From Candidatus Kapaibacterium sp. (GTDB lineage Bacteria; Bacteroidota; Ignavibacteria; Kapaibacteriales; UBA2268), in NCBI GenBank assembly GCA_937927515.1, contig CALBDO010000002.1, forward strand, positions 15,001 to 79,000: a stretch of DNA of 64,000 bases, in the 5' to 3' direction. The notes beneath the pieces are model-generated. The model worked only from the letters and a program-made list of their open reading frames with translations. It was not told the origin of the DNA and searched no databases. A program made the translations under genes and the position numbers. Below are positions 1-64,000 of the stretch, piece after piece (positions within the stretch are counted from its first letter, which is position 1; the number at the start of each line of letters is the position of its first letter).

Positions 1-404
1 GAAATATCTTTATACTTTAACCCTTGAAGTATAAGTAATAATAAATCTCGATAGACTTTAGGCACTTTCTTTGTTATTTCTTCGATTAAAAGTTTATTAT
101 GTATTATCTCTTCATTGGAGTTGATATCATTGATTGTCGTTGGGGATTCATTTCCTTCAATGTGTAAAAGTTTTTTGTTTTTCTTCAATTCATATCTTAA
201 TTTTTCCTTCGCTTTTTCGTAAATCGAAACAGCAGTGGAATCATCGATTGAAAAAATTGGATTTGCACATTGGTGTTGGGAGAGAAAATATAATACCGCT
301 TCCGACACCGCATCCCGAACCAAATCTTTCGAGACCCCCGGGTACTTCTTAAGTAATTTGTTGCATATCCCCCTATAGAAACCTATATATTCTTGATAGT
401 TCAA
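1..404 (-). pseudogene. RNA polymerase sigma factor (ECF-like), partial and with a frame break
   Basis: The minus strand at 1-372 reads as the later part of a sigma-70 family factor: a stretch ...YPGVSKDLVRDAVSEAV... (region 2-like), a linker, then VPKVYRDLLLLILQGLKYKDI, which resembles region 4 of ECF sigma factors. It runs off the left edge. This frame is closed upstream by a stop at 373-375 and has no ATG. The sequence that looks like its N-terminus (LNYQEYIGFYRGYATNYL, from a TTG at 404) lies in another frame, so a frameshift somewhere in 300-370 is likely. A run CCCGGGGG near 337-346 is a plausible site for an indel or assembly error. Alternatively a shorter protein starts at a TTG or GTG inside the frame. 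The family call is fairly safe; the broken state is inference. Confidence 0.55.
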
Positions 405-489
405 AATATATTTTATGTTGAGAACAACAAATCTTTCAAAAAATTTTACACAATTTAAGAAAATTTCAATATGTATTTTACACCAATGT

Positions 490-1218
490 TTATTTGAAAC
501 CTTTAGCAAATGAAATTGCTATCGATAACCAAATTAATGAAATTATGAATAAAATAATTGAGAGGATTTGACCAATTTTAAATGAAAAAAATACCGGTGG
601 GTAATCTCCACGAAAAAATTCTGCAATAAAACGGATAACGGAATAAAGAAAAAAGTAGAGCGGAGGTAACAACGTCCTATATCGATATTGTTTTAGGAAC
701 AAAAAAAGAAGTAGTCCCCAAAGTGCGAAAAGAAAAATTGACTCGACTAATTGGATAGGGAAAATTTTTATCCCAGTATGAAAATATATTGAATTGGGTT
801 TAGGTTCAATACAAAACCAATAGTTGCAAGGTACACCATAACAACAACCAGCAAAATGACAGCCTAACTTACCCAAGAAGTGGATGGTTGAAAGATAAAT
901 AACTTCTAATGGCAAAATTAATTCACTTCTTAGGCTTCCTTTCCTTTAAACAACGGAGAATAGGAATAAATTAAAGCACAGAAAGAATAAAAAAGACCCA
1001 AAAATTGTTGTTTCTCCTTTCGTCCTGAAAAGATTCCTCAACGAATCACCGTAGAACAGAAATCCACCAATTTTTCCCCCAAGACCCATAAAAATTGTTA
1101 AGAAAAATAGCAACAAAAATATTTTATCATAGGGTAAATTCTCTTTCTTAGAAATGAAATAGACAATTAAAAAACCAAATAAAATACCCGCAGCGTGCAA
1201 AAGATTGTATATGCTCAT
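490..1218 (-). pseudogene. Lgt-like prolipoprotein diacylglyceryl transferase family protein, interrupted by an in-frame stop
   Basis: Two reading pieces (946-1218 and 490-915) are in the same frame. They are separated only by one TAA at 946-948 and ten sense codons. Read through, they give a membrane protein of about 240 residues. The first half contains GGKIGGFLFYG and the second GKLGCHFAGCCYGVP and FPIQLVE, which match the conserved signature regions of the Lgt family, in the short GCxxAGCCYG variant. Lgt attaches diacylglycerol to lipobox cysteines, but this variant is often a paralogue whose substrate is not certain. The stop falls in a predicted cytosolic loop and is one base from CAA or AAA. 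It could be a true nonsense mutation, an assembly error or recoding. The neighbouring sigma-factor fragment is also broken. Confidence 0.7.
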
Positions 1219-1310
1219 CTTCTTAAGAAATTTAAATTAATAAAGCACTGACAAAGACTAAAATCTGGAATTGTCAATGTCAGTGCTTAAGTAGTCGTAA
1301 GTTATCAAGA

Positions 1311-2105
1311 TTATTGCAAGCGAATATCAATTCCGTGAGTACAATAAATCACGAATATATATTTATTCCCTCCATGCCAACTTTCTTTGTATGTTCCTCT
1401 TGTTAAAGTTATAGAAGCCTTGTTTTCATAAAAGGTACCCATAATTGAGGCTGGTATGATAAATTCACCGTCGTCATCAGTTGTAAATTGAAAATATGAA
1501 ATTTTAAATGTAGTATCCCTTGGTTCAACCGGTACTGGTGGACAGCCTTGTATATCAATAACAACCACATCATCCGAAAATTCTGAGGGTTCCCAACGAA
1601 TAATTAAATCCTGATTTTTTAAGTAAGTTTCCATAAACCGTGGAGCAGTGATTTGAACGAGAGGGGCGTTATAATACAAGGTGTCGCGATAAATCTGATT
1701 ACCAATAGACCATTCGTAAACATTTCCTCTACCATCTAAATATAGAGCAGGTTCAAGATAATAATATTCGGTAGCGTTATTATTCGTTTTTGCCTCGTAA
1801 TATCCACCGTTGAGCTTGCAGTAATCTACGGTTGAATAATTGCCAAAATATGCCACAGCTCTGCTTCTTGGAGGGTCTTCAAATTCCTTATTAGAAAACA
1901 ATGTATCCTGGTATTCTGCTAAGCTCGTTCGACCATAACCAATAGCGGAGTAAAATTTTCCGTAGTAATTACCTTCTGGCAACCGCAAGAAATTGTCACG
2001 TCTCGATGATTTTTGTTGATTTTTCTCTTCCCCAAAAGGAAAATTCTCGCAAGAAATGGAAATTATCATCAACCAAACAAAAATTAATGAGATAATGTAC
2101 TTCAT
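1311..2105 (-). CDS. Hypothetical lipoprotein
   Basis: 264 residues. The N-terminus has a short signal peptide ending in a lipobox-like SISC (Cys near residue 19), so it is predicted to be a lipoprotein. The ATG at 2105 is preceded by AGAGGTG at good spacing. No enzymatic motif is recognised. The central part is rich in Tyr and Asp and contains a stretch (YLKNQDLIIRWEPSEFSDD) that resembles the start of Ig-like or FN3-like beta domains in extracellular Bacteroidota proteins. It lies between a Cys-rich secreted protein and the interrupted Lgt-like gene on the same strand. The function is unknown. Confidence 0.6.
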   Translation of the reverse strand: MKYIISLIFVWLMIISISCENFPFGEEKNQQKSSRRDNFLRLPEGNYYGKFYSAIGYGRTSLAEYQDTLFSNKEFEDPPRSRAVAYFGNYSTVDYCKLNGGYYEAKTNNNATEYYYLEPALYLDGRGNVYEWSIGNQIYRDTLYYNAPLVQITAPRFMETYLKNQDLIIRWEPSEFSDDVVVIDIQGCPPVPVEPRDTTFKISYFQFTTDDDGEFIIPASIMGTFYENKASITLTRGTYKESWHGGNKYIFVIYCTHGIDIRLQ

Positions 2106-2167
2106 ATTACACCTCTTTATTAATGAAATTACAAAATTTATAAAAAATCTTTCATACTAAATTAACT

Positions 2168-2602
2168 TTATTGGCAACTGCAATACAAAGGTACTGTTAT
2201 TACAGGTGTCGGTCCGTCACAAGCGGGTGGTGTTTTCTCCTTCTTATCAGATTTGCACACCATTAAGAATATTTTGCCAGTAGCATCCTTACAGACCCTT
2301 GTAAGGGTAACATCTAAACGCTCTCCTCCATTTTCATCACCATACATACACACACTAAATGGTGGACCTACAAATTCCGTTGCTTCCTTAATTTCATCTC
2401 CAAGTCTAACTCTAAAATATGTCTTTAATACCTCTCCATTTTCCTTCATACAAGCTTCACATTCGTTTACAAGAGTAAAGCTAAAACAAAAAAGGACTTT
2501 CTCGTGGTTGCAACAAGCTGAAACACCACTCCAACGAGAAGCAAGAATTAACAGTAGGGGAAGTAGAAAAACCCACCATTTTTTGCCTTGCCAGTTTACG
2601 AT
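2168..2602 (-). CDS. Hypothetical secreted cysteine-rich protein, start codon unclear
   Basis: The first in-frame ATG (2449) would give only 93 residues. The frame stays open upstream to about 2637 and encodes a convincing signal peptide: NWQGKKWWVF followed by LLPLLLILAS and a small-residue cleavage region ending VSA-CC. No ATG, GTG or TTG precedes this hydrophobic segment. GAGAGG at 2606-2611 would place initiation at an ATC or GTA codon near 2597-2602, which is where I set the start provisionally. The mature part holds about ten cysteines and ends CSCQ. The gene may use a rare start, or an upstream start may have been lost. It belongs to no family I recognise. Confidence 0.4.
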   Translation of the reverse strand: MVNWQGKKWWVFLLPLLLILASRWSGVSACCNHEKVLFCFSFTLVNECEACMKENGEVLKTYFRVRLGDEIKEATEFVGPPFSVCMYGDENGGERLDVTLTRVCKDATGKIFLMVCKSDKKEKTPPACDGPTPVITVPLYCSCQ

Positions 2603-2639
2603 AACCCTCTCTTTTTTAATTAGTGTTTTTAAAAATTAA

Positions 2640-3474
2640 ATGATTAATACAATTATAGGGGACTGAAAACCGAAAAAACTGACAAAAAATTAGATGCTGG
2701 CAATGCCTAAACCAATGGCAAAGAGCAAACAATTTGTAATTCAAGTTTTCCCGATGCAAACCATCTATTTCGAAAAGCAAAAACTGGTAGGGTAATTGAA
2801 TATGGTATTTTGCCGAAGGAATTTACTGATAGAGAAAGAACTTCGAGGCTAAATAACTTACGCATATAAGTCAGAAAATGAAAAATGTTATCCAAAGTCT
2901 TCGATAGATTTTACATCGAAATATCTTAAGATATATTCTGGTTTCAGAATAGTATTACCGCAGAGTCTGTTCCTTTTTGCTATTCCGAACCTCTCTGCTT
3001 TCAGCAGGACGGAATGAGACGGAATCCATTCATAATGACAAAAAAATATTGTCGAACATTCAATTTGCTTTGGTCAACTATCCAATTTCATTTTTGATTT
3101 TAGGAGATTATGTTAACAGAACTAAATGAAATCGAGTAGTTAAAATATATTTACAAATCTATTGCAAAAGTGCAGTGAAAAATAGCAAAAGTAATAGTCG
3201 GGCAGAAATCAATTAATAATGGCATTTTTTCACAAGGAAATTTTTTACTCTTAAGCGTTCCTGTTTAAAAAAATTTTGTCTTTTCCCAATCCTCACAAAG
3301 AACTTTTCTTTTGTGTCACCTAAACGGGACTAAAAGTTAAATTTAATATTTCAAACAAACAATTTTTTTAACTTTTTCTTTGTAATTTTTTCATAAAACT
3401 CCAAGAACAAAATCGAGCCCAAAAATCGACAATTGAATTTCATTATACTTTACACTTAAGCAAATTTTTGGACT
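2640..3474. other. Gene-free stretch with possible coding remnant
   Basis: No convincing gene is present on either strand. On the plus strand, about 2712-2869 reads as a hydrophilic fragment containing KTGRVIEYGILPKEFTDRER, with no start codon and a stop at 2867-2869. It looks more protein-like than the antisense frame and may be a gene remnant. A short hairpin (CTGC-TTTCA-GCAG) lies near 2997-3009. The rest is A/T-rich with stops in all frames. Confidence 0.4.
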
Positions 3475-3876
3475 TTAATTTTTTACGGTGGTAAATGTTT
3501 CGAATTCTGGAGGATTTACTAGTGCTTTTTTGACAGCACAGATATTTGCTGCCTTGACCAATGCATCATAGTACTTTTCTGGAAAATCTTTTGGAACACG
3601 GATTTCTAACTTCACTTTAACTATCCGACGGGAAACTGGGTCGTAGACTAAATCTTGATAAATTTCTATATCCTGATATGGCAGGTTTCGACTTTCGCAA
3701 AATCCAACTATATAGATTCCAGCACAAGTCCCAATCGAAGCAAGGAATAGTTCAAATGGTGTTGGGGCGGTTCCATCACCACCCTCCTTCACTGGCTGGT
3801 CTGTTCTCACAGTGAAACCGCTTGGCAAAATTGCATCCACTTTCTTATTCCCCGAAAAGACAATTTTTATACTCAT
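3475..3876 (-). CDS. OsmC/Ohr family redox protein
   Basis: 133 residues, the normal length for the OsmC family of thiol-dependent peroxidases that reduce organic hydroperoxides. The family fold is visible: an N-terminal beta part, GGDGTAPTPFELFLASIGTC before the central helix, and a C-terminal helix with ANICAVKKAL. Cys51 and Cys113 are at the positions of the reactive pair, and a further Cys60 is present. The ATG at 3876 follows AGAGGAAAAT. It is a single gene, divergent from mltG with a gap of 77 bases. Many family members of this YhfA-like type have no proven peroxidase substrate. Confidence 0.85.
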   Translation of the reverse strand: MSIKIVFSGNKKVDAILPSGFTVRTDQPVKEGGDGTAPTPFELFLASIGTCAGIYIVGFCESRNLPYQDIEIYQDLVYDPVSRRIVKVKLEIRVPKDFPEKYYDALVKAANICAVKKALVNPPEFETFTTVKN

Positions 3877-3953
3877 ATTTTCCTCTTTGAATTATTTTTT
3901 ATTTTTGTTTTACTTAAAAAACAATATAACTGATTGGTAATATTTTTATTTTT

Positions 3954-5003
3954 ATGAGAAAGAAAAAAAAAGGGAAAAAAGGTATTTGGTTGTATGTGGT
4001 TCTATTATTTGTAATTCTTATAATTTTACCTACCACAATTTTAGTCTACTTTTTACATCAAAAATCCCTTTCGCCCGAATCTATCATAATCAAAATTGAT
4101 AAAAACACCTCGACAAAATCCATAGTTCATCAATTCAACAAATATGGAGGCTTGAAGCCAAAAGAAATTTTTTTGCCATTAATCCGCTTTTATTCTTTAA
4201 TCGTGGGGAAATTCCCTGTCTCTGGAACGTATAGATTTACCAATCAAAATTCAAACTTGGAAATAATTCGAAGTATCTTTTCTGGAAAAAACCTTGTAAT
4301 TGTGAAGGTAACATATCCCGAGGGTATTACAGTTAAAGATTTTGCTTTAATAACACAAAAACATTTAGGAATAGATACTTCTGACTTTTACGAAGCAATT
4401 AAAAAGGGAAACTACATCGAAAAACTTAAAATACCAGTCAACTCTCTCGAGGGGTATTTAATGCCGGAAACCTATTTTTTCTATTATGATACAGACCCCA
4501 AAACAGTTGTCGAAAAACTTGTTGAAACACAAAACAAAATCTGGTATGAAAAATTTAACCATATCTGCATGGAAAAAGGTTTGAGTAGGCATTTTATTTT
4601 AACCCTTGCTTCGATAATAGAGCTCGAAAGTCCTTTGAAAGCTGAACGAAAGCGGATTAGCGGTGTTTTTTATAACAGAATCCATAGAGGGATGAAATTA
4701 GAATCCGACCCAACGGTGCAATATGCAATAGCAAAGAAAAGAAAATTGAAATACTCTGATTTGAGCGTCGAGAACCCATACAATACATATTACAAAAATG
4801 GTCTTCCACCGGGACCAATATGTTCTCCGAGCATAGAATCAATCGAAGCGGCCATTTACCCGGAAAGTCACAAGTATCTTTATTTCGTATCCATTGGTGA
4901 TGGTTCTGGAAGACACAGATTTGCAGAGACTTTTCAGGAACATCTAAAAAATAAGAAGCTATATAAAAAAGCTCTAAAAGAACATGGTTCCACGCCCAAT
5001 TAG
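3954..5003 (+). CDS. mltG: Endolytic murein transglycosylase MltG (YceG family)
   Basis: 349 residues. A Lys/Arg-rich cytosolic tail (1-10) is followed by one membrane segment (about 11-34) and a periplasmic YceG domain. The domain shows YPEGITVKDFA, LEGYLMPETYFF, LASIIELES with the catalytic Glu at 223, FYNRI and LESDPTVQYA. All are typical of the enzyme that cuts nascent peptidoglycan strands next to the membrane. The length is normal. Its 3' end overlaps the convergent FAD oxidase gene by 30 bases. No strong ribosome-binding site is seen before the ATG. Confidence 0.95.
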   Translation: MRKKKKGKKGIWLYVVLLFVILIILPTTILVYFLHQKSLSPESIIIKIDKNTSTKSIVHQFNKYGGLKPKEIFLPLIRFYSLIVGKFPVSGTYRFTNQNSNLEIIRSIFSGKNLVIVKVTYPEGITVKDFALITQKHLGIDTSDFYEAIKKGNYIEKLKIPVNSLEGYLMPETYFFYYDTDPKTVVEKLVETQNKIWYEKFNHICMEKGLSRHFILTLASIIELESPLKAERKRISGVFYNRIHRGMKLESDPTVQYAIAKKRKLKYSDLSVENPYNTYYKNGLPPGPICSPSIESIEAAIYPESHKYLYFVSIGDGSGRHRFAETFQEHLKNKKLYKKALKEHGSTPN

Positions 5004-6452
5004 ATTTTTCGGGTCGAATGCAAGCTTTATATTTTTCATTTTATCAACAATGTCTTTTCCATACATCAATTCAAGGTATTTTCTTTTTAATTTTCCAGTA
5101 CCATGTTCGGCTGAATAAGTTCCACCAAGTTGGATTGCAGTCTGGACATGCCAATCAAAAATCTCGCGTGCTAAGGAATCCTCGGTGTGGTTTCTTGGAA
5201 TAATATTTAGATGAATATGAGAATTTCCAAAGTGCCCCCAGATGAAATATTGCAAGCCACTCTGTCCAAGTTTGGACAAAAGTTGCAGATAATAATTTTT
5301 AAAAACCCAGTCATTAACAGCAACATCAGAACCAATCTTTTGATAGTTTGATTTTGAAACTATCTCAAAAACTCGCAATGGTATTAAATGACGAAACTGG
5401 GCAAATTTTCGATGCTCACTTTCGTTAATTGCAACCCAAGTGCTTTCTGAAAGATTAGTAAATTTTTTGATGTGGTCGAGCCAAAGTATTAATAATTCAT
5501 CTTCTATGGATTTGGAATATTCTTGTTCAATCCAAATTGCACAAGCTGCAACCGAGGGAATTTCTGGGTACGAATCGAAAATGAGAGCCAGAGAATTCCT
5601 ATCGATAAATTCAATAAGCCTTGGAGAGATTTTGTCATCTTCGAATTGCAACTCATTGAATTGCTTAGATAATATTCTTGTCTCGGTAATGAAATCCAAT
5701 GAACGCTCTAAATCTTCGAAGAAAATAATAAAGCCAAGAACTCTCTCGGGCTTGGGAAGTACTTTAAATTTAATTTTTGTTATTGTACCGAGAGTGCCTT
5801 CACTTCCGATGAACAAGTCTAAAAGGTGCATTCCTTTATGTAAATAATATCCAGCTGTGTTTTTCGAAGTGTTAATCCAGGGCAAAGTTGGAATCTCGAA
5901 TTCAATCTTACTGCCATCCTGCAATGAAAGCGAGAAATGGCTATTCGTAGCTAAACTAAAATTATCTCTTTCAAGAGTTAGGATTTGTCCGGTAGGCAAA
6001 ACAACCTCGAGCTCCAAGACATAATCTCGTATAGTACCATATTTGAATGTCCTTGCACCCGAGGAATTACAAGCTACGTTACCACCGACGAAGCTATTAG
6101 TTTCTGTGGGGTTTGGTGGAAGAAAAAAACCCCGACTTTCGAGATAATCGTCTAAGTCTTTGCGAACAACACCAGCCTCGACAAATATAGTTTGGTGCTG
6201 GTCATTAAAATCGATAATTTTGTTAAGTTTTTCGGTCGAGATTAAGACCCCACCGAAAGGTACTCTACCACCAACCAATCCGGTTCCCCCACCTGATATC
6301 GTATATGGAATGTTATCCCGATAGCATTCTTTTATTAATTCAACGAGTTCCTGGGTATTTTCTGGAATAAAAACTCTTTCAGCAAATCCTTTTAAATTGG
6401 AAGAATCTGTCAAATAGTTCTGAATTTCATCCAATGCAGTCTTGATGAACAT
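4974..6452 (-). CDS. FAD-binding oxidase (GlcD / D-lactate dehydrogenase type)
   Basis: 492 residues. The N-terminal half is a PCMH-type FAD domain (FIPENTQELVELIKECY, ISGGGTGLVGGRVP, NPTETNSFVGGNVACNSSGART). The C-terminal half is the GlcD-like FAD-oxidase cap ending with the conserved GGTYSAEHGTGKLKRKYLELMYG. Such enzymes oxidise 2-hydroxyacids such as glycolate or D-lactate and pass electrons to quinone or cytochrome. The substrate cannot be told from sequence. There is no Fe-S domain or GlcE/GlcF partner nearby. It starts directly after the sprA stop codon with no gap, so the two are probably co-transcribed, although no functional link is known. Confidence 0.88.
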   Translation of the reverse strand: MFIKTALDEIQNYLTDSSNLKGFAERVFIPENTQELVELIKECYRDNIPYTISGGGTGLVGGRVPFGGVLISTEKLNKIIDFNDQHQTIFVEAGVVRKDLDDYLESRGFFLPPNPTETNSFVGGNVACNSSGARTFKYGTIRDYVLELEVVLPTGQILTLERDNFSLATNSHFSLSLQDGSKIEFEIPTLPWINTSKNTAGYYLHKGMHLLDLFIGSEGTLGTITKIKFKVLPKPERVLGFIIFFEDLERSLDFITETRILSKQFNELQFEDDKISPRLIEFIDRNSLALIFDSYPEIPSVAACAIWIEQEYSKSIEDELLILWLDHIKKFTNLSESTWVAINESEHRKFAQFRHLIPLRVFEIVSKSNYQKIGSDVAVNDWVFKNYYLQLLSKLGQSGLQYFIWGHFGNSHIHLNIIPRNHTEDSLAREIFDWHVQTAIQLGGTYSAEHGTGKLKRKYLELMYGKDIVDKMKNIKLAFDPKNLIGRGTMFF

Positions 6453-9400
6453 CTATCTACCTCCAGAGATGGACAACCTTATATCCAATCCAACTTGGAA
6501 ATTGCTAAATCCGGGGGAGGAAGCACCCTCGGTGAAAGTTCCCTCGTAGCGCATAAAGAAAGAGGCAGATAATCTTTGACTTACGGAATATCTTGCACGT
6601 GGTTCGATAATTATTTGAGTATTACCATCGAGAGTACGCCCCTTTTCGCCAGTGTAATTAAGAACATCATATGTCGCACGCTTATTTCTTCGATAAGAGC
6701 CAAGGAAACTAAACTCCACATCATTGCGTAAAACAAGATTGAATAATGGAAATTCAAAGCCTCGAAGCGTATAACTTGCTTGGGCTTGTACTTCGTCTGT
6801 TGTCTGACGAGTTATAGTAGACCTTGCTGTTGAATTTATTTGAAAAGAAGTGGATGTGTTGTATCGCAGAGAAGCAGTGAAAATGCCTTTGTATTTCTTT
6901 TCGTCGAAAGAAACAGATATGCCAACGAAAGGTTGGAACCCATACTGTACAGTTTGACCTTGTATAGCCTTTCCATTATCGTTAATCAACATATTTTCTT
7001 GGTATTTTGAAGTATAAATATGCTCGATAAGAATTCTTTTGGGAGCAATTGGGGCGAGTAATGCCCATTTTTCCAGGCCCTCCCAACGAAATGCCCAATT
7101 AATGCCTGGAAGGAATTTGCCAGCATCCCCAGTAAATATGCTGAAAGCTTCTAAACCTTTTCTAAAAGACTCTGATAAAGCGTTCAACAGCAACTGATTC
7201 TTTTTGATTGTATCTAAATTTGAAGCTAAAATCTTTTCTTTCTCTGCGTTGTATAAATTCAAAACGTTTTCAACATTGTTATTAAAAACATTTATCCAGA
7301 AAATCGATGGTAAAGTAAGGAAGGTCCGAGCAAATGATTGTGTTGCAATTACATTTGTAAAAAACGGATTACCTTGCGCATCGGTCAAAACAGTTTGATT
7401 TTTATTGAAACCCAGCTCCGTTTTCCAGTTCAAGTCCAAGTTTGCGCCTTTCCATAATTGACGAGTAGTTTTTATTTCAAAACTGGTTCTCTGATTAAAA
7501 TTTTCCTGCAAAATTGCATTCTCGGGTCTCCTTCCAACAGTTGTTTTGAAAGCAAAGAAAGGAAAAGTAGAAGATGGTGCCAAGAAGAAGCTTCCGTGAG
7601 GGCTACCCACCAAACCCAGTTGGTATGCAAAACTTGGGCCGAAATTCTCTTGACTTGCTCTAAATGTCATTCCCCGAGCCCAGAAATTATCAAAGCCGGT
7701 TCCCCCAAATACACCGGGATTGTTCGAAGAGTTGGTCTGAGTGAACACGAAATCTACTTTATCGAAATCGACAAAAATAGATTTTGCAATACTTCCAACT
7801 TTTTGCCAAAATGTTTTCGGTGTTGTATCTTTAACTGTAGTTGGTGTAGCAAAAGGTTGGGGGCGAACTTGCATACCCAGGATATCTTCTAAAAGCGATT
7901 TATAACGCAGACTTGCGTTGAATCTAATGTTGCTATTCCAAGAAGCATTTTTTACTATATTTTTAATTTTGAAGTCTTCTGCAAGCGGGTCGTTCCAGTT
8001 ATAGTTGACTTGATAACTACCAGTATTGTCGATATAGCGAGAATATTTCCCAAGAGGCCATTTCGGACGAACATTTATGGTAATGTTCTGGGTATGTATG
8101 TTGTTCTGTCCAAAGTTCATAATGTTACCATTTCTGAAGAAAATAATTTTTGCAATTTCGGTGCCAGTACGCTGGCGACCAAATTCATCCAATTCGTATG
8201 GAGCAAGGGTGCTGGTCGTGCTAAAAGAATAATCAACAATGGGATTTAAAAAGCCATTTTCACTGATTTTCCATGAAAATTGTGCGTTTCTTACTGCAGT
8301 GAAGTTTCTAATAACAGGGCTTGGAAAGTCGAGGAAGCGTGATTGTTCTGTCTGTCTCCTTCGACTCATATTTAAACTCAGACCGATGTTGTTAGGAAGG
8401 AAATTTAATTTCCAATCCGAGTAAATAGAGAAAAATCCAGCTTTAATCCAAGCCAATGGTCTAAGTGTTAAAAGCTCTGGGATAGAGTTTGAATACTGCA
8501 GAGATAAGTTCCAGTTCCAATTAAAGCGATGAAGATACAGTGGCGAGCGTTCAAACTCCTGGGAATAAGAATAGCCAAGAGCAATTTTATTAAAAGTTTC
8601 GTTAATAAGCCAATGGTTGATTGGAATACCAAATCGCATTCCAGTTACAGCCCAGCTATCCAACACACGCAAGGTTTGCGACCGTAGAATAAGCTCGTCT
8701 GCAGCTTTCCTTGCTTCCAGCGGTGTTGCACCGCCCTGGATAGCCTTATCATAAGCAGCATCCGAAGCCTCTTTGAGTTTAATATCATTATTAGCAATAA
8801 ACTCTGGATTTTCGAATACTTCGGTATGTGTGTAAGTAAAAGGTATCTTGAATTTTTGTAAAAATTTTGGCAACAATTTTTCAGCAGAAGCAAGCGCTGT
8901 GACCGAGAAATTTGAAGAGTTTAGCCTATTACCGAATCTTTCTTCAAGTCTGTGGAAATTTGGACGGGTAAAATTAAAAGAGGTATTCAACGAAGCAAAA
9001 TCAGCTAATTTTAATTCCGAGGAGGCAACAGCTGCCCAGTCGTTACGGTTTTCGGGGGAAATCAATCTCAGCTCATCAATCCACATGGTCGTGGTTAGTT
9101 CGTTTGGGTATCGCTCAGCGGGGTTTGCAATCCCAAATCCGAAGAACAGCACTCGTGTTAGAATAGGATTTCCGCGAATTGCGTACGAAGCAAGTGGATT
9201 ATTTCGAACAGGGAAGACTTGGCGCTGGTAAATCCGATTTGTATCTCGAATTTGTTTTACACTGGATAGTTCTTCTAAATCGATTTCAATATCTTGCCAG
9301 CCACGAAGCAATGGGACACGATACTCGTAGTAATTCATGGAATCGATTCCAAAGCGAATAAAAGCGTAAGCGACGGGTATGGCGCCAGGAACAAGGTTAT

Positions 9401-12400
9401 CGGGCATTGTGCCATCGCCGTGAATGAAAAATTTTAATTTTTTGTAATAGAAAATGTCCAACTGACGAAAATATCGGACCGCAAGACGTTCCTCGCCATA
9501 CCTCAAGTTTTTGACAGTCAATGATAATGATTGTTCATTTGTTCTAACTATTCTTGTCGGGTCGGGATTATCGAGACGGCGCGGGGCTTGTACGCCCGGC
9601 GGCATTGTGTAAAAATCGGGTGCTTTATTATTTTCTTCCAAGTTCACGAAAGAAACAGAAAGGACACTGTCATTTTGGTCCACATTAGTCTGGATATTAT
9701 TATTTCTCTGCCAATGTGCTCCAACAAGGCGCCATTCAACAATTGCTAATTTTGCTAATCCTCCTTTGAACCAAACTCGGGCATATTGTATGTTCGCAAA
9801 CGTAGGATTTCCAACGATTTTATTCGGTTTTCTCACTGGTATACGATATAAAAACCAACCTTTATCTGGATTGCCCCCAACAATTTGCGGATTTGTGTTT
9901 GGGTCGGGGTTAAGTTGTACTTCATATTGAAAATAGTCGTTTGCTAACGAAATTGTTTGTCCATTATTTTTATTCAAAACTTCTTGGTCGGGGAATTGGC
10001 CCATTTCCGAAATAGCATTTCCTTCGAAATTATTGAATTGAACAAAATCAGATGGATTTCGCTGGCTGTCATCTTTTCCAAAATCAAACTTAAAATTATC
10101 TCTTGCTGGGTCGTTTTCAAGACTTAAAGGATAGGGATAAACTTGTCTCTCTTTTTCATCATTTAAACCATCTATACCCACATCTTCACCAAGGTCGACA
10201 ATACCATTGGGCATAGGACTGGCTGATGTAATACCATCCTCGGTGTCGAGCCTTTGGTTTGGAATTATGTCCTCGCTTATCTGACCAAGTTCAATAAACA
10301 TTTTTGTCCTGCCGGGTTCATATTGTTGAATTTGCATCATAATTTCTATAAATTCTATGTTATCATTATCAAAATTTGTGTTGAACGTGGATATGAGTTT
10401 GGTCATCCCAGCCCAAATTCGCGAACGGTTTTCTGGTTTGTTTCCAAATGCATTGAGTGTATCGAAATTAGGATTGAGGGGGTCGGTAAAATCTGGGTTT
10501 GTATTGTAAATTCCTCTGAAAAGCGGGTCGAACTCGATAAATAGCGGCGAGAGATTTGCTTGTCCTGGTATGTAATCTCTATTTGGATAAACATCTCTTA
10601 TAGGAATTCTTGGCAGGGCGTATTGATACCAAAACATTCTACCACGAAACTTTGCTCTGGTTGAGTCGTCTATTCCGATGGTCTCGTCCTGGGGAGGAGA
10701 ACTATGTATCCAAAGCGATGGTGTTAAACTCAGAGAAATGTACCTTTGGGCACCTTCGAAATCATCAATGTAAACAACCGGCGAACTTTTGTCGCTAGCA
10801 ACATCGGAAGTGCGCCTATTGGGATTTGGCATCATCATTGCCCATTCGCCGCGGACATTGAAAGAAGATGTGGCTTTTGTTTCGTAAAAAGGCAGTAAAT
10901 CAACTATTTTGGTCAGCCATGGAAGCTCCCAATTCATACGAGCATCAAAGCCAAACATAGTATTTTGAACGGGCTCTTCGCCAAGGCGAACTCTATCGGT
11001 AACCAGCGATTGATTATAAAACATTGTTGTAAAGCCAAGGGCTCCTTCGCCAGTGCGCGATTTAAACAATTGGTAATCTGCACGCAAACCAAGAAGAGTT
11101 CTGGTTGTGATACTGAAAATATCCTGCTGTTCATATTCAATCTTCAAATTAGCGTTTGGCAGCGAAGCTCTGGGATTCCTTAAAGTAAGTGTACCGGAGT
11201 AGTAATCGATTATGTAATCATCGTACTCACGTAAGGGTACACCATCTAACGTAACACGCACACTATTTGGCGTCAAATTGAATGCTCCAAGAGAAATTCT
11301 ATCGGTAAATCTACCAGAAACCTCTCCAGAGATTACAAAGCGGTCTCGAGCGGTATTTCTACGAGCGACGTCGTAAGTTGTGTCGTATACTTCACCAAAG
11401 ACAAACTGTTCAGCAAGTTGTGGTGTTCCGGCACGCTCGAAATAGTCCCTTAACCCCTCGCGAAATGGTTCGAGGCTTGGAAAGGTTATCTCTCCATAAA
11501 TAGGGTCGAAGAAAGGCGGGCGGAGGTCGAATTGTCCATCACCCGGGGGTGCACCAGTGGAGTTGTTAATTTGGTCGACTCGCAAAATAGAAACAAGCTT
11601 ATCTGGAACTCCTGGAAGAACATCAGTGGAGTCGTTTCCCTGATTTATGTACCAAATGTTGATTTTTGTATCGTTAACTGATACATTTGTTGCATTTATT
11701 TGATAAATATTTTTCATCTGACGCGCCCAAAGCGATTTATATGCTGGCAATAAGTTTGGTCTATAGATTAATTTCAAAATCAACGTGTCCTTTTCTCCGA
11801 CAAGTGTAGAAAGAGTTCCATAATATAAATCATCAGTGGTATCAATTGTTTCCCCTTCGATTCGATAAGCAACTGCATAATAGCGGTCTTGACGCATATT
11901 TAAAATTTTTAAGGTACCAAGGTTATAATCTATCTTATACCGAGTGGAATCTATACGAAGGAAAGTACCGCGTTCGACGACACCAGTTTGAATTGGCGTA
12001 AATTTAATGCTTGCAGGATAAAGTTCATTTTTTCGCATTCGCTTTGGTTCTAAGTCTGCAAAAGCAACGGCATTGCCACCAAAAGCATTATCGCGAACAT
12101 CAGTAGTAGACTCATAAACCTCAATTTCCTTTATTCTGTAATACGATGAAGATTGCGGGATAACTGGCGTTGCACTTTTAAAATACTCTCTGTAGATATT
12201 TCTGTATGCTGTGTCGAGGAAGAAGTTATTTTTAGCATAATCATAAGCTCGCAAGGAGAAATATTGCTTGCTACTACCACCACGAACATCAACAAAACGA
12301 CGCTCGCCACGCTTCTGAGATGCAATGGTCTTCAAGAACAAAGGACCGAATTGGAAATCTGCACGAACGCCAAACAAAGCTTGCCCACCACCAATCAATG

Positions 12401-13223
12401 TCGAGGGAACTGGCATAGTTACATTCCCAACTTCGATTAGCTTTATGATGTCGTCGTCTTCGCCAGTATAGCCTATTTTAAATTTATTGTCAAAGTCAAA
12501 TTGCCTCCGCGTGTTCCAATCTGTACCAATCGAGAGCTTATCTCCGATTTTTCCAGTGACATTCACCCGAATGTCTTGGCTAAAAATTGGTGAAGATTGC
12601 GACTGCCCAAATGCCGACGTAGAGCCCAGGTTCTGCAAATCCCAACGCCAGCCCACGCGTATATTCACTTCACCATTTACATTCAGACTAACCTGTGGTT
12701 TGCCAAAAATAGTTATTATCGGGTTCGATGGTATTGGAATTGTCAAACCAGTAGCTTGACTAAGTATTCGAGCAATGTCCCCACCACTTAAAGCAACTTT
12801 TAAGTCGTAACTATTGCACAAAGAATCCCAAATTTGTCTTTGTATTGCTTCTTTTCGAATTGCTAAGTATTCTTCGAAAGGGATATTGTAGTCCTCGCTA
12901 ATTGGTACTTGCCAAAAGTAATATCGATAATGAAAATAAGAGGCGCTAGAGTCGATGTCGAAATATTTTATTAGACCTTCTGGAATGTATCGGAATCGGG
13001 GATTATCATAATCTGGATATCGGTAGAATAAATTTTGCCGAAGCAAATTCTTCTCTGGTATTTTTGTTCTCTTGAACTCGGGCACATAAATATTAAGTAA
13101 TGTAGTATCTAATTGCTGTGCAATGGAATAAAATTGTGGTAAAAGCAAGAGGAGTATAATGCAATTTTTCTTTATCTGTATAAAAACCTTTTGATACACA
13201 TTGTAGCCACGCTTATATTTCAC
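6453..13223 (-). CDS. sprA: SprA, giant outer-membrane translocon of the type IX secretion system
   Basis: 2256 residues, within the usual size range for SprA/Sov. A signal peptide (IILLLLLPQFYSIAQ) is followed by long beta-strand-rich repeats typical of the 36-strand barrel: GDKLSIGTDWNTRRQFDFDN, VFGEVYDTTYDV, YIDDFEGAQRYISL (a family hallmark), IRVGWRWDLQNLG, and a barrel-like C-terminus ending in aromatic and charged strands. SprA is the channel through which CTD-tagged cargo crosses the outer membrane. The frame opens with GTG at 13223, preceded by GGGGATAA. A second GTG at 13199 would shorten the leader to MYQKVFIQIKKN and lies inside one arm of a 14-bp inverted repeat. Zero-base spacing to the FAD oxidase gene suggests one transcript. 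Confidence 0.95.
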   Translation of the reverse strand: MKYKRGYNVYQKVFIQIKKNCIILLLLLPQFYSIAQQLDTTLLNIYVPEFKRTKIPEKNLLRQNLFYRYPDYDNPRFRYIPEGLIKYFDIDSSASYFHYRYYFWQVPISEDYNIPFEEYLAIRKEAIQRQIWDSLCNSYDLKVALSGGDIARILSQATGLTIPIPSNPIITIFGKPQVSLNVNGEVNIRVGWRWDLQNLGSTSAFGQSQSSPIFSQDIRVNVTGKIGDKLSIGTDWNTRRQFDFDNKFKIGYTGEDDDIIKLIEVGNVTMPVPSTLIGGGQALFGVRADFQFGPLFLKTIASQKRGERRFVDVRGGSSKQYFSLRAYDYAKNNFFLDTAYRNIYREYFKSATPVIPQSSSYYRIKEIEVYESTTDVRDNAFGGNAVAFADLEPKRMRKNELYPASIKFTPIQTGVVERGTFLRIDSTRYKIDYNLGTLKILNMRQDRYYAVAYRIEGETIDTTDDLYYGTLSTLVGEKDTLILKLIYRPNLLPAYKSLWARQMKNIYQINATNVSVNDTKINIWYINQGNDSTDVLPGVPDKLVSILRVDQINNSTGAPPGDGQFDLRPPFFDPIYGEITFPSLEPFREGLRDYFERAGTPQLAEQFVFGEVYDTTYDVARRNTARDRFVISGEVSGRFTDRISLGAFNLTPNSVRVTLDGVPLREYDDYIIDYYSGTLTLRNPRASLPNANLKIEYEQQDIFSITTRTLLGLRADYQLFKSRTGEGALGFTTMFYNQSLVTDRVRLGEEPVQNTMFGFDARMNWELPWLTKIVDLLPFYETKATSSFNVRGEWAMMMPNPNRRTSDVASDKSSPVVYIDDFEGAQRYISLSLTPSLWIHSSPPQDETIGIDDSTRAKFRGRMFWYQYALPRIPIRDVYPNRDYIPGQANLSPLFIEFDPLFRGIYNTNPDFTDPLNPNFDTLNAFGNKPENRSRIWAGMTKLISTFNTNFDNDNIEFIEIMMQIQQYEPGRTKMFIELGQISEDIIPNQRLDTEDGITSASPMPNGIVDLGEDVGIDGLNDEKERQVYPYPLSLENDPARDNFKFDFGKDDSQRNPSDFVQFNNFEGNAISEMGQFPDQEVLNKNNGQTISLANDYFQYEVQLNPDPNTNPQIVGGNPDKGWFLYRIPVRKPNKIVGNPTFANIQYARVWFKGGLAKLAIVEWRLVGAHWQRNNNIQTNVDQNDSVLSVSFVNLEENNKAPDFYTMPPGVQAPRRLDNPDPTRIVRTNEQSLSLTVKNLRYGEERLAVRYFRQLDIFYYKKLKFFIHGDGTMPDNLVPGAIPVAYAFIRFGIDSMNYYEYRVPLLRGWQDIEIDLEELSSVKQIRDTNRIYQRQVFPVRNNPLASYAIRGNPILTRVLFFGFGIANPAERYPNELTTTMWIDELRLISPENRNDWAAVASSELKLADFASLNTSFNFTRPNFHRLEERFGNRLNSSNFSVTALASAEKLLPKFLQKFKIPFTYTHTEVFENPEFIANNDIKLKEASDAAYDKAIQGGATPLEARKAADELILRSQTLRVLDSWAVTGMRFGIPINHWLINETFNKIALGYSYSQEFERSPLYLHRFNWNWNLSLQYSNSIPELLTLRPLAWIKAGFFSIYSDWKLNFLPNNIGLSLNMSRRRQTEQSRFLDFPSPVIRNFTAVRNAQFSWKISENGFLNPIVDYSFSTTSTLAPYELDEFGRQRTGTEIAKIIFFRNGNIMNFGQNNIHTQNITINVRPKWPLGKYSRYIDNTGSYQVNYNWNDPLAEDFKIKNIVKNASWNSNIRFNASLRYKSLLEDILGMQVRPQPFATPTTVKDTTPKTFWQKVGSIAKSIFVDFDKVDFVFTQTNSSNNPGVFGGTGFDNFWARGMTFRASQENFGPSFAYQLGLVGSPHGSFFLAPSSTFPFFAFKTTVGRRPENAILQENFNQRTSFEIKTTRQLWKGANLDLNWKTELGFNKNQTVLTDAQGNPFFTNVIATQSFARTFLTLPSIFWINVFNNNVENVLNLYNAEKEKILASNLDTIKKNQLLLNALSESFRKGLEAFSIFTGDAGKFLPGINWAFRWEGLEKWALLAPIAPKRILIEHIYTSKYQENMLINDNGKAIQGQTVQYGFQPFVGISVSFDEKKYKGIFTASLRYNTSTSFQINSTARSTITRQTTDEVQAQASYTLRGFEFPLFNLVLRNDVEFSFLGSYRRNKRATYDVLNYTGEKGRTLDGNTQIIIEPRARYSVSQRLSASFFMRYEGTFTEGASSPGFSNFQVGLDIRLSISGGR

Positions 13224-13294
13224 AGCTTATCCCCAAAACAAAATAGTCAACTTTTTGCAAATTTTTCAGAAAATGTAAAAGTGTATCAAAAGGT
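13186..13294. repeat. Perfect 14-bp inverted repeat flanking the sprA start codon
   Basis: ACCTTTTGATACAC at 13186-13199 and its exact reverse complement GTGTATCAAAAGGT at 13281-13294 are separated by 81 bases. That loop contains the sprA GTG start (13221-13223) and the GGGG ribosome-binding sequence. In sprA mRNA the arms could pair as a long stem closing off the initiation region. Alternatively they are two operator half-sites. The coding-side arm contains the alternative GTG start at 13199. Confidence 0.7.
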
Positions 13295-13535
13295 CACTAA
13301 GCTAAATTATTTTGTTTTACAAGCAAATACAAAATTATAAAAAAAATTAACGAATAAAAATCAAATTAAGTAATTTTCGACAGCAAAGAAACTTTTTATA
13401 ATCTCTAACCCTAATGTGTAACTTTACTGATGTTTCGTAATCGTCTGAGTTCACCATAGAATTTACCATTAAAATCACATACAGACTTCAATTTACTTGA
13501 AAAGAAATCGTAGGAAGTAGCGAATCATATTTTTT

Positions 13536-13605
13536 AGAAGGAGGTGTAAAATTGTTGCAAAGATGTCGTATTTTGTGTTGCAAGCAATGTCAGCACCAAA
13601 TTTAA
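13536..13605 (+). other. Strong Shine-Dalgarno-like sequence with tiny Cys-rich frame, in a 0.57-kb gene-free stretch
   Basis: The 13224-13792 interval between sprA and rplS has no recognised gene. Within it, AGAAGGAGGTG (13536-13546) is nearly the full complement of a typical 16S rRNA 3' end. It stands five bases before TTG-TTG, which opens a 17-codon frame (13552-13605) reading LLQRCRILCCKQCQHQI. An overlapping ATG frame (13563-13691, 42 residues) is 16 bases away, too far for ideal use. Either may be a small peptide or a decayed gene start. I recognise neither. Confidence 0.25.
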
Positions 13606-13792
13606 GCACAATAGTTCAAAATTTTCGAAACAGTTGTATGTTTCTCAAAAGTAGCTTGCTTCATCAATTGGAAAATAACCACAAGATATAGTTGTTGCTC
13701 CACGGGATTACTTTGCGTTATAAATTGTCAAGCACAACTGTATTAAGTAAGATTTTTGTGTTTGTGGTAGCTTTATTACAATTGCTTATATT

Positions 13793-14179
13793 TCATTGAG
13801 CGCGAAGTTTTTGGCGAATTTTACGCTCGCTCATCCCACGTAAGTAATAGAGTTTTGCTCTTCGCACTTTGCTCGATTGGAGAACACTGATACTTTGAAT
13901 CATTGGTGAATACAAAGGGAAAATTCTTTCAACACCCACACCATTGGAAACCTTGCGTACGCAGAATGTTTCGTTTGGTCCTTCCCCCCGCCGATAAAGA
14001 ACAATCCCTTTGAAATTTTGAATTCTTTCTTTATCGCCTTCGACTACTCGCACAGCAACATTTACAATATCGCCAGGTTTGAAATCGGATAATTTCGAAA
14101 GTTCTTCTGCACCGCCTTCTTTGCGTATCTGATTGGTTTTCTCTCTTATATAATTTTTAACTAAATCAAGCTTGTTCAT
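13793..14179 (-). CDS. rplS: 50S ribosomal protein L19
   Basis: About 128 residues from the ATG at 14179, which follows GAGGACGAA at good spacing; an upstream TTG at 14194 is less likely. The L19 fold signatures are visible: [54 protein letters not shown], and [21 protein letters not shown] at the C-terminus. It sits at the 30S-50S interface. In many bacteria rplS ends an rpsP-rimM-trmD operon. Here the upstream neighbour is a divergent PLP enzyme gene, so rplS is alone. Confidence 0.97.
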
Positions 14180-14403
14180 TTCGTCCTCATTCAAAAAAGA
14201 GTTACAAAATTACAAATATTTTCGGTATAAAAAAAATTTTTCTGTCGGAGGAAAATTTTATTTATTATTTGCGATAACTTAGCTAGTTGAGATAAATACC
14301 ACCACGAAGATTTATCAAATAATTAACCCCAATTTTTGCTTAAAATATATTTGTGTTTTTCCAACTATTTATTTAATTTACTTTTTTACAAAGTATTATT
14401 AAA

Positions 14404-15594
14404 ATGACTATGGAAACTGATGATAATATGGGTTTAAGCACAAAATGTGTGCATTCTGGTATCAAAGACTATGAATTCGGACCTGTAATTCCTCCAATTT
14501 ATCAAACATCAACATTTAAGTTTAAAGATGCAGAACAAGGAGCACGCCTTTTCAAAGGCGAGGAGCATGGGTACATTTACACGCGTATGCTAAATCCAAC
14601 TGTCGAAGCAATGGAAAATGCCATAGCCGAGTTGGAAGGTGGTGCATATTCGATTGGTTGCGCAAGTGGTATGGCTGCAATAGCCCTAATATTTTTTACA
14701 CTTACAAAAAGTGGCGACCACGTAATATGTGGAAAGTCTATCTATGGTGCTACCTCCTCTTTTCTTCTACAGACACTAACAAAATTTGGCGTCGAGTCGA
14801 CTTTTGTAGATACTTCAAATATTAATGAAATTGAGAACGCATTACGAGAAAATACCAAGATAATCTTTTTCGAAACCCCAGCAAATCCCACTTTAACTGT
14901 AAGCGATATCCAACAAATAGCAAATCTTGCACATTTGTATGGTGCTAAGGTAGTTGTAGACAATACATTTATGAGTCCCATTCTACAAAGGCCCTTGGAG
15001 CTTGGTGCCGATATTGTTGTGCACAGCATGACTAAATTCATAAATGGCCACGCCGACGTTGTAGCTGGAATTGTTGTACTAAAAAACGCCGACGATTATC
15101 CTACTTTTCGTAAAATGTCTAATTTAATAGGCGGAGTAATAGACCCATTCAATGCTTTTTTGGTGCACCGAGGTGTGAAGACATTAGAAATTCGGATGAA
15201 AAAACATTGCGAAAACTCGTTAAAAATCGCAACCTATTTGGAGGCTCATCCAAAAGTTGAAAGGGTCTTCTATCCATATTTACGCTCGCATCCACAGTAC
15301 GAACTTTCCCTTGCGCAAACAAAAGGTGGAGGTGGGGTAATATCCTTTGAATTAAAAGGTGGATTTGAAGCTGGCAAAACTTTGATGAATAACGTTAAAA
15401 TATGGCAACTTGCGGTGAGCCTTGGTGGTGTAGAATCCTTGATTCAGCATCCAGCAAGTATGACCCACGCAAGTATGGACGAGGAACTACGCGCCGAGGC
15501 TGGAATAAAAGATGGACTGGTACGGCTATCTGTGGGAATAGAGGATGTCGACGACCTTATTTGGGGTCTCGAACAAGGATTAAAACGGATTTAA
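14404..15594 (+). CDS. PLP-dependent gamma-family enzyme (methionine gamma-lyase / cystathionine gamma-lyase type)
   Basis: 396 residues, full length for the Cys/Met-metabolism PLP family. Visible: GYIYTRMLNPTVEAMENAIAELEGG, SGMAAIAL, a DNTF loop, SMTKFINGHADVVAG with the PLP lysine, and SLGGVESLIQHPASMTHASM. Overall it reads most like bacterial methionine gamma-lyases. However, the Cys that marks classical MGL active sites (YGCT) is Ala here (YGATSS), so cystathionine gamma-lyase, gamma-synthase or homocysteine-type activity is equally possible. It is divergent from rplS and followed after 13 bases by a small coiled-coil gene. A TATATTTG element at 14346-14353 resembles a Bacteroidota -7 box. 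Confidence 0.85.
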   Translation: MTMETDDNMGLSTKCVHSGIKDYEFGPVIPPIYQTSTFKFKDAEQGARLFKGEEHGYIYTRMLNPTVEAMENAIAELEGGAYSIGCASGMAAIALIFFTLTKSGDHVICGKSIYGATSSFLLQTLTKFGVESTFVDTSNINEIENALRENTKIIFFETPANPTLTVSDIQQIANLAHLYGAKVVVDNTFMSPILQRPLELGADIVVHSMTKFINGHADVVAGIVVLKNADDYPTFRKMSNLIGGVIDPFNAFLVHRGVKTLEIRMKKHCENSLKIATYLEAHPKVERVFYPYLRSHPQYELSLAQTKGGGGVISFELKGGFEAGKTLMNNVKIWQLAVSLGGVESLIQHPASMTHASMDEELRAEAGIKDGLVRLSVGIEDVDDLIWGLEQGLKRI

Positions 15595-15607
15595 TTGAGC
15601 ATTACCT

Positions 15608-15862
15608 ATGAAGAAAAAAATTGAACCCAGAAGAATCTTTGAAGAACTTGCAGAGATGGGTGTATTGGGAGATTTACTTAGTCACCAATGGAGAGAATTC
15701 TACGACAATAATGAAAAATTTCGCGAGGATATAAACGAAATCCTTTTAAAATTATCTACAGAAAGGGTTACAGTTCTGGAAAAGTACTTTCTCGACAAAC
15801 TTTGCGAAAGTCTCCAATTTTTTTTGGATTACAATAAACAATGGATGAATCAAAAGCTATAG
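15608..15862 (+). CDS. Small hypothetical protein, helical
   Basis: 84 residues, highly charged and predicted to be all-helical, with no recognised family. It overlaps the next gene by 22 bases, so the two are probably translationally coupled, and it lies 13 bases after the PLP enzyme gene. The paired arrangement with a tail-anchored coiled-coil protein suggests the two products act together. This is inference from gene order only. Confidence 0.6.
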   Translation: MKKKIEPRRIFEELAEMGVLGDLLSHQWREFYDNNEKFREDINEILLKLSTERVTVLEKYFLDKLCESLQFFLDYNKQWMNQKL

Positions 15863-16743
15863 GAACCGAAATCAAAGGATTGTTTGAAACAATCAAACGT
15901 CAGGCAATCGAGTATTCGAAAGCTTTTGAATTTCTTGAACAAACGAAACAGGATATTCTACATAAACTAAACGATTTGGAGAATTTTTCGCAAAATATTT
16001 CAAAACTTCTCGATGAAAAAATTAATATCGTTGAAGATACATTAAATGATTTTATAACCTCGTTTCAGCAAAAAACAGCAACCTTTGAGAATGTATACCA
16101 AAATCTCGAGGCAATCGAAAAGCTTAAGAACGAACTTCATAAGCTACATTCCGACTTAAAAATAAAGCTTCTACAGGTGGACAATCTGATTAAAACTTTA
16201 GAGAACAAGATGGAAATGGAATTCGAGACCCATACACAAAAGGTAATGGAAAGAATAGAAGAAGAAACAGATTCTACATTAAAAATGTTGGAAGTGAAAT
16301 ATGCATTGAAATTTAAATCAATAGATGAAAAAATCTCCAATATAGACCAAAAATTGTTTAACCAAGCTGTTACACAATCACGATTTAGCAAAGCAATATA
16401 CGACGAAGTAGATACAATCAAAGAAAATCTTCAAAATTTAAAGCAAACGCTATACGAAGAGCGACAACGAATAGAAGGACGGTTTTCGGAGTTCTCCGAG
16501 GAATTAAACAAAAAATTTATTAAATTAGACCAAATCCTAACAAATTTTGAACAACAAACAGAGGCAACACTACAAAGTAAAGAAGGAACTTCGGAGAAAT
16601 TGAAAGAAGAGATAAGAGTTTTGTTTCAAAGCCTAAACGAATTGAGAGGAACAAAAGAAAAACTGGATAGAAAAATTAGAAATATTTTGATTCTATTTAC
16701 AATCTTATTTATTTTAGCAATAGTTTTAGGCTTAATTATTTAA
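15841..16743 (+). CDS. Coiled-coil protein with C-terminal membrane anchor
   Basis: 300 residues. Residues about 10-275 are almost continuous heptad-type coiled coil, very rich in Glu, Lys, Gln and Leu and with no Gly/Pro breaks of note. The last 20 residues (ILILFTILFILAIVLGLII) form one hydrophobic segment at the extreme C-terminus. This is a tail-anchored layout that places the coil in the cytoplasm. It has no N-terminal signal. It resembles structural or scaffold proteins, but I recognise no family. It is coupled to the preceding 84-residue gene and lies 29 bases before pfkA. Confidence 0.7.
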   Translation: MDESKAIGTEIKGLFETIKRQAIEYSKAFEFLEQTKQDILHKLNDLENFSQNISKLLDEKINIVEDTLNDFITSFQQKTATFENVYQNLEAIEKLKNELHKLHSDLKIKLLQVDNLIKTLENKMEMEFETHTQKVMERIEEETDSTLKMLEVKYALKFKSIDEKISNIDQKLFNQAVTQSRFSKAIYDEVDTIKENLQNLKQTLYEERQRIEGRFSEFSEELNKKFIKLDQILTNFEQQTEATLQSKEGTSEKLKEEIRVLFQSLNELRGTKEKLDRKIRNILILFTILFILAIVLGLII

Positions 16744-16772
16744 AGTTTTGTCCATTAAAGCAAAGAGGGAAC

Positions 16773-17780
16773 ATGAAAGTAGCTGTAATGACTGGAGGAG
16801 GAGATTCTCCGGGAATGAATGCTTTTATAAGAGCAGTAGTTCGTAGTTGTTTAAACTTAAAACCAGCAACATCAGTTTGGGGAATAATCGACGGTTGGCG
16901 TGGACTTATTGATGGGAACTTTCGTAAAATGAACAAGAAAGACACTGCTGGAATCGCTCATCAAGGAGGAACGATACTCGGTACATTGCGTGTACCAGAG
17001 CTGAAAGAAGATAGAGACCTTCAAGAGGCTTGTGCTTTCAACTTGCACGATAATTACTTCGACTACTTATTTTTAATTGGTGGAAATGGTAGCTTGGCAG
17101 CAGCGAATGTTATAAATAACATTATCAACGAAAAGGGGCTACGAACCAAAATTCTTGTTGCACCTGGTTCGATAGACAATGATGTTTGCAATAATTATGG
17201 CTATTCTATTGGCTTTTATAGTGCAATAGACAAAAGTTTAGAGATGCTTGAATGGATACGCGACACAGCTTCGGCCCACCGACGTGTCTATATCATAGAA
17301 TCGATGGGTCGTGATTCTGGTTATCTTGCATTCTTCGCCGGGGTTGCAACTGGTGCAGAGCATATTATACTCCCGACAGATGACGTTGATTACGAGGAAC
17401 TTGTAAATTTAATCAGTGAAAGAGACCGCGACACGAGAATAATCGTTGCAGAGGGATATCCCAAGACTGCAGATGAAATACGAAAAATCCTCGAAGAAAT
17501 TTTCGCTCGTAGAAATATAAAGCACGAAATACGGCATGTAGACATGGGGTATTTTCAACGTGGCGGTAAAGCTGCTATAAAAGACATACTAACTGCAAGC
17601 TGGTTAGGATATTCAATGGTTCTGGATGCTTTCAAAGGCACCGACAGTGCTTTTTACATTTGTTTCCACCCTGGTGAAGAGCCGACACGACTTCGTCTGG
17701 ATGTAGCAGTAGATTTCTCTAAAACTTCTCATTTAGATATTCCACAAAATTTGAAGGCGTTTGCCGAGGCTCTAAGGTAA
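16773..17780 (+). CDS. pfkA: 6-phosphofructokinase
   Basis: 335 residues. It phosphorylates fructose 6-phosphate to the 1,6-bisphosphate in glycolysis. Visible: GGGDSPGMNAFIRAV at the nucleotide site, GGTILGTLRVPE, PGSIDNDV with Ser133, Asp135 (general base) and Asp137, HRRVYIIESMGRDSGYLA, and FQRGG. The Gly after the Pro of PGSIDND is the ATP-type residue, where PPi-dependent enzymes have Lys. The GGDGS loop of classical enzymes is GGNGS here (Asn105), so the Asp that helps bind magnesium in the E. coli enzyme is Asn. The 3' end overlaps convergent thpR by 9 bases. Confidence 0.93.
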   Translation: MKVAVMTGGGDSPGMNAFIRAVVRSCLNLKPATSVWGIIDGWRGLIDGNFRKMNKKDTAGIAHQGGTILGTLRVPELKEDRDLQEACAFNLHDNYFDYLFLIGGNGSLAAANVINNIINEKGLRTKILVAPGSIDNDVCNNYGYSIGFYSAIDKSLEMLEWIRDTASAHRRVYIIESMGRDSGYLAFFAGVATGAEHIILPTDDVDYEELVNLISERDRDTRIIVAEGYPKTADEIRKILEEIFARRNIKHEIRHVDMGYFQRGGKAAIKDILTASWLGYSMVLDAFKGTDSAFYICFHPGEEPTRLRLDVAVDFSKTSHLDIPQNLKAFAEALR

Positions 17781-18329
17781 ATTCTTAATTGGCGCATAAA
17801 TTGGACCATCGCTCGTCAATCGGCTCTCGATGAGTTCTACCTTGAATTTTTCAACTCCCCCGAAGTCGAAATTTTCGTATTTTCTGAAACTTTTATGAAA
17901 GAAATTGAGTTTGAAACTTTTAATTCTTATCAAAGTGAGATGGGGTTTATACTCTCGTTGCTCTATCTCAATATTAAATTTTCTCAATACATCCGAGCAA
18001 CCGGCGTGAATCTGCTTGAGCAATTTATCACTTTCTATGATATTTACAAAAAGCACCCTTGGTGAATTAAGCGATGGAAAACAACCCAGCCCTTTCAAAG
18101 TCAACTCGTAAGTGTATTCTTTTAAAATTGATTTTAACTCTTTCAATAGTTCTGGTATAACTTCGAGAGATACATTACCGAGAAAATGGTAAGTAAAATG
18201 TAAGTTCCATTCCTCTACCCATTTGCCCGTTGCTGCGACCTCGAATTCTCTCTTAATTTTTGGATATTCAGATAATAGTTCATTTGTTTTTAAAAAAGTT
18301 CCAATAAAAAGTCTTTTGTACGACTGCAT
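17772..18329 (-). CDS. thpR: RNA 2',3'-cyclic phosphodiesterase (ThpR/LigT)
   Basis: 185 residues, the typical length for the 2H phosphoesterase superfamily. Both catalytic histidine motifs are present: HFTYHFLG (HxT-type) near residue 44 and HLTLIRIK near 130. The family opens 2',3'-cyclic phosphates on RNA and was first known as a 2'-5' RNA ligase. It begins 18 bases after the T9SS plug gene on the same strand and overlaps the end of pfkA. Confidence 0.9.
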   Translation of the reverse strand: MQSYKRLFIGTFLKTNELLSEYPKIKREFEVAATGKWVEEWNLHFTYHFLGNVSLEVIPELLKELKSILKEYTYELTLKGLGCFPSLNSPRVLFVNIIESDKLLKQIHAGCSDVLRKFNIEIEQREYKPHLTLIRIKSFKLNFFHKSFRKYENFDFGGVEKFKVELIESRLTSDGPIYAPIKNLP

Positions 18330-18346
18330 AATGAACCCTAAATTCT

Positions 18347-19792
18347 TTACCTACCTGATGTAAAATAGTTTCCGCGCGCAAAACCTATAATTTCGTCGAA
18401 ACCACCAAAACTTGGATTGCGGTAATAGACGAAAGCGAGAAAAGAATGACCGCTCGTAACAGTATTTCCCTCGAATTCCTCAAATGATATACCTACAATG
18501 TTGCCCGAATCATCATATTTACCAGTTGCGTATAGATAATTATGTCGAGCGCGCCGAATCCATTGTCTAAGTTTATACAATCGTTCATTATCATCATAGA
18601 ATAATTGCCACTCACGGCTGGGATGCCAATTGTTGAAAGAACCAACAAGAAACACATCTTTGCTTGTCTCCCATCCTTCGGGGTCGAGAGTAAACTCAAT
18701 GTAAACATATTCATCATAACTCGGTGGAACAAAACGAGTTATCATAGAGCCATCATCGTGTGGCTCGAAGTAGCTACCTCGCCTACGATAGTCCGACAAA
18801 GGCAAGCGAAGAGGTATGTTCATCGATGGAAATTGAGATAGATTGGTCAAATCGAGCACACGGTAACCATTTTCTGCTGGTATACCATCGATACGAAAGA
18901 CTTTACCACCATTGAGAAAACCGTAAATCGAATTTGAAAATTTCAAAGAGCCACCCAAGCTGACCGGTAAAGAATACTGGGATACGAAATATGGTTCAAA
19001 CCACCGATGATTACGATAGATGGCAACTGTATGAACAAGATTTTCAACAATTTTAGATGGTTTTGTCTCGGATATTATTACTTCGATATTATAAGCAGAA
19101 GCGGTTACATTTCGTTCGGGCTTGTAAAAATCTGAATAAAAGCGTAGTTCAGTATTTAATACGCTATTAATAACAAAAAATCGACTTTCTGCTAATGGCA
19201 CTTCGGGTTCAGCATAATCAAAAAGTTTCACTTTCCAATTGCCAGAGTATTTAAACTTTATTTGTTCATTAGGCACAACAATTCTTCCACGAAAATTGTA
19301 GTATTTTGAACTTAGTGGAGCAGACTCCCAGAACACATTACTCGTGCGATTTGAGGTTACATCATTAATGAAAATGTTTTCGTCTTCTTGCCAATCGAAA
19401 GAACAATGATAAAATTTTGCAAACAAATTTGGCGGTACAGTTGCAAAAACATCAAATTCTATAACTATTTTACTACTTGAAAGACCAACACTCGTAGTGG
19501 TTCTCTCGTCGTTTATAACTACAATTGGAGGTTCGACTTCACTTTTTTCTCCATATATTCTTATAAACCTAATAATTGGCTTGTTTTGTCGAGATGACGG
19601 TTCAACTTCATTTGTCTGGCAGATTAAGTTACCGCTCAACAAAATTAAAACACAAGATTGCAACAAAATCAATTTTATCGAATATAAAGTTAGTAAACAG
19701 ATTATAAAAAGTTTTTGAGCAAAGGGAAACACAATCACTTCAATAAAATGCTTTTGTATCAAAGCAAAACTCAATAAAACTCTACAATACAA
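18347..19792 (-). CDS. T9SS plug protein (DUF5103 family)
   Basis: 481 residues in the open frame. The core matches DUF5103 in layout: KFYHCSFDWQEDENIFIND, a KYYNFRGRIVVPNE segment, KFKYSGNWKVKLFD, and ESRFFVI. These are followed by a long beta-rich region and a C-terminal CBM48/AMPK-like unit (VFLVGSFNNWHP...LRQWIRRARHNYLYATG). DUF5103 proteins close the periplasmic side of the SprA channel between secretion events. The first 45 residues lack a clear start: TTG at 19792 opens the frame, but a signal peptide beginning near LILLQSCVLILLSG is more likely. sprA is 5 kb away in another transcription unit. Confidence 0.82.
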   Translation of the reverse strand: MYCRVLLSFALIQKHFIEVIVFPFAQKLFIICLLTLYSIKLILLQSCVLILLSGNLICQTNEVEPSSRQNKPIIRFIRIYGEKSEVEPPIVVINDERTTTSVGLSSSKIVIEFDVFATVPPNLFAKFYHCSFDWQEDENIFINDVTSNRTSNVFWESAPLSSKYYNFRGRIVVPNEQIKFKYSGNWKVKLFDYAEPEVPLAESRFFVINSVLNTELRFYSDFYKPERNVTASAYNIEVIISETKPSKIVENLVHTVAIYRNHRWFEPYFVSQYSLPVSLGGSLKFSNSIYGFLNGGKVFRIDGIPAENGYRVLDLTNLSQFPSMNIPLRLPLSDYRRRGSYFEPHDDGSMITRFVPPSYDEYVYIEFTLDPEGWETSKDVFLVGSFNNWHPSREWQLFYDDNERLYKLRQWIRRARHNYLYATGKYDDSGNIVGISFEEFEGNTVTSGHSFLAFVYYRNPSFGGFDEIIGFARGNYFTSGR

Positions 19793-19858
19793 TCTATTTC
19801 AAATTTTATGACGAAGTGTAAGATAAAGCCGTATTAGTTTGATTTAGTTCCAAGCAAG

Positions 19859-21898
19859 TCAATTTACATATTTCAATGCAATTTCTGCCGCTTCAATCAA
19901 TGGTTTAACGGAAATTTCGGAGCCCACAGCATTTTTCATCCAAATTTGTGGAGTTGTTCGACCAAATGTCAGCATTCTAAAGAGTTCTTGTGCCAAATCT
20001 TTATTTTCGAGATACTTTTCAATTTGAAATTCAATGATATGCCCTAGTGGATAGGCTGGCAAATACAAAGGATAATCAATCATATGCGAGTATATTGCAA
20101 GAATAGGCTCGTCTTTGATACCAAAAACTGGCGCATAGTATTTATTCCATACATCTTTTGCGATAGTAATTACGGCATTTTTCAATTCATCAACACTTGC
20201 ATTGGGGTGAGCATAAAGCCAGTTCCAAACGTACATATCCACAAGAGCGACGCCCATAATCTCATATGATGCCCAAAAATTGTCTAACGCAGTTAGATAT
20301 TTTGCGCTTGGGTCGGGATTTGAAATGCCCAAAATTTCCAAATCTCGCTTCTGAAAAATAAAAGCCATTGCTTCTGTAAAAGCAGTGTTTGGAACACCAT
20401 TTAGCATATAGTAGTCTACCTTTTGCAGTGTAAGTGTCTGCTCGACGTTGTGACCAAATTCGTGCATGGCGATATTGTATCCCTTGTAATCCATGCCAGT
20501 TGGAGGGATGCGAGTACGAAGATGAGCATTTTCGCTGCGCATTTGAGCGCCCCAGGCGTGTCCAGCCCCACGAGCTGGGTCGACTTCCACTTTCGAAGCA
20601 ATATAATTTGCAAGTTCCGAGTCAAATCCAAGTTTCATTAAAATATTTGGTAAATCTTTTGCAAACGCCTCGTTGTTTGGATACTTACTGCGAGTGATTT
20701 CTGTCAACCGTGCTTCGTCGAGTTGACTTCGGGCTTTGAAACCATCATACCAGATGTCGAACGGTTCGAGTGGCCTATTGAGTCTCTTTTGAATTAATTC
20801 TGCAACCTTTTGGACAGTTGGGGAAGATACCAATTCTACAAACAAATTTTCTATTTCTTTCTCAGAAATTTCGAATTCCAAATCAAATTTCCTACTTATA
20901 TAAGTCGGGTACTCGGGATAAAATTTATCCACTGCCTTACGGGCTAAAAAGTTATTTAATAGGTGCTGATATCGAGTGTTTGGTTCAGGATTGGATGGGA
21001 CTTCTTTGCCTTCTTTAAAAACTTTGTTTTTGAAGGGATTCCAAGTATATTCGGGATTATTAATTACTTGTACGGGAATAGTTTGATTGATTATGTGTTT
21101 CATCACAGTGTAAATCAGCTTTTGCTTAAATAAACCATCTTCTTTTCCATATAGCGATTTAATCTCGTCTCTTAGATTCCAATGGGAAATAAGCTTTTTG
21201 TCCTTTGGGAAGTATGTATTGAAGTTATCGTCGACAAGATTGCCAACAAAGATATTATATTCCGAAATGTATGAATCGGCTTTTGTAGAAACCTCTGAAA
21301 TTTTTTGCAAATATTCGCTGGGTACACGGGAGGTGAATATATCGCCCATACGGGCAAAAGCCCATTGTTTTCTGCTCCAACTGGAGCCAAAAGTATTTTT
21401 CTCCTCGAGTTTGTAATTTGGAAAATTCAACATAACATAAAAAGCTATTTTATTTTTAAAGAAATCGTTTATAAGATTGGCAGACGGGTCGTATCCAGCA
21501 AACATTAAGTCGACTGGCAAAATCTCGCCTAAATCCAAATGTAATTGTTTATTCAATTCTAACGAAATTTTATTGAAATGTCCACTTATCACTTCGAAGT
21601 AATTAGATAATCGTTCGAAGACAAGGTCGAGTTTTTCGCCTTGAGGTACGAAGTTATTTAGACAGAAATCAAAAAACTCTTTCTTCGAACCATCTTCTTC
21701 TGTCCAAAAGTTTGCCATTTGATTGATACTGCGTTGGATTCTGTCTCGGTCTGACTCTCCATATCTTTCTACAAGCGCTTTGATAGTTTTGTTAATTGTA
21801 GGTTTGTCGATAAACTTTTTCATTTCTAACTCTGAATTATTTGTGCAAAAAGTCAAAAACATTACAGATAAAACAAATAATAAGAAAGTTTTCTTCAT
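19859..21898 (-). CDS. Zinc metallopeptidase lipoprotein (gluzincin, HEFGH)
   Basis: About 679 residues from the ATG at 21898. That start gives a lipoprotein signal (KKTFLLFVLSVMFLTFC) with the Cys near residue 19. A longer frame to 22003 runs into the tRNA-His gene and is rejected. HEFGH at residues 479-483 is the zinc and catalytic motif. Glu509 in FTEAMAFIF, about 26 residues further on, is the expected third ligand, as in gluzincins such as the M3 family. The surrounding sequence does not look like classical M3 or M32 enzymes, so it is an unassigned family. The predicted place is the periplasmic or outer-membrane face. Confidence 0.75.
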   Translation of the reverse strand: MKKTFLLFVLSVMFLTFCTNNSELEMKKFIDKPTINKTIKALVERYGESDRDRIQRSINQMANFWTEEDGSKKEFFDFCLNNFVPQGEKLDLVFERLSNYFEVISGHFNKISLELNKQLHLDLGEILPVDLMFAGYDPSANLINDFFKNKIAFYVMLNFPNYKLEEKNTFGSSWSRKQWAFARMGDIFTSRVPSEYLQKISEVSTKADSYISEYNIFVGNLVDDNFNTYFPKDKKLISHWNLRDEIKSLYGKEDGLFKQKLIYTVMKHIINQTIPVQVINNPEYTWNPFKNKVFKEGKEVPSNPEPNTRYQHLLNNFLARKAVDKFYPEYPTYISRKFDLEFEISEKEIENLFVELVSSPTVQKVAELIQKRLNRPLEPFDIWYDGFKARSQLDEARLTEITRSKYPNNEAFAKDLPNILMKLGFDSELANYIASKVEVDPARGAGHAWGAQMRSENAHLRTRIPPTGMDYKGYNIAMHEFGHNVEQTLTLQKVDYYMLNGVPNTAFTEAMAFIFQKRDLEILGISNPDPSAKYLTALDNFWASYEIMGVALVDMYVWNWLYAHPNASVDELKNAVITIAKDVWNKYYAPVFGIKDEPILAIYSHMIDYPLYLPAYPLGHIIEFQIEKYLENKDLAQELFRMLTFGRTTPQIWMKNAVGSEISVKPLIEAAEIALKYVN

Positions 21899-21963
21899 TT
21901 CCGACCTCAAAAAAAGCAAAATTAAAAAAAGAAACCAAGGTGGGCAACAATTAAAAACCAAAG

Positions 21964-22038
21964 GGCGAGCTATGGGATTCGAACCCACGACCCCCAGAGC
22001 CACAATCTGGTGCTCTAACCAGCTGAGCTAAGCTCGCC
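21964..22038 (-). tRNA. tRNA-His (GTG)
   Basis: The minus strand folds as a full cloverleaf: acceptor GCGAGCT/AGCTCGC, D-arm with AGCTCAGCTGGTTAGAGC, anticodon stem CCAGA/TCTGG with loop TTGTGGC (anticodon GTG), and T-arm with GGTTCGAATCC. The extra 5' G (position -1) opposite C73 is encoded, as expected for His identity. No CCA is encoded. A TAATTTTG element at 22052-22059 on the minus strand may be the -7 box. Confidence 0.97.
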
Positions 22039-22121
22039 ATCAATGAAAATACAAAATTATGAATTTTACGATTATTTTATTCAATTGTTAACTTTATTTA
22101 AGTGTACAAATAAATATTTAC

Positions 22122-25022
22122 TTATTTTATAATTGCAAAGGGCAAAAATTTCCTCGTTCCCTTGTTATCAAATTCAATGGACAAGAAATATATACCAGGA
22201 TTAAAATTCGACACATCAAACAAGAGCTCGTCCGCAGAAGAGAAAGCTGGTTTTATTTCCAATGAATTGCCAAAATAGTCGCATATTGAAATTTTTTGAT
22301 AAGCTTGCCGAAGATTGATTTTGAAATACTTGTCGGTTGGATTTGGATATAAATTAAAATCGTCTACTATACTTTGTTCATCGACATTGGAGATTAAATG
22401 TTTGATTTCAAGGTCATCTAAGTACCATCCATCGTCGACTCCGACTGTACCACTCGAAAGTCTAAATCTCAAATATAGGAAATCGCTCCCAAGCAACCGA
22501 GAGATATCATCAGAGCTCAAGACAATATTTTCTTTTCTCCAATCATTTTGGTCGAGTATTTTATCTTTCCAGGGCAAATAATTTTCCATGTTGTAATTAG
22601 CAATCTTAATGCTCTGATTCTTATCGTTCACAAGTTCGACAATCCCCGTGTCGGTACGATGAATAATGGCGGCATTTTGGAAAGAAATAGAAACAAAGCC
22701 ATCTTTAGGTATTTTAAAGGGGAATGTTCCAAGAATTGCCTCGGTCCTATTCTGGTAATTTCCAACAGGAGAATCTGTTATTGCACTTGGAGCCGAGTAG
22801 TAGAAATCCCTCGTGTAACCCCAGCCAGAGTATTTTAAATACTTTCTGGGATTTAAATTTGAAAATTCGTCGAAATAATTTTGATTGCCGAGGTCCAATA
22901 CTTCGCCACGAAAAGCAATTACTTCATTCGAAAAATCACTGCTATTTTCGTCTTTGTCCACTACTTTGGTTCGAACGCGATAAAATCCATCTACATCTAC
23001 AAGAAAATCGAAACAACGAGTCGACCCAGTGTCTTCGGTCGTAAGATTAACTTCGAACAAAAGAGAATCTAAATCGTATACCTGCAGTTTAGAGAGATTA
23101 ACAATTGGGGTCAGAGAGTCCGCTCTGAGTTTCGGAATTTTAACACAAATCTGTTTAGTTGTACCATTTTCCATATTTGTCGAAACAATTAAAGGAGGGG
23201 CTAGTTTTTTTGCGCCACCCGCATACGCAGCTGAATGAACTTCGATACTTGTATCCGTGCCAAGAACTGCAGAAACAGAGTACTTGTAGTAAGAATAAGC
23301 TACCAAGCCACTATCTAAAAAAGACAAGGTAGCAAAGGGAAGGGTCGAGATAATTTTGCCTTCTCTTTTCAAGATGAATTTCAGAGATTGTAATTCATCA
23401 GAATTCAGCGGATGACCAAACACTTTTGTAAGGGGTGATTCCCAGGACAAAAGAATTGTGGATGGCTTCTCTGGAATTGTTTTTGCAACAAAATTTTCGG
23501 GTGGCGCCGGTGCGTGAATGCTAACATAAGAAGTATATACATCGCTATCAAAAATATTTTTTACGGCATGACGCATATCGACCCAAGAGGGATAAATTTT
23601 GCCATTGTAGAAAGCACAACCACTATAATCCCCAGCAAAGGAATTATCTGTAAAAGGATTCAAGCGCAAATCAGTAGCAACATCAGATACGGGTTTATCA
23701 ATCCAAGTTTCACCACCATTGCTCGAGTAGCTAACCCAACACTCGACGAGTAGGTTTTGCGGGTCTCTTCGGCTATCCAAATACATAATTGCCAAGTCCC
23801 CGTTGACAGGGTCTATGGCAATCCAAGGCCAAAATTGGTCATTATTTTCGTCGCTGTGAACAATTTTTGGGATAGACCAGGTCTCGCCACCATCGGAAGA
23901 ACGAGAGAAGTATACATTTGGCACAGAGTCTGCAGACCAACAAAGATACAAATATCCATTTCGAGGACCACCAGTGTAATCACACACAATTGAGGGGTAA
24001 GCCTCGGCACGAACTTTGTCCTTGACGGTATGTCTGTAGCCTTGGTTTTTAATGTGTTTGGGTTTTCCGAATGGTTTATATCGAATGATAATTCGAGCGG
24101 GTGAAAATGTATTGCCACCGTCGGTTGATTTTGCAAAACCGATACCTTTCTCAATACCATCATTCCATACGACAAAAACTTCTCCATTTGGTCCACATGT
24201 AGCTAAAGGAAAACTCTGACCAAATGTCGTATCCTCGGAAGTACCACTTTTTCGCGGGCTAATTGGTATAGGAATTGACCAGGAGAGTCCTTTGTCGGTG
24301 GACTTAGTGATGACGATTTGTGTCGAAGAATCCCGAGGAATCACTCTTTTCCAAGGAACATATAGATTTCCTTTGAATGGTGAATTTGGGCTGTTGTCCA
24401 CAGTAATGTAGTATTTATCTTCAAAGGCAGAGTCCAAAGTTTGCTCACCCCTATGGACAATTATAGGAATGTGAGCTTCCCAAGTTTTACATTCGTCTAA
24501 AGTGCGTGCCAAGAAGACACCATTTTCACCGAAAAGCAAGCTACTATCGCTGAGATTCCCAAAAGCTCCGTAGACTGCATATCCAATGCCATCGTAAGAA
24601 AAAGCAACAGATGGGTCATTTGAGGAGCGCCAATTTGGGTATGGTCTACCTAATTTCTTATTCCTCCAAGTTCTACCTTCATCAGTGGAAAAATATATCC
24701 AAGCAGCAGAAGTATCACGGTAGTCCACTGCCATAGCCATAAGAACTTTTGGATTTTTTGGGTTTACTGCGATTGAGGATTCATTTTGCATTTGATATTG
24801 GCCAACTTCTTCAACAGTTACGGGAAAATTATAAAATAAGCTACCACTTGATGGCTCTGCAAAAGGTACTGCCGGCAATTCCTTCACGTCCAATTCAGGT
24901 AGTGGATGTGCAGTTTCAATTAATTTTTTAAAATATTCTCTTGAACTATCACAAAGTGAATCATTTGAGCCAAAAGAAAGTAATGCAGCAACAAGCCAAA
25001 GAAGAGTTGTTTTTATATTCAT
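22122..25022 (-). CDS. BNR/sialidase-fold beta-propeller with T9SS sorting domain
   Basis: About 966 residues from the ATG at 25022. A signal peptide is followed by a beta-propeller carrying Asp-box repeats: STDEGRTW, STDKGLSW, STDGGNTF, SSDGGETW and SSNGGETW. An FN3-like unit follows (PEKPSTILLSWESP), then a jelly-roll-like region (YLDDLEIKH). The final 75 residues form a type A T9SS C-terminal domain (NLYPNPTDKYFKINL ... GIYFLSI). It is therefore predicted cargo of the SprA channel, at the surface or released. Sialidase activity is not implied, because the catalytic Arg triad is not evident. It stands alone after the tRNA-His gene. Confidence 0.88.
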   Translation of the reverse strand: MNIKTTLLWLVAALLSFGSNDSLCDSSREYFKKLIETAHPLPELDVKELPAVPFAEPSSGSLFYNFPVTVEEVGQYQMQNESSIAVNPKNPKVLMAMAVDYRDTSAAWIYFSTDEGRTWRNKKLGRPYPNWRSSNDPSVAFSYDGIGYAVYGAFGNLSDSSLLFGENGVFLARTLDECKTWEAHIPIIVHRGEQTLDSAFEDKYYITVDNSPNSPFKGNLYVPWKRVIPRDSSTQIVITKSTDKGLSWSIPIPISPRKSGTSEDTTFGQSFPLATCGPNGEVFVVWNDGIEKGIGFAKSTDGGNTFSPARIIIRYKPFGKPKHIKNQGYRHTVKDKVRAEAYPSIVCDYTGGPRNGYLYLCWSADSVPNVYFSRSSDGGETWSIPKIVHSDENNDQFWPWIAIDPVNGDLAIMYLDSRRDPQNLLVECWVSYSSNGGETWIDKPVSDVATDLRLNPFTDNSFAGDYSGCAFYNGKIYPSWVDMRHAVKNIFDSDVYTSYVSIHAPAPPENFVAKTIPEKPSTILLSWESPLTKVFGHPLNSDELQSLKFILKREGKIISTLPFATLSFLDSGLVAYSYYKYSVSAVLGTDTSIEVHSAAYAGGAKKLAPPLIVSTNMENGTTKQICVKIPKLRADSLTPIVNLSKLQVYDLDSLLFEVNLTTEDTGSTRCFDFLVDVDGFYRVRTKVVDKDENSSDFSNEVIAFRGEVLDLGNQNYFDEFSNLNPRKYLKYSGWGYTRDFYYSAPSAITDSPVGNYQNRTEAILGTFPFKIPKDGFVSISFQNAAIIHRTDTGIVELVNDKNQSIKIANYNMENYLPWKDKILDQNDWRKENIVLSSDDISRLLGSDFLYLRFRLSSGTVGVDDGWYLDDLEIKHLISNVDEQSIVDDFNLYPNPTDKYFKINLRQAYQKISICDYFGNSLEIKPAFSSADELLFDVSNFNPGIYFLSIEFDNKGTRKFLPFAIIK

Positions 25023-25085
25023 ATGCAAATTTGATAATTTTGAAAATTTAAAAGTAAAATTAATAAAAATTCAGAAACTTTATCG

Positions 25086-25694
25086 ATGAAATTCAAGATA
25101 GATTTTAATAGACACCTTTCAAAAGAATTTTTTTTAAAACCGACAGAGTGGGTAGCGAAAAATCTTATTGGCAAAGTATTGGTCCGAAAAATCAACGGAG
25201 TTTACACGGCAGCTATGATTGTAGAAGCAGAAGCCTATCTGGCTGAGTTCGACTCGGCAAGCCATTCAGCAATTGGCAAAACACAAAGAAACAGTACAAT
25301 GTTTGAAGAAGGAGGGGTAATTTATGTTTATAAAATTTATGGAATTCATCATTGCGTAAATATAGTAACTGAGAACGAAGGTAAAGGTTGTGCTGTCTTG
25401 ATTCGAGCAGGACAACCAATGGTAGGTTTTGAAACATTTAAATTGCTGCGCGGAGATGTGCCAGAGAATAAACTGCTTTGTGGACCAGGAAATTTTGCGA
25501 AAGCATTTGCTTTTACAAAAGATGACAACGGTCTCTCTGTGCTTCTGCCCGAGTTGTTCATACAAGATTACATTAGGTTCTCGGACGGAGAAATTGGGGT
25601 TTCCCAAAGAATAGGCATAGTCAGAGCAAAGGAATTGCCGCTTCGATTCTACCTCAGAGGTTCGAAGTTTGTCTCTGCGTCGCCAAGGAATTAA
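25086..25694 (+). CDS. 3-methyladenine DNA glycosylase (Mpg/AAG family)
   Basis: 202 residues, the normal length for the bacterial AAG family that removes alkylated purines in base-excision repair. Motifs include WVAKNLIGKVLVRK, IVEAEAYLAEFDSASHS with the catalytic Glu in the EAEAY context, TQRNSTMFEEGG, IYVYKIYGIHHCVNIVTE, and a C-terminal RIGIVRAKELPLRFYLRGSKFVS. It is divergent from the BNR propeller gene with a gap of 63 bases. It is convergent with ahcY with only 21 bases between the stops. Confidence 0.92.
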   Translation: MKFKIDFNRHLSKEFFLKPTEWVAKNLIGKVLVRKINGVYTAAMIVEAEAYLAEFDSASHSAIGKTQRNSTMFEEGGVIYVYKIYGIHHCVNIVTENEGKGCAVLIRAGQPMVGFETFKLLRGDVPENKLLCGPGNFAKAFAFTKDDNGLSVLLPELFIQDYIRFSDGEIGVSQRIGIVRAKELPLRFYLRGSKFVSASPRN

Positions 25695-25715
25695 ATTTTT
25701 ATCTTCTTGCAAGCT

Positions 25716-27071
25716 TTAAGTACCAGCAAGATAGTCTTGCATGTATTTTTCTTGTTCAGGGGTCAATTTATCAATTTCAACTCCCATTGATTTCAATTTT
25801 AATGTTGCTATAAATTCATCCTGTTCAATAGGCAAGTCCATAACTTCAATTGGGAATCTTTTGCCTTCTTTATGTGCCTCGACAAAGCGAAGCAAAGCCA
25901 TAAATTGATTGGCGAAGCTCATATCCATGACTTCGGATGGATGCCCCTCTGCTGCAGCAAGATTAATTAGCCGGCCTTGAGCAAGTAAATATATGCGTTT
26001 CCCGTCTTTTAAAGTGTATTCTTCGCAGTTATCACGAATTTGCCGCTTGGAAATCGCAAGCTCTTCCAATTCTGGTATGTTTATCTCAACATCGTAATGA
26101 CCGGTATTGCACACAATCGCTCCATCTTTCATTTTTTCGAAGTGCCACTTTCTTATAACATCTTTACAACCTGTTGCAGTTATGAAAATATCACCAATTT
26201 CAGCAGCTTCATTCATAGTCATCACTTGGTGGCCTTCGAGTAATGCTTTAATTGCAGCTGTTGGTTTCACCTCGGTAATCACCGTGGTAGCTCCCAAGCC
26301 CTTTGCACGTTTTGCAACACCACTCCCGCAGTGACCATGACCAGCAACCACAACTGTTTTCCCAGCAATCAACACGGATGTAGCACGCATAATCCCGTCT
26401 AATGTAGATTGGCCTGTACCGTAAACATTGTCGAAATCCCATTTTGTCTCTGTATCATTTACCGCAAAAACAGGATAAAGCAATTTCCCAGCCATTTGTC
26501 TAGCGCGCAAGCGATGGACGCCAGTTGTAGTTTCCTCTGTACCACCAATTATATGATTTTTTGCAATTTCGGGATATTTTTCGTGAACTGTATTTATCAA
26601 ATCGCAACCATCATCGAGTGTTAAATGAGGTGGAATATCAATTGTTCTCTCGATGCACCAGTAGAAATCCTCTAAATTGCCATGCCAGGCGAATATAGAA
26701 ATTCCCTGTTTTGCAAGAGCAGCTGCGACAGCATCGTTTGTCGATAGAGGATTGCATCCACTCCAAGAAACTTCTGCACCAGCAGCAACAAGAGTTCTGA
26801 TTAATACGGCAGTCTCTTTTGTTACATGCAAACAACCAGAGATTTTGTATCCTTTAAATGGCATGGTTTTACTGTAAATTTCCCTAAGATGCATTAAAAC
26901 GGGCATTCGTGATTCTGCCCAGTCTATTAGTTTCGCTCCCTCTTCTGCAAGAGACAAATCGCGCACACAATATTTGCCGGGTACTTCATCGAACTTACCT
27001 TGTGCTTTTTTTGGCGGATAAGTGATGGTACTTTCGTTATCTAATGAATTTTTAACTTTAAAATTTTCCAT
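25716..27071 (-). CDS. ahcY: Adenosylhomocysteinase
   Basis: About 451 residues. It hydrolyses S-adenosylhomocysteine to adenosine and homocysteine. Visible: LHVTKETAVLIRTLVAAGAEV, YGTGQSTLDGIMRATSVLIAGKTVVVAGHGHCGSG (the NAD-binding glycine loop), CNTGHYDVEIN, and LAAAEGHPSEVMDMSFANQFMAL near the C-terminus. Three in-frame starts exist. The ATG at 27071 has AAGGA seven bases upstream and is preferred over the ATG at 27077 and the TTG at 27092. It follows metK on the same strand, so SAM synthesis and recycling are co-transcribed. Confidence 0.97.
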   Translation of the reverse strand: MENFKVKNSLDNESTITYPPKKAQGKFDEVPGKYCVRDLSLAEEGAKLIDWAESRMPVLMHLREIYSKTMPFKGYKISGCLHVTKETAVLIRTLVAAGAEVSWSGCNPLSTNDAVAAALAKQGISIFAWHGNLEDFYWCIERTIDIPPHLTLDDGCDLINTVHEKYPEIAKNHIIGGTEETTTGVHRLRARQMAGKLLYPVFAVNDTETKWDFDNVYGTGQSTLDGIMRATSVLIAGKTVVVAGHGHCGSGVAKRAKGLGATTVITEVKPTAAIKALLEGHQVMTMNEAAEIGDIFITATGCKDVIRKWHFEKMKDGAIVCNTGHYDVEINIPELEELAISKRQIRDNCEEYTLKDGKRIYLLAQGRLINLAAAEGHPSEVMDMSFANQFMALLRFVEAHKEGKRFPIEVMDLPIEQDEFIATLKLKSMGVEIDKLTPEQEKYMQDYLAGT

Positions 27072-27104
27072 TTTCATATCCTTCAAAATCAAACATTGGT
27101 TTAA

Positions 27105-28253
27105 TTAAATTATTGATTGAAAAAGTTCTACAAGGTCGAGTTTTTCCCAAGGGAATTCTTCTCGTCCGAAATGTCCATACACAGCCGTTGGCCTATAGAT
27201 AGGCCTTAGTAAATCAAATCGCTGAATTATGCCTCTTGGTGTTAGGTCTATGTTATCAAGTATGAACTTTTCTATTATTTGCTCTGGTACTTTAGATTTA
27301 TTATGGGTATTAACATGAATTGAGACTGGTTGTGCAATTCCAATTGCATAAGAAAGCTGGATTGTACACTCATCGGTAATACCAGCAGCAACTATGTTTT
27401 TTGCAATATGTCGTGCAGCATAGGCAGCTGAACGGTCTACTTTTGTAGGGTCTTTGCCAGAAAATGCTCCGCCCCCGTGGGGAGCCCTTCCACCATAGGT
27501 ATCTACAATAATCTTTCTCCCGGTCAAGCCGGTGTCGCCGTGTGGTCCTCCAATTACGAATTTTCCAGTTGGATTAACATAGTATTTTGTTCGATTGTCC
27601 AAGAGTTCCTCGGGAATAACTTTTTTTATTACATGTTCAATTACATCCTCTTTTATTTTAGTTTGTGTAACATCTGGGTCGTGTTGCGTAGAAATAACTA
27701 TTGTATCAACTCGGAGAATCTCGCCAGAGTCGGAATATTCGATTGTGACTTGGGACTTTGCATCGGGTCGCAAATAGGGCATAAGATGTGGCTCTTTCTT
27801 TCGGATATCGGACAATCTCTTGACCAATTTATGAGCATACATTATTGGAGCGGGCATTAACTCGGGAGTCTCTCGGATTGCATATCCAAACATCATACCT
27901 TGGTCGCCAGCACCACCAGTATCAACACCGAGGGCAATATCCTCGGATTGATGATTAATCACGTTAATCACCGCGCAAGAGTTGGCATCGAAACGATAGC
28001 CATCCTTGTCGTAACCAATTTCGCGAATTACACTTCGGACCAACTGCTGCAAGTCGATGTAAGTCTTTGTAGTAATCTCGCCACCAACGATAATTAAACC
28101 AGTAGTTGCAAAACACTCGCAAGCAACACGGCTTTCGGGGTCATCTGCAAGCATAGCATCCAAGACAGCGTCGGACACCTGGTCACAAATTTTATCTGGA
28201 TGTCCCTCGCCTACTGATTCCGAGGTAAATAAGTATGTCCTTTGTTTTTCCAT
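27105..28253 (-). CDS. metK: S-adenosylmethionine synthetase
   Basis: 382 residues, full length. It makes SAM from methionine and ATP. Signatures: [36 protein letters not shown], the [21 protein letters not shown] region, [22 protein letters not shown], and AIGIAQPVS. The order on the minus strand is sugar nucleotidyltransferase, metK, ahcY, with spacings of 17 and about 33 bases. No SAM riboswitch-like leader is visible upstream of this operon. Confidence 0.98.
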
Positions 28254-28270
28254 ACTAAACTAATCCCATT

Positions 28271-29248
28271 TTATGTATTACTGATTTCACTCGAATTTCC
28301 AACATTTATCTTGAAGAATGTACCCTTTACAATTGCATTATTACCAATAATTGACTTCTCTAATAGATAAGATTCGACTTTTGCCTCGTCGCTAATTATC
28401 GAATCTCGAACAACGCTATTTTTTACAACTGCACCAGAGGCAACCGTTGCAAATGGACCGATTATTGAATGCTCCACAATAGCATCATCTGCTATGAAGA
28501 CTGGTGGAATTACGACACTACCATCAATCTTAGGGAAATACGAGCTTTTACTCAAAAGCAATTTGTTCGTTTCTAATAAGGTCTCGGGTTTGCCACAATC
28601 GTACCAACCTTCGACTGGAAAAGTTTTAAATCTTTCCCCTTTTTGCAACATCAGTTGAAGAGCATCTGTTAATTGAAACTCACCTTTGGTTTTGATTTGC
28701 TTTTGGAGTAGTTCGTCGAGGCATTCTCGGAGCAACAAGGAGTTTTTAATGAAATAAATTCCAACTATCGCTAAATCCGATATATAATGTTCTGGCTTTT
28801 CTACAAATTTTGTAACGTATCCTTCTGCGCCTATTTCTACGACCCCAAATCTTTCCGGATTTGAGACCCTTTTTACCCCCAAAGCAGAAGTATCAAAATT
28901 AAGAACTTCCTTCAGATTAGTATCAAAAATGGTATCGCCAAGCACTATTAAGATTGGGCCCTCGTTGAAATATTCGGATGCACACCATATTGCATGACCT
29001 AGCCCAAGTGGTTCTGCTTGTGATACGAATTTTACCGCAAAATTGTATCTCGAATTAACAAATTTTTCTACGTCATCTCCAAGATGTCCAGTCACAATTA
29101 CAAACTCTTCTAAACCATTAGCTAAAAGCATATCTAATATGTGCTGTAGAATTGGTTTACCAGCAACATTTAGCAAAACCTTCGGCAAGAAATACGTGTG
29201 TGGTCTCAACCTTGTACCAATTCCAGCAACGGGAACAATTGCTATCAT
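28271..29248 (-). CDS. Sugar-1-phosphate nucleotidyltransferase (RmlA/GalU-like) with left-handed beta-helix tail
   Basis: 325 residues. The N-terminal NTP-transferase domain begins with VPVAGIGTRLRPHTYFLPKVLLNVAGKP, followed by GLGHAIWCA and LGDTIFD. The last 90 residues (IDGSVVIPPVFIADDAIVEHSIIGPFATVASGAVV...) are hexapeptide-type repeats of a left-handed beta helix. This arrangement is known for glucose-1-phosphate thymidylyl- or uridylyltransferases in archaea and FCB bacteria. The exact nucleotide and sugar are not decided by sequence. It heads the operon with metK and ahcY. Confidence 0.85.
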   Translation of the reverse strand: MIAIVPVAGIGTRLRPHTYFLPKVLLNVAGKPILQHILDMLLANGLEEFVIVTGHLGDDVEKFVNSRYNFAVKFVSQAEPLGLGHAIWCASEYFNEGPILIVLGDTIFDTNLKEVLNFDTSALGVKRVSNPERFGVVEIGAEGYVTKFVEKPEHYISDLAIVGIYFIKNSLLLRECLDELLQKQIKTKGEFQLTDALQLMLQKGERFKTFPVEGWYDCGKPETLLETNKLLLSKSSYFPKIDGSVVIPPVFIADDAIVEHSIIGPFATVASGAVVKNSVVRDSIISDEAKVESYLLEKSIIGNNAIVKGTFFKINVGNSSEISNT

Positions 29249-29372
29249 AAATTTTTGAAAAAATTAATTTTAAAATTACGAAAAGATTATCCAAGTATTT
29301 TATGTGAAGTATAGAATTTTGTTTATTTTTCCTAACGGTTTTTAATTATTTTGCATTTTTTATTTGTTTCAT

Positions 29373-30968
29373 ATGACTTCATTAAATTTTCAAACAGCGG
29401 TCTTCAATATCCTAAATAGCCTTAATAAATCTGATTTAATTTTCAAGGAATTAGACAGCCTACCTGCTCCATACAATATTCAAATTAAAACAGAAATCAA
29501 CAGAAACCTCCGAGAAATACGAGATGCATTAATAAGTTTACCCTTTTGGGATTATTCCAGTCCTGACTTTGAAAAAATAATTGAAAATTTCTTCCAGAAT
29601 CTTAGACAGCATATTAATATCAATCGTAAGTTGCTCGAAAACCTACTATTATCTGCAATAAAACTGCGATTCAATTACCTTTCCAAGCCTATATCAACTC
29701 TGTTGGCTTTTATCTTTGGGGACTCATACACTAAACCAAAAAGCGAAGTGATTGACCAATTGATTGTTTTCAAAGATTTTGATAAAGTATTAAAAAATTT
29801 ACACACCGTACTCGAGGAACTTCCCGAGCCTCAGGTATCTGTTTATAAATTCTATTACGCGATTAAAAGCTCATGGTACCATATCCTAAACCAGAGCTCC
29901 AGCGAGGACCTTTTGGAATTATTCAATCCTATCTTCGAACTTTATCAAGATGTGTCCCTCGAGACGGGAATTGCTCCTACAAGTATATTTATTGATTTAT
30001 TCGAAGATATTGGTCTAAATAACTTTTCCAAGACTTTCAAGAGTAAGTTTACCGAAAAAGAAACATTAACTAAAGAACAGTTTCATGAAACACTTTCAAA
30101 CATCTTGAGTATCCATAAAATTCAAATTGAATCAAACCTTGCTGGGAAAAAGGATACCGTTATTCATCGAGTAATTAACTTCTCTGAAATTCAAACATTT
30201 GCATTTCAAATACCAGAGACAATTCAAAAATTAGATAAGGAAATTTTACTGAAAAGTGTAGACAGAGAAACTCTTGTATCTGCAAAGAGAGATGAAATTG
30301 ACGAGATAAAAGAGTTGCTTACAAAATTTGAAAGTAGTTCAAGAGAAAAAACTGTTCAAGAATATATTATCGAAGAAGTAAAATCTTCGGTAGAAAATGA
30401 AGAAAAGCTAAAAGAAGATACATCGGAATTTGACGTGGAAATTGCACCAGAGCTGAGTTATCCACAAGGACCAGACGTTATTGTTCCCCCAACTTTACAA
30501 GAAGTATTGCACTCTTATGAAGACGAGGGTGTAAGTCACACTACAGCTGAAATTTCAGCCGAAGAGTCTTCGATGGTGTCGGAGGTCGTCACAGAAACTG
30601 ATTCTGCTTCGAATGAATTAAAAGAAGAGCCTTCATCGGTATCTATTTCCCAGGAAGTAGAGCAAACATCAAACGAAAAAGAAGAAGACACAACACAGCA
30701 ATTAAATGATTACGCAAGTAGTTCATATCCGGGTTTAAATCAATTAATTGATGAACAAAAAAGGAAGCAATTTATCGAAGAGTTATTCTACTCGATGGAA
30801 AACGAATATGATATCTTGGTAAGCGAAATAGACGAAGCAAAAAATCTCGAAGAAGCATTGCAAAAAGTAAATAACATTTATAATGAATTAGGAATATACA
30901 CCGAAATGCCTATTGCAAAGGAATTTTTTGAATTAGTTAAGAGGAAATTTACTGCTCAAACAGAGTAG
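29373..30968 (+). CDS. Hypothetical acidic protein
   Basis: About 531 residues from the ATG at 29373; a TTG at 29364 is an alternative. I do not recognise the family. Residues 1-330 are helical and hydrophilic with no membrane segment or signal peptide. Residues about 330-450 form a low-complexity Glu/Ser/Thr-rich linker that is probably disordered (for example EESSMVSEVVTETDSASNEL). The last 75 residues return to ordered helices (QFIEELFYSMENEYDILVSEI). It is a cytosolic, possibly scaffold-like protein. It is divergent from the nucleotidyltransferase operon, and its 3' end overlaps convergent lysC by 20 bases. Confidence 0.65.
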   Translation: MTSLNFQTAVFNILNSLNKSDLIFKELDSLPAPYNIQIKTEINRNLREIRDALISLPFWDYSSPDFEKIIENFFQNLRQHININRKLLENLLLSAIKLRFNYLSKPISTLLAFIFGDSYTKPKSEVIDQLIVFKDFDKVLKNLHTVLEELPEPQVSVYKFYYAIKSSWYHILNQSSSEDLLELFNPIFELYQDVSLETGIAPTSIFIDLFEDIGLNNFSKTFKSKFTEKETLTKEQFHETLSNILSIHKIQIESNLAGKKDTVIHRVINFSEIQTFAFQIPETIQKLDKEILLKSVDRETLVSAKRDEIDEIKELLTKFESSSREKTVQEYIIEEVKSSVENEEKLKEDTSEFDVEIAPELSYPQGPDVIVPPTLQEVLHSYEDEGVSHTTAEISAEESSMVSEVVTETDSASNELKEEPSSVSISQEVEQTSNEKEEDTTQQLNDYASSSYPGLNQLIDEQKRKQFIEELFYSMENEYDILVSEIDEAKNLEEALQKVNNIYNELGIYTEMPIAKEFFELVKRKFTAQTE

Positions 30969-32304
30969 AATGACATTCTTGGAGCAATAGTTTTCCCTCG
31001 CCTTGCTCTGCCAAAAGCAAAATTGATTTTTCTGATACAATGAAATAAAAATGATTAAATAATTTATCGCCGTGTTTTGTTATAATTTTCATAAGTTTCC
31101 CAATCGTACGAGAATCAGTTTTGGAGAGATTATTCCCAAAAAAAGCAAGAACATCGACCCTATCAACAAAAAAATCCTCGGTAGTGAGAGATTCATCTAT
31201 ACTTGTGTATTTCTCTCCCTTGGCAATTGCGTATAAATAATTCTGATTAAAAGAAATCTTTAACAACTTGTCGAAATTGTCATTAAGCAATGAAATGTAA
31301 TAAGCAATGTTTTTAGAGTTTAAATCCAAACTTTTTTTCAAGAAATAACAATTTTCCAAAAGAATCATGGAATTGATTGTGGGCGCATGATTGCGAAGAG
31401 AATTGCTCGAAACAATAGTTGTTCCAAGGGAATCAGTGTTGAAAGTATTCAAGACTTTAACTGGAATATTCTTAATAACAGCGGGTTTTACAGTCTCTGG
31501 ATGTAAAACTTTAGCACCGAAGAAAGACAACTCTGCAACTTCGTCCATTGTAATTGTTTTAATTGGCTTTGCAGAGGGTATTAGGCGTGGGTCGGCAGAC
31601 ATAATCCCGTCGACGTCTGTCCAGATTTGAACCTCGTCTGCATCGACGGAGTAAGCAAAAAGGGACGCAGAGAAATCGCTACCTCCCCGCCCCAGAAGGG
31701 TTGTCTCCTTCTTCCAACTACCAATAAATCCTTGAGTAACTATTAAATCATAATTTTGAAAAATTTTAAGAATTTTTTCTCGGTTTTGCTCGATTTTTAA
31801 CAAATTGGGCTTGGCATTAGTATGGAAATTATCCGTTTCGATAATTTCTCTTGCATCAAGCAAAAAGCATAAAAACCCTCGAAACAGCAAGTAGTGATAA
31901 AAAACATTCGTGGAAAGTATTTCACCATAGGATAAAATTTCTGCCTTGACTTTTGCAGTTAGTTCATCAAGAATTCGAACACCCTCAATTAATTGCCTTA
32001 AACTTTGCAAGATAAAATTTATAGACTTCATATATGTCGTAGCCTTATCGGGGTCCCAAAAAAGCTCGAAAACCAATTTTAAATGGTGTTTTTCAATTTC
32101 GTTTAAAATTTTTTCATATTCATTACTATTTTTCTGCAAACAAGTTTCAGACAGCGAAATCAATTTGTCCGTGATACCAGAGCATGCCGAAAGGACAACA
32201 ATAGTTTTGTCTTTGTTGTTGGAAGCAACTATATCGAAAGCTTTTTGCATGGCGTAGGAATTGGCTACGGAGGTACCACCAAATTTTAGAACTTTAATAC
32301 CCAT
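30949..32304 (-). CDS. lysC: Aspartate kinase
   Basis: 451 residues, single-function. It makes aspartyl phosphate, the first step toward Lys, Thr and Met. Motifs: VLKFGGTSVANSYAMQKA at the N-terminus, LLGRGGSDFSASLFAYSVDADEVQIWTDVDGIMSADPR, and ELSFFGAKVLHPETVKPA. The C-terminal 140 residues replace the usual well-conserved ACT pair with a divergent region, so feedback control may differ. The gene lies 12 bases after hemB on the same strand. Confidence 0.93.
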   Translation of the reverse strand: MGIKVLKFGGTSVANSYAMQKAFDIVASNNKDKTIVVLSACSGITDKLISLSETCLQKNSNEYEKILNEIEKHHLKLVFELFWDPDKATTYMKSINFILQSLRQLIEGVRILDELTAKVKAEILSYGEILSTNVFYHYLLFRGFLCFLLDAREIIETDNFHTNAKPNLLKIEQNREKILKIFQNYDLIVTQGFIGSWKKETTLLGRGGSDFSASLFAYSVDADEVQIWTDVDGIMSADPRLIPSAKPIKTITMDEVAELSFFGAKVLHPETVKPAVIKNIPVKVLNTFNTDSLGTTIVSSNSLRNHAPTINSMILLENCYFLKKSLDLNSKNIAYYISLLNDNFDKLLKISFNQNYLYAIAKGEKYTSIDESLTTEDFFVDRVDVLAFFGNNLSKTDSRTIGKLMKIITKHGDKLFNHFYFIVSEKSILLLAEQGEGKLLLQECHSTLFEQ

Positions 32305-32316
32305 CGTCAGTTAAAC

Positions 32317-33300
32317 TTAGATTATTTTTCTATCAATTAATTTTGCGATTTCCTTTGCGAAATATGTTAGTATTAAATCAGCACCAGCCCTTTTTATAGC
32401 AAATAAGGACTCAATCATAACCTTTTCTTCTTCGAGCCATCCTTTTGCACCAGCTGCTTTAATCATTGCATATTCACCACTTACCTGATAAGCGGCAACG
32501 GGCACTTGGAAAGTAGTTTTTATTCTGTGAACTATATCGAGATAGTAACTTGCAGGCTTGACCATAACGATATCAGCCCCTTCGAGAATATCTTGCTCGG
32601 CTTCACGAACTGCTTCATCAGAATTGCGAAAATCCATTTGGTGGGATTTTCTATCCCCGAATTTTGGTGCTCCTTGGGCTGCTTCACGAAACGGACCATA
32701 CAAAGAAGAGGCAAATTTTGAACTGTAGCTCATAATAGGAATATTTTCGAAGCCATTTTCGTCCAAAACTTCTCTTATTTTTTGCACTCGGCCATCCATC
32801 ATATCCGAGGGTGCAACAATGTCTGCACCAGCTTTTACCTGGCTAAGTGCTATCTTGGCATAAAGTTCAATAGATTTGTCGTTGTGGATTACTTCGCCAT
32901 CGAGTATCCCGCAGTGCCCATGAGAGGTGTACTCGCACAAACAGACATCGGTAATAACCACTAGATTTTTAACTTTGTCTTTAATTTCTCGAACAGCCCT
33001 TTGTATAATTCCATTTTCCGAATAGGCATCCGTTCCCAATGGGTCCTTATGCTCGGGAATCCCAAAAAGTATTACAGCCGGTATTCCAAGTTCTACAATT
33101 TCTTTGCATTCATCTACAAGTACGTCTATTGACATTTGGTAAACACCCGGCATCGACCCAACGGGGTTTTTCACCTTTTCGCCGAAAATTACAAACAAAG
33201 GATAAATCAAATCATTTTTTGTTAAGGTTGTCTCCGCTATCATGTTGCGAATCAATGGATTCATCCTTAGACGCCTGAACCGCCAAAAATCGTTCTTCAT
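32317..33300 (-). CDS. hemB: Delta-aminolevulinic acid dehydratase (porphobilinogen synthase)
   Basis: About 327 residues from the ATG at 33300; an upstream frame to 33336 adds a 12-residue extension not typical of the family. It condenses two aminolevulinate molecules in tetrapyrrole synthesis. Visible: [26 protein letters not shown], the zinc-type triple-Cys site [14 protein letters not shown], the Lys in [14 protein letters not shown], the Schiff-base Lys in [10 protein letters not shown], and [13 protein letters not shown]. The enzyme is of the zinc-dependent type. It leads the hemB-lysC pair and is divergent from the LRR gene. Confidence 0.97.
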
Positions 33301-33398
33301 ATTCTTCCCACAGATTTTGAAAGTCAAAATTAACACTTTAATTACTAATTGCTACGAAATTATTATATTTCATTTTTTAAATCGAGAGGAAAATAAAA

Positions 33399-34343
33399 AT
33401 GCAAACAAAATCAAATTCATTAAAATATTCAATTTCGGAAAGAACAAAAGCACAGCTGCAAGAACTGCTAAAAAAACCTTTAGAGGTTATAAAACTCGAC
33501 TTGCATATGCGCGAGCTCGAAGAAATACCGAACGAAATATTTTCTTTCCAAAACTTAACTGAATTGAATTTAAAAAACAACTATCTTCGTCATATCCCGA
33601 AAGAAATAACATCTCTACGAAGGCTTGAAAAACTGGAACTTGGTGGAAATAATTTGACTTCCTTTCCAGAGTTTATTTGCGACTTGTTTAACTTGAAATA
33701 CTTGGAATTAAGCTGGAATAAAATAGATACAATCCCAGAAAGTATAAAAAACTTACAAAACCTCGAGGTCTTAATTCTGAGCAATAATAAAATTAAATAC
33801 ATTGCTAATGAGCTAGGCTTATTATCAAAACTACGAATACTTGATTTAAACAATAATGAAATCAAAGAAATTCCCGATAGCATTGGTGAACTTATTAGTT
33901 TAGAGGAACTTTATCTATTTGAAAATGATATAAGCAAGCTACCAGATACTATTGGTAATTGCAAAAATTTAAAAAAATTGGAATTGCAACAAAACTATCT
34001 AACTGAAATACCAGACACCATAGGTAAATTAGTAAATTTGGAGAAGCTAAGGATTTACAAAAATCAATTAAAGTCTATTCCTTCGACAATTGGAAACTTG
34101 AAAAATCTCAGCAAGCTTTTACTTTACGAGAATCAAATATCAGAGCTCCCCGATACATTGGGAAACTTAGAAAATCTCGTTGAATTTGACATAAGTGGCA
34201 ATGAGCTAAGGATTTTACCAGAGACTATGTTTAATTTGAAGCATTTACAGAAACTATCAATATCAAATAATTCATTTCCGTCGGACTACTTCTTCTTATT
34301 GAAAGAGAAATTCCCACAAACAAAAATTGAATGCGACTATTAG
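33399..34343 (+). CDS. Leucine-rich-repeat protein
   Basis: 314 residues. After a 25-residue basic N-terminus, about 11 consecutive 23-residue LRRs fill the protein (for example NLTELNLKNNYLRHIPKEI, NLEVLILSNNKIKYIANEL, NLVEFDISGNELRILPETM). They follow the LxxLxLxxNxLxxLPxxI pattern of bacterial Ras-suppressor-like LRRs. There is no signal peptide, membrane segment or Roc GTPase domain, so it is probably a cytosolic binding protein with unknown partners. The ATG follows GAGAGGAAAATAAAA. The stop codon overlaps that of the convergent DUF3078 gene. Confidence 0.9.
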   Translation: MQTKSNSLKYSISERTKAQLQELLKKPLEVIKLDLHMRELEEIPNEIFSFQNLTELNLKNNYLRHIPKEITSLRRLEKLELGGNNLTSFPEFICDLFNLKYLELSWNKIDTIPESIKNLQNLEVLILSNNKIKYIANELGLLSKLRILDLNNNEIKEIPDSIGELISLEELYLFENDISKLPDTIGNCKNLKKLELQQNYLTEIPDTIGKLVNLEKLRIYKNQLKSIPSTIGNLKNLSKLLLYENQISELPDTLGNLENLVEFDISGNELRILPETMFNLKHLQKLSISNNSFPSDYFFLLKEKFPQTKIECDY

Positions 34344-35311
34344 AAAGTTATAGAAATTCCTAATCCAAAAATTTCCTTAAATTGAGTGCGTGGGGCGCTA
34401 CTATCAAATTTCCCGTCACCATTGCTATCTATAGGAACTTTTACATCATCATCATAAATTAACTGAGTAGTTAGATTTATCGAAATTATTTTGTTGACCT
34501 TAAATAAGAGTAAATTTTCCCAATTGACATCAATATTCTGAGGTCTATTTAAATAATTTGTGAATAGTTCTAACTTTGAAGTAATCGTGATGTTTTTTAG
34601 AATTTCTAAGTCGAAATTACCCTTGGAGAAAGAAATACGAATGAAACCACCCAACTCATTCTTAGATTTCTTTCCCGGTTCGAGAATATTACCCAGAGAA
34701 TCGTATACCGCTTGCCTAACACCAAAGGCGCCTTTGTTTGCAAGTTCATTGTCGTTTACAATCGTGATTCTACCTGTAAATGGTGCAGAGAAAATACTTA
34801 TATAATCTGCTGGTTTCCAATCCAAACCAACTGCACCAGTTAGATAAGCTGGCGATAGAAAATTGGATATCTTTTGAGTATCCTTGGTGTAGTTCCAACC
34901 CACAGTAAATTGGGTTTTAAAATTTAAAGCACCAGCAATGAAGAACTTGTCTTTCAAGCGCAAACCATACTTAGTGGTAAATTCTATTTTGTCGTCTGTC
35001 TTGATGAACTTTTTGTCTTTACCTTGCTGAAGTACCCCATAACCTAACGTTAAGTTATTATCCCAAAAGGAATTAACGCCAGTATTAATTGAGAACAAAC
35101 TCATTAATCCCTGAATAGAAACAGAATTTTCTCCACCAGCAGACCAGTTCGTTAATGATGTTTGAGCAAGGTTCATTGAGATAAGACCACCATTCTTCCA
35201 ACCGATGGTATCAAGTTTTGGTTTAGTCGAAATAATTGACTCGGCTTCTTTGACTTGAGAAAAGGCATTTGTAAATAGAACAAATGCAAAAAGTAAGGAT
35301 AAGACTTTCAT
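34340..35311 (-). CDS. DUF3078 outer-membrane protein
   Basis: 323 residues. A signal peptide (KVLSLLFAFVLFTNAFS) is followed by the DUF3078 hallmark NLAQTSLTNWSAGGENSVSIQG and LTLGYGVLQQGKDKKFIKTDDKIEFTTKYGLRL. The rest consists of alternating beta strands ending in an aromatic residue (FGLGISITF), typical of a beta-barrel in FCB bacteria. The function is unknown. It lies last in the lpxC/fabZ-lpxA-DUF3078 run, 31 bases after lpxA, which fits an outer-membrane role. Confidence 0.85.
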   Translation of the reverse strand: MKVLSLLFAFVLFTNAFSQVKEAESIISTKPKLDTIGWKNGGLISMNLAQTSLTNWSAGGENSVSIQGLMSLFSINTGVNSFWDNNLTLGYGVLQQGKDKKFIKTDDKIEFTTKYGLRLKDKFFIAGALNFKTQFTVGWNYTKDTQKISNFLSPAYLTGAVGLDWKPADYISIFSAPFTGRITIVNDNELANKGAFGVRQAVYDSLGNILEPGKKSKNELGGFIRISFSKGNFDLEILKNITITSKLELFTNYLNRPQNIDVNWENLLLFKVNKIISINLTTQLIYDDDVKVPIDSNGDGKFDSSAPRTQFKEIFGLGISITF

Positions 35312-35342
35312 AGATATACCAGTTTATAAAATTTACGAGAAT

Positions 35343-36125
35343 TTATCTGTAGACACCTCTTTGAGAAGATTGAATAAACTCTATGCAAAGCTGAACTTCC
35401 GGAAGTATTCCGTTGGGATGGAGTTCCAAATATTTTCGAATGCCGTCTGTATTATTGTAACCAGAGTGAAAAACTAATTTGTAAAAATTTTCAATTTCTT
35501 TGATAACATCCTGGGGAAAACCACGACGTTTTAATCCAATCTTATTTATTCCGTCTACTTTTGGAGGATTTTCTCCTACAAGGGTAAAAGGAGCAATATC
35601 TTTAGTAACTTTCACATCTGCACCTACCATTGAGTGGGAGCCAATTCGGCAAAATTGATGAATTTTAACAACACCACCGAGCACGACCCAATCTCCAATA
35701 TGCACGTGCCCAGCAAGTTGCACTACATTGGAGAGAATATTATTGCTTCCAACTCTACAATCATGGGCAATATGTGTATATGCCATAATAAGGTTATTGC
35801 TGCCGATTATGGTAGCACCAGTGTGCTGCGTTCCCTTATGAATCGTAGCGTATTCACGAATTTCGTTGTTGTCGCCAATAACAACAGTCGAAGGGAAGTT
35901 GTTGTATTTTAAATCTTGAGGCTTTGTGGAAATGACAGCTCCGGGAAACAACAGGCAATTTCTGCCAATATTGGCTCCACTGGCGAGATACACATTGGAA
36001 ATCAACTCGGTACCTTCTCCAATTATAACATTATCTTCAATAATGCAATAAGGACCGATTTTAACATTATCGTCGATTTGGGCCCTCGAGGAAACAATAG
36101 ATGTTGGATGTTGGAATATAGCCAT
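35343..36125 (-). CDS. lpxA: UDP-N-acetylglucosamine acyltransferase
   Basis: 260 residues. It carries the first acylation of UDP-GlcNAc in lipid A synthesis. Residues 1-190 are hexapeptide repeats of a left-handed beta helix (IGPYCIIEDNVIIGEGTEL...). ATIHKGTQHTGATIIGSNNLIMAYTHIAHDCRVG carries the catalytic His region. The C-terminal helical part (INKIGLKRRGFPQDVIKEIENFYKL) is typical for LpxA. It starts ten bases after lpxC/fabZ, as in other FCB genomes. Confidence 0.97.
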   Translation of the reverse strand: MAIFQHPTSIVSSRAQIDDNVKIGPYCIIEDNVIIGEGTELISNVYLASGANIGRNCLLFPGAVISTKPQDLKYNNFPSTVVIGDNNEIREYATIHKGTQHTGATIIGSNNLIMAYTHIAHDCRVGSNNILSNVVQLAGHVHIGDWVVLGGVVKIHQFCRIGSHSMVGADVKVTKDIAPFTLVGENPPKVDGINKIGLKRRGFPQDVIKEIENFYKLVFHSGYNNTDGIRKYLELHPNGILPEVQLCIEFIQSSQRGVYR

Positions 36126-36134
36126 GATATACCT

Positions 36135-37538
36135 TTATAACTGTACATTTCTATCAACAAGAGCAGCTTGGAGGTCTGCCTCGGCAACTACTTGACCATT
36201 GACAGTTGCAACACCGTGGAATTTGTAGGTGTTAAACTTTTTTCCAACCATTTGAACCTTCATAATCAACTGGTCGCCGGGAATGACTGGCTTTCGAAAT
36301 TTTGCATTATCAATGCCCATAAACAAAAGTAATTTATTCGAAGCATCGACAGAGCTTAAAAGCATTAAACCACCGGTCTGTGCAAGAGCTTCGATAATGA
36401 GAACCCCCGGCATAACAGGTTTTTCTGGAAAGTGCCCAGTAAAGAAAGGTTCATTGATAGTTACATTTTTTATACCCGTGATTGTATTAGTCTCGGTATC
36501 AAGTTCAAGAATTCTATCAATTAAAAGGAAAGGATATCGATGGGGCATAATTTTCAAAAGGCTAAAGATATCCATCAAAGCATCTTTACCCTTTTTGCCT
36601 TGGAGTTTAAGAAATGGAAGCTTTTTTAAATAGAGACTACGAATTTTTTTGGCAAATTCAATATTGCTTGCATGACCTGGACGAGCAGCCAGAATTTGAG
36701 CTTTAATTGGCACCCCAATCAACGCCAAATCTCCAAGCATATCCAGCAGTTTGTGTCGAGCAGGTTCGTTTTTGAACCGCAAGCCTGTTCCATTCAAAAT
36801 TCCCGCATTTGGCTGAGGAAATTGTTCTATTTGAAACAGTCTTTTCAAGCTCATTAAATCCTGTTCATTTAATTCTTTATCAATTATAACGATGGCATTA
36901 TTAAGGTTACCACCTTTGATTAGACCTTGTCTGTAAAGCTCCTCGACCTCTGTAAGAAAGCAAAAAGTCCGCGCAGGTGCAAATTCTGTAAGGAATTCCT
37001 TTTCAAGGTTGAAAACACCGGTGTGCTGACTGCCCAAAGTTGGAATGTTGTAATCAATCATCACGGTGATTCTATAATCATCCGTTGGAAGAGCAACAAT
37101 GTCGACACCCTTCTCCTCATTTGTGTACCTAACTGTCTCGTCTATGATGAAATACTCTCGCTCAGCCTCTTGCTCAATAATACCAGCCTCGAGTAACTTC
37201 TCGGCGTATGGCAAGGAACTGCCATCTATAACTGGAGGCTCCTTCCCATTCAGTTCAATTCTACAATTATCAATTCTTAACCCAACTAATGCAGCCAAAA
37301 CGTGTTCAACAGTGAGTACACGAACGTCGTCGATACCAATAGTAGTTCCACGCGATAAATCTACAACATAGTCGACAAGAGCTGGTATTTCAACTGGATT
37401 TGGTAAATCGGTCCTCACGAAACGATAACCGAAATTATCCGGGGCTGGGTGAAAGGTTATTGTGGTTTCCTCACCCGAATGAATACCAATTCCTGTCAAA
37501 CTTACAGCTTTTTTAATTGTCCTTTGTTTCTCTACCAT
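36135..37538 (-). CDS. lpxC/fabZ: Bifunctional LpxC deacetylase / FabZ dehydratase
   Basis: 467 residues. Residues 1 to about 300 form LpxC, the zinc UDP-3-O-acyl-GlcNAc deacetylase (VSLTGIGIHSGEETTITFHPAP, VLTVEHVLAALVGL, EPARHKLLDMLGDLAL). Residues about 315-467 form FabZ, the 3-hydroxyacyl-ACP dehydratase (IMPHRYPFLLIDRI, GHFPEKPVMPGVLIIEALAQTGG). The fusion joins the competing lipid A and fatty acid branches and is characteristic of Bacteroidota and relatives. It leads an operon with lpxA and is divergent from fliC. Confidence 0.97.
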   Translation of the reverse strand: MVEKQRTIKKAVSLTGIGIHSGEETTITFHPAPDNFGYRFVRTDLPNPVEIPALVDYVVDLSRGTTIGIDDVRVLTVEHVLAALVGLRIDNCRIELNGKEPPVIDGSSLPYAEKLLEAGIIEQEAEREYFIIDETVRYTNEEKGVDIVALPTDDYRITVMIDYNIPTLGSQHTGVFNLEKEFLTEFAPARTFCFLTEVEELYRQGLIKGGNLNNAIVIIDKELNEQDLMSLKRLFQIEQFPQPNAGILNGTGLRFKNEPARHKLLDMLGDLALIGVPIKAQILAARPGHASNIEFAKKIRSLYLKKLPFLKLQGKKGKDALMDIFSLLKIMPHRYPFLLIDRILELDTETNTITGIKNVTINEPFFTGHFPEKPVMPGVLIIEALAQTGGLMLLSSVDASNKLLLFMGIDNAKFRKPVIPGDQLIMKVQMVGKKFNTYKFHGVATVNGQVVAEADLQAALVDRNVQL

Positions 37539-37607
37539 TGAAATGCGAAAAATTTAAAAAGAAACAAAAATAAAAAAAATATATCTAAAAATAATTGAGC
37601 AAAAAAT

Positions 37608-37634
37608 TAAAGTTTTACATAATACTGTCGATAA
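37608..37634 (+). promoter_or_regulatory. Sigma-28 (FliA) type promoter of fliC
   Basis: TAAAGTTT (37608-37615), an 11-base spacer and GTCGATAA (37627-37634) match the flagellar sigma-28 consensus TAAAGTTT-N11-GCCGATAA with a single mismatch. It lies about 75 bases before the fliC ATG on the same strand and implies a leader of roughly 65 bases. Confidence 0.9.
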
Positions 37635-37709
37635 TAAAGATGAATTGAGGAAAAATGGTGTTCGGCAGGAAGCCCAATAATATTTTTAACAAAAACAGGG
37701 AGGTACACT

Positions 37710-38666
37710 ATGCCAACAGCAATTGCACAAGGTTCGAGGATACGAACCAACACACCTGCCGAAAACGCATATAATGCGTTGCAGGCTGCAAGCAACAATA
37801 TCGCACTTCGCCAGTTGCGTTTGTCGACAGGCAAGCGAATCAACACAGCTGCCGACGATGTAGCTGGCTATATCACTTCGCGTGCATTGCAAGCCCGAAA
37901 TGGTGCTTTGAAAAAAGCACTTCTCGCTGCTGGAGAAGCATTAAACGTCACATCCATTGCTCAAGATGCTCTGGACAATATTTCGAATTTATTAACTCAA
38001 ATCAAAGATGCTGCATCCCAAGCATCAACTGGTGCTCTGGGAACCGCTGAAAAAGTAGCCCTTGCAAAGGCTTCCTATCGATTAGCCCAACAAATTCAAT
38101 TTGTTGTGGACTCTACGGTATTCGGTGGTAGACAACTCCTTTGGGGTGATTATTCAGGTACATGGGCAATTGGTTTCTATGCTAATAATAATATTTTATC
38201 AATTAGCGTCGACTTAACGACTGGAAACACTGATTTCAACGTTGCTTCTAATAATTTCAACTTAAATGCAACATCAGCTGCAATATCCCCCGCAGGACGT
38301 GCTACTGATTTTGCCGGGGTAAGCGGTTTGGACCTCGAAAGTTTAAACTTAGTTTCGGAGTCTGACCTCGGTATTTTCTCGACATCACAAATTGCAACAA
38401 CACTATCAAGCCTAGCTGCTGCAATCGACAACGTCAATAAAGTTGCTGCTTATCTCGGTGGTATACAAAATAGAATAAGTTCTCACGAAGATTTGCTCAA
38501 ATCCCAAATCACAAATTATAACGCAGCAATTTCAAGAATTGAGGACGCCGACGTTGCTCAAGAACAACTTGAATTGATTAAACAGCAATTCTTGCTCCAA
38601 GCATCTTTGATTTCGTTAACACAAGCGAATCAACAACCGCAAACATTCTTACAACTTTTTAGGTAA
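37710..38666 (+). CDS. fliC: Flagellin
   Basis: 318 residues. The N-terminal D0/D1 region (NNIALRQLRLSTGKRINTAADDVAGY) and the C-terminal D0 (ISRIEDADVAQEQLELIKQQFLLQASLISLTQANQQPQTFLQLFR) are clear flagellin ends. The middle is short, so the filament surface domain is small. The ATG follows GGGAGG at good spacing, and the gene has its own sigma-28 promoter. The next genes encode its chaperone and the filament cap. The N-terminus has an extra stretch of about 15 residues (PTAIAQGSRIRTNTPAEN) rich in small residues. Confidence 0.95.
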   Translation: MPTAIAQGSRIRTNTPAENAYNALQAASNNIALRQLRLSTGKRINTAADDVAGYITSRALQARNGALKKALLAAGEALNVTSIAQDALDNISNLLTQIKDAASQASTGALGTAEKVALAKASYRLAQQIQFVVDSTVFGGRQLLWGDYSGTWAIGFYANNNILSISVDLTTGNTDFNVASNNFNLNATSAAISPAGRATDFAGVSGLDLESLNLVSESDLGIFSTSQIATTLSSLAAAIDNVNKVAAYLGGIQNRISSHEDLLKSQITNYNAAISRIEDADVAQEQLELIKQQFLLQASLISLTQANQQPQTFLQLFR

Positions 38667-38712
38667 TAGCCTAGGCTAAAATGAATGCACTTCATCAAAT
38701 GTTGCGAAAAAC

Positions 38713-38747
38713 AACCGAGGGGAAGCCAAGGATGGCTCCCTTCGGTT
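38713..38747 (+). terminator. Strong hairpin after fliC
   Basis: AACCGAGGGGAAGCCA and TGGCTCCCTTCGGTT form a stem of about 15 pairs with small bulges and a short loop. It starts 46 bases after the fliC stop and is followed by only a weak A/T stretch rather than a clean T run. It probably partly terminates or protects the abundant flagellin mRNA, letting some transcripts continue into fliS-fliD. Confidence 0.65.
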
Positions 38748-38797
38748 ATGGTACAAAAATTGTTTGGTTATGTATTGGCTTTCTAATAAGGTGAAAA

Positions 38798-39148
38798 ATG
38801 GCGATTATGCAACAAAATGTAGCAAAGGCATATGGTTTGAAAAAGGAAACTGGAATACCTCAATATTTAGAACAAGAGGTTCTCTCTTGGTCGAAAGAAA
38901 AAGTGATTCTAAAAATGTATGACTTATTTATCATTAGTGCTAAAAAGAAAGACATTCGAAAAATGAACCGTGTACTTGCCGAGTTGATGGCTTCTTTAAA
39001 TTTTGACTACGAGGAAACTGCAACTCGATTGTACCGACTTTATGAATATGTACAGCGTCTGGTTTTTCAGAAAAGATACGACGATGCAATTTTTATTATT
39101 CAAGAACTTCGCAATGCTTGGAATCAAGCATTTGAAATTGAAAAATAA
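38798..39148 (+). CDS. fliS: Flagellin export chaperone FliS
   Basis: 116 residues, the normal length for FliS. It shows YLEQEVLSWSKEKVILKMYDLFIISAKKKD, in place of the common Y...(S/T)P-E-LI-ML-Y-DG pattern, and then YEYVQRLVFQKRYDDAIFIIQELRNAWNQAF at the C-terminus. FliS holds flagellin unfolded in the cytosol before export. AAGGTG precedes the ATG. The gene lies between flagellin and the cap gene. Confidence 0.88.
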   Translation: MAIMQQNVAKAYGLKKETGIPQYLEQEVLSWSKEKVILKMYDLFIISAKKKDIRKMNRVLAELMASLNFDYEETATRLYRLYEYVQRLVFQKRYDDAIFIIQELRNAWNQAFEIEK

Positions 39149-39165
39149 ATTAGTTTGATGGTAAT

Positions 39166-40632
39166 ATGGCAGATTTTACTTCGAGTTTGGATTCATTAAG
39201 TAATGCATTGAACTCTTTAATGCAAACAACCTCTACAAGCCAATCTCAAGCGGACTTGCTGGTCGAAGCTTACAAGAGAACTCAGTCTGGTAAGCTCAAC
39301 CTACTTAAAGACCGCAAATCTGCCCTAGAAAAGAAAAGTTCGTTTTTTAATAATTTCCGTTCCAAGATTAATACACTCTTGACCCAAATCGACAAATTTA
39401 CATCAACTAATGCATCAAGTTTTTTTATCACTCGAAAGGTTACTTCCTCCGACTCTTCAATTGTCTCTGCAACTGCGAGCAGTGATGCATTACTTGGTGT
39501 AAATACAGTAAAAGTAAACCGGCTTGCAAGTAATGACCTACTTATCTCTGCACAATTGACAGCCTCGCAATACTTTGCTGTCTCTGGTTCAAATCTAACC
39601 TTTAAAATCAATGGCAAAGACATTATAGTATCCATTTCCCCAAACACTACAAATGAAGATGCACTAAAGCAAATAGCTAATGCAATAAACAACACTTCTG
39701 ATATCAACGCTACAGCTTCTGTAGTTAAGGATACTAGCTCTACAATTCGATTGACTATAACTTCCAAAAACACTGGTGCACAAAACAAAATAACTTTTGA
39801 CGATAATGGAAGCGGAGTTCTAAATGCACTCGGATTTGACAACGTTGACCCCAATGCTTCAATACGGACACCGATACAAAATGGGAATCAATATGCACAT
39901 TTCAAAATTGCAGATGTTTCCCAGCTTGATTCCGAAGCTGAAGTTAACGGTATTACAATTGTACGAAGTTCTAATACAATATCCGATGTGCTACAAGGTG
40001 TAACTCTCAATTTGCTTAAAGTTCAAAACAACAATGACCAACCAATTACCCTAACAACAGAGGTCGACAGCTCTGCCGTCCAAAATGTTATATCCCCACT
40101 TTTAAGCGCCTACAACGATATTTTACAATTCCTCAATAACAATAAAAACCTATTAAAAGACGAACCTTTGTTAAGAAACTTAATATCTAACTTAAGAGTC
40201 ATTCCTTCGCAAGCAGTAAGTACTGTTCAAAGCGGCAACCCTCAATTTTTGAACGAAATAGGAATTAAAACAAATTCTGATGGTACGCTATCAATAACCG
40301 ATACTACAAAACTTCGTGAAGCTCTCGTTGCAGACTACAGAAAAGTATCCGATTTGTTCACATCAAACGATAGTTTTGTAAAAAAAATCCAGAGTGTAAT
40401 AAGTGTAATTTCAAATGACACAAACTTTATAACTAACAAAGCAACCACTGTCCAGAGACAAATATTTGAAATGCAAAAGAAAATAACCGAGCTCGAAGCG
40501 AAAATTGAAGCTCAAGCGGAAAATTATAAAAATGAATACTTTCGAAGTTTGGAGGCTTATTTAAAAGCTCAATCGCAGTATACAATGTTTTCCAACACTG
40601 CCAGTTCCTTGCTAAATAGATATAATTATTAA
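39166..40632 (+). CDS. fliD: Flagellar hook-associated protein 2 (filament cap)
   Basis: 488 residues. The FliD N-terminus is visible (SQADLLVEAYKRTQSGKLNLLKDRKSALEKKSSFFNNFRSKINTL), followed by a VSATASSDALLGVNTVKVNRLASNDLL strand region and a FliD C-terminal helical part (NEIGIKTNSDGTLSITDTTKLREAL, then coiled coil to SSLLNRY). It caps the growing filament and helps flagellin fold. It starts 17 bases after fliS. Confidence 0.93.
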   Translation: MADFTSSLDSLSNALNSLMQTTSTSQSQADLLVEAYKRTQSGKLNLLKDRKSALEKKSSFFNNFRSKINTLLTQIDKFTSTNASSFFITRKVTSSDSSIVSATASSDALLGVNTVKVNRLASNDLLISAQLTASQYFAVSGSNLTFKINGKDIIVSISPNTTNEDALKQIANAINNTSDINATASVVKDTSSTIRLTITSKNTGAQNKITFDDNGSGVLNALGFDNVDPNASIRTPIQNGNQYAHFKIADVSQLDSEAEVNGITIVRSSNTISDVLQGVTLNLLKVQNNNDQPITLTTEVDSSAVQNVISPLLSAYNDILQFLNNNKNLLKDEPLLRNLISNLRVIPSQAVSTVQSGNPQFLNEIGIKTNSDGTLSITDTTKLREALVADYRKVSDLFTSNDSFVKKIQSVISVISNDTNFITNKATTVQRQIFEMQKKITELEAKIEAQAENYKNEYFRSLEAYLKAQSQYTMFSNTASSLLNRYNY

Positions 40633-40648
40633 TTTAGGGGAGGTTACT

Positions 40649-41065
40649 ATGATTACCCCAATCGAAGGACCACCAGTAAATGAGTTGCAAACAAATATAC
40701 CTGAATTTAAATCCAACCTACTTGTTTCGAATGCTCCTGAAAAATTTGAACAAAAAGGCAACATAGAGATAGGATTAGCAAAATTTAATAACTTTGTGGA
40801 GAATATTAGCCAAGAGAATATTAAAAAGCAAAGCATAGTAATTGATTACGATAAAATTTCAAAAAAATTAGAAGAAATAATCAATGACAAAAGCTTGATG
40901 ATTCAATTTACCATAGACGACCAAACTAAAAAGATGATATTTAAACTTATTAACGCTGAAACCAAAGAAGTTGTGCAACAAATTCCACCAGATGTTGCAC
41001 TAAAAATTGCTCGATACGTAGCATCTACTCTCGAGGATAAAAATGTCGCCAACGCAAAAGTATAG
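40649..41065 (+). CDS. flaG: FlaG family flagellar protein
   Basis: 138 residues. The C-terminal third carries the FlaG core: LMIQFTIDDQTKKMIFKLINAETKEVVQQIPPDVALKIARYVAS. FlaG affects filament length in some bacteria. The N-terminal 60 residues are variable and Asn/Lys-rich. GGGGAGG precedes the ATG. It follows fliD after 16 bases, and its end overlaps the next gene by 23 bases. Confidence 0.9.
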   Translation: MITPIEGPPVNELQTNIPEFKSNLLVSNAPEKFEQKGNIEIGLAKFNNFVENISQENIKKQSIVIDYDKISKKLEEIINDKSLMIQFTIDDQTKKMIFKLINAETKEVVQQIPPDVALKIARYVASTLEDKNVANAKV

Positions 41066-41408
41066 TCCAGAGTTTATTGAAAAAATAATTTCACAAATTG
41101 AAATTTCCGCCCGAAAAATTAATGAACTACTTATTTCCGGGGAGGAATACACATCGATAGTGGATAAATTGATTGAGATTCTTAATCAAAGAGACGATTA
41201 TTTCAAAGAATTCGACAATTTTCGAAATGAAAATTCAATAAGTTCATACTTCAACAATAATTATAATAATTGGACAAATAGAATCAAAAATATATTGGAC
41301 CTTGAGAAAAAGAACTTGGATAAAATAGAAAGTTTTATGAAATTGCAAAGTGATAAAGTAAAAAATTTAAATAAACAAAAACAATTACTGCTGTATATGA
41401 AGAGGTGA
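41043..41408 (+). CDS. FliT-like small helical flagellar protein
   Basis: 121 residues, all-helical and Asn/Lys/Glu-rich. Homology is weak. Size, helical content and position directly after flaG and before an flgM-like gene point to a FliT-type chaperone of the cap protein. The LLISGEEYTSIVDKLIEILNQRDDYF segment resembles the dimer-forming helices of FliT. It overlaps flaG by 23 bases, and its stop lies two bases before the flgM ATG, so translation is probably coupled. Confidence 0.5.
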   Translation: MSPTQKYSPEFIEKIISQIEISARKINELLISGEEYTSIVDKLIEILNQRDDYFKEFDNFRNENSISSYFNNNYNNWTNRIKNILDLEKKNLDKIESFMKLQSDKVKNLNKQKQLLLYMKR

Positions 41409-41410
41409 GA

Positions 41411-41677
41411 ATGGATGTAAAACCAATTTCAACGGGAATAAAAGGAGTAAATAAGTACGAAAGAGCCAAACAAGGCGAGGCAAATCCCCCCAAACCAGAA
41501 GTACAAGAATCGAAAAGTAAGAAGACATCGAATAACCTAATTGATAAATTAGATATGTCGGATGAAGCCAAAAAAATGCTTTCAATTGAGCAAAAGGTGA
41601 AAAGTGGCTCTTACAATAGTTCAGAGGTTTTGCAAAAAGTTGCCCAGAATATTTATCAAAAACTTTTCAAAAGTTAA
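41411..41677 (+). CDS. flgM: FlgM-like anti-sigma-28 factor
   Basis: About 88 residues from the ATG at 41411; a GTG at 41405 is less likely. The C-terminal half (DMSDEAKKMLSIEQKVKSGSYNSSEVLQKVAQNIYQKLF) matches the FlgM pattern: 'S..A', then a helix, 'I.sG.Y', then 'vA..i...l'. The N-terminal half is polar and probably disordered, as in FlgM. It would hold sigma-28 inactive until the hook is finished. That fits the sigma-28 promoter that drives this operon. AGAGGTGA precedes the start. Confidence 0.75.
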   Translation: MDVKPISTGIKGVNKYERAKQGEANPPKPEVQESKSKKTSNNLIDKLDMSDEAKKMLSIEQKVKSGSYNSSEVLQKVAQNIYQKLFKS

Positions 41678-41822
41678 GCAATTACCCGCAATTTCTTTTT
41701 AATATCTTTTATTTCTCATTGGTATAAAATATTGGAACAATTTTTGTTTCTTTTTTTTTACTAACAGTAAAATTACTTTTATTATTATTGAATTTAACCA
41801 TATAAATAAAACATTAGAAGAA

Positions 41823-41996
41823 ATGACTAAAAATAAAATTTGGAAGAGTAAACCGCTGTTGAGTTTATATGTTGGCTGTGGTGGAAAATATCTCCAAGGC
41901 TACATTAATATTGAGGTGTTGTTCATATTTAATAAAGCGGAAGTAGTAAAAATATTTTTTACCGAATATAAAGCAATATTTAGGGAAATTATTTAA
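41823..41996 (+). pseudogene. Truncated SAM-dependent methyltransferase remnant
   Basis: A 57-residue frame starts MTKNKIWKSKPLLSLYVGCGGKYL and continues QGYINIE, the typical first strand and SAM-binding glycine loop of type 11 methyltransferases in glycan clusters. It then passes into unrelated A/T-rich sequence and stops. The rest of the domain is missing. The 41678-42077 interval holds nothing else that I can see. It marks the left edge of the glycan island and suggests an old recombination breakpoint. Confidence 0.6.
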
Positions 41997-42077
41997 AAGA
42001 TTTTATCCTAATTTACTCGACAAAAAGAGCAAAAGTGATTTATTTCATAATTTTACTGTATAAATTATCATTAGAAA

Positions 42078-43931
42078 ATGGAAATTAAATTTCATAATAC
42101 GAAACCAACCAATCAGCCGCTTGTTTCTGTAATTGTTCCATGTTACAATCTTGCACAATATTTACCAGAAACTGTAGAAAGCCTTGTCAAGCAAACTTTC
42201 ACCGATTGGGAGTGTATCATTGTTAACGATGGTAGTACCGACAACACTAGCCAAGTTGCAAGAGAAATTATTGCAAAATATCCAGATAAAAGAATATATC
42301 TACTAGAGAAAGAAAATGGGGGAGCAGCAGATGCTAGAAATTTTGGTATTCGACATTCAAAAGGAGCCTTCATTCTGCCACTCGATGCTGATGATATCTT
42401 ACACCCAAATTTTTTGGAAAAAACTGTTGATGTACTCATAAATTGCAATTGGATTCATTTAGTTTATACAGACTATGTTGAATTTGGTGCTTGGAACAAA
42501 TATGTACAGACTGGAGATTGGAACCCCCAAAGACTCCTTTTCCAAAATATTTTATGTTATTGTTGTCTTTTTAGAAAAGAAGTTTGGAAGGCCATTGGTG
42601 GGTACAACCCAACAATGCCCGGTTACGAAGATTGGGATTTTTGGATTGGATGTGCGGAAAAGGGTTTTACTGGATTAAGAATACCACAAGTACTATTCTT
42701 TTATAGAATCCGGGAAAACAGTAAATATCATTCTCGTTCTATAAAACGTGACAAGGAACTAAAAGCAAAAATCATTTTAAACCATCCTACACTTTATTCT
42801 AAAATACACTTAATGTGGGCTAAAGCTGTTATTTCAGGAGAAACGTGGACTTACCAAGTTCCAAACCAAATTGGAATTATCCCAACTTCAATTCCCATGC
42901 AACTACTCCCCCATCAGTACAGCCAAAAGTTCGCAGTCTCGGCGACCCCGAACTTTAAATCACCGAAAGTTACTGTTGTGGTGCCCACCTTTAATCGACC
43001 CATAATGCTTAGAAATGCTATACAAAGCATTTTAAATCAATCCTATCAAAATTTCGAAATAATCGTTGTAAATGATGCCGGGGAAGATGTTAGGAATATT
43101 GTCCAAAGCTTCAACGACGAAAGAATAAAATACATTTCACAACCACAACATAGGGGTTCGGCTGCAACCAGAAACATAGCACTTAAAAACGCATCTGGAA
43201 CCTACATTTGCTACCTTGATGACGACGATTTTTTTTTACCACACCATTTAGAAACATTAGTCAATTTCCTTGATAATAATTCACATTACAAATTTGTGTA
43301 TTCAGATGCTTTACGTGTTCACCAAGTCAGGATACAAAATAACTACGTAAATGTTAAGCAAGATATTCCATATTCGAGAGACTTCGACCGCGTTGAACTT
43401 TTATTCGGTAATTATATTCCTATTCTTTGTATTATGCACTACAGAGACATTTTAGATGAAATAGGTGTTTTCGACGAGACACTTACAACTCACGTAGATT
43501 GGGATTTATGGATTAGAATTTCACGAAAATATCCTTTTTACCATCTCAAAAATATAACTTGTGCATTTACATGGAGAGTGGATGGCTCTAGCTTGAGCAG
43601 CTCAATGAGGGAAGATTTTTTTAGAACAATGAAAATCATCCATGCCAAGAACAAACCTTTGTTCCTTGAAGAAATCGAGCGTGCTATTTCAGAGGGAAAC
43701 TTAGAGCTCGCCGAAAGCATTGCTATTCGTATGATGGACATTTTCAACCCACAAAACCATCCCGAACCTTTAATTGATTTGGGTGTTATTCGTTCTCTGC
43801 AAAATCGTATAGAAGAAGCAAAACAAATTTTTCGCATCGCTCTTGATTTACATCCGAACAATGAAATTGCACGCGAAAATATTGAAATTCTTGAACAAGA
43901 ATTTTTGTCCAGTGAAAAAAGTAAAATTTAA
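42078..43931 (+). CDS. Two-domain family 2 glycosyltransferase with C-terminal TPR-like tail
   Basis: 617 residues. The first GT2 domain (about 13-260) has VSVIVPCYNLAQYLPETVESL and LPLDADDILHP. The second (about 295-520) has PKVTVVVPTFNRPIMLRNAIQSIL and CYLDDDDFFLPHH. Both show the D-x-D-type metal site. The tail contains a TPR-like pair ending RIEEAKQIFRIALDLHPNNEIARENIEILE. It probably adds two sugars, or one domain is regulatory. It is predicted cytosolic and is first of the intact genes in the island. Confidence 0.87.
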   Translation: MEIKFHNTKPTNQPLVSVIVPCYNLAQYLPETVESLVKQTFTDWECIIVNDGSTDNTSQVAREIIAKYPDKRIYLLEKENGGAADARNFGIRHSKGAFILPLDADDILHPNFLEKTVDVLINCNWIHLVYTDYVEFGAWNKYVQTGDWNPQRLLFQNILCYCCLFRKEVWKAIGGYNPTMPGYEDWDFWIGCAEKGFTGLRIPQVLFFYRIRENSKYHSRSIKRDKELKAKIILNHPTLYSKIHLMWAKAVISGETWTYQVPNQIGIIPTSIPMQLLPHQYSQKFAVSATPNFKSPKVTVVVPTFNRPIMLRNAIQSILNQSYQNFEIIVVNDAGEDVRNIVQSFNDERIKYISQPQHRGSAATRNIALKNASGTYICYLDDDDFFLPHHLETLVNFLDNNSHYKFVYSDALRVHQVRIQNNYVNVKQDIPYSRDFDRVELLFGNYIPILCIMHYRDILDEIGVFDETLTTHVDWDLWIRISRKYPFYHLKNITCAFTWRVDGSSLSSSMREDFFRTMKIIHAKNKPLFLEEIERAISEGNLELAESIAIRMMDIFNPQNHPEPLIDLGVIRSLQNRIEEAKQIFRIALDLHPNNEIARENIEILEQEFLSSEKSKI

Positions 43932-43960
43932 TTTGCATTTAAGCTTAATTTTCAAGGAAT

Positions 43961-44977
43961 ATGCATAGAGATTTCATCCTTCACTTAATGGTTTTAGATA
44001 AATTTCTACCTCCATTTATAGATTTTGTTTCTGAAAACTTTGATATTTGGGAGCAGAAATTTGTTTTTTTAGGAAAAGAAGAATATAAATACGGCTTAAC
44101 GAAAGAACATCCAGTCGAGTGGATTGATTTAAATAAAGGAAGCGATGCTTTTAAAATATTACTTTATATGGACAGCGCCAAGAAAATAATATTACATGGC
44201 CTGTGGTCCGAGCCATTACTTTATCTATTACATAGAGTTCAGCGTTTATTGCCAAAATGTTATTGGGTAATGTGGGGAGGGGATTTTTATTTTCCAGAAA
44301 AGCAAAGCTGGATTAGGAAGCATTTGATAAAAAGTATTAGTCATTTTGTTACTTACGTGAGGGGAGATTACGAGCTTGTTAAGAAATGGTATGGTTCTAC
44401 AGGGAAATATCACGAATGTTTAATGTATCCCAGCAATGTCTTTTTTGACAATGGGGTTAAAACAAAACAAGATACCACAATAAATATTCAAGTTGGTAAT
44501 TCCGCTACTGACACTAACAACCACTTTGAAGCGTTTAATAAGTTAGCCAAGTTCATAGATGAAAATATTAGAATCTATTGTCCCCTGTCCTACGGAGATA
44601 AAAAATATGCAGAGGAAGTTATCTTGTACGGTAAGAAGCTTTTCGGAGAAAAATTTATTCCAATTACTGAATTTATGCCATTAGAAAAGTACTTAGATTT
44701 CTTAGGTAGCATGGATATAGCTATTTTCCCTCATAACAGACAGCAAGGAATGGGCAATATAATCAAACTTCTTGGCATGGGAAAGAAGGTATACCTCAGA
44801 AAGAATACTACACATTGGGAGCTTTTTGAAGTACTAGGAATTAAAATCTATGATTTGGATGAAATTAGCCTTGAACCTATGGATGAGAAAGTAAGGTCTA
44901 ATAACATAAGCAAGGTAAAGCAATACTTTTCTGAGGAAAAATTGAGGGAGCAATTAGATGCAATTTTCAGAAAGTAA
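43961..44977 (+). CDS. WecF-like TDP-Fuc4N(Ac) glycosyltransferase (GT56)
   Basis: 338 residues, close to E. coli WecF. Family features are visible: FILHLMVLDKFLPPFIDF, YWVMWGGDFYF, VTYVRGDYELVKKWYG, IQVGNSATDTNNHFEAF, CPLSYGD, and IAIFPHNRQQGMGNIIKLLGMGKKVYL. WecF adds the 4-amino-4,6-dideoxygalactose unit to the lipid-linked disaccharide in enterobacterial common antigen. WecE lies two genes on, but no WecD acetyltransferase is near. Arg codons are almost all AGA/AGG, unlike the core genes. Confidence 0.85.
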   Translation: MHRDFILHLMVLDKFLPPFIDFVSENFDIWEQKFVFLGKEEYKYGLTKEHPVEWIDLNKGSDAFKILLYMDSAKKIILHGLWSEPLLYLLHRVQRLLPKCYWVMWGGDFYFPEKQSWIRKHLIKSISHFVTYVRGDYELVKKWYGSTGKYHECLMYPSNVFFDNGVKTKQDTTINIQVGNSATDTNNHFEAFNKLAKFIDENIRIYCPLSYGDKKYAEEVILYGKKLFGEKFIPITEFMPLEKYLDFLGSMDIAIFPHNRQQGMGNIIKLLGMGKKVYLRKNTTHWELFEVLGIKIYDLDEISLEPMDEKVRSNNISKVKQYFSEEKLREQLDAIFRK

Positions 44978-45005
44978 CGCAAACTTATATTAGGAGAGTT
45001 TAAAA

Positions 45006-45890
45006 ATGAAGAAGGTAGCTTTTTATTTGATGACTTCAAAGGGATTTTATGTATTGCACAATTTCATTAAAAAACATGGAGCTCAAAATATTGAATATGT
45101 AGTATCCGAAGAAGATAAGAAATTACAAAAAGATTTTTTTTATGAAATAAGACAATTAGCCGTTGATAATAATATCAAATTTTTTAAAAAATCAGATATG
45201 CCTTTGCTTTTAGAAGCACAAGATATTTACAAATTTGCTATTAGTTGGCGTTGGATTATCAAAGAATGTAATAATTTAATAGTTCTACACGATTCACTTT
45301 TACCAAAATATAGAGGTTTTGCTCCTTTAGTAAACTGCTTGATAAATGGTGAAACCAGAATTGGTGTTACGGCTATTTGGGCCACAGATGAATATGATAA
45401 AGGGGATATAATATGCCAAAAAAGCATCGATATATCATATCCAATAAAAATACACGAAGTTATAAAAAGGATTGAGCCACTTTACTTTAAAATTGTTGAT
45501 GAGATTTTTAGAAAGCTTCAAAACGGTGAAGTCTTAGAAAGCAGAAAACAAGATGAAAACGAAGCCAGTTACAGTCTCTGGTTAGATGACGAAGACTATT
45601 TTATTGATTGGTCCTGGGACTCAGAAAAGATAAAGAGATTTGTAGACGCTGTTGGTTATCCTTATGATGGTGCTAAAGCATTTCTAAAAGATAAGATTGT
45701 GAGAATTTTAGATGTTGAGGTAATAGAAGATGTTTTCATTGAAGATAGGGAGAAACATATTGGGAAAGTAATTTTTTTGAAAAATGGAGTACCTGTTGTT
45801 GTTTGTGGTAAAGGGCTTGTAGGTTTAAAAAATTTGAAAGATTTGCAAAACAAGGAACTTAGTATAAATTTAAGAAGTAGATTTAAATAA
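45006..45890 (+). CDS. Formyltransferase-family protein (sugar N-formyltransferase candidate)
   Basis: 294 residues. The N-terminal Rossmann domain has the formyltransferase core LHDSLLPKYRGFAPLVNCLINGETRIGVTAIWATDEYDKGDI. His95 and Asp131 are 36 residues apart, as His104 and Asp140 are in ArnA. The Asn normally two residues before that His is Val93 here. The C-terminal 90 residues resemble the Fmt C domain. It is probably a formyl-THF-dependent enzyme acting on the amino sugar made by the adjacent WecE, but the Asn change calls this into question. TAGGAGAG precedes the ATG. Its stop overlaps the start of wecE by one base. Confidence 0.7.
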   Translation: MKKVAFYLMTSKGFYVLHNFIKKHGAQNIEYVVSEEDKKLQKDFFYEIRQLAVDNNIKFFKKSDMPLLLEAQDIYKFAISWRWIIKECNNLIVLHDSLLPKYRGFAPLVNCLINGETRIGVTAIWATDEYDKGDIICQKSIDISYPIKIHEVIKRIEPLYFKIVDEIFRKLQNGEVLESRKQDENEASYSLWLDDEDYFIDWSWDSEKIKRFVDAVGYPYDGAKAFLKDKIVRILDVEVIEDVFIEDREKHIGKVIFLKNGVPVVVCGKGLVGLKNLKDLQNKELSINLRSRFK

Positions 45891-47041
45891 TGATACCCTT
45901 TAACAGACCTGCCTATACGGGCAACGAAGACAAATATGTTTTTGAAGCGATGAGAAGTAGTAAAATCTCTGGAGATGGGGAATTTGCTAAAAGGTGTCAA
46001 AGATGGTTTGAAGAGAATCTTCCGTGCAAGAAAGCCCTCTTAACCCCTTCTTGTACTCATGCATTAGAAATGGCTGCTATGCTTATAGATATCAAAGAAG
46101 GAGATGAAGTAATTATGCCTTCTTTTACCTTTACAAGTACAGCCAATGCTTTCGTTCTAAGAGGGGCTAATATAGTCTTCGTAGATATTCGGCCAGACAC
46201 TATGAACATAGATGAAATCAAGATAGAACAAGCACTCACGGAGAAAACTAAAGCCATTGTGGTTATGCATTACGCTGGGGTCGCTTGCGAGATGGATACA
46301 ATTATGGATATTGCAAAAAAGTATAACCTTTTCGTAATTGAGGACGCAGCACAGGGCATACTAAGCAAGTATAAAGGGAAATCATTAGGAACATTAGGCC
46401 ATATTGGGGCTTATAGTTTCCATGAAACTAAAAATTACACCAGTGGCGGCGAAGGGGGTTTACTCATTATAAATGACGAGAGATTCGTAGAAAGAGCTGA
46501 AATCATTAGGGAAAAGGGAACAAATCGGAGTCAATTCTTCCGCGGAATGGTCGATAAATACACCTGGGTAGATATAGGTAGTAGCTATCTTATCAATGAA
46601 ATAAGCGCTGCTTATCTTTGGGGAAATCTGGAAAAAGCTGATGAAATCTATGAAAATAGATTAAATACTTGGTATAGGTATTATCTTGGGCTAAAAGACC
46701 TTGAAGATAAAGGTATATTACAAATACCAAAAATTCCGTCAAATTGTAAACATAATGCACATATATTTTATATTAAAGTCAAAGATTTAGAGGAACGGAC
46801 TGCTTTGTTGGATTATCTTAAACAAAACGAAATACTTGCAGTTTTTCATTACGTACCACTCCACACATCGCCTGCTGGTTCAAAATTTGGTAGATTCGTA
46901 GGCGAAGACCTCTACACAACCAAAGAAAGCGAAAGGCTAATAAGGTTGCCAATTTATTATGGAATGAGAAAAGTAGAAGTAGACAAAGTGATTGATAGTA
47001 TTAAAAAATTTTACAATGAAACCAAGCCAATTCCACAATAA
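45890..47041 (+). CDS. wecE: dTDP-4-amino-4,6-dideoxygalactose transaminase (WecE/RffA)
   Basis: 383 residues. It is very similar to E. coli WecE along its whole length: IPFNRPAYTGNEDKYV, LLTPSCTHALEMAAMLIDI, GVACEMDTIMDIAKKYNLFV, EDAAQGILSKYKG, SFHETKNYTSGGEGG with the PLP Lys181, IIREKGTNRSQFFRGMVDKYTW, and HYVPLHTSPAG. It converts dTDP-4-keto-6-deoxyglucose to dTDP-Fuc4N. The closeness to proteobacterial WecE and the AGA/AGG codon bias suggest horizontal transfer. The rmlA/rmlB genes for its substrate are not in this cluster. Confidence 0.95.
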   Translation: MIPFNRPAYTGNEDKYVFEAMRSSKISGDGEFAKRCQRWFEENLPCKKALLTPSCTHALEMAAMLIDIKEGDEVIMPSFTFTSTANAFVLRGANIVFVDIRPDTMNIDEIKIEQALTEKTKAIVVMHYAGVACEMDTIMDIAKKYNLFVIEDAAQGILSKYKGKSLGTLGHIGAYSFHETKNYTSGGEGGLLIINDERFVERAEIIREKGTNRSQFFRGMVDKYTWVDIGSSYLINEISAAYLWGNLEKADEIYENRLNTWYRYYLGLKDLEDKGILQIPKIPSNCKHNAHIFYIKVKDLEERTALLDYLKQNEILAVFHYVPLHTSPAGSKFGRFVGEDLYTTKESERLIRLPIYYGMRKVEVDKVIDSIKKFYNETKPIPQ

Positions 47042-47708
47042 TCGTAAAGAATACAACTGGCTTATTTACAACATTGGAGATAAATTTTTTGAAAAATATT
47101 CGAAATATTACAAAGGTCGCCTCGTGGACTTGGGTTGTGGCGAAGCACCCTACAAGCAATATTTTCTTCAATATGTCAACGAATACATCGGTGTCGACTG
47201 GCCTAATTCATTTCACAACATTAAAGCAGATGTTTTCTCCAACCTTAATGATAAAATTCTATTACCAGATGATTTTGCAGACACTATTGTAGCTATTTCT
47301 GTTATGGAACATCTATGTGAACCAGAGCGCTTTCTTCGGGAAAGTTACAGAATACTAAAACGAGGTGGTATTATGCTGATTCAAGTACCATTTCAGTGGT
47401 GGGTCCACGAACAGCCACATGATTTTTTTAGATATACTCCGTTTGGGTTGTTTTATATGCTTAAAAAAGTCGGCTTTCATATATTAACAATCGAACCACA
47501 GAGTGGTTTTTTTACAACATTAATACTAAAGTTTAATTATTTTACTCTAAGGTTTATCCGTGGACCTAAAATTATTAAATCATTCCTAAGGACACTTTTG
47601 CGTCCCGTTTGGTATATTGGCCAGAAGTTAGCCCCTTTATTAGATAAATTAGACAAAGAGTGGTACCTCGAGACAAGTGGTTATTTCGTTCTTGCTACGA
47701 AAAAATAA
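47016..47708 (+). CDS. SAM-dependent methyltransferase (type 11)
   Basis: About 230 residues from the ATG at 47016; a TTG at 46992 is also in frame. It shows GRLVDLGCGEAPYKQYF (SAM motif I), GVDWPNS, and FADTIVAISVMEHLCEPERFLRESYRILKRGG, followed by the conserved PFQWWVHEQPHDFFRYTPFGL. The type is common in LPS and capsule clusters, where it methylates sugars. It overlaps wecE by 26 bases and is the last gene of the island. Confidence 0.85.
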   Translation: MKPSQFHNNRKEYNWLIYNIGDKFFEKYSKYYKGRLVDLGCGEAPYKQYFLQYVNEYIGVDWPNSFHNIKADVFSNLNDKILLPDDFADTIVAISVMEHLCEPERFLRESYRILKRGGIMLIQVPFQWWVHEQPHDFFRYTPFGLFYMLKKVGFHILTIEPQSGFFTTLILKFNYFTLRFIRGPKIIKSFLRTLLRPVWYIGQKLAPLLDKLDKEWYLETSGYFVLATKK

Positions 47709-47822
47709 TTTAACTATAAAGATTTCCATTTTAAATACAGTAAATCAACTACCTAATCACCTTCAATAGTGAGTGAAATAAATTCAATTCATTAATTTTG
47801 TTTTCTACTTAGGTATAGTCAT

Positions 47823-49667
47823 CTACCTTTGCAGTTTTTCTATTAGCTTTAGGATTTCTGCGCTTTTTTCGTTCATACCTTGTAGCCGAAAATAATTTTC
47901 TAAATACACAAGGTTGACAGAAACTGCTTGAATTATTCCTTGCACAAGGTGATGTTTGTTGTTTCGAAATTTTGCGAAAGGCTCTATGTTGATTTTGCTG
48001 AGGTCTGTCTCCAAAGGTTCAAATTCTTTTAAAAGTCTAATTGCAAAGCCTTGTGGAACTTGTTCGAATTCTAAAAATGGTCGCGCATCGTATTCATTTT
48101 GCAATAGGTCGAGAGTTATGTATACGGGTCTTTCGTCGATGTTTTTACCCACAAAACTTCGCAATAAATTCTCGAAGCGAAATTGTATTTCACTCGGGTC
48201 GTACTGCTTGTCGGATTCAAACAATTCAAGTTGTTCCAAAAATTTTTCCATCTCGAGTTTGGACTTGTTGATTACCTGGGGATACCACCTGCGCAGTTGT
48301 TCTAAATACCAAGTGCGACGAAGCAGCTCTTTTTCTATCAATACAACATCTCGGCGATATCCTTCTACTTGCTGCAAGTACCAAAAAGCAGAGCAAAAAT
48401 AATCCCATTGGGCAGAGAGAATTATTGCATTTGGTGCGAGATTGTCTAAAACATTTTTGGTGTATGTTGTAACTAAATTGTTTTTCGATTGGTCGTTTTC
48501 CTTAAAGTTGAGAAAAACAGAAACAATCGGAATTAAGATAAAAACAAATGATATTTCTTTAAACTTACTCCAAAGGAAATACAAACCAGCAACAAAAAAT
48601 AAAAACAAGGCAATAAAAGCTAAAGAGAAGTAAGTTTCAATGTCGTGAATTTGGTAATTTAAAGAGTAGAGTAGGCAAAAGACAAATGCAAGTATAAGGT
48701 AAATCAAAATGTAACGCTGACGGAAGAACAAATAAATCAATCCGATAGTAACAACAAATAAACCAACATATGCAAATTCAAAAGGCAAATCTGTTATAAA
48801 TTTTTTGAAATTTATAGGGAGAGTTTCGGCAGAACTAAACATCCACACCCGATATTGCTTGCCAGATACGTGGTAGAGAAATTTGTCGAAAGAGCGAGAA
48901 ACCCATCCCCAATTGAAAATCGGAAATTGACTACTGCGTATTAATAGATATAAATATGGGCTTATACCCACCAAAAAAGGCAAAATCAGAGTTGCTAATG
49001 ATTTAGGACTTGGCTTTACGAAAAATATCTTTTCATCTTGCCGAAAGAATATTAAAAAAAGAATGCTTGGAACAATTAAAACAGTTGAAAGATGGTTGGA
49101 AAATCCTAAACCGAGAGTGAAGAATAAAAGGTATAACAGAGTTGGGTGAAAATTCGAACGAATGATTTCAAAGGAAAGTAAGAAAATCAAAACGAAGATG
49201 AAAAGTTGTAGAGGATAGACTTCGAGTGAAGTTGCCTGGCTCCAAATTTCTCTGCCAAAAGCAAAAGACAATGCAGCAATAAGTGCCAGAAGATAAACCC
49301 CCAAAGAGCCGTCTTCAATCGGGATAGATTTTTTGATATTTGAACCCGCGTACTTTTTTAATATTCTAACCAAAGAGAACGATGTAAAGAAAAAAACAAG
49401 TGAAGCAAGCGCAACCCAAAAAGCTGCGAATAAGTTCATCTGAAAGATTTTAGACGAGCAAAGAGGTAGCAAAGACCACAAATGTCCAAGAATTGTGAAA
49501 AGTGGATACCCAGTGGGGTGGGCTACCCCCAAGGTTACGCAAACTGCCATCAACTCGCCGTTATCGGTAAAAGACAGGTAGGGATTTGTGGTGAAAAAAT
49601 AAACAATAAAGGGAATCAGAAACGAAAGTGTTGCAAAACTAAAAAGTAACCACTTTCTGGTCTTCAT
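47823..49667 (-). CDS. DUF2723 membrane protein (protein O-mannosyltransferase-like)
   Basis: 614 residues with about 12 membrane segments in the first 400, then a soluble C-terminal part. The DUF2723 signature is clear: LSFTDNGELMAVCVTLGVAHPTGYPLFTILGHLWSLLP. The Asp-Asn-Gly-Glu is in the first extracytoplasmic loop, where GT-C enzymes carry the acidic catalytic residue. Related proteins (TMEM260 family) are O-mannosyltransferases acting on secreted proteins. The bacterial substrate is unknown. It starts four bases after queD on the same strand. Confidence 0.85.
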   Translation of the reverse strand: MKTRKWLLFSFATLSFLIPFIVYFFTTNPYLSFTDNGELMAVCVTLGVAHPTGYPLFTILGHLWSLLPLCSSKIFQMNLFAAFWVALASLVFFFTSFSLVRILKKYAGSNIKKSIPIEDGSLGVYLLALIAALSFAFGREIWSQATSLEVYPLQLFIFVLIFLLSFEIIRSNFHPTLLYLLFFTLGLGFSNHLSTVLIVPSILFLIFFRQDEKIFFVKPSPKSLATLILPFLVGISPYLYLLIRSSQFPIFNWGWVSRSFDKFLYHVSGKQYRVWMFSSAETLPINFKKFITDLPFEFAYVGLFVVTIGLIYLFFRQRYILIYLILAFVFCLLYSLNYQIHDIETYFSLAFIALFLFFVAGLYFLWSKFKEISFVFILIPIVSVFLNFKENDQSKNNLVTTYTKNVLDNLAPNAIILSAQWDYFCSAFWYLQQVEGYRRDVVLIEKELLRRTWYLEQLRRWYPQVINKSKLEMEKFLEQLELFESDKQYDPSEIQFRFENLLRSFVGKNIDERPVYITLDLLQNEYDARPFLEFEQVPQGFAIRLLKEFEPLETDLSKINIEPFAKFRNNKHHLVQGIIQAVSVNLVYLENYFRLQGMNEKSAEILKLIEKLQR

Positions 49668-49671
49668 TTTT

Positions 49672-50100
49672 TCATTTTCTTAATTCATATTCAAATTCAG
49701 CAAAGGAGTCGAAGGTTTCGTAAAACCTTATAATTATTTTCTCAATGTTGTTGTATTGTTTCAACTTATCGACAATTTGGTTGGCAAACCAGATTGCAAA
49801 ATTTTCGGATGTTGTTGTTATGGGAATGATTACGTGCCGAAAATTATTCTGTTTCAAGAAGTCAAGCATTGAATGGTCGTTTGCATCAACAACGAAGGAA
49901 TGGTCGAGTTGGTCGACGATAGGCTGAACTGCACTAATCAAATCGTAGAAATCCAGAACCATTCCATTTTCGTCGGGCTCGCCAACTAGGGTTACACGAA
50001 GTTTGTATGTATGGCCATGAATATTGCTACAAAGACCCTGGTGAAAAGGTAGTCGATGACTCATATTCCAAGTGAACTCTTTTGATATTTTCATCTTCAT
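49672..50100 (-). CDS. queD: 6-carboxy-tetrahydropterin synthase QueD
   Basis: 142 residues, the PTPS fold. His15, His28 and His30 are the zinc ligands, and Cys24 in CSNIHGH is the catalytic Cys of the CxxxHGH motif. GMVLDFYDLISAVQPIVDQLDHSF and a C-terminal IIRFYETFDSFAEFEYEL complete the family pattern. It makes 6-carboxy-tetrahydropterin on the way to queuosine. It overlaps queF by four bases. Confidence 0.93.
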   Translation of the reverse strand: MKMKISKEFTWNMSHRLPFHQGLCSNIHGHTYKLRVTLVGEPDENGMVLDFYDLISAVQPIVDQLDHSFVVDANDHSMLDFLKQNNFRHVIIPITTTSENFAIWFANQIVDKLKQYNNIEKIIIRFYETFDSFAEFEYELRK

Positions 50101-50447
50101 TTGCTTCTCCCTGGTTTTTCATAACGAGCAATGATTGTGGAATTCATTCCACCACGTGTACTCCAATCAGTTTGAACTTCCATTTCCAATGGGTCGCAAG
50201 CTTGGACTAAATCGTCCAGGATTTTATTTGTTACTGCTTCGTAAAATATGCCCATATTTCTATATTGAAGGAAATAATATTTCAAAGATTTCAGCTCAAG
50301 ACAGAGTTTATCGGGTATGTATTTAACGGTCACTGTCCCGAAATCTGGCAGACCAGTTTTAGGGCACACAGAGGTAAATTCGGGATTCCTGTGAATTATA
50401 ACATATTCTCGTCCAGGTTGAGGATTTGGGAATGTCTCTATTTCCAT
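50097..50447 (-). CDS. queF: NADPH-dependent preQ0 reductase QueF
   Basis: 116 residues, the short unimodular QueF type. Cys28 and Asp35 in SVCPKTGLPDF are the nucleophile and acid, seven apart as in B. subtilis (Cys55, Asp62). LELKSLKYYFLQYRNMGIFYEAVTNKI carries the QueF ELKS motif. It reduces preQ0 to preQ1. With queD it covers two steps of queuosine synthesis; queC and queE are not in the window. Confidence 0.96.
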   Translation of the reverse strand: MEIETFPNPQPGREYVIIHRNPEFTSVCPKTGLPDFGTVTVKYIPDKLCLELKSLKYYFLQYRNMGIFYEAVTNKILDDLVQACDPLEMEVQTDWSTRGGMNSTIIARYEKPGRSK

Positions 50448-50566
50448 ATAACCACACTCGGATGTATAATAAATAAGATTGTAAAATTAAATGATTTCGA
50501 ACTAATAAACAAAATTCCAGATTTTATGAATTTTATTATTTTTATAAAAAAACGTAAACAAATTTT

Positions 50567-51061
50567 ATGGAAGGTAGACTTTACTCAAGAGAAGAGGTAG
50601 AAAATATACTTTCAAAAGTTATCAAGGCTAAGCAAATTGAGGGGGATAAATTTTCTTTGGAGGATATTCTGAACATAGCCAGAGAACTAAATTTAGACTT
50701 GAATCTAACCATCCAAACAATTAAAGAAAATGAAATAAACTACGAATTAGAGCGTGCCAAACAACTTTGGAAGCAAATGAAAAAAAGAGGCTTTTATCAA
50801 CATCTCGCCGCCTACACAATCATTAATCTGTCTATAATCCTTATTGAATTATTCATAGCTCGAGAAGCTATCATTTTTTCATTGCTTATTATGGCTTTTT
50901 GGGGAGTCGGGCTTGTTGCGGATTATATAGAAAGTTTCCACCCGAGCGAAATTAAAATAGAAAAAGGAGCTAGAAAGATACTGACCAAACAGAAGCGTAA
51001 AGAGAAAATAGACACTATTGTTGATTCATTCCTCGACCAACTACGAAAAATACTCAAATAA
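50567..51061 (+). CDS. 2TM-domain protein
   Basis: 164 residues. An N-terminal helical segment (SREEVENILSKVIKAKQIEGDKFSLEDILNIARELNLD) of the kind found in SHOCT-like and sensor-linked regions is followed by a 2TM domain. That domain has the basic lead KRGFYQHLAAYTIINLSIILIELF, a short loop and FSLLIMAFWGVGLVADYI. A charged C-terminal tail ends in the cytosol. The function is not known. It is convergent with the downstream glycosyltransferase gene at 33 bases. Confidence 0.75.
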   Translation: MEGRLYSREEVENILSKVIKAKQIEGDKFSLEDILNIARELNLDLNLTIQTIKENEINYELERAKQLWKQMKKRGFYQHLAAYTIINLSIILIELFIAREAIIFSLLIMAFWGVGLVADYIESFHPSEIKIEKGARKILTKQKRKEKIDTIVDSFLDQLRKILK

Positions 51062-51093
51062 TTCCTCGATTTGATACAAACTAATTGCTTTTG

Positions 51094-52572
51094 TTATTCG
51101 ATGCGATAAATATTTGCTGTTTGATTTTTGTTGTATCTTGGATTTAGTTTGTAAAGTATCCAATCAGCTAAAGATGGTTCAATCCTTTGTACCAAGACTA
51201 GTCTCTTCGATAAGACACTTTCTGCTCGAGTTCTTAAACTATCTAATTCTTTATCGCCATAGATAATTGCATAATTATAATAATTAGTGTTTAATTTTTG
51301 ATTTACAAGACTATCAAAATTCTCGACTTCCAAGATTGGGGTTCCATAACGGTTAAGATAAAACTCTGGTGGCTTGAATGGCCCGAGTTCGCCAGTTATT
51401 TGATAAATACCTCGTACATCGGCTTGCTTTGAAAGGAAATACAATGCTTCACATCTGGTCTTTTTGCTGTAATTAAATGAAAATAGTATCCAAAGCGGTA
51501 TATTAAGTAGCCAAAAAATTAACAGAACAGACTTATAAAGTGCTTGTTTGCTCTTGAAAATATGTCCTCTTGTCACGTACGAGAAGAAATTAGCCAAACC
51601 AAAAGCAAAAACGAAGGGAACGATTGGAAGTATGAAACGTTCCTGCTTATTTGGAAATATTGAATGAAAAATAAGAAACATCAAAATTGGTATAACCAAC
51701 AAAATCCGTTGTTTAAAATCCTTTACGAAGAAGTATATAATGAAAATACTCAATGGGGGTAGAAATACGCCAACAAGTAGAAGTAAGTAACGGTAGAAAG
51801 GACCAGTTGTATAGTCACCACTATGAGTAAGATTGTACCTTACATACTCAATAAAAGAAGCAAAGGGAAAGCCCCATGCAAACATATCCACAGAGCCTTG
51901 GAGTAAGAAGGCAAAAAGTAAAAAGAAAAACCCGAAATTAAGTGCGTAGGAGAATCGCTTCTGTAAAAGGAGAATCAATATTATTGTCCCAGTTATTAAT
52001 AGAGTCTGGTATCGGAAAGCGAAAGCAAGGGCAAAAAAGAAAGCAGAGGTAAAAGAATTTTTAAATTCATTACCTTCACGAAGTAAATTATAAAAGCCTA
52101 TTGCAAGCGGCGGTATGCATACCATTTCAATAAGGTTACGAACGGAGAGAAATGGCATAAACCACAGCAATGGAATAAACAAAGATACGCGGAATGATAA
52201 TTGTTGGTCAAAGAACAAAGATAAAATTTTATAAAGGTAAACAACTGTTATTGTCGAATAAAGAGAGTGAAGAAGACGAACGACAAACATAACTTCTTGA
52301 GGGTCGGAGATTCCAAATGAATAAAGTAATTTGAATAAAATGTAATGCAAAAGCGGATAAAAAATACTGTGTGCGTGCGGGGTAGTTCGAGTTTCCCAGA
52401 TTTTTGGGTCGTTTATGATTGCCCAAGGTTGCTCGATTGGACCGAAGTGGTCGTCATGCATCCCATACCCTCGGGCAAAGAAAACAGCAGGCAAGTTCAC
52501 AAGAAAAGTCAAAATTAATAAGGAGCGAATGGGTTTTCCGACAAGCTTTGAAATAATAGATTCAAACCTCAT
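51094..52572 (-). CDS. Integral-membrane glycosyltransferase (GT-C / PMT-ArnT type)
   Basis: About 493 residues from the ATG at 52572. It has about ten membrane segments. The first long loop contains [19 protein letters not shown], with the acidic Asp-Asp pair of GT-C enzymes, and then [20 protein letters not shown]. The C-terminal 110 residues form a soluble domain with no recognised motif. It probably uses a polyprenyl-phosphate sugar donor at the outer face of the inner membrane. It overlaps the end of ruvB by 11 bases. Confidence 0.78.
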
Positions 52573-53611
52573 CTGAAGTTCCACTGTCAAAAGGTAAGAG
52601 ATTTGTATTGTTCTTTTTCAACCCAAAATACTTATAGCAAAGAGGCGTGGCAACCCTACCTCTTGGAGTACGTTGTAGAAAGCCATTTTGAATGAGAAAA
52701 GGTTCGTATACTTCTTCGATAGTACCGGGCTCCTCGCCTACTGAAATGGAAATTGTATTTATACCCACGGGGCCACCATCAAATTTTTCAATTATGGTTA
52801 GCAAAATTCTTTTATCCATATCATCGAGGCCAAACTCGTCGACATCCAAAGCCTCGAGTGCTTTCAGGACAATAGTAAGAGTAATCCTTCCGTCGCCAAG
52901 TACTTGTGCAAAATCCCGAACTCTTTTCAGAAGTCTATTGGCAATCCGAGGTGTACCTCGCGAGCGTTTAGCAATTTCCTTAGCTCCTTCATACTCAATC
53001 GAGACATTAAGCAACTCCGAGGAACGAAGGACTATTTTCATCAAATCTTCTGTGGGATAATAGTCTAATCTATTAAAAATACCAAATCGAGAGCGAAGAG
53101 GAGCAGTAAGCAATCCAGCTCTTGTTGTTGCGCCGATAAGAGTAAACTGTGGTAATGAAATTTGAATTGTTCGCGCAGCTGGACCAGAGTCGATAACAAT
53201 GTCTAATCGAAATTCTTCCATGGCAGAGTAGAGATACTCTTCTACAATTGGGGATAAACGATGTATTTCATCGATGAAGAGAATATCACCATCTTGCAAG
53301 TTAGTCAGAATACCAGCAAGATCACCAGGTTTTTCAAGAACGGGTCCCGAAGTAATTCTGATTTTCGTTGCCATTTCGTTGGCAATAATATGCGATAGGG
53401 TCGTCTTGCCTAAACCTGGTGGACCTGTAAAAAGAATATGGTCTAGTGGTTCGTTGCGGCTTTTTGCGGCTTGGATGAATATTTTTAAATTCTCGACAAT
53501 TTTGCTCTGTCCGATAAACTCTGAAAATGTACGTGGACGTAGTGTACGGTCCAAATCCTCGTCTTTCTTAGTTGCAGAAAGTATATTGTTTTCTCTTTCT
53601 TCCTTGCTCAT
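52562..53611 (-). CDS. ruvB: Holliday junction branch-migration helicase RuvB
   Basis: About 349 residues from the ATG at 53611; a TTG at 53623 overlaps the CDF gene and is not preferred. Visible: [27 protein letters not shown], Walker [12 protein letters not shown], Walker [10 protein letters not shown], sensor region [28 protein letters not shown], and the C-terminal winged-helix [26 protein letters not shown]-like stretch. It is the hexameric motor with RuvA; ruvA and ruvC are not nearby. Confidence 0.97.
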
Positions 53612-53612
53612 A

Positions 53613-54626
53613 TTAATTCTCAACTTTTTTCTTCCATTTTTTTACGGGACAGCTACTTGTATCGCCGTAGACACAATTTCGGTTGCAAGGAACTACATAA
53701 ACTCTTGGCAAAGCCGAAGGGTAGATGCTTTGAATTTCAGAAACGAGTTTCTTCTCTATTTCATAAGCCTCTTCGAGTGTGTAGTCGTAGGGTAATTCCA
53801 AGTCGATTTCAATAAAGATATCTTTCCCGGATTGCCGAGCATAAATTTTTTTAAAGTCGCAAATGTTACGGAAATTTTCAGCGACAACCGAAAGTATTTT
53901 ATAGTGGAATTCCTCTGGCAAAGTCCTATCCAACAATTGGTCTATGGATTTCTTCCCAAATTTTATTGGTATCCTCATAGCAATAGCTACAAAAATTATA
54001 GCACCGATGGAATCGGCTATTCTTGCTAAACTTACATAGCCCAGCTTGTTTATAAATATGCAAATCCCCAAACTTATAATTACCCCGATTTCAATAAATG
54101 CGTCGTATTTCCAAAGCTCTGCATCATAGCGTAGAATCGGAAGTTGAAAACGATTATAGTAACTAAGTAATACTTTATTCATCCAAAACATCAAAGTTGC
54201 TGAGAATAAAGAGAAAAGAACAAGATAATAAAAATTGCCAATTGGTTCGATGTTTCCGAAGGAAAGAATAGCGCTATATAAAGTATAAAGAGCAACAACG
54301 GTAATCAAAGTGGAACTTATAAAAATACCAAAACTCTCGTATTTACCGTAGCCATAATTGTAAAAAGTGTCGGGCTCACGTTTACTATGCGATACCGCTG
54401 CCAGCAGAATAGCAGAGTTTACTATATCTGTCAATGCGATTAAACCATTAGCTTTGTAAAATAAAGAGTCCTCGAGCCAGCCAAGTACAATTGTCGATAA
54501 AGCAATCAATATAGAAACACATAGAGACAATCGAGCAACAAATGTTGCTGTGTTGGTATTGAAAATCGAAACTTTTTTTCCTTTGGAAAGAATAATTTTC
54601 TCTTGCAATGTTCTTTGCAAAATCAT
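53613..54626 (-). CDS. Cation diffusion facilitator family transporter with altered metal site
   Basis: 337 residues with six membrane segments and a cytosolic C-terminal dimer domain ([32 protein letters not shown]). The family loop [12 protein letters not shown] is present. Most CDF zinc or iron exporters carry His or Asp four residues before the conserved Asp in TM2 and TM5. Here those positions are Ile63 (before Asp67) and Leu171 (before Asp175). The C-terminal end has Cys314, Cys318 and Cys326. The transported ion is uncertain. The stop lies directly before the ruvB ATG. Confidence 0.85.
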
Positions 54627-54754
54627 AACGCAAAATGCAAATTAAAAAGATTATTTTGTAATTTAAGATATTAAATTGTAAAAGAATACAAAACAAAATT
54701 TTTATTAGAATACGAGAAAGAAACTAATTAATTTTGAATTTTTATTTAGTTAAA

Positions 54755-56245
54755 ATGGACGAAACAAATTTGTTTAACAAAGGATTTTTCAAAAACATAT
54801 TAGATAGGTTGCCAATACCAGCAAGTGTAAAAGAAGCACAAACTTTGAAGTATGTTTATTGCAACGACGCTTTTGCTAATTTATTTGGTAAAGCAAAAGA
54901 ACAAATTTTCAATAAAACTACACCAGAAATCTTCGACAAAAATATTTCCAAAACAATAGTTTCCGCTGATGAATGGGTTTGCAATTCGGGGCAACCTAAA
55001 ACTGAATTAATTTACTTAGCAAAGAATTTAACTCAAGTCGTCGCCTACGAACTAATAAATGAGCCTTATTTCAATGATATTACAAATTCTTTGCAGTTTA
55101 TAATTTCCATTTTCCAGCCCTTGAGGAAAGCAATAAGTGCCGACGAAATTCTACGTGAAACCGAAATACTTTATAAAAAAATATTTGAATCGCTACCAGT
55201 TGGAGTTTTAATCTTCAGAGACAATGATTTTACTATAATCGATGTAAACTCGCATTTCCTTTGTACTTTTGGTGTAGAATTAGACCAAATTCTCTATAAT
55301 TCATTTTTCAATTTGCCGTTCTGCTCGCAACAAGAGAAATTTAAAAGCTTATTGCAAATTGCCAAAGAGACAAATACTGAACAACAATTTGAGTTCAGTT
55401 ATCAACTTCCTAATGGACGCAAACTGGAAACTTTAACCATCGTAAGTTATATCCATTTTTTGACTCTTGACCCCTTATATTTTCTAATAATTTCCGATAT
55501 TTCAAGCTTGCAAGAGATAAATCGCGAAATAATTAGTTTTGTACAAAAAGAGCAAGAATTATTTAGCCTCAAAAACCGATTTATTTCAATTGTTAATCAC
55601 GAACTGATATCGCCTTTGACAGCAATTACTCTCGCAGTCGATTTGCTGCAAAGGTTTGGTGATAAGTTGCCAATAGTCGAAAAAGAAAAGCAGTTCGAAG
55701 TTATCAGAGACTCTGTACAAACAATAAAAAAGTTAATTGAAAATGCAATGCATTTGGAGCAACTTACTAGCGACACTTTCTTAATAACTCCTCGAAAGAT
55801 ATACATTAAAAATTTCCTTGAAGATATAATTAACAAACTACAAGCTCTTTTTGAAAACAAAAATCCAATTACAATAAATATTGCTTCGGATTTTGAAATC
55901 GAAATTGATGAAATTCTTTTAAATCTAATTTTCAATAACCTGATTAGTAATGCCTTTAAATATAGTCCTCCAGGTACTCCAATAACTATTAATGTAGAAT
56001 ATCAAGATAACTGGCTAATTGCATCAGTTAATAATCTTGGCGAGGTCATTTCTCCAGAGGATATTACGAAAATATTCAACCCTTTTTTCAGAGGGAAAAA
56101 CGCCTACAAAATAAAAGGGTTTGGCTTGGGGTTAAGTTTAGTAAAAAAGGCTGTAGAAATATTAAAAGGTACAATCGAGGTGGAAAGCTATCCGGACGCA
56201 GGTACAACTTTCCTGCTTCGTTTACCAACTAATTTAACTAGCTAA
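54755..56245 (+). CDS. PAS-domain sensor histidine kinase (orphan)
   Basis: About 496 residues from the ATG at 54755; a TTG at 54734 is also in frame. Two PAS domains (about 10-125 and 145-255) are followed by a HisKA domain with His282 in VNHELISPLTAI and a HATPase domain (NLIFNNLISNAFKYSPPG, FFRGKNAYKIKGFGLGLSLVKK). There is no membrane segment, so it senses something in the cytosol. No response regulator gene lies next to it. Its stop overlaps that of the convergent 2-oxoglutarate dehydrogenase gene. Confidence 0.9.
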   Translation: MDETNLFNKGFFKNILDRLPIPASVKEAQTLKYVYCNDAFANLFGKAKEQIFNKTTPEIFDKNISKTIVSADEWVCNSGQPKTELIYLAKNLTQVVAYELINEPYFNDITNSLQFIISIFQPLRKAISADEILRETEILYKKIFESLPVGVLIFRDNDFTIIDVNSHFLCTFGVELDQILYNSFFNLPFCSQQEKFKSLLQIAKETNTEQQFEFSYQLPNGRKLETLTIVSYIHFLTLDPLYFLIISDISSLQEINREIISFVQKEQELFSLKNRFISIVNHELISPLTAITLAVDLLQRFGDKLPIVEKEKQFEVIRDSVQTIKKLIENAMHLEQLTSDTFLITPRKIYIKNFLEDIINKLQALFENKNPITINIASDFEIEIDEILLNLIFNNLISNAFKYSPPGTPITINVEYQDNWLIASVNNLGEVISPEDITKIFNPFFRGKNAYKIKGFGLGLSLVKKAVEILKGTIEVESYPDAGTTFLLRLPTNLTS

Positions 56246-59200
56246 AATCTTAATAAATTTTCGATTATCTCTTCTTGTTCTAAGTTATGCTTTGCAAATG
56301 AGCCAGTAGCTGGGGAGGCGCTTTTTGCTCTTCCGATGTAACTAAGCTTAAGACGCTTAGGCAAAAAATCAGCAAGGCTTTCGAAAATATAATTCCAAGC
56401 ACCCATATTTTGGGGTTCCTCTTGAAACCAGACTAATTTTTCAGCATTCGAGTACTTGTTAATTAAAGCGAGAAGAAAATCCTTGTCCAATGGATAGAGC
56501 TGCTCGACTCGAATTATAGCAAAATTGTCCTTGTAGACTTGTTTTTGATTAATGTATGAAAGCAAATCCCAATAGACTTTGCCAGTAAGCAAAATAATTT
56601 TTTCTACTTTCTCTGGAGTGGGATGATTATCATCATAAATATTAACAAACTTACCATTAGTAAAATCGGAAATTGGAGAGACAGCCAGAGGATGGCGGAG
56701 CATACTCTTGGGAGTAAAAATTACTAATGGTTTACGCAGAGACATTTGCCTTCGAATTATGTGGAAGTAATTAGCAGGAGTTGTTAAATTGGCAATTATC
56801 ATATTATCCTCGGCACAAAGCTGTAAAAATCGTTCCATTCTAGCACTCGAATGCTCTGGCCCTTGTCCATCGTAACTGTGAGGTAAAAGCAGTACGAGGT
56901 TCGACATTTTGCCCCACTTTTTTTCACCCGCAGCAATGAATTGGTCTATGATTGGTTGCGCAACATTTGCAAAGTCGCCAAATTGTGCTTCCCAGAACAC
57001 CAAGCTTTTGTCTGCTGCAAGACTGTAACCATACTCAAATCCAAGAACTGCTGTTTCTGTTAGTGGGCTATCGAAAATGAGTAGTTTCCCTTGTTTTGCA
57101 TCTATATGGTTTAAAGGGATGTATTCTTCTTCGGTCTCATAATCAATTAAAACGGAATGTCTTTGGCTAAAAGTACCGCGACGAGAATCTTGCCCGGAGA
57201 AGCGTATGCTAAAGCCATCCAGAAGAACTGAACCAAAAGCTAAAGTTTCGGCAAAAGCCCAATCAATCGTGAATTCTGTCGATTCGAAAAGTTTTCGTCT
57301 TTTGTTCAAAAGGCTTTGAAGTTTAGGGTTCAAATGGAATCTACTTGGTACAGTAACCGATGCGAGAGCAACTTTTCGCAAAATATCATAATTTACTTCT
57401 GTGGGACGAGAGGTGAAAGGAATATAAGCTTCAATTTTCTCGGGCGTAGGTTGAAAATTCTTATTGCTCTTGAGATTGATAAAAGCATCTTGTAATTTCT
57501 TTTGGTATTCCCTTGTAAAGCCCAAGGCAAGTTCATCACGAATTATCCCCTGCCGTACAAGCTGCTCTCGATAAATTTCACTAATTGTAGGCAATGAACG
57601 AATCTTCTTATAAAGTAATGGTTGGGTATAAGAGGGTTCATCTGCTTCGTTATGACCATACTTTCTATAACAAATCAAATCAATTACTACATCAGAATGA
57701 AACTTTTGTCTGTATTCAAATGCAAAAATTCCAGCTTTAGCTACTGCTTCTGGGTCGTTCCCATTAACATGAATTATAGGAACTTGAATGCCTTTTGCAA
57801 TATCTGTTGCATAGTAAGAAGAGCGGGCTTCTGTAGCAGGAGTTGTAAACCCAAGCTGATTGTTAATCACAATATGAATAGTGCCACCAGTTCTGTAGCC
57901 GTGAAGTTGAGATAAGTTTAATGTTTCTGCAACAACACCTTGACCAGCAAAAGCTGAATCACCGTGTATGAGAATAGGCAGAATCGAAGAATGAGTTTCG
58001 TCGTTGAGATTATCCTCGAGTGCTCGCACGATACCTTCGACAACTGGGTTTACAAATTCAAGGTGACTGGGATTTGGAGAAAGAACAACGGGAATATTAT
58101 TACCCTCTGGGGAAGTATATGTACCTTCTGCCCCAAGGTGATACTTCACATCGCCACCACCCCAAATAGAATTTTGGTCGATGTCGTCCTCGAACTCTTT
58201 TAAAATATCTTCGATTGGCTTGCCAATCTCATTCGCAATGAGATTTAAGCGACCGCGGTGTGCCATACCAACCACTATGCCATTAAGCTTTTCGTTAGCA
58301 GCAAGTTGGAATATTTTATCTATCAGGACTATAGCAGATTCGCCACCTTCGAGAGAAAATCGCTTGTGCCCAATGTATTTTGTATGAAGAAAATTCTCGA
58401 ACTCTTCTGCTTGAATCAATTTTTTTAAGAAATGCACGCGCTCGGATGTGGTAAATTCTCTAAAGCCTTCGAGTTCCAATCTTCTTTTGACCCACTCTTT
58501 TTTCTCGGGGTCTTGGATGTGCATAAATTCAAAACCAAGTGTACCACAATAAGTATCTCTAAGTCTTTCAATAATCTCTCGTAGTGGTAGATTATTTTTC
58601 TCCCACAAGTCCTCGGCGTGGAAGATTCGGTCCAAGTCCCAAATTGTAAATCCGTAATATGCAGGGTCGAGCTCGGGGTAGTAGAATATAGCATATCCAA
58701 GTGGATTGGTAGAAGCAAGAAGGTGGCCGCGCACACGATAGGCATTTATCATTAGTTCTACATGAGCACTCTTTTCAATTATTTCTTCTTCGTCTATTTT
58801 ACCAAATTTGTTCACAGGAGTAGTGTCTACTTCCCACCGCACGGGCTCGAATGGAATTCTAAGAGTTGCGAAAATTGAATCATAGAATTGCTCGGAGCCA
58901 AGCAAAAGTTCCTGGATATAGGAAAGAAATTCTGCGGATTCAGCCCCTTGAATAATTCTATGGTCGTATGTATTCGTTATGGTGACAATTTTAGAAATTG
59001 CAAAGCTTGTTAAAACCTCTGGTTTAACAGCCTTGAATTCCGAAGGATAATCAATAGCCCCAATGGCAACAATCATGGATTGGCCAAGCATCAATCTTGG
59101 ATTGGACATCGTAGTACCAATCATACCAGGATTGGTGATGGTAATAGTTGTATTTCGCAATTCATCCAAGGCAACTTTGCCAGTGCGAGTGCGGGCAATT

Positions 59201-59823
59201 AAGTCGTCGTATCTACGAACAAATTCATCAAAACGAAGACTTTCTACTCCTTTTATATTAGGTACCATTAGCATACGAGAACCATCATTTCGAATAAGGT
59301 CCACTGCAAAACCTAAATTTACCGACCTTCTTCTCAATCTATAACTTTTACCATCAATTCGAACAAATGAATCATTCAAATGTGGATATTTCTTTATAGC
59401 TCGAATTATTGCCCAAGTGATGAGATGGGTGAAAGTAATCTTATTGAGCTTAAACTTCTCCAAATATTTATTGATTAATCTACGATTCTCATCTAATACC
59501 TTCACAGGAATGGTGCGCACGCTCGTAGCAGTTGGCACAGAAAGACTTGTTTCCATGTTGTCGGAAATTCTCTCCTGTACCGAGCTTATTGTTACGAGCT
59601 CATCCTCTTCACTACTACGAATATCCTCAATTTTCAATACTGGATATTTGTACTCTTTATTTACTCTATCAATATGATTTTCTACTTCTGGAGCGAATGT
59701 TATGCTATTTCGCTCGCCATATTTCTTTTGGAAGTATTCCTGCCATTCATACGATACACTGTTTGGGTTCTGTAAAAATTTTAAATAAAGTTCGGCTTCG
59801 TATGCAGAGTTTAAATCGACCAT
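56242..59823 (-). CDS. kgd: Fused 2-oxoglutarate dehydrogenase E2/E1 (Kgd type)
   Basis: 1193 residues. Residues 1-40 are the E1 N-terminal helix (LNSAYEAELYLKFLQNPNSVSYEWQEYF). Residues about 85-330 are an E2 succinyltransferase catalytic domain (ending TYDHRIIQGAESAEFL with the active-site His) without a lipoyl domain. Residues about 350-1193 are thiamine-dependent E1 (GMAHRGRLNLIANEIGKP, GDSAFAGQGVVAETLNLSQLHGY). This is the layout of mycobacterial Kgd. Lipoylated E2 and E3 subunits must be encoded elsewhere. It is a TCA-cycle step. The gene is single and divergent from murB. Confidence 0.95.
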   Translation of the reverse strand: MVDLNSAYEAELYLKFLQNPNSVSYEWQEYFQKKYGERNSITFAPEVENHIDRVNKEYKYPVLKIEDIRSSEEDELVTISSVQERISDNMETSLSVPTATSVRTIPVKVLDENRRLINKYLEKFKLNKITFTHLITWAIIRAIKKYPHLNDSFVRIDGKSYRLRRRSVNLGFAVDLIRNDGSRMLMVPNIKGVESLRFDEFVRRYDDLIARTRTGKVALDELRNTTITITNPGMIGTTMSNPRLMLGQSMIVAIGAIDYPSEFKAVKPEVLTSFAISKIVTITNTYDHRIIQGAESAEFLSYIQELLLGSEQFYDSIFATLRIPFEPVRWEVDTTPVNKFGKIDEEEIIEKSAHVELMINAYRVRGHLLASTNPLGYAIFYYPELDPAYYGFTIWDLDRIFHAEDLWEKNNLPLREIIERLRDTYCGTLGFEFMHIQDPEKKEWVKRRLELEGFREFTTSERVHFLKKLIQAEEFENFLHTKYIGHKRFSLEGGESAIVLIDKIFQLAANEKLNGIVVGMAHRGRLNLIANEIGKPIEDILKEFEDDIDQNSIWGGGDVKYHLGAEGTYTSPEGNNIPVVLSPNPSHLEFVNPVVEGIVRALEDNLNDETHSSILPILIHGDSAFAGQGVVAETLNLSQLHGYRTGGTIHIVINNQLGFTTPATEARSSYYATDIAKGIQVPIIHVNGNDPEAVAKAGIFAFEYRQKFHSDVVIDLICYRKYGHNEADEPSYTQPLLYKKIRSLPTISEIYREQLVRQGIIRDELALGFTREYQKKLQDAFINLKSNKNFQPTPEKIEAYIPFTSRPTEVNYDILRKVALASVTVPSRFHLNPKLQSLLNKRRKLFESTEFTIDWAFAETLAFGSVLLDGFSIRFSGQDSRRGTFSQRHSVLIDYETEEEYIPLNHIDAKQGKLLIFDSPLTETAVLGFEYGYSLAADKSLVFWEAQFGDFANVAQPIIDQFIAAGEKKWGKMSNLVLLLPHSYDGQGPEHSSARMERFLQLCAEDNMIIANLTTPANYFHIIRRQMSLRKPLVIFTPKSMLRHPLAVSPISDFTNGKFVNIYDDNHPTPEKVEKIILLTGKVYWDLLSYINQKQVYKDNFAIIRVEQLYPLDKDFLLALINKYSNAEKLVWFQEEPQNMGAWNYIFESLADFLPKRLKLSYIGRAKSASPATGSFAKHNLEQEEIIENLLRF

Positions 59824-59971
59824 AACTTTTACCTAATTTAATATTAGTAAATTCATTGACGATAAAAAGTAACAAAATTGTAGTTCTGATAATTCTCGAA
59901 AGGGCTCCTTGAGAACAAATTGATTAAATTCCAACATCGAGAATTTAAAATTATTTTGTAAATTGTTTTTT

Positions 59972-60994
59972 ATGGTGACAATTCTCGAAAACTTCTCATT
60001 AAAAGGCAGAAATACATTCGCTGTTGATGCAAAAGCAAGGCATTTCTGTGAAATAAAAAACGAAATTCAGTTGCTGTCCTTGTTAGAAACACAAACCTTT
60101 CAACAAAGCTGTAGATTCTTTTTGGGTGGTGGTTCAAATGTGCTATTTCTTGATGATTTCGATGGTCTCGTGATTAATTTATCAAACAAAGGTATTAAAA
60201 TATTAGAATCAACTGATGAACACGTGCTTGTAGAGGTTGCTGCTGGGGAGAATTGGCACAAATTTGTCGAGATTTCATTACGTAATAAGTTTTATGGCAT
60301 AGAAAATCTTGCATTAATCCCTGGCACTATTGGGGGCGCCGTCGTACAAAATATTGGAGCTTATGGTGTAGAATTGAAAGAATTTCTGCATTCAGTTCGT
60401 GGCATCAATGTTAAATCATCTGAATTCATAACACTTGCAAACGACGATTGCTACTTTGGATATCGAACATCTATATTCAAGACCAAATTGAAAGGTAATT
60501 TCTTTATCACTTCTGCTATCTTTAAGTTATTGAAAAGACCAAAGGTAAATTTATCGTATAATGAATTAAAACAAATTGTGAGAAGATTTCCATTTATCAA
60601 GCCAGACCCCAAATATGTGTTCGACCAAGTGGTAAGACTGCGTCAATCAAAACTTCCGGACATTGTAAAATTTCCAAATGCTGGCTCATTCTTTAAAAAT
60701 CCAGTTATCGGCCAAGAGCAATTGGAATTTGTTAAATCCAAATTTCCAGATGTACCAAACTATCAAGTGGATAATGGATGGTATAAAATCCCCGCTGGTT
60801 GGCTGATTGAAATGACTGGCTGGAAAGGTAGAAGAATTGGAAATGTCGGGACATACGACAAGCATGCTCTCGTTATTGTAAACTACGGTGTAAACAATGG
60901 GAAAGAAATTCTTGAATTTGCAAAAAAAATTCAACAAGAGGTATACGAAAAATTTAATATACTTCTTGAAACAGAAGTTGAGATAGTCTCTTAA
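59972..60994 (+). CDS. murB: UDP-N-acetylenolpyruvoylglucosamine reductase
   Basis: About 340 residues from the ATG at 59972; a TTG at 59963 is upstream in frame. It is the type I (E. coli-like) form: GRNTFAVDAKARHFCEI, FLGGGSNVLFLDDFDGLVI (FAD), LALIPGTIGGAVVQNIGAYG, GYRTSIFK, PNAGSFFKNP with the catalytic Ser, and the C-terminal ETEVEIVS with the Glu. It completes UDP-MurNAc synthesis. The kinase gene follows after about 50 bases. Confidence 0.96.
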   Translation: MVTILENFSLKGRNTFAVDAKARHFCEIKNEIQLLSLLETQTFQQSCRFFLGGGSNVLFLDDFDGLVINLSNKGIKILESTDEHVLVEVAAGENWHKFVEISLRNKFYGIENLALIPGTIGGAVVQNIGAYGVELKEFLHSVRGINVKSSEFITLANDDCYFGYRTSIFKTKLKGNFFITSAIFKLLKRPKVNLSYNELKQIVRRFPFIKPDPKYVFDQVVRLRQSKLPDIVKFPNAGSFFKNPVIGQEQLEFVKSKFPDVPNYQVDNGWYKIPAGWLIEMTGWKGRRIGNVGTYDKHALVIVNYGVNNGKEILEFAKKIQQEVYEKFNILLETEVEIVS

Positions 60995-61047
60995 ACAATA
61001 AAATTTAAAATAATTTGTTTACTACTAATGAGATATCAAATTTGAAA

Positions 61048-63201
61048 ATGTTTAATATATTCAAGAAAATCGCTCAGAAATCCCAAAATAATGAAAACAA
61101 ACCCGGGAATTACTTCCCTTCTTTGATCAGTTTCTTGGACTCTCCAATACCAACATATCTAATAAACGATGAATTTGATTTAATTTGGAGCAATTCTGCA
61201 TTTAGAGAAACTGCATCAAATCCTTATGGAAAGAAATGTTATGAAGCGCTTTTCAAATCCACCTTTGTCTGTTCAAACTGCCCTGCGGGAAAATCATTTG
61301 TTAAGGAAACATTAAACCAAAGCATTGTTGCAGTAAAAAGCTTCCCAGAAGGATTTGAAGCCAATAACGTAATTTCACAACCTATCATCGTCGAAGGTCG
61401 TAAATTTGTTCTAAACTCAGTGCAAAAAATAGAACAACCCCAAAGACAAAGTTCAACACAAATCGAAAATTTACTTAAAAGCAACGATTTTACGATGGCA
61501 ATAATTGAAAAATTACCAGTTGCGATTTTTTTGCTAACAAGCGATTTTACAATTGGATATGCAAATAATTATGCTTTTGAGAAGTTCAAAATCACAGATG
61601 AAGATAGACTTTTAAGCATTAAAGACATTTTAAATTTCAACAACCAAGATGAATTCAATCAAGTAATTTTGAGCATGTTAAACAAAAAATATTTATCTTT
61701 TCGAGCTGAAATGATTGAAAAAAATGGAAATAGAATACCTGTGGATTGCTCGCTCAATGAAATTCAAAGCCAAGAAGGCATCTATTTACTCATTTGCAAA
61801 GATATTTCAATTTCTACATCCGAGAGTAACTTTTTTGCCATCGACAAGAAATTCGTGGAAACAATTTTGGAAAAATTAAACTCGGGGGTAATCATCAAAG
61901 ATAGTCTGAACAGAACCATCTATCAAAACACATTGGCAAACAAGATACTCAATCGAGACAATGAATTTTTAAACAAATTACTACAAGAACAATTAAAAAT
62001 GGATGGAAATTTTTCAACCTATTTAGACCATTTAACCGCCGAGGGTAATAAAGAAAGATATAAAGTTTTCTTCCAAAATTTAGATTTCACCAAGCAAAAC
62101 TATAGCCTCTTGTTATTCAGCAATGTTTCAGAATTTGAGGGAATTAAAAGAGAACTTGAAATTAACAAGGCTAAATTAGAAAAAATTGAAAAAAATATTA
62201 GGTTTGCATCATTTGTGATTGACAATAATTACGCTATTGTCGACTCATTTGGTAAATTTGAGCTAATCAAATATCTGTACGAAAAAAATCAAGCAACCGA
62301 ATTTCCAAAGTTTCAAGACATAGTTTACGAAGAGGATAAATTCAAAATATCAGAGGTGATATACAATGCATTCCATTTTCCAAATTTCGTCAAAGAAATC
62401 GATTTTCGTATCGATAACAAAAACGAAATAGTTTGGGTAAAAGGGATTTTTGAAAATTTTGTGGACGAGAGAGGAAAAATTCGTTCTGTTGAGTGCTTTG
62501 TTATAGATATAAATGAACAGAAGAAGATACTCGAACAACTGAGAGCATCACAAGAGGAGATGAGAAATTTAGCATTATACTTCGAGTCCTTGCGCGAAGT
62601 AGAGAAAAAGAAATTAGCTTTTGAAATACACGATGAATTGGGACATCTACTAACTGCTATGAAGCTCGAAATGTCGTGGATATTGAAGAAGAAGTTTCTA
62701 CGAGAAGATATACTACAAGAGAAACTCACAAAACTCATAGAGATGATAGAAACAACGATAAGGAAGGTCCGCTCTATATCCTCCCAATTGCGACCAAGTA
62801 TACTCGACCACTTTGGAATCGTGGCGGCAATCGAATGGCAAGCAAAAGAATTTCAGAAGCAAACTGCAATAAGATGTCGACTGAACTTGCCGAAACAAGA
62901 AATTCAGCTGGATGAAGCCAAGTCCATTGTTGTGTTTCGTATCTTTCAAGAAATTCTGACAAATATTGCTCGTCATGCAAATGCAACAAGAGTGGATATA
63001 AATTTAGAGGTGAACGAAAATAATTTGCTGCTTACTGTCTCTGATAATGGAAAGGGGATAAGGTCCGAAGACCTATCCTCTAAACGTTCCTTAGGGATAA
63101 CTGGTATGAAAGAAAGAGCAAGCTCTGTAAACGGAAAGTTGAATATTTCTGGTGTGTCTAATATCGGAACAACTGTAACATTAACAATTCCAATAAATTA
63201 G
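61048..63201 (+). CDS. Multi-PAS sensor histidine kinase (NarX-type HisKA_3)
   Basis: About 717 residues from the ATG at 61048. Four PAS-type regions are followed by a HisKA_3 dimer domain with His528 in FEIHDELGHLLTAMKLEMSWIL and a HATPase domain (EILTNIARHANATRVDINLEV, DNGKGIRSEDLSSKRSLGITGMKERASSVNG). The first PAS domain carries a Cys cluster, CYEALFKSTFVCSNCPAG, of a type that may bind metal or sense redox. There is no membrane segment, so it is a cytosolic sensor. It lies two bases before its response regulator gene. Confidence 0.92.
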   Translation: MFNIFKKIAQKSQNNENKPGNYFPSLISFLDSPIPTYLINDEFDLIWSNSAFRETASNPYGKKCYEALFKSTFVCSNCPAGKSFVKETLNQSIVAVKSFPEGFEANNVISQPIIVEGRKFVLNSVQKIEQPQRQSSTQIENLLKSNDFTMAIIEKLPVAIFLLTSDFTIGYANNYAFEKFKITDEDRLLSIKDILNFNNQDEFNQVILSMLNKKYLSFRAEMIEKNGNRIPVDCSLNEIQSQEGIYLLICKDISISTSESNFFAIDKKFVETILEKLNSGVIIKDSLNRTIYQNTLANKILNRDNEFLNKLLQEQLKMDGNFSTYLDHLTAEGNKERYKVFFQNLDFTKQNYSLLLFSNVSEFEGIKRELEINKAKLEKIEKNIRFASFVIDNNYAIVDSFGKFELIKYLYEKNQATEFPKFQDIVYEEDKFKISEVIYNAFHFPNFVKEIDFRIDNKNEIVWVKGIFENFVDERGKIRSVECFVIDINEQKKILEQLRASQEEMRNLALYFESLREVEKKKLAFEIHDELGHLLTAMKLEMSWILKKKFLREDILQEKLTKLIEMIETTIRKVRSISSQLRPSILDHFGIVAAIEWQAKEFQKQTAIRCRLNLPKQEIQLDEAKSIVVFRIFQEILTNIARHANATRVDINLEVNENNLLLTVSDNGKGIRSEDLSSKRSLGITGMKERASSVNGKLNISGVSNIGTTVTLTIPIN

Positions 63202-63203
63202 AC

Positions 63204-63833
63204 ATGATAAGGATAATTATTGCAGATGACCATGCCGTGGTCCGAACTGGTTTAAAACAAATTATTGAATCCGACCCGAACCTACGAGTGACTGGAGAGG
63301 CAAGTAGTGGTTTCGAGTTGATTGAAAAAATTCAAGAGGGGAACTACGACGTAGTGCTTTTGGATATATCTATGCCCGGCAAAGATGGGCTCGAAACTTT
63401 AAAAGATATTAAGCGAATTAAACCCAAGCTTCCAGTGCTAATATTTACGGTTTATCCCGAAGACCAGTACGCAGTTCGCTTGCTAAAAGCTGGCGCCGCT
63501 GGATATTTAAACAAAGAATGCGAGCCCGAGGAACTAATCGAAGCAATTCACAGAGTTGCAATGGGCAGAAAATATGTATCAGAAAATTTAGCCGAGATTC
63601 TTGCTCAGAAAATAGAGGAAACAAGCTCGGTCCCTCTTCATGAATCACTCTCCGATAGGGAATTTCAAGTACTATGCATGATTGCTTCTGGAAAAACAAT
63701 AAAACAAATTGCCGAGGAATTGCAATTGAGTTCGAATACAATCAGTACATACAGAATACGCATTTTGGAAAAAATGAAAATGAAAAATAATGCAGAACTC
63801 ACCCACTATGCAATAAAGAATGGTCTTGTTTGA
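63204..63833 (+). CDS. NarL/FixJ-type response regulator
   Basis: 209 residues. The receiver domain has Asp8, Asp9 and phospho-acceptor Asp54 in VVLLDISMPG, then FTVYPED and LNKECEPEEL with the conserved Lys. The LuxR-type DNA-binding domain (LSDREFQVLCMIASGKTIKQIAEELQLSSNTISTYRIRILEKMKM) follows. It is the cognate regulator of the multi-PAS kinase directly upstream. The target genes are not known. Confidence 0.95.
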   Translation: MIRIIIADDHAVVRTGLKQIIESDPNLRVTGEASSGFELIEKIQEGNYDVVLLDISMPGKDGLETLKDIKRIKPKLPVLIFTVYPEDQYAVRLLKAGAAGYLNKECEPEELIEAIHRVAMGRKYVSENLAEILAQKIEETSSVPLHESLSDREFQVLCMIASGKTIKQIAEELQLSSNTISTYRIRILEKMKMKNNAELTHYAIKNGLV

Positions 63834-64000
63834 GTTAAATTCTTGTCCAAAGTCTTATATTTACCTACTTAAAAGCACTCTTTGTAGTTATTTCAATTAC
63901 ATTTTCATTCCATAATTTCTTACAAAAAATTCATTAATACTGTTACTCAACTTTCAAGCTTAGAATTACATTTTCTTTTCTATCATTTACTAACTTGTAA

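Follow-up and report, generated by a model that had tools for sequence, protein, structure and literature searches.

A predicted long-distance mRNA stem at the start of the T9SS translocon gene sprA in Candidatus Kapaibacterium and related genera

Does the perfect inverted repeat that brackets the start of a secretion gene act as DNA, as mRNA, or not at all? The question is raised by a stretch of 64,000 nucleotides from a Candidatus Kapaibacterium genome (the window in what follows), in which the gene that an earlier note had recognized as sprA of the T9SS translocon occupies 6453–13223 on the minus strand. This identification is borne out by a match to PF14349 (SprA_N, E=3.7e-48). The same note described two 14-bp arms, 81 bases apart, around the translation start of this gene, and proposed that they form either an mRNA stem controlling SprA synthesis or a pair of operator sites.

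The inverted repeat and its surroundings

The repeat was recovered as described, both by an arm search and in the sequence itself. Its perfect core lies at 13186–13199 and 13281–13294, with 14/14 positions complementary and 81 nt between the two halves, and is part of fuller arms of 17 nt (13186–13202 and 13278–13294) that are 94% complementary. Because sprA is encoded on the minus strand, the 5' arm in the mRNA is 13294–13281, in the leader (ACCTTTTGATACAC, sense), and the 3' arm is 13199–13186, in the first codons (GTGTATCAAAAGGT, sense), the two being separated by a loop at 13200–13280 (minus strand). It follows likewise from the orientation of the gene that the arms flank both the GTG at 13223, from which sprA is listed, and a Shine-Dalgarno-like (SD-like) run GGGGA six bases before it (13230–13234, minus strand). 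The claim of an enclosed start therefore stands, but needs correcting in one respect: the 3' arm opens with another in-frame GTG, at 13199, which may serve as an alternative start. With GTG 13223 as the start, 24 nt of the gene would precede the 3' arm, so that the stem may enclose the initiation site rather than cover it.

No other perfect inverted repeat of at least 14 bp with a gap of up to 120 was present in the whole window, and the exact 14-mer occurs in the source genome at these two sites only. In 60 dinucleotide shuffles, the mean number of such repeats per 64 kb was 0.083 for gaps of 0–120 and 0.067 for gaps of 60–100. The view that the match is unlikely by chance thus holds for the window (0.07–0.08 expected); at this rate, however, about three such repeats would arise in a 2.4-Mb genome, and the repeat by itself is not compelling.

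Upstream of the 5' arm, at a distance of 43 nt, the minus strand carries TAATTTTG (13330–13337). It fits TAnnTTTG, which we take to be the Bacteroidota -7 consensus, and is on this basis called promoter-like. In each of the five species of the genus, a TAnnTTTG element precedes the 5' arm by 43–46 nt; among the 39 leaders with arms, 19 contain such an element (5.5 expected). Another -7-like stretch, TTGACTATTTTG, is located inside the loop (13239–13250, minus strand) and is kept as TTGACTAATTTTG or nearly so in four of the five species; judging by its letters, it could be a second promoter whose transcript would lack the 5' arm. Among the genes of the window, 10/45 are preceded by SD-like tetramers, compared with 5/45 in a control interval. 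The listed GTG start of one open reading frame (19859–22003) is preceded by a sequence resembling a tRNA gene, GCTCAGCTGGTTAGAGCACCAGATT (22003–22030, minus strand), so the true start of this frame is probably further in.

Conservation and covariation within the genus

The earlier note had made its case dependent on the presence and covariation of the repeat in close relatives, and had suggested folding the sprA leader. The gene was present in all 60 related genomes, five of which belong to the genus of the window, namely the source genome, Candidatus Kapaibacterium Ch6 (G002), SKW251 (G001), MS-B_bin-24 (G003) and SKW242 (G004). Besides sprA, the genomes G010, G024, G075 and G076 contained a second, short SprA-like frame (about 350 residues) that is 48–51% identical to residues 321–599 of the query.

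In a gapped pattern search, the arm pair was found at sprA, and nowhere else, in 5/5 species of the genus. Both arms were conserved while leader and loop diverged; the core GATACAC/GTGTATC was unchanged in both arms throughout, and the pairing reached past this common core in letters particular to each species. Over 19 pairs in the five species, 95.8% of cells pair, and four of the 19 pairs were altered on both sides, i.e. by compensatory change. The covariation score, obtained from five species only and compared with shuffles that leave relatedness in, was matched by none of the 500 shuffles, and each slid control scored lower. Folding gave a concordant picture, the stem formed by the two arms being present in the minimum-energy folds of all five species (z -2.4 to -6.1); when a larger piece of the window leader, of 181 nt, was folded, its stability was ordinary (z -0.61). 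The stem has therefore passed the comparison with close relatives.

In length, the stem ranges from 14 to 22 pairs in this genus as opposed to 7–11 in other genera, and the loop is 88 nt long in four of the species and 81 nt in the source species, corresponding to an arm spacing of 102 and 95, respectively. In L002, L003 and L004 the end of the 3' arm could pair instead with the codons that follow it, giving a possible competing hairpin with the arms AGG..TTTAGTTTT / AAAACTAAA..CCT in the first two and AGATTTTA / TAAAATCT in L004.

No excess of pairing was detected at the 44 other genes of the window, of which one reached p<=0.05, and the best score among them was 19 as against 33.5 for sprA. 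Furthermore, in control stretches of 200 kb each from G002 and G009, in which every gene was allowed up to four candidate starts, sprA ranked first of 132 and of 126 genes, respectively.

Stems of different sequence in other genera

Outside the genus of the window, the pair GATACAC/GTGTATC was not found at sprA, which, taken alone, would confine the finding to one genus. Many other genera of the family carry different complementary arms at this location; in one case the leader has CTGCTAC, and GTAGCAG comes right after a TTG start. Among 20 hand-chosen loci, the base pairs at arm positions +4 to +14, counted from the start, vary, position +9 being G-C, T-A or A-T. Two features of a start-masking mRNA stem are found here: a distant leader segment is complementary to the start region, and the pairing is kept through compensatory changes.

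These stems were assessed in a blind test, in which the start codon was picked by a rule that ignores pairing and the first 18 nt from there were matched against 180 nt of leader; scoring was done by cross-genus ranks and by dinucleotide shuffles. In the shuffle test, which counts genera as independent although one gene in related genomes is being compared, 11 of the 25 genera reached p<=0.05 (Fisher 9.9e-9, or 1.3e-7 minus the window's genus), and 14 fell short of it singly. Four loci were left out, with the result that g7 and g22 are missing from the 25 genera: the rule gave no start for L006 and L064, L009 lacked a hydrophobic stretch, and the leader of L054 was short. L038–L045, several of which represent contigs already counted, were not included in the counts.

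A leader motif was likewise sought blind to pairing: an SD-like tetramer followed after 2–9 nt by TAT[ACT] (SD+TATH). It was detected in 29 of 49 leaders (11.8 expected), an enrichment that does not constitute an independent discovery since these very leaders had given rise to the motif, and it was absent from the other 20, including all five of the window's genus. Pairing between the sprA start and the 24 nt after the motif reached p<=0.05 in 17 of the 29 leaders, representing 13 of 21 genera; for two of the 17 (L009 and L016) the start had been set by hand. In 12 leaders the pairing stayed above p 0.05. Within the control stretch of G009, sprA was the sole gene (1/126) that combined a score of at least 20 with SD+TATH beside the arm, and in that of G002 the two were combined in 0/132 genes.

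The usual order in other genera is a promoter-like element, the SD-like site, ATA/ATC/ATT, the 5' arm, the loop, the start codon (mostly TTG) and the 3' arm. In most of the genera with such stems, the 5' arm is preceded by an SD-like site after which ATA, ATC or ATT occupies the place of a start codon. ATG, GTG and TTG are absent at start spacing from most of the SD-bearing leaders, apart from an ATG in L008 and a TTG in each of L019, L030 and the leaders of g14 and g17. In the window's genus, the site before the 5' arm was found in 0/5 species, and an SD-like run is situated inside the loop. For this reason, the stem of the window and those of the family are grouped as a single kind of element by position and pairing, not by sequence.

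Several lines were set aside. No extension to other families of the order is claimed, the 24/24 loci scored giving Fisher 0.022 with one locus, L084, at p 0.005. A lax local alignment of leaders and an energy-based duplex scan covering about 20/30 loci each yielded mostly noise beyond the genus, and both were replaced by the tests described above. The excess of G-U over A-C cells (14 vs 6) was abandoned as proof of an RNA stem, because the arms had been picked with G-U allowed and the count is therefore biased. As a separate observation, the sprA leader of L084 (genome G048, outside the family) contains a strong 12-pair stem, GCGCTCCAGAGC / GCTCTGGAGTGC, soon after GGGGAGG.

Possible mode of action and alternatives

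Of the proposal that an mRNA stem controls SprA synthesis, the stem is well supported, given its presence in 5/5 species of the genus and, though the letters differ, in genera beyond it; translational control of SprA by this stem is what we infer from the sequences. We consider it likely that the arms form a cis-acting mRNA stem over or around the sprA initiation region, which restrains translation as long as it stays closed. The leader would probably be transcribed from a promoter located some 40 nt before the 5' arm, and this arm would pair across the long loop with the first sprA codons. The stem would then cover or enclose the initiation region, leading to less translation until it is opened, which in other genera might, speculatively, be achieved by a 30S subunit or ribosome at the upstream SD-like site. 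If the stem works as proposed, it would represent a direct handle on the dosing of a very large outer-membrane translocon, in bacteria whose choice of start sites is poorly understood.

The masking of a start region by mRNA pairing over a long distance is known from the replicase start of phage MS2 and from the E. coli rpmI-rplT leader. In these, as in sprA, a distant upstream segment pairs with the initiation region. The sprA case differs in that a secretion translocon gene is concerned, the 3' arm falls within the first codons, any translational effect would be a predicted one, and the 5' arm in the leaders of other genera comes after an SD-like site that lacks a usual start codon. Ribosome standby sites, for example that of tisB, resemble the sprA leaders in providing a possible site of ribosome loading far upstream of a structured start; however, the sprA site outside the window's genus consists of an SD with ATA/ATC/ATT and is followed by sequence that pairs with the start region, while within the genus it is absent. 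Our queries of the open-licence literature, mostly broad ones, returned no account of a T9SS gene under cis-acting RNA control, and a search for long-distance mRNA pairing gave nothing relevant.

According to one study, the ribosomes of Bacteroidia do not use SDs, the 16S tail being held by bS21, bS18 and bS6, and most mRNAs of Chlorobia have no SDs (PMC9976891). The rpsU gene of Bacteroidia, the control of which is SD-dependent, resembles the sprA leaders in having a conspicuous SD in a phylum whose mRNAs are reported to be mostly SD-less; the SD of rpsU serves the rpsU start itself (PMC9976891), whereas that of the sprA leaders is far upstream of sprA. For Flavobacterium, a tuning of initiation by mRNA structure is reported in another study (PMC6847099).

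A more specific form of this stem model, in which it would be a ribosome-sensing switch, is speculative; the upstream site on which it relies is lacking in the window's genus. Tentatively, the leaders might hold two complementary initiation-like sites, a dead SD site with ATA/ATC/ATT and a weak start, mostly TTG. As the sequences after the two sites pair with each other, the true start would be freed once a 30S subunit occupies the dead one. If this were true, the supply of SD-competent ribosomes would set the number of T9SS translocons made, and the window's genus would represent a derived form that has lost the upstream site.

It is unlikely, if still worth weighing, that the stem is opened and closed in an attenuator-like manner by ribosomes translating a short leader frame from ATA/ATC/ATT or TTG. 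Most leaders outside the window's genus do have an SD-like site ahead of the 5' arm, at the spacing of a start codon, and the g14 and g17 leaders have TTG at that spacing; nevertheless, the codon is almost always ATA, ATC or ATT, the ends of the frame vary in length even inside genus g21 (judged by eye), and all five species of the window's genus lack the upstream site.

Paired DNA operators, the second proposal of the earlier note, are disfavoured and appear rather improbable. Here the arms would be two sites of a regulator flanking a promoter in the loop and acting by looping or blocking. The invariant core in both arms, the TAATTTTG-like stretch in the loop of 4/5 species, as expected of a promoter flanked by two operators, and the identical arm spacing in 4/5 species are in agreement with this; but no further exact copy of the site exists in the genome, pairing is maintained in other genera by arms of unrelated sequence, the pairing extends beyond the core in species-specific letters, and the spacing of 95 in this species, compared with 102 in the others, does not preserve helical phase. 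The site neither recurs as an exact copy at other genes nor keeps its sequence in other genera. A regulon of such sites was rejected; five copies with one mismatch were found, as against two matches for a reversed control pattern.

Returning to the mRNA stem, its position over or around the start region and its greater length in the window's genus might suggest a putative RNA thermometer, which would melt as temperature rises and free the start region. This we regard as improbable indeed, no known thermometer family having been matched; in Rfam 15, nothing reached the gathering score, the single match having 18.1 bits vs a gathering score of 100, and a known RNA family was rejected. Very improbable is a chance repeat that has been preserved because the species are related and the 3' arm is constrained by coding: that arm is indeed coding and some repeats are expected by chance in every genome, but both arms stay while their surroundings diverge, arm pairs have changed on both sides, and the separate family-wide and control-gene tests favour the sprA stem. 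Finally, an invertible DNA segment, with the arms as recombination sites around a possible promoter, is scarcely credible, since the loop has the same orientation in 5/5 species and a flip would replace the sprA start.
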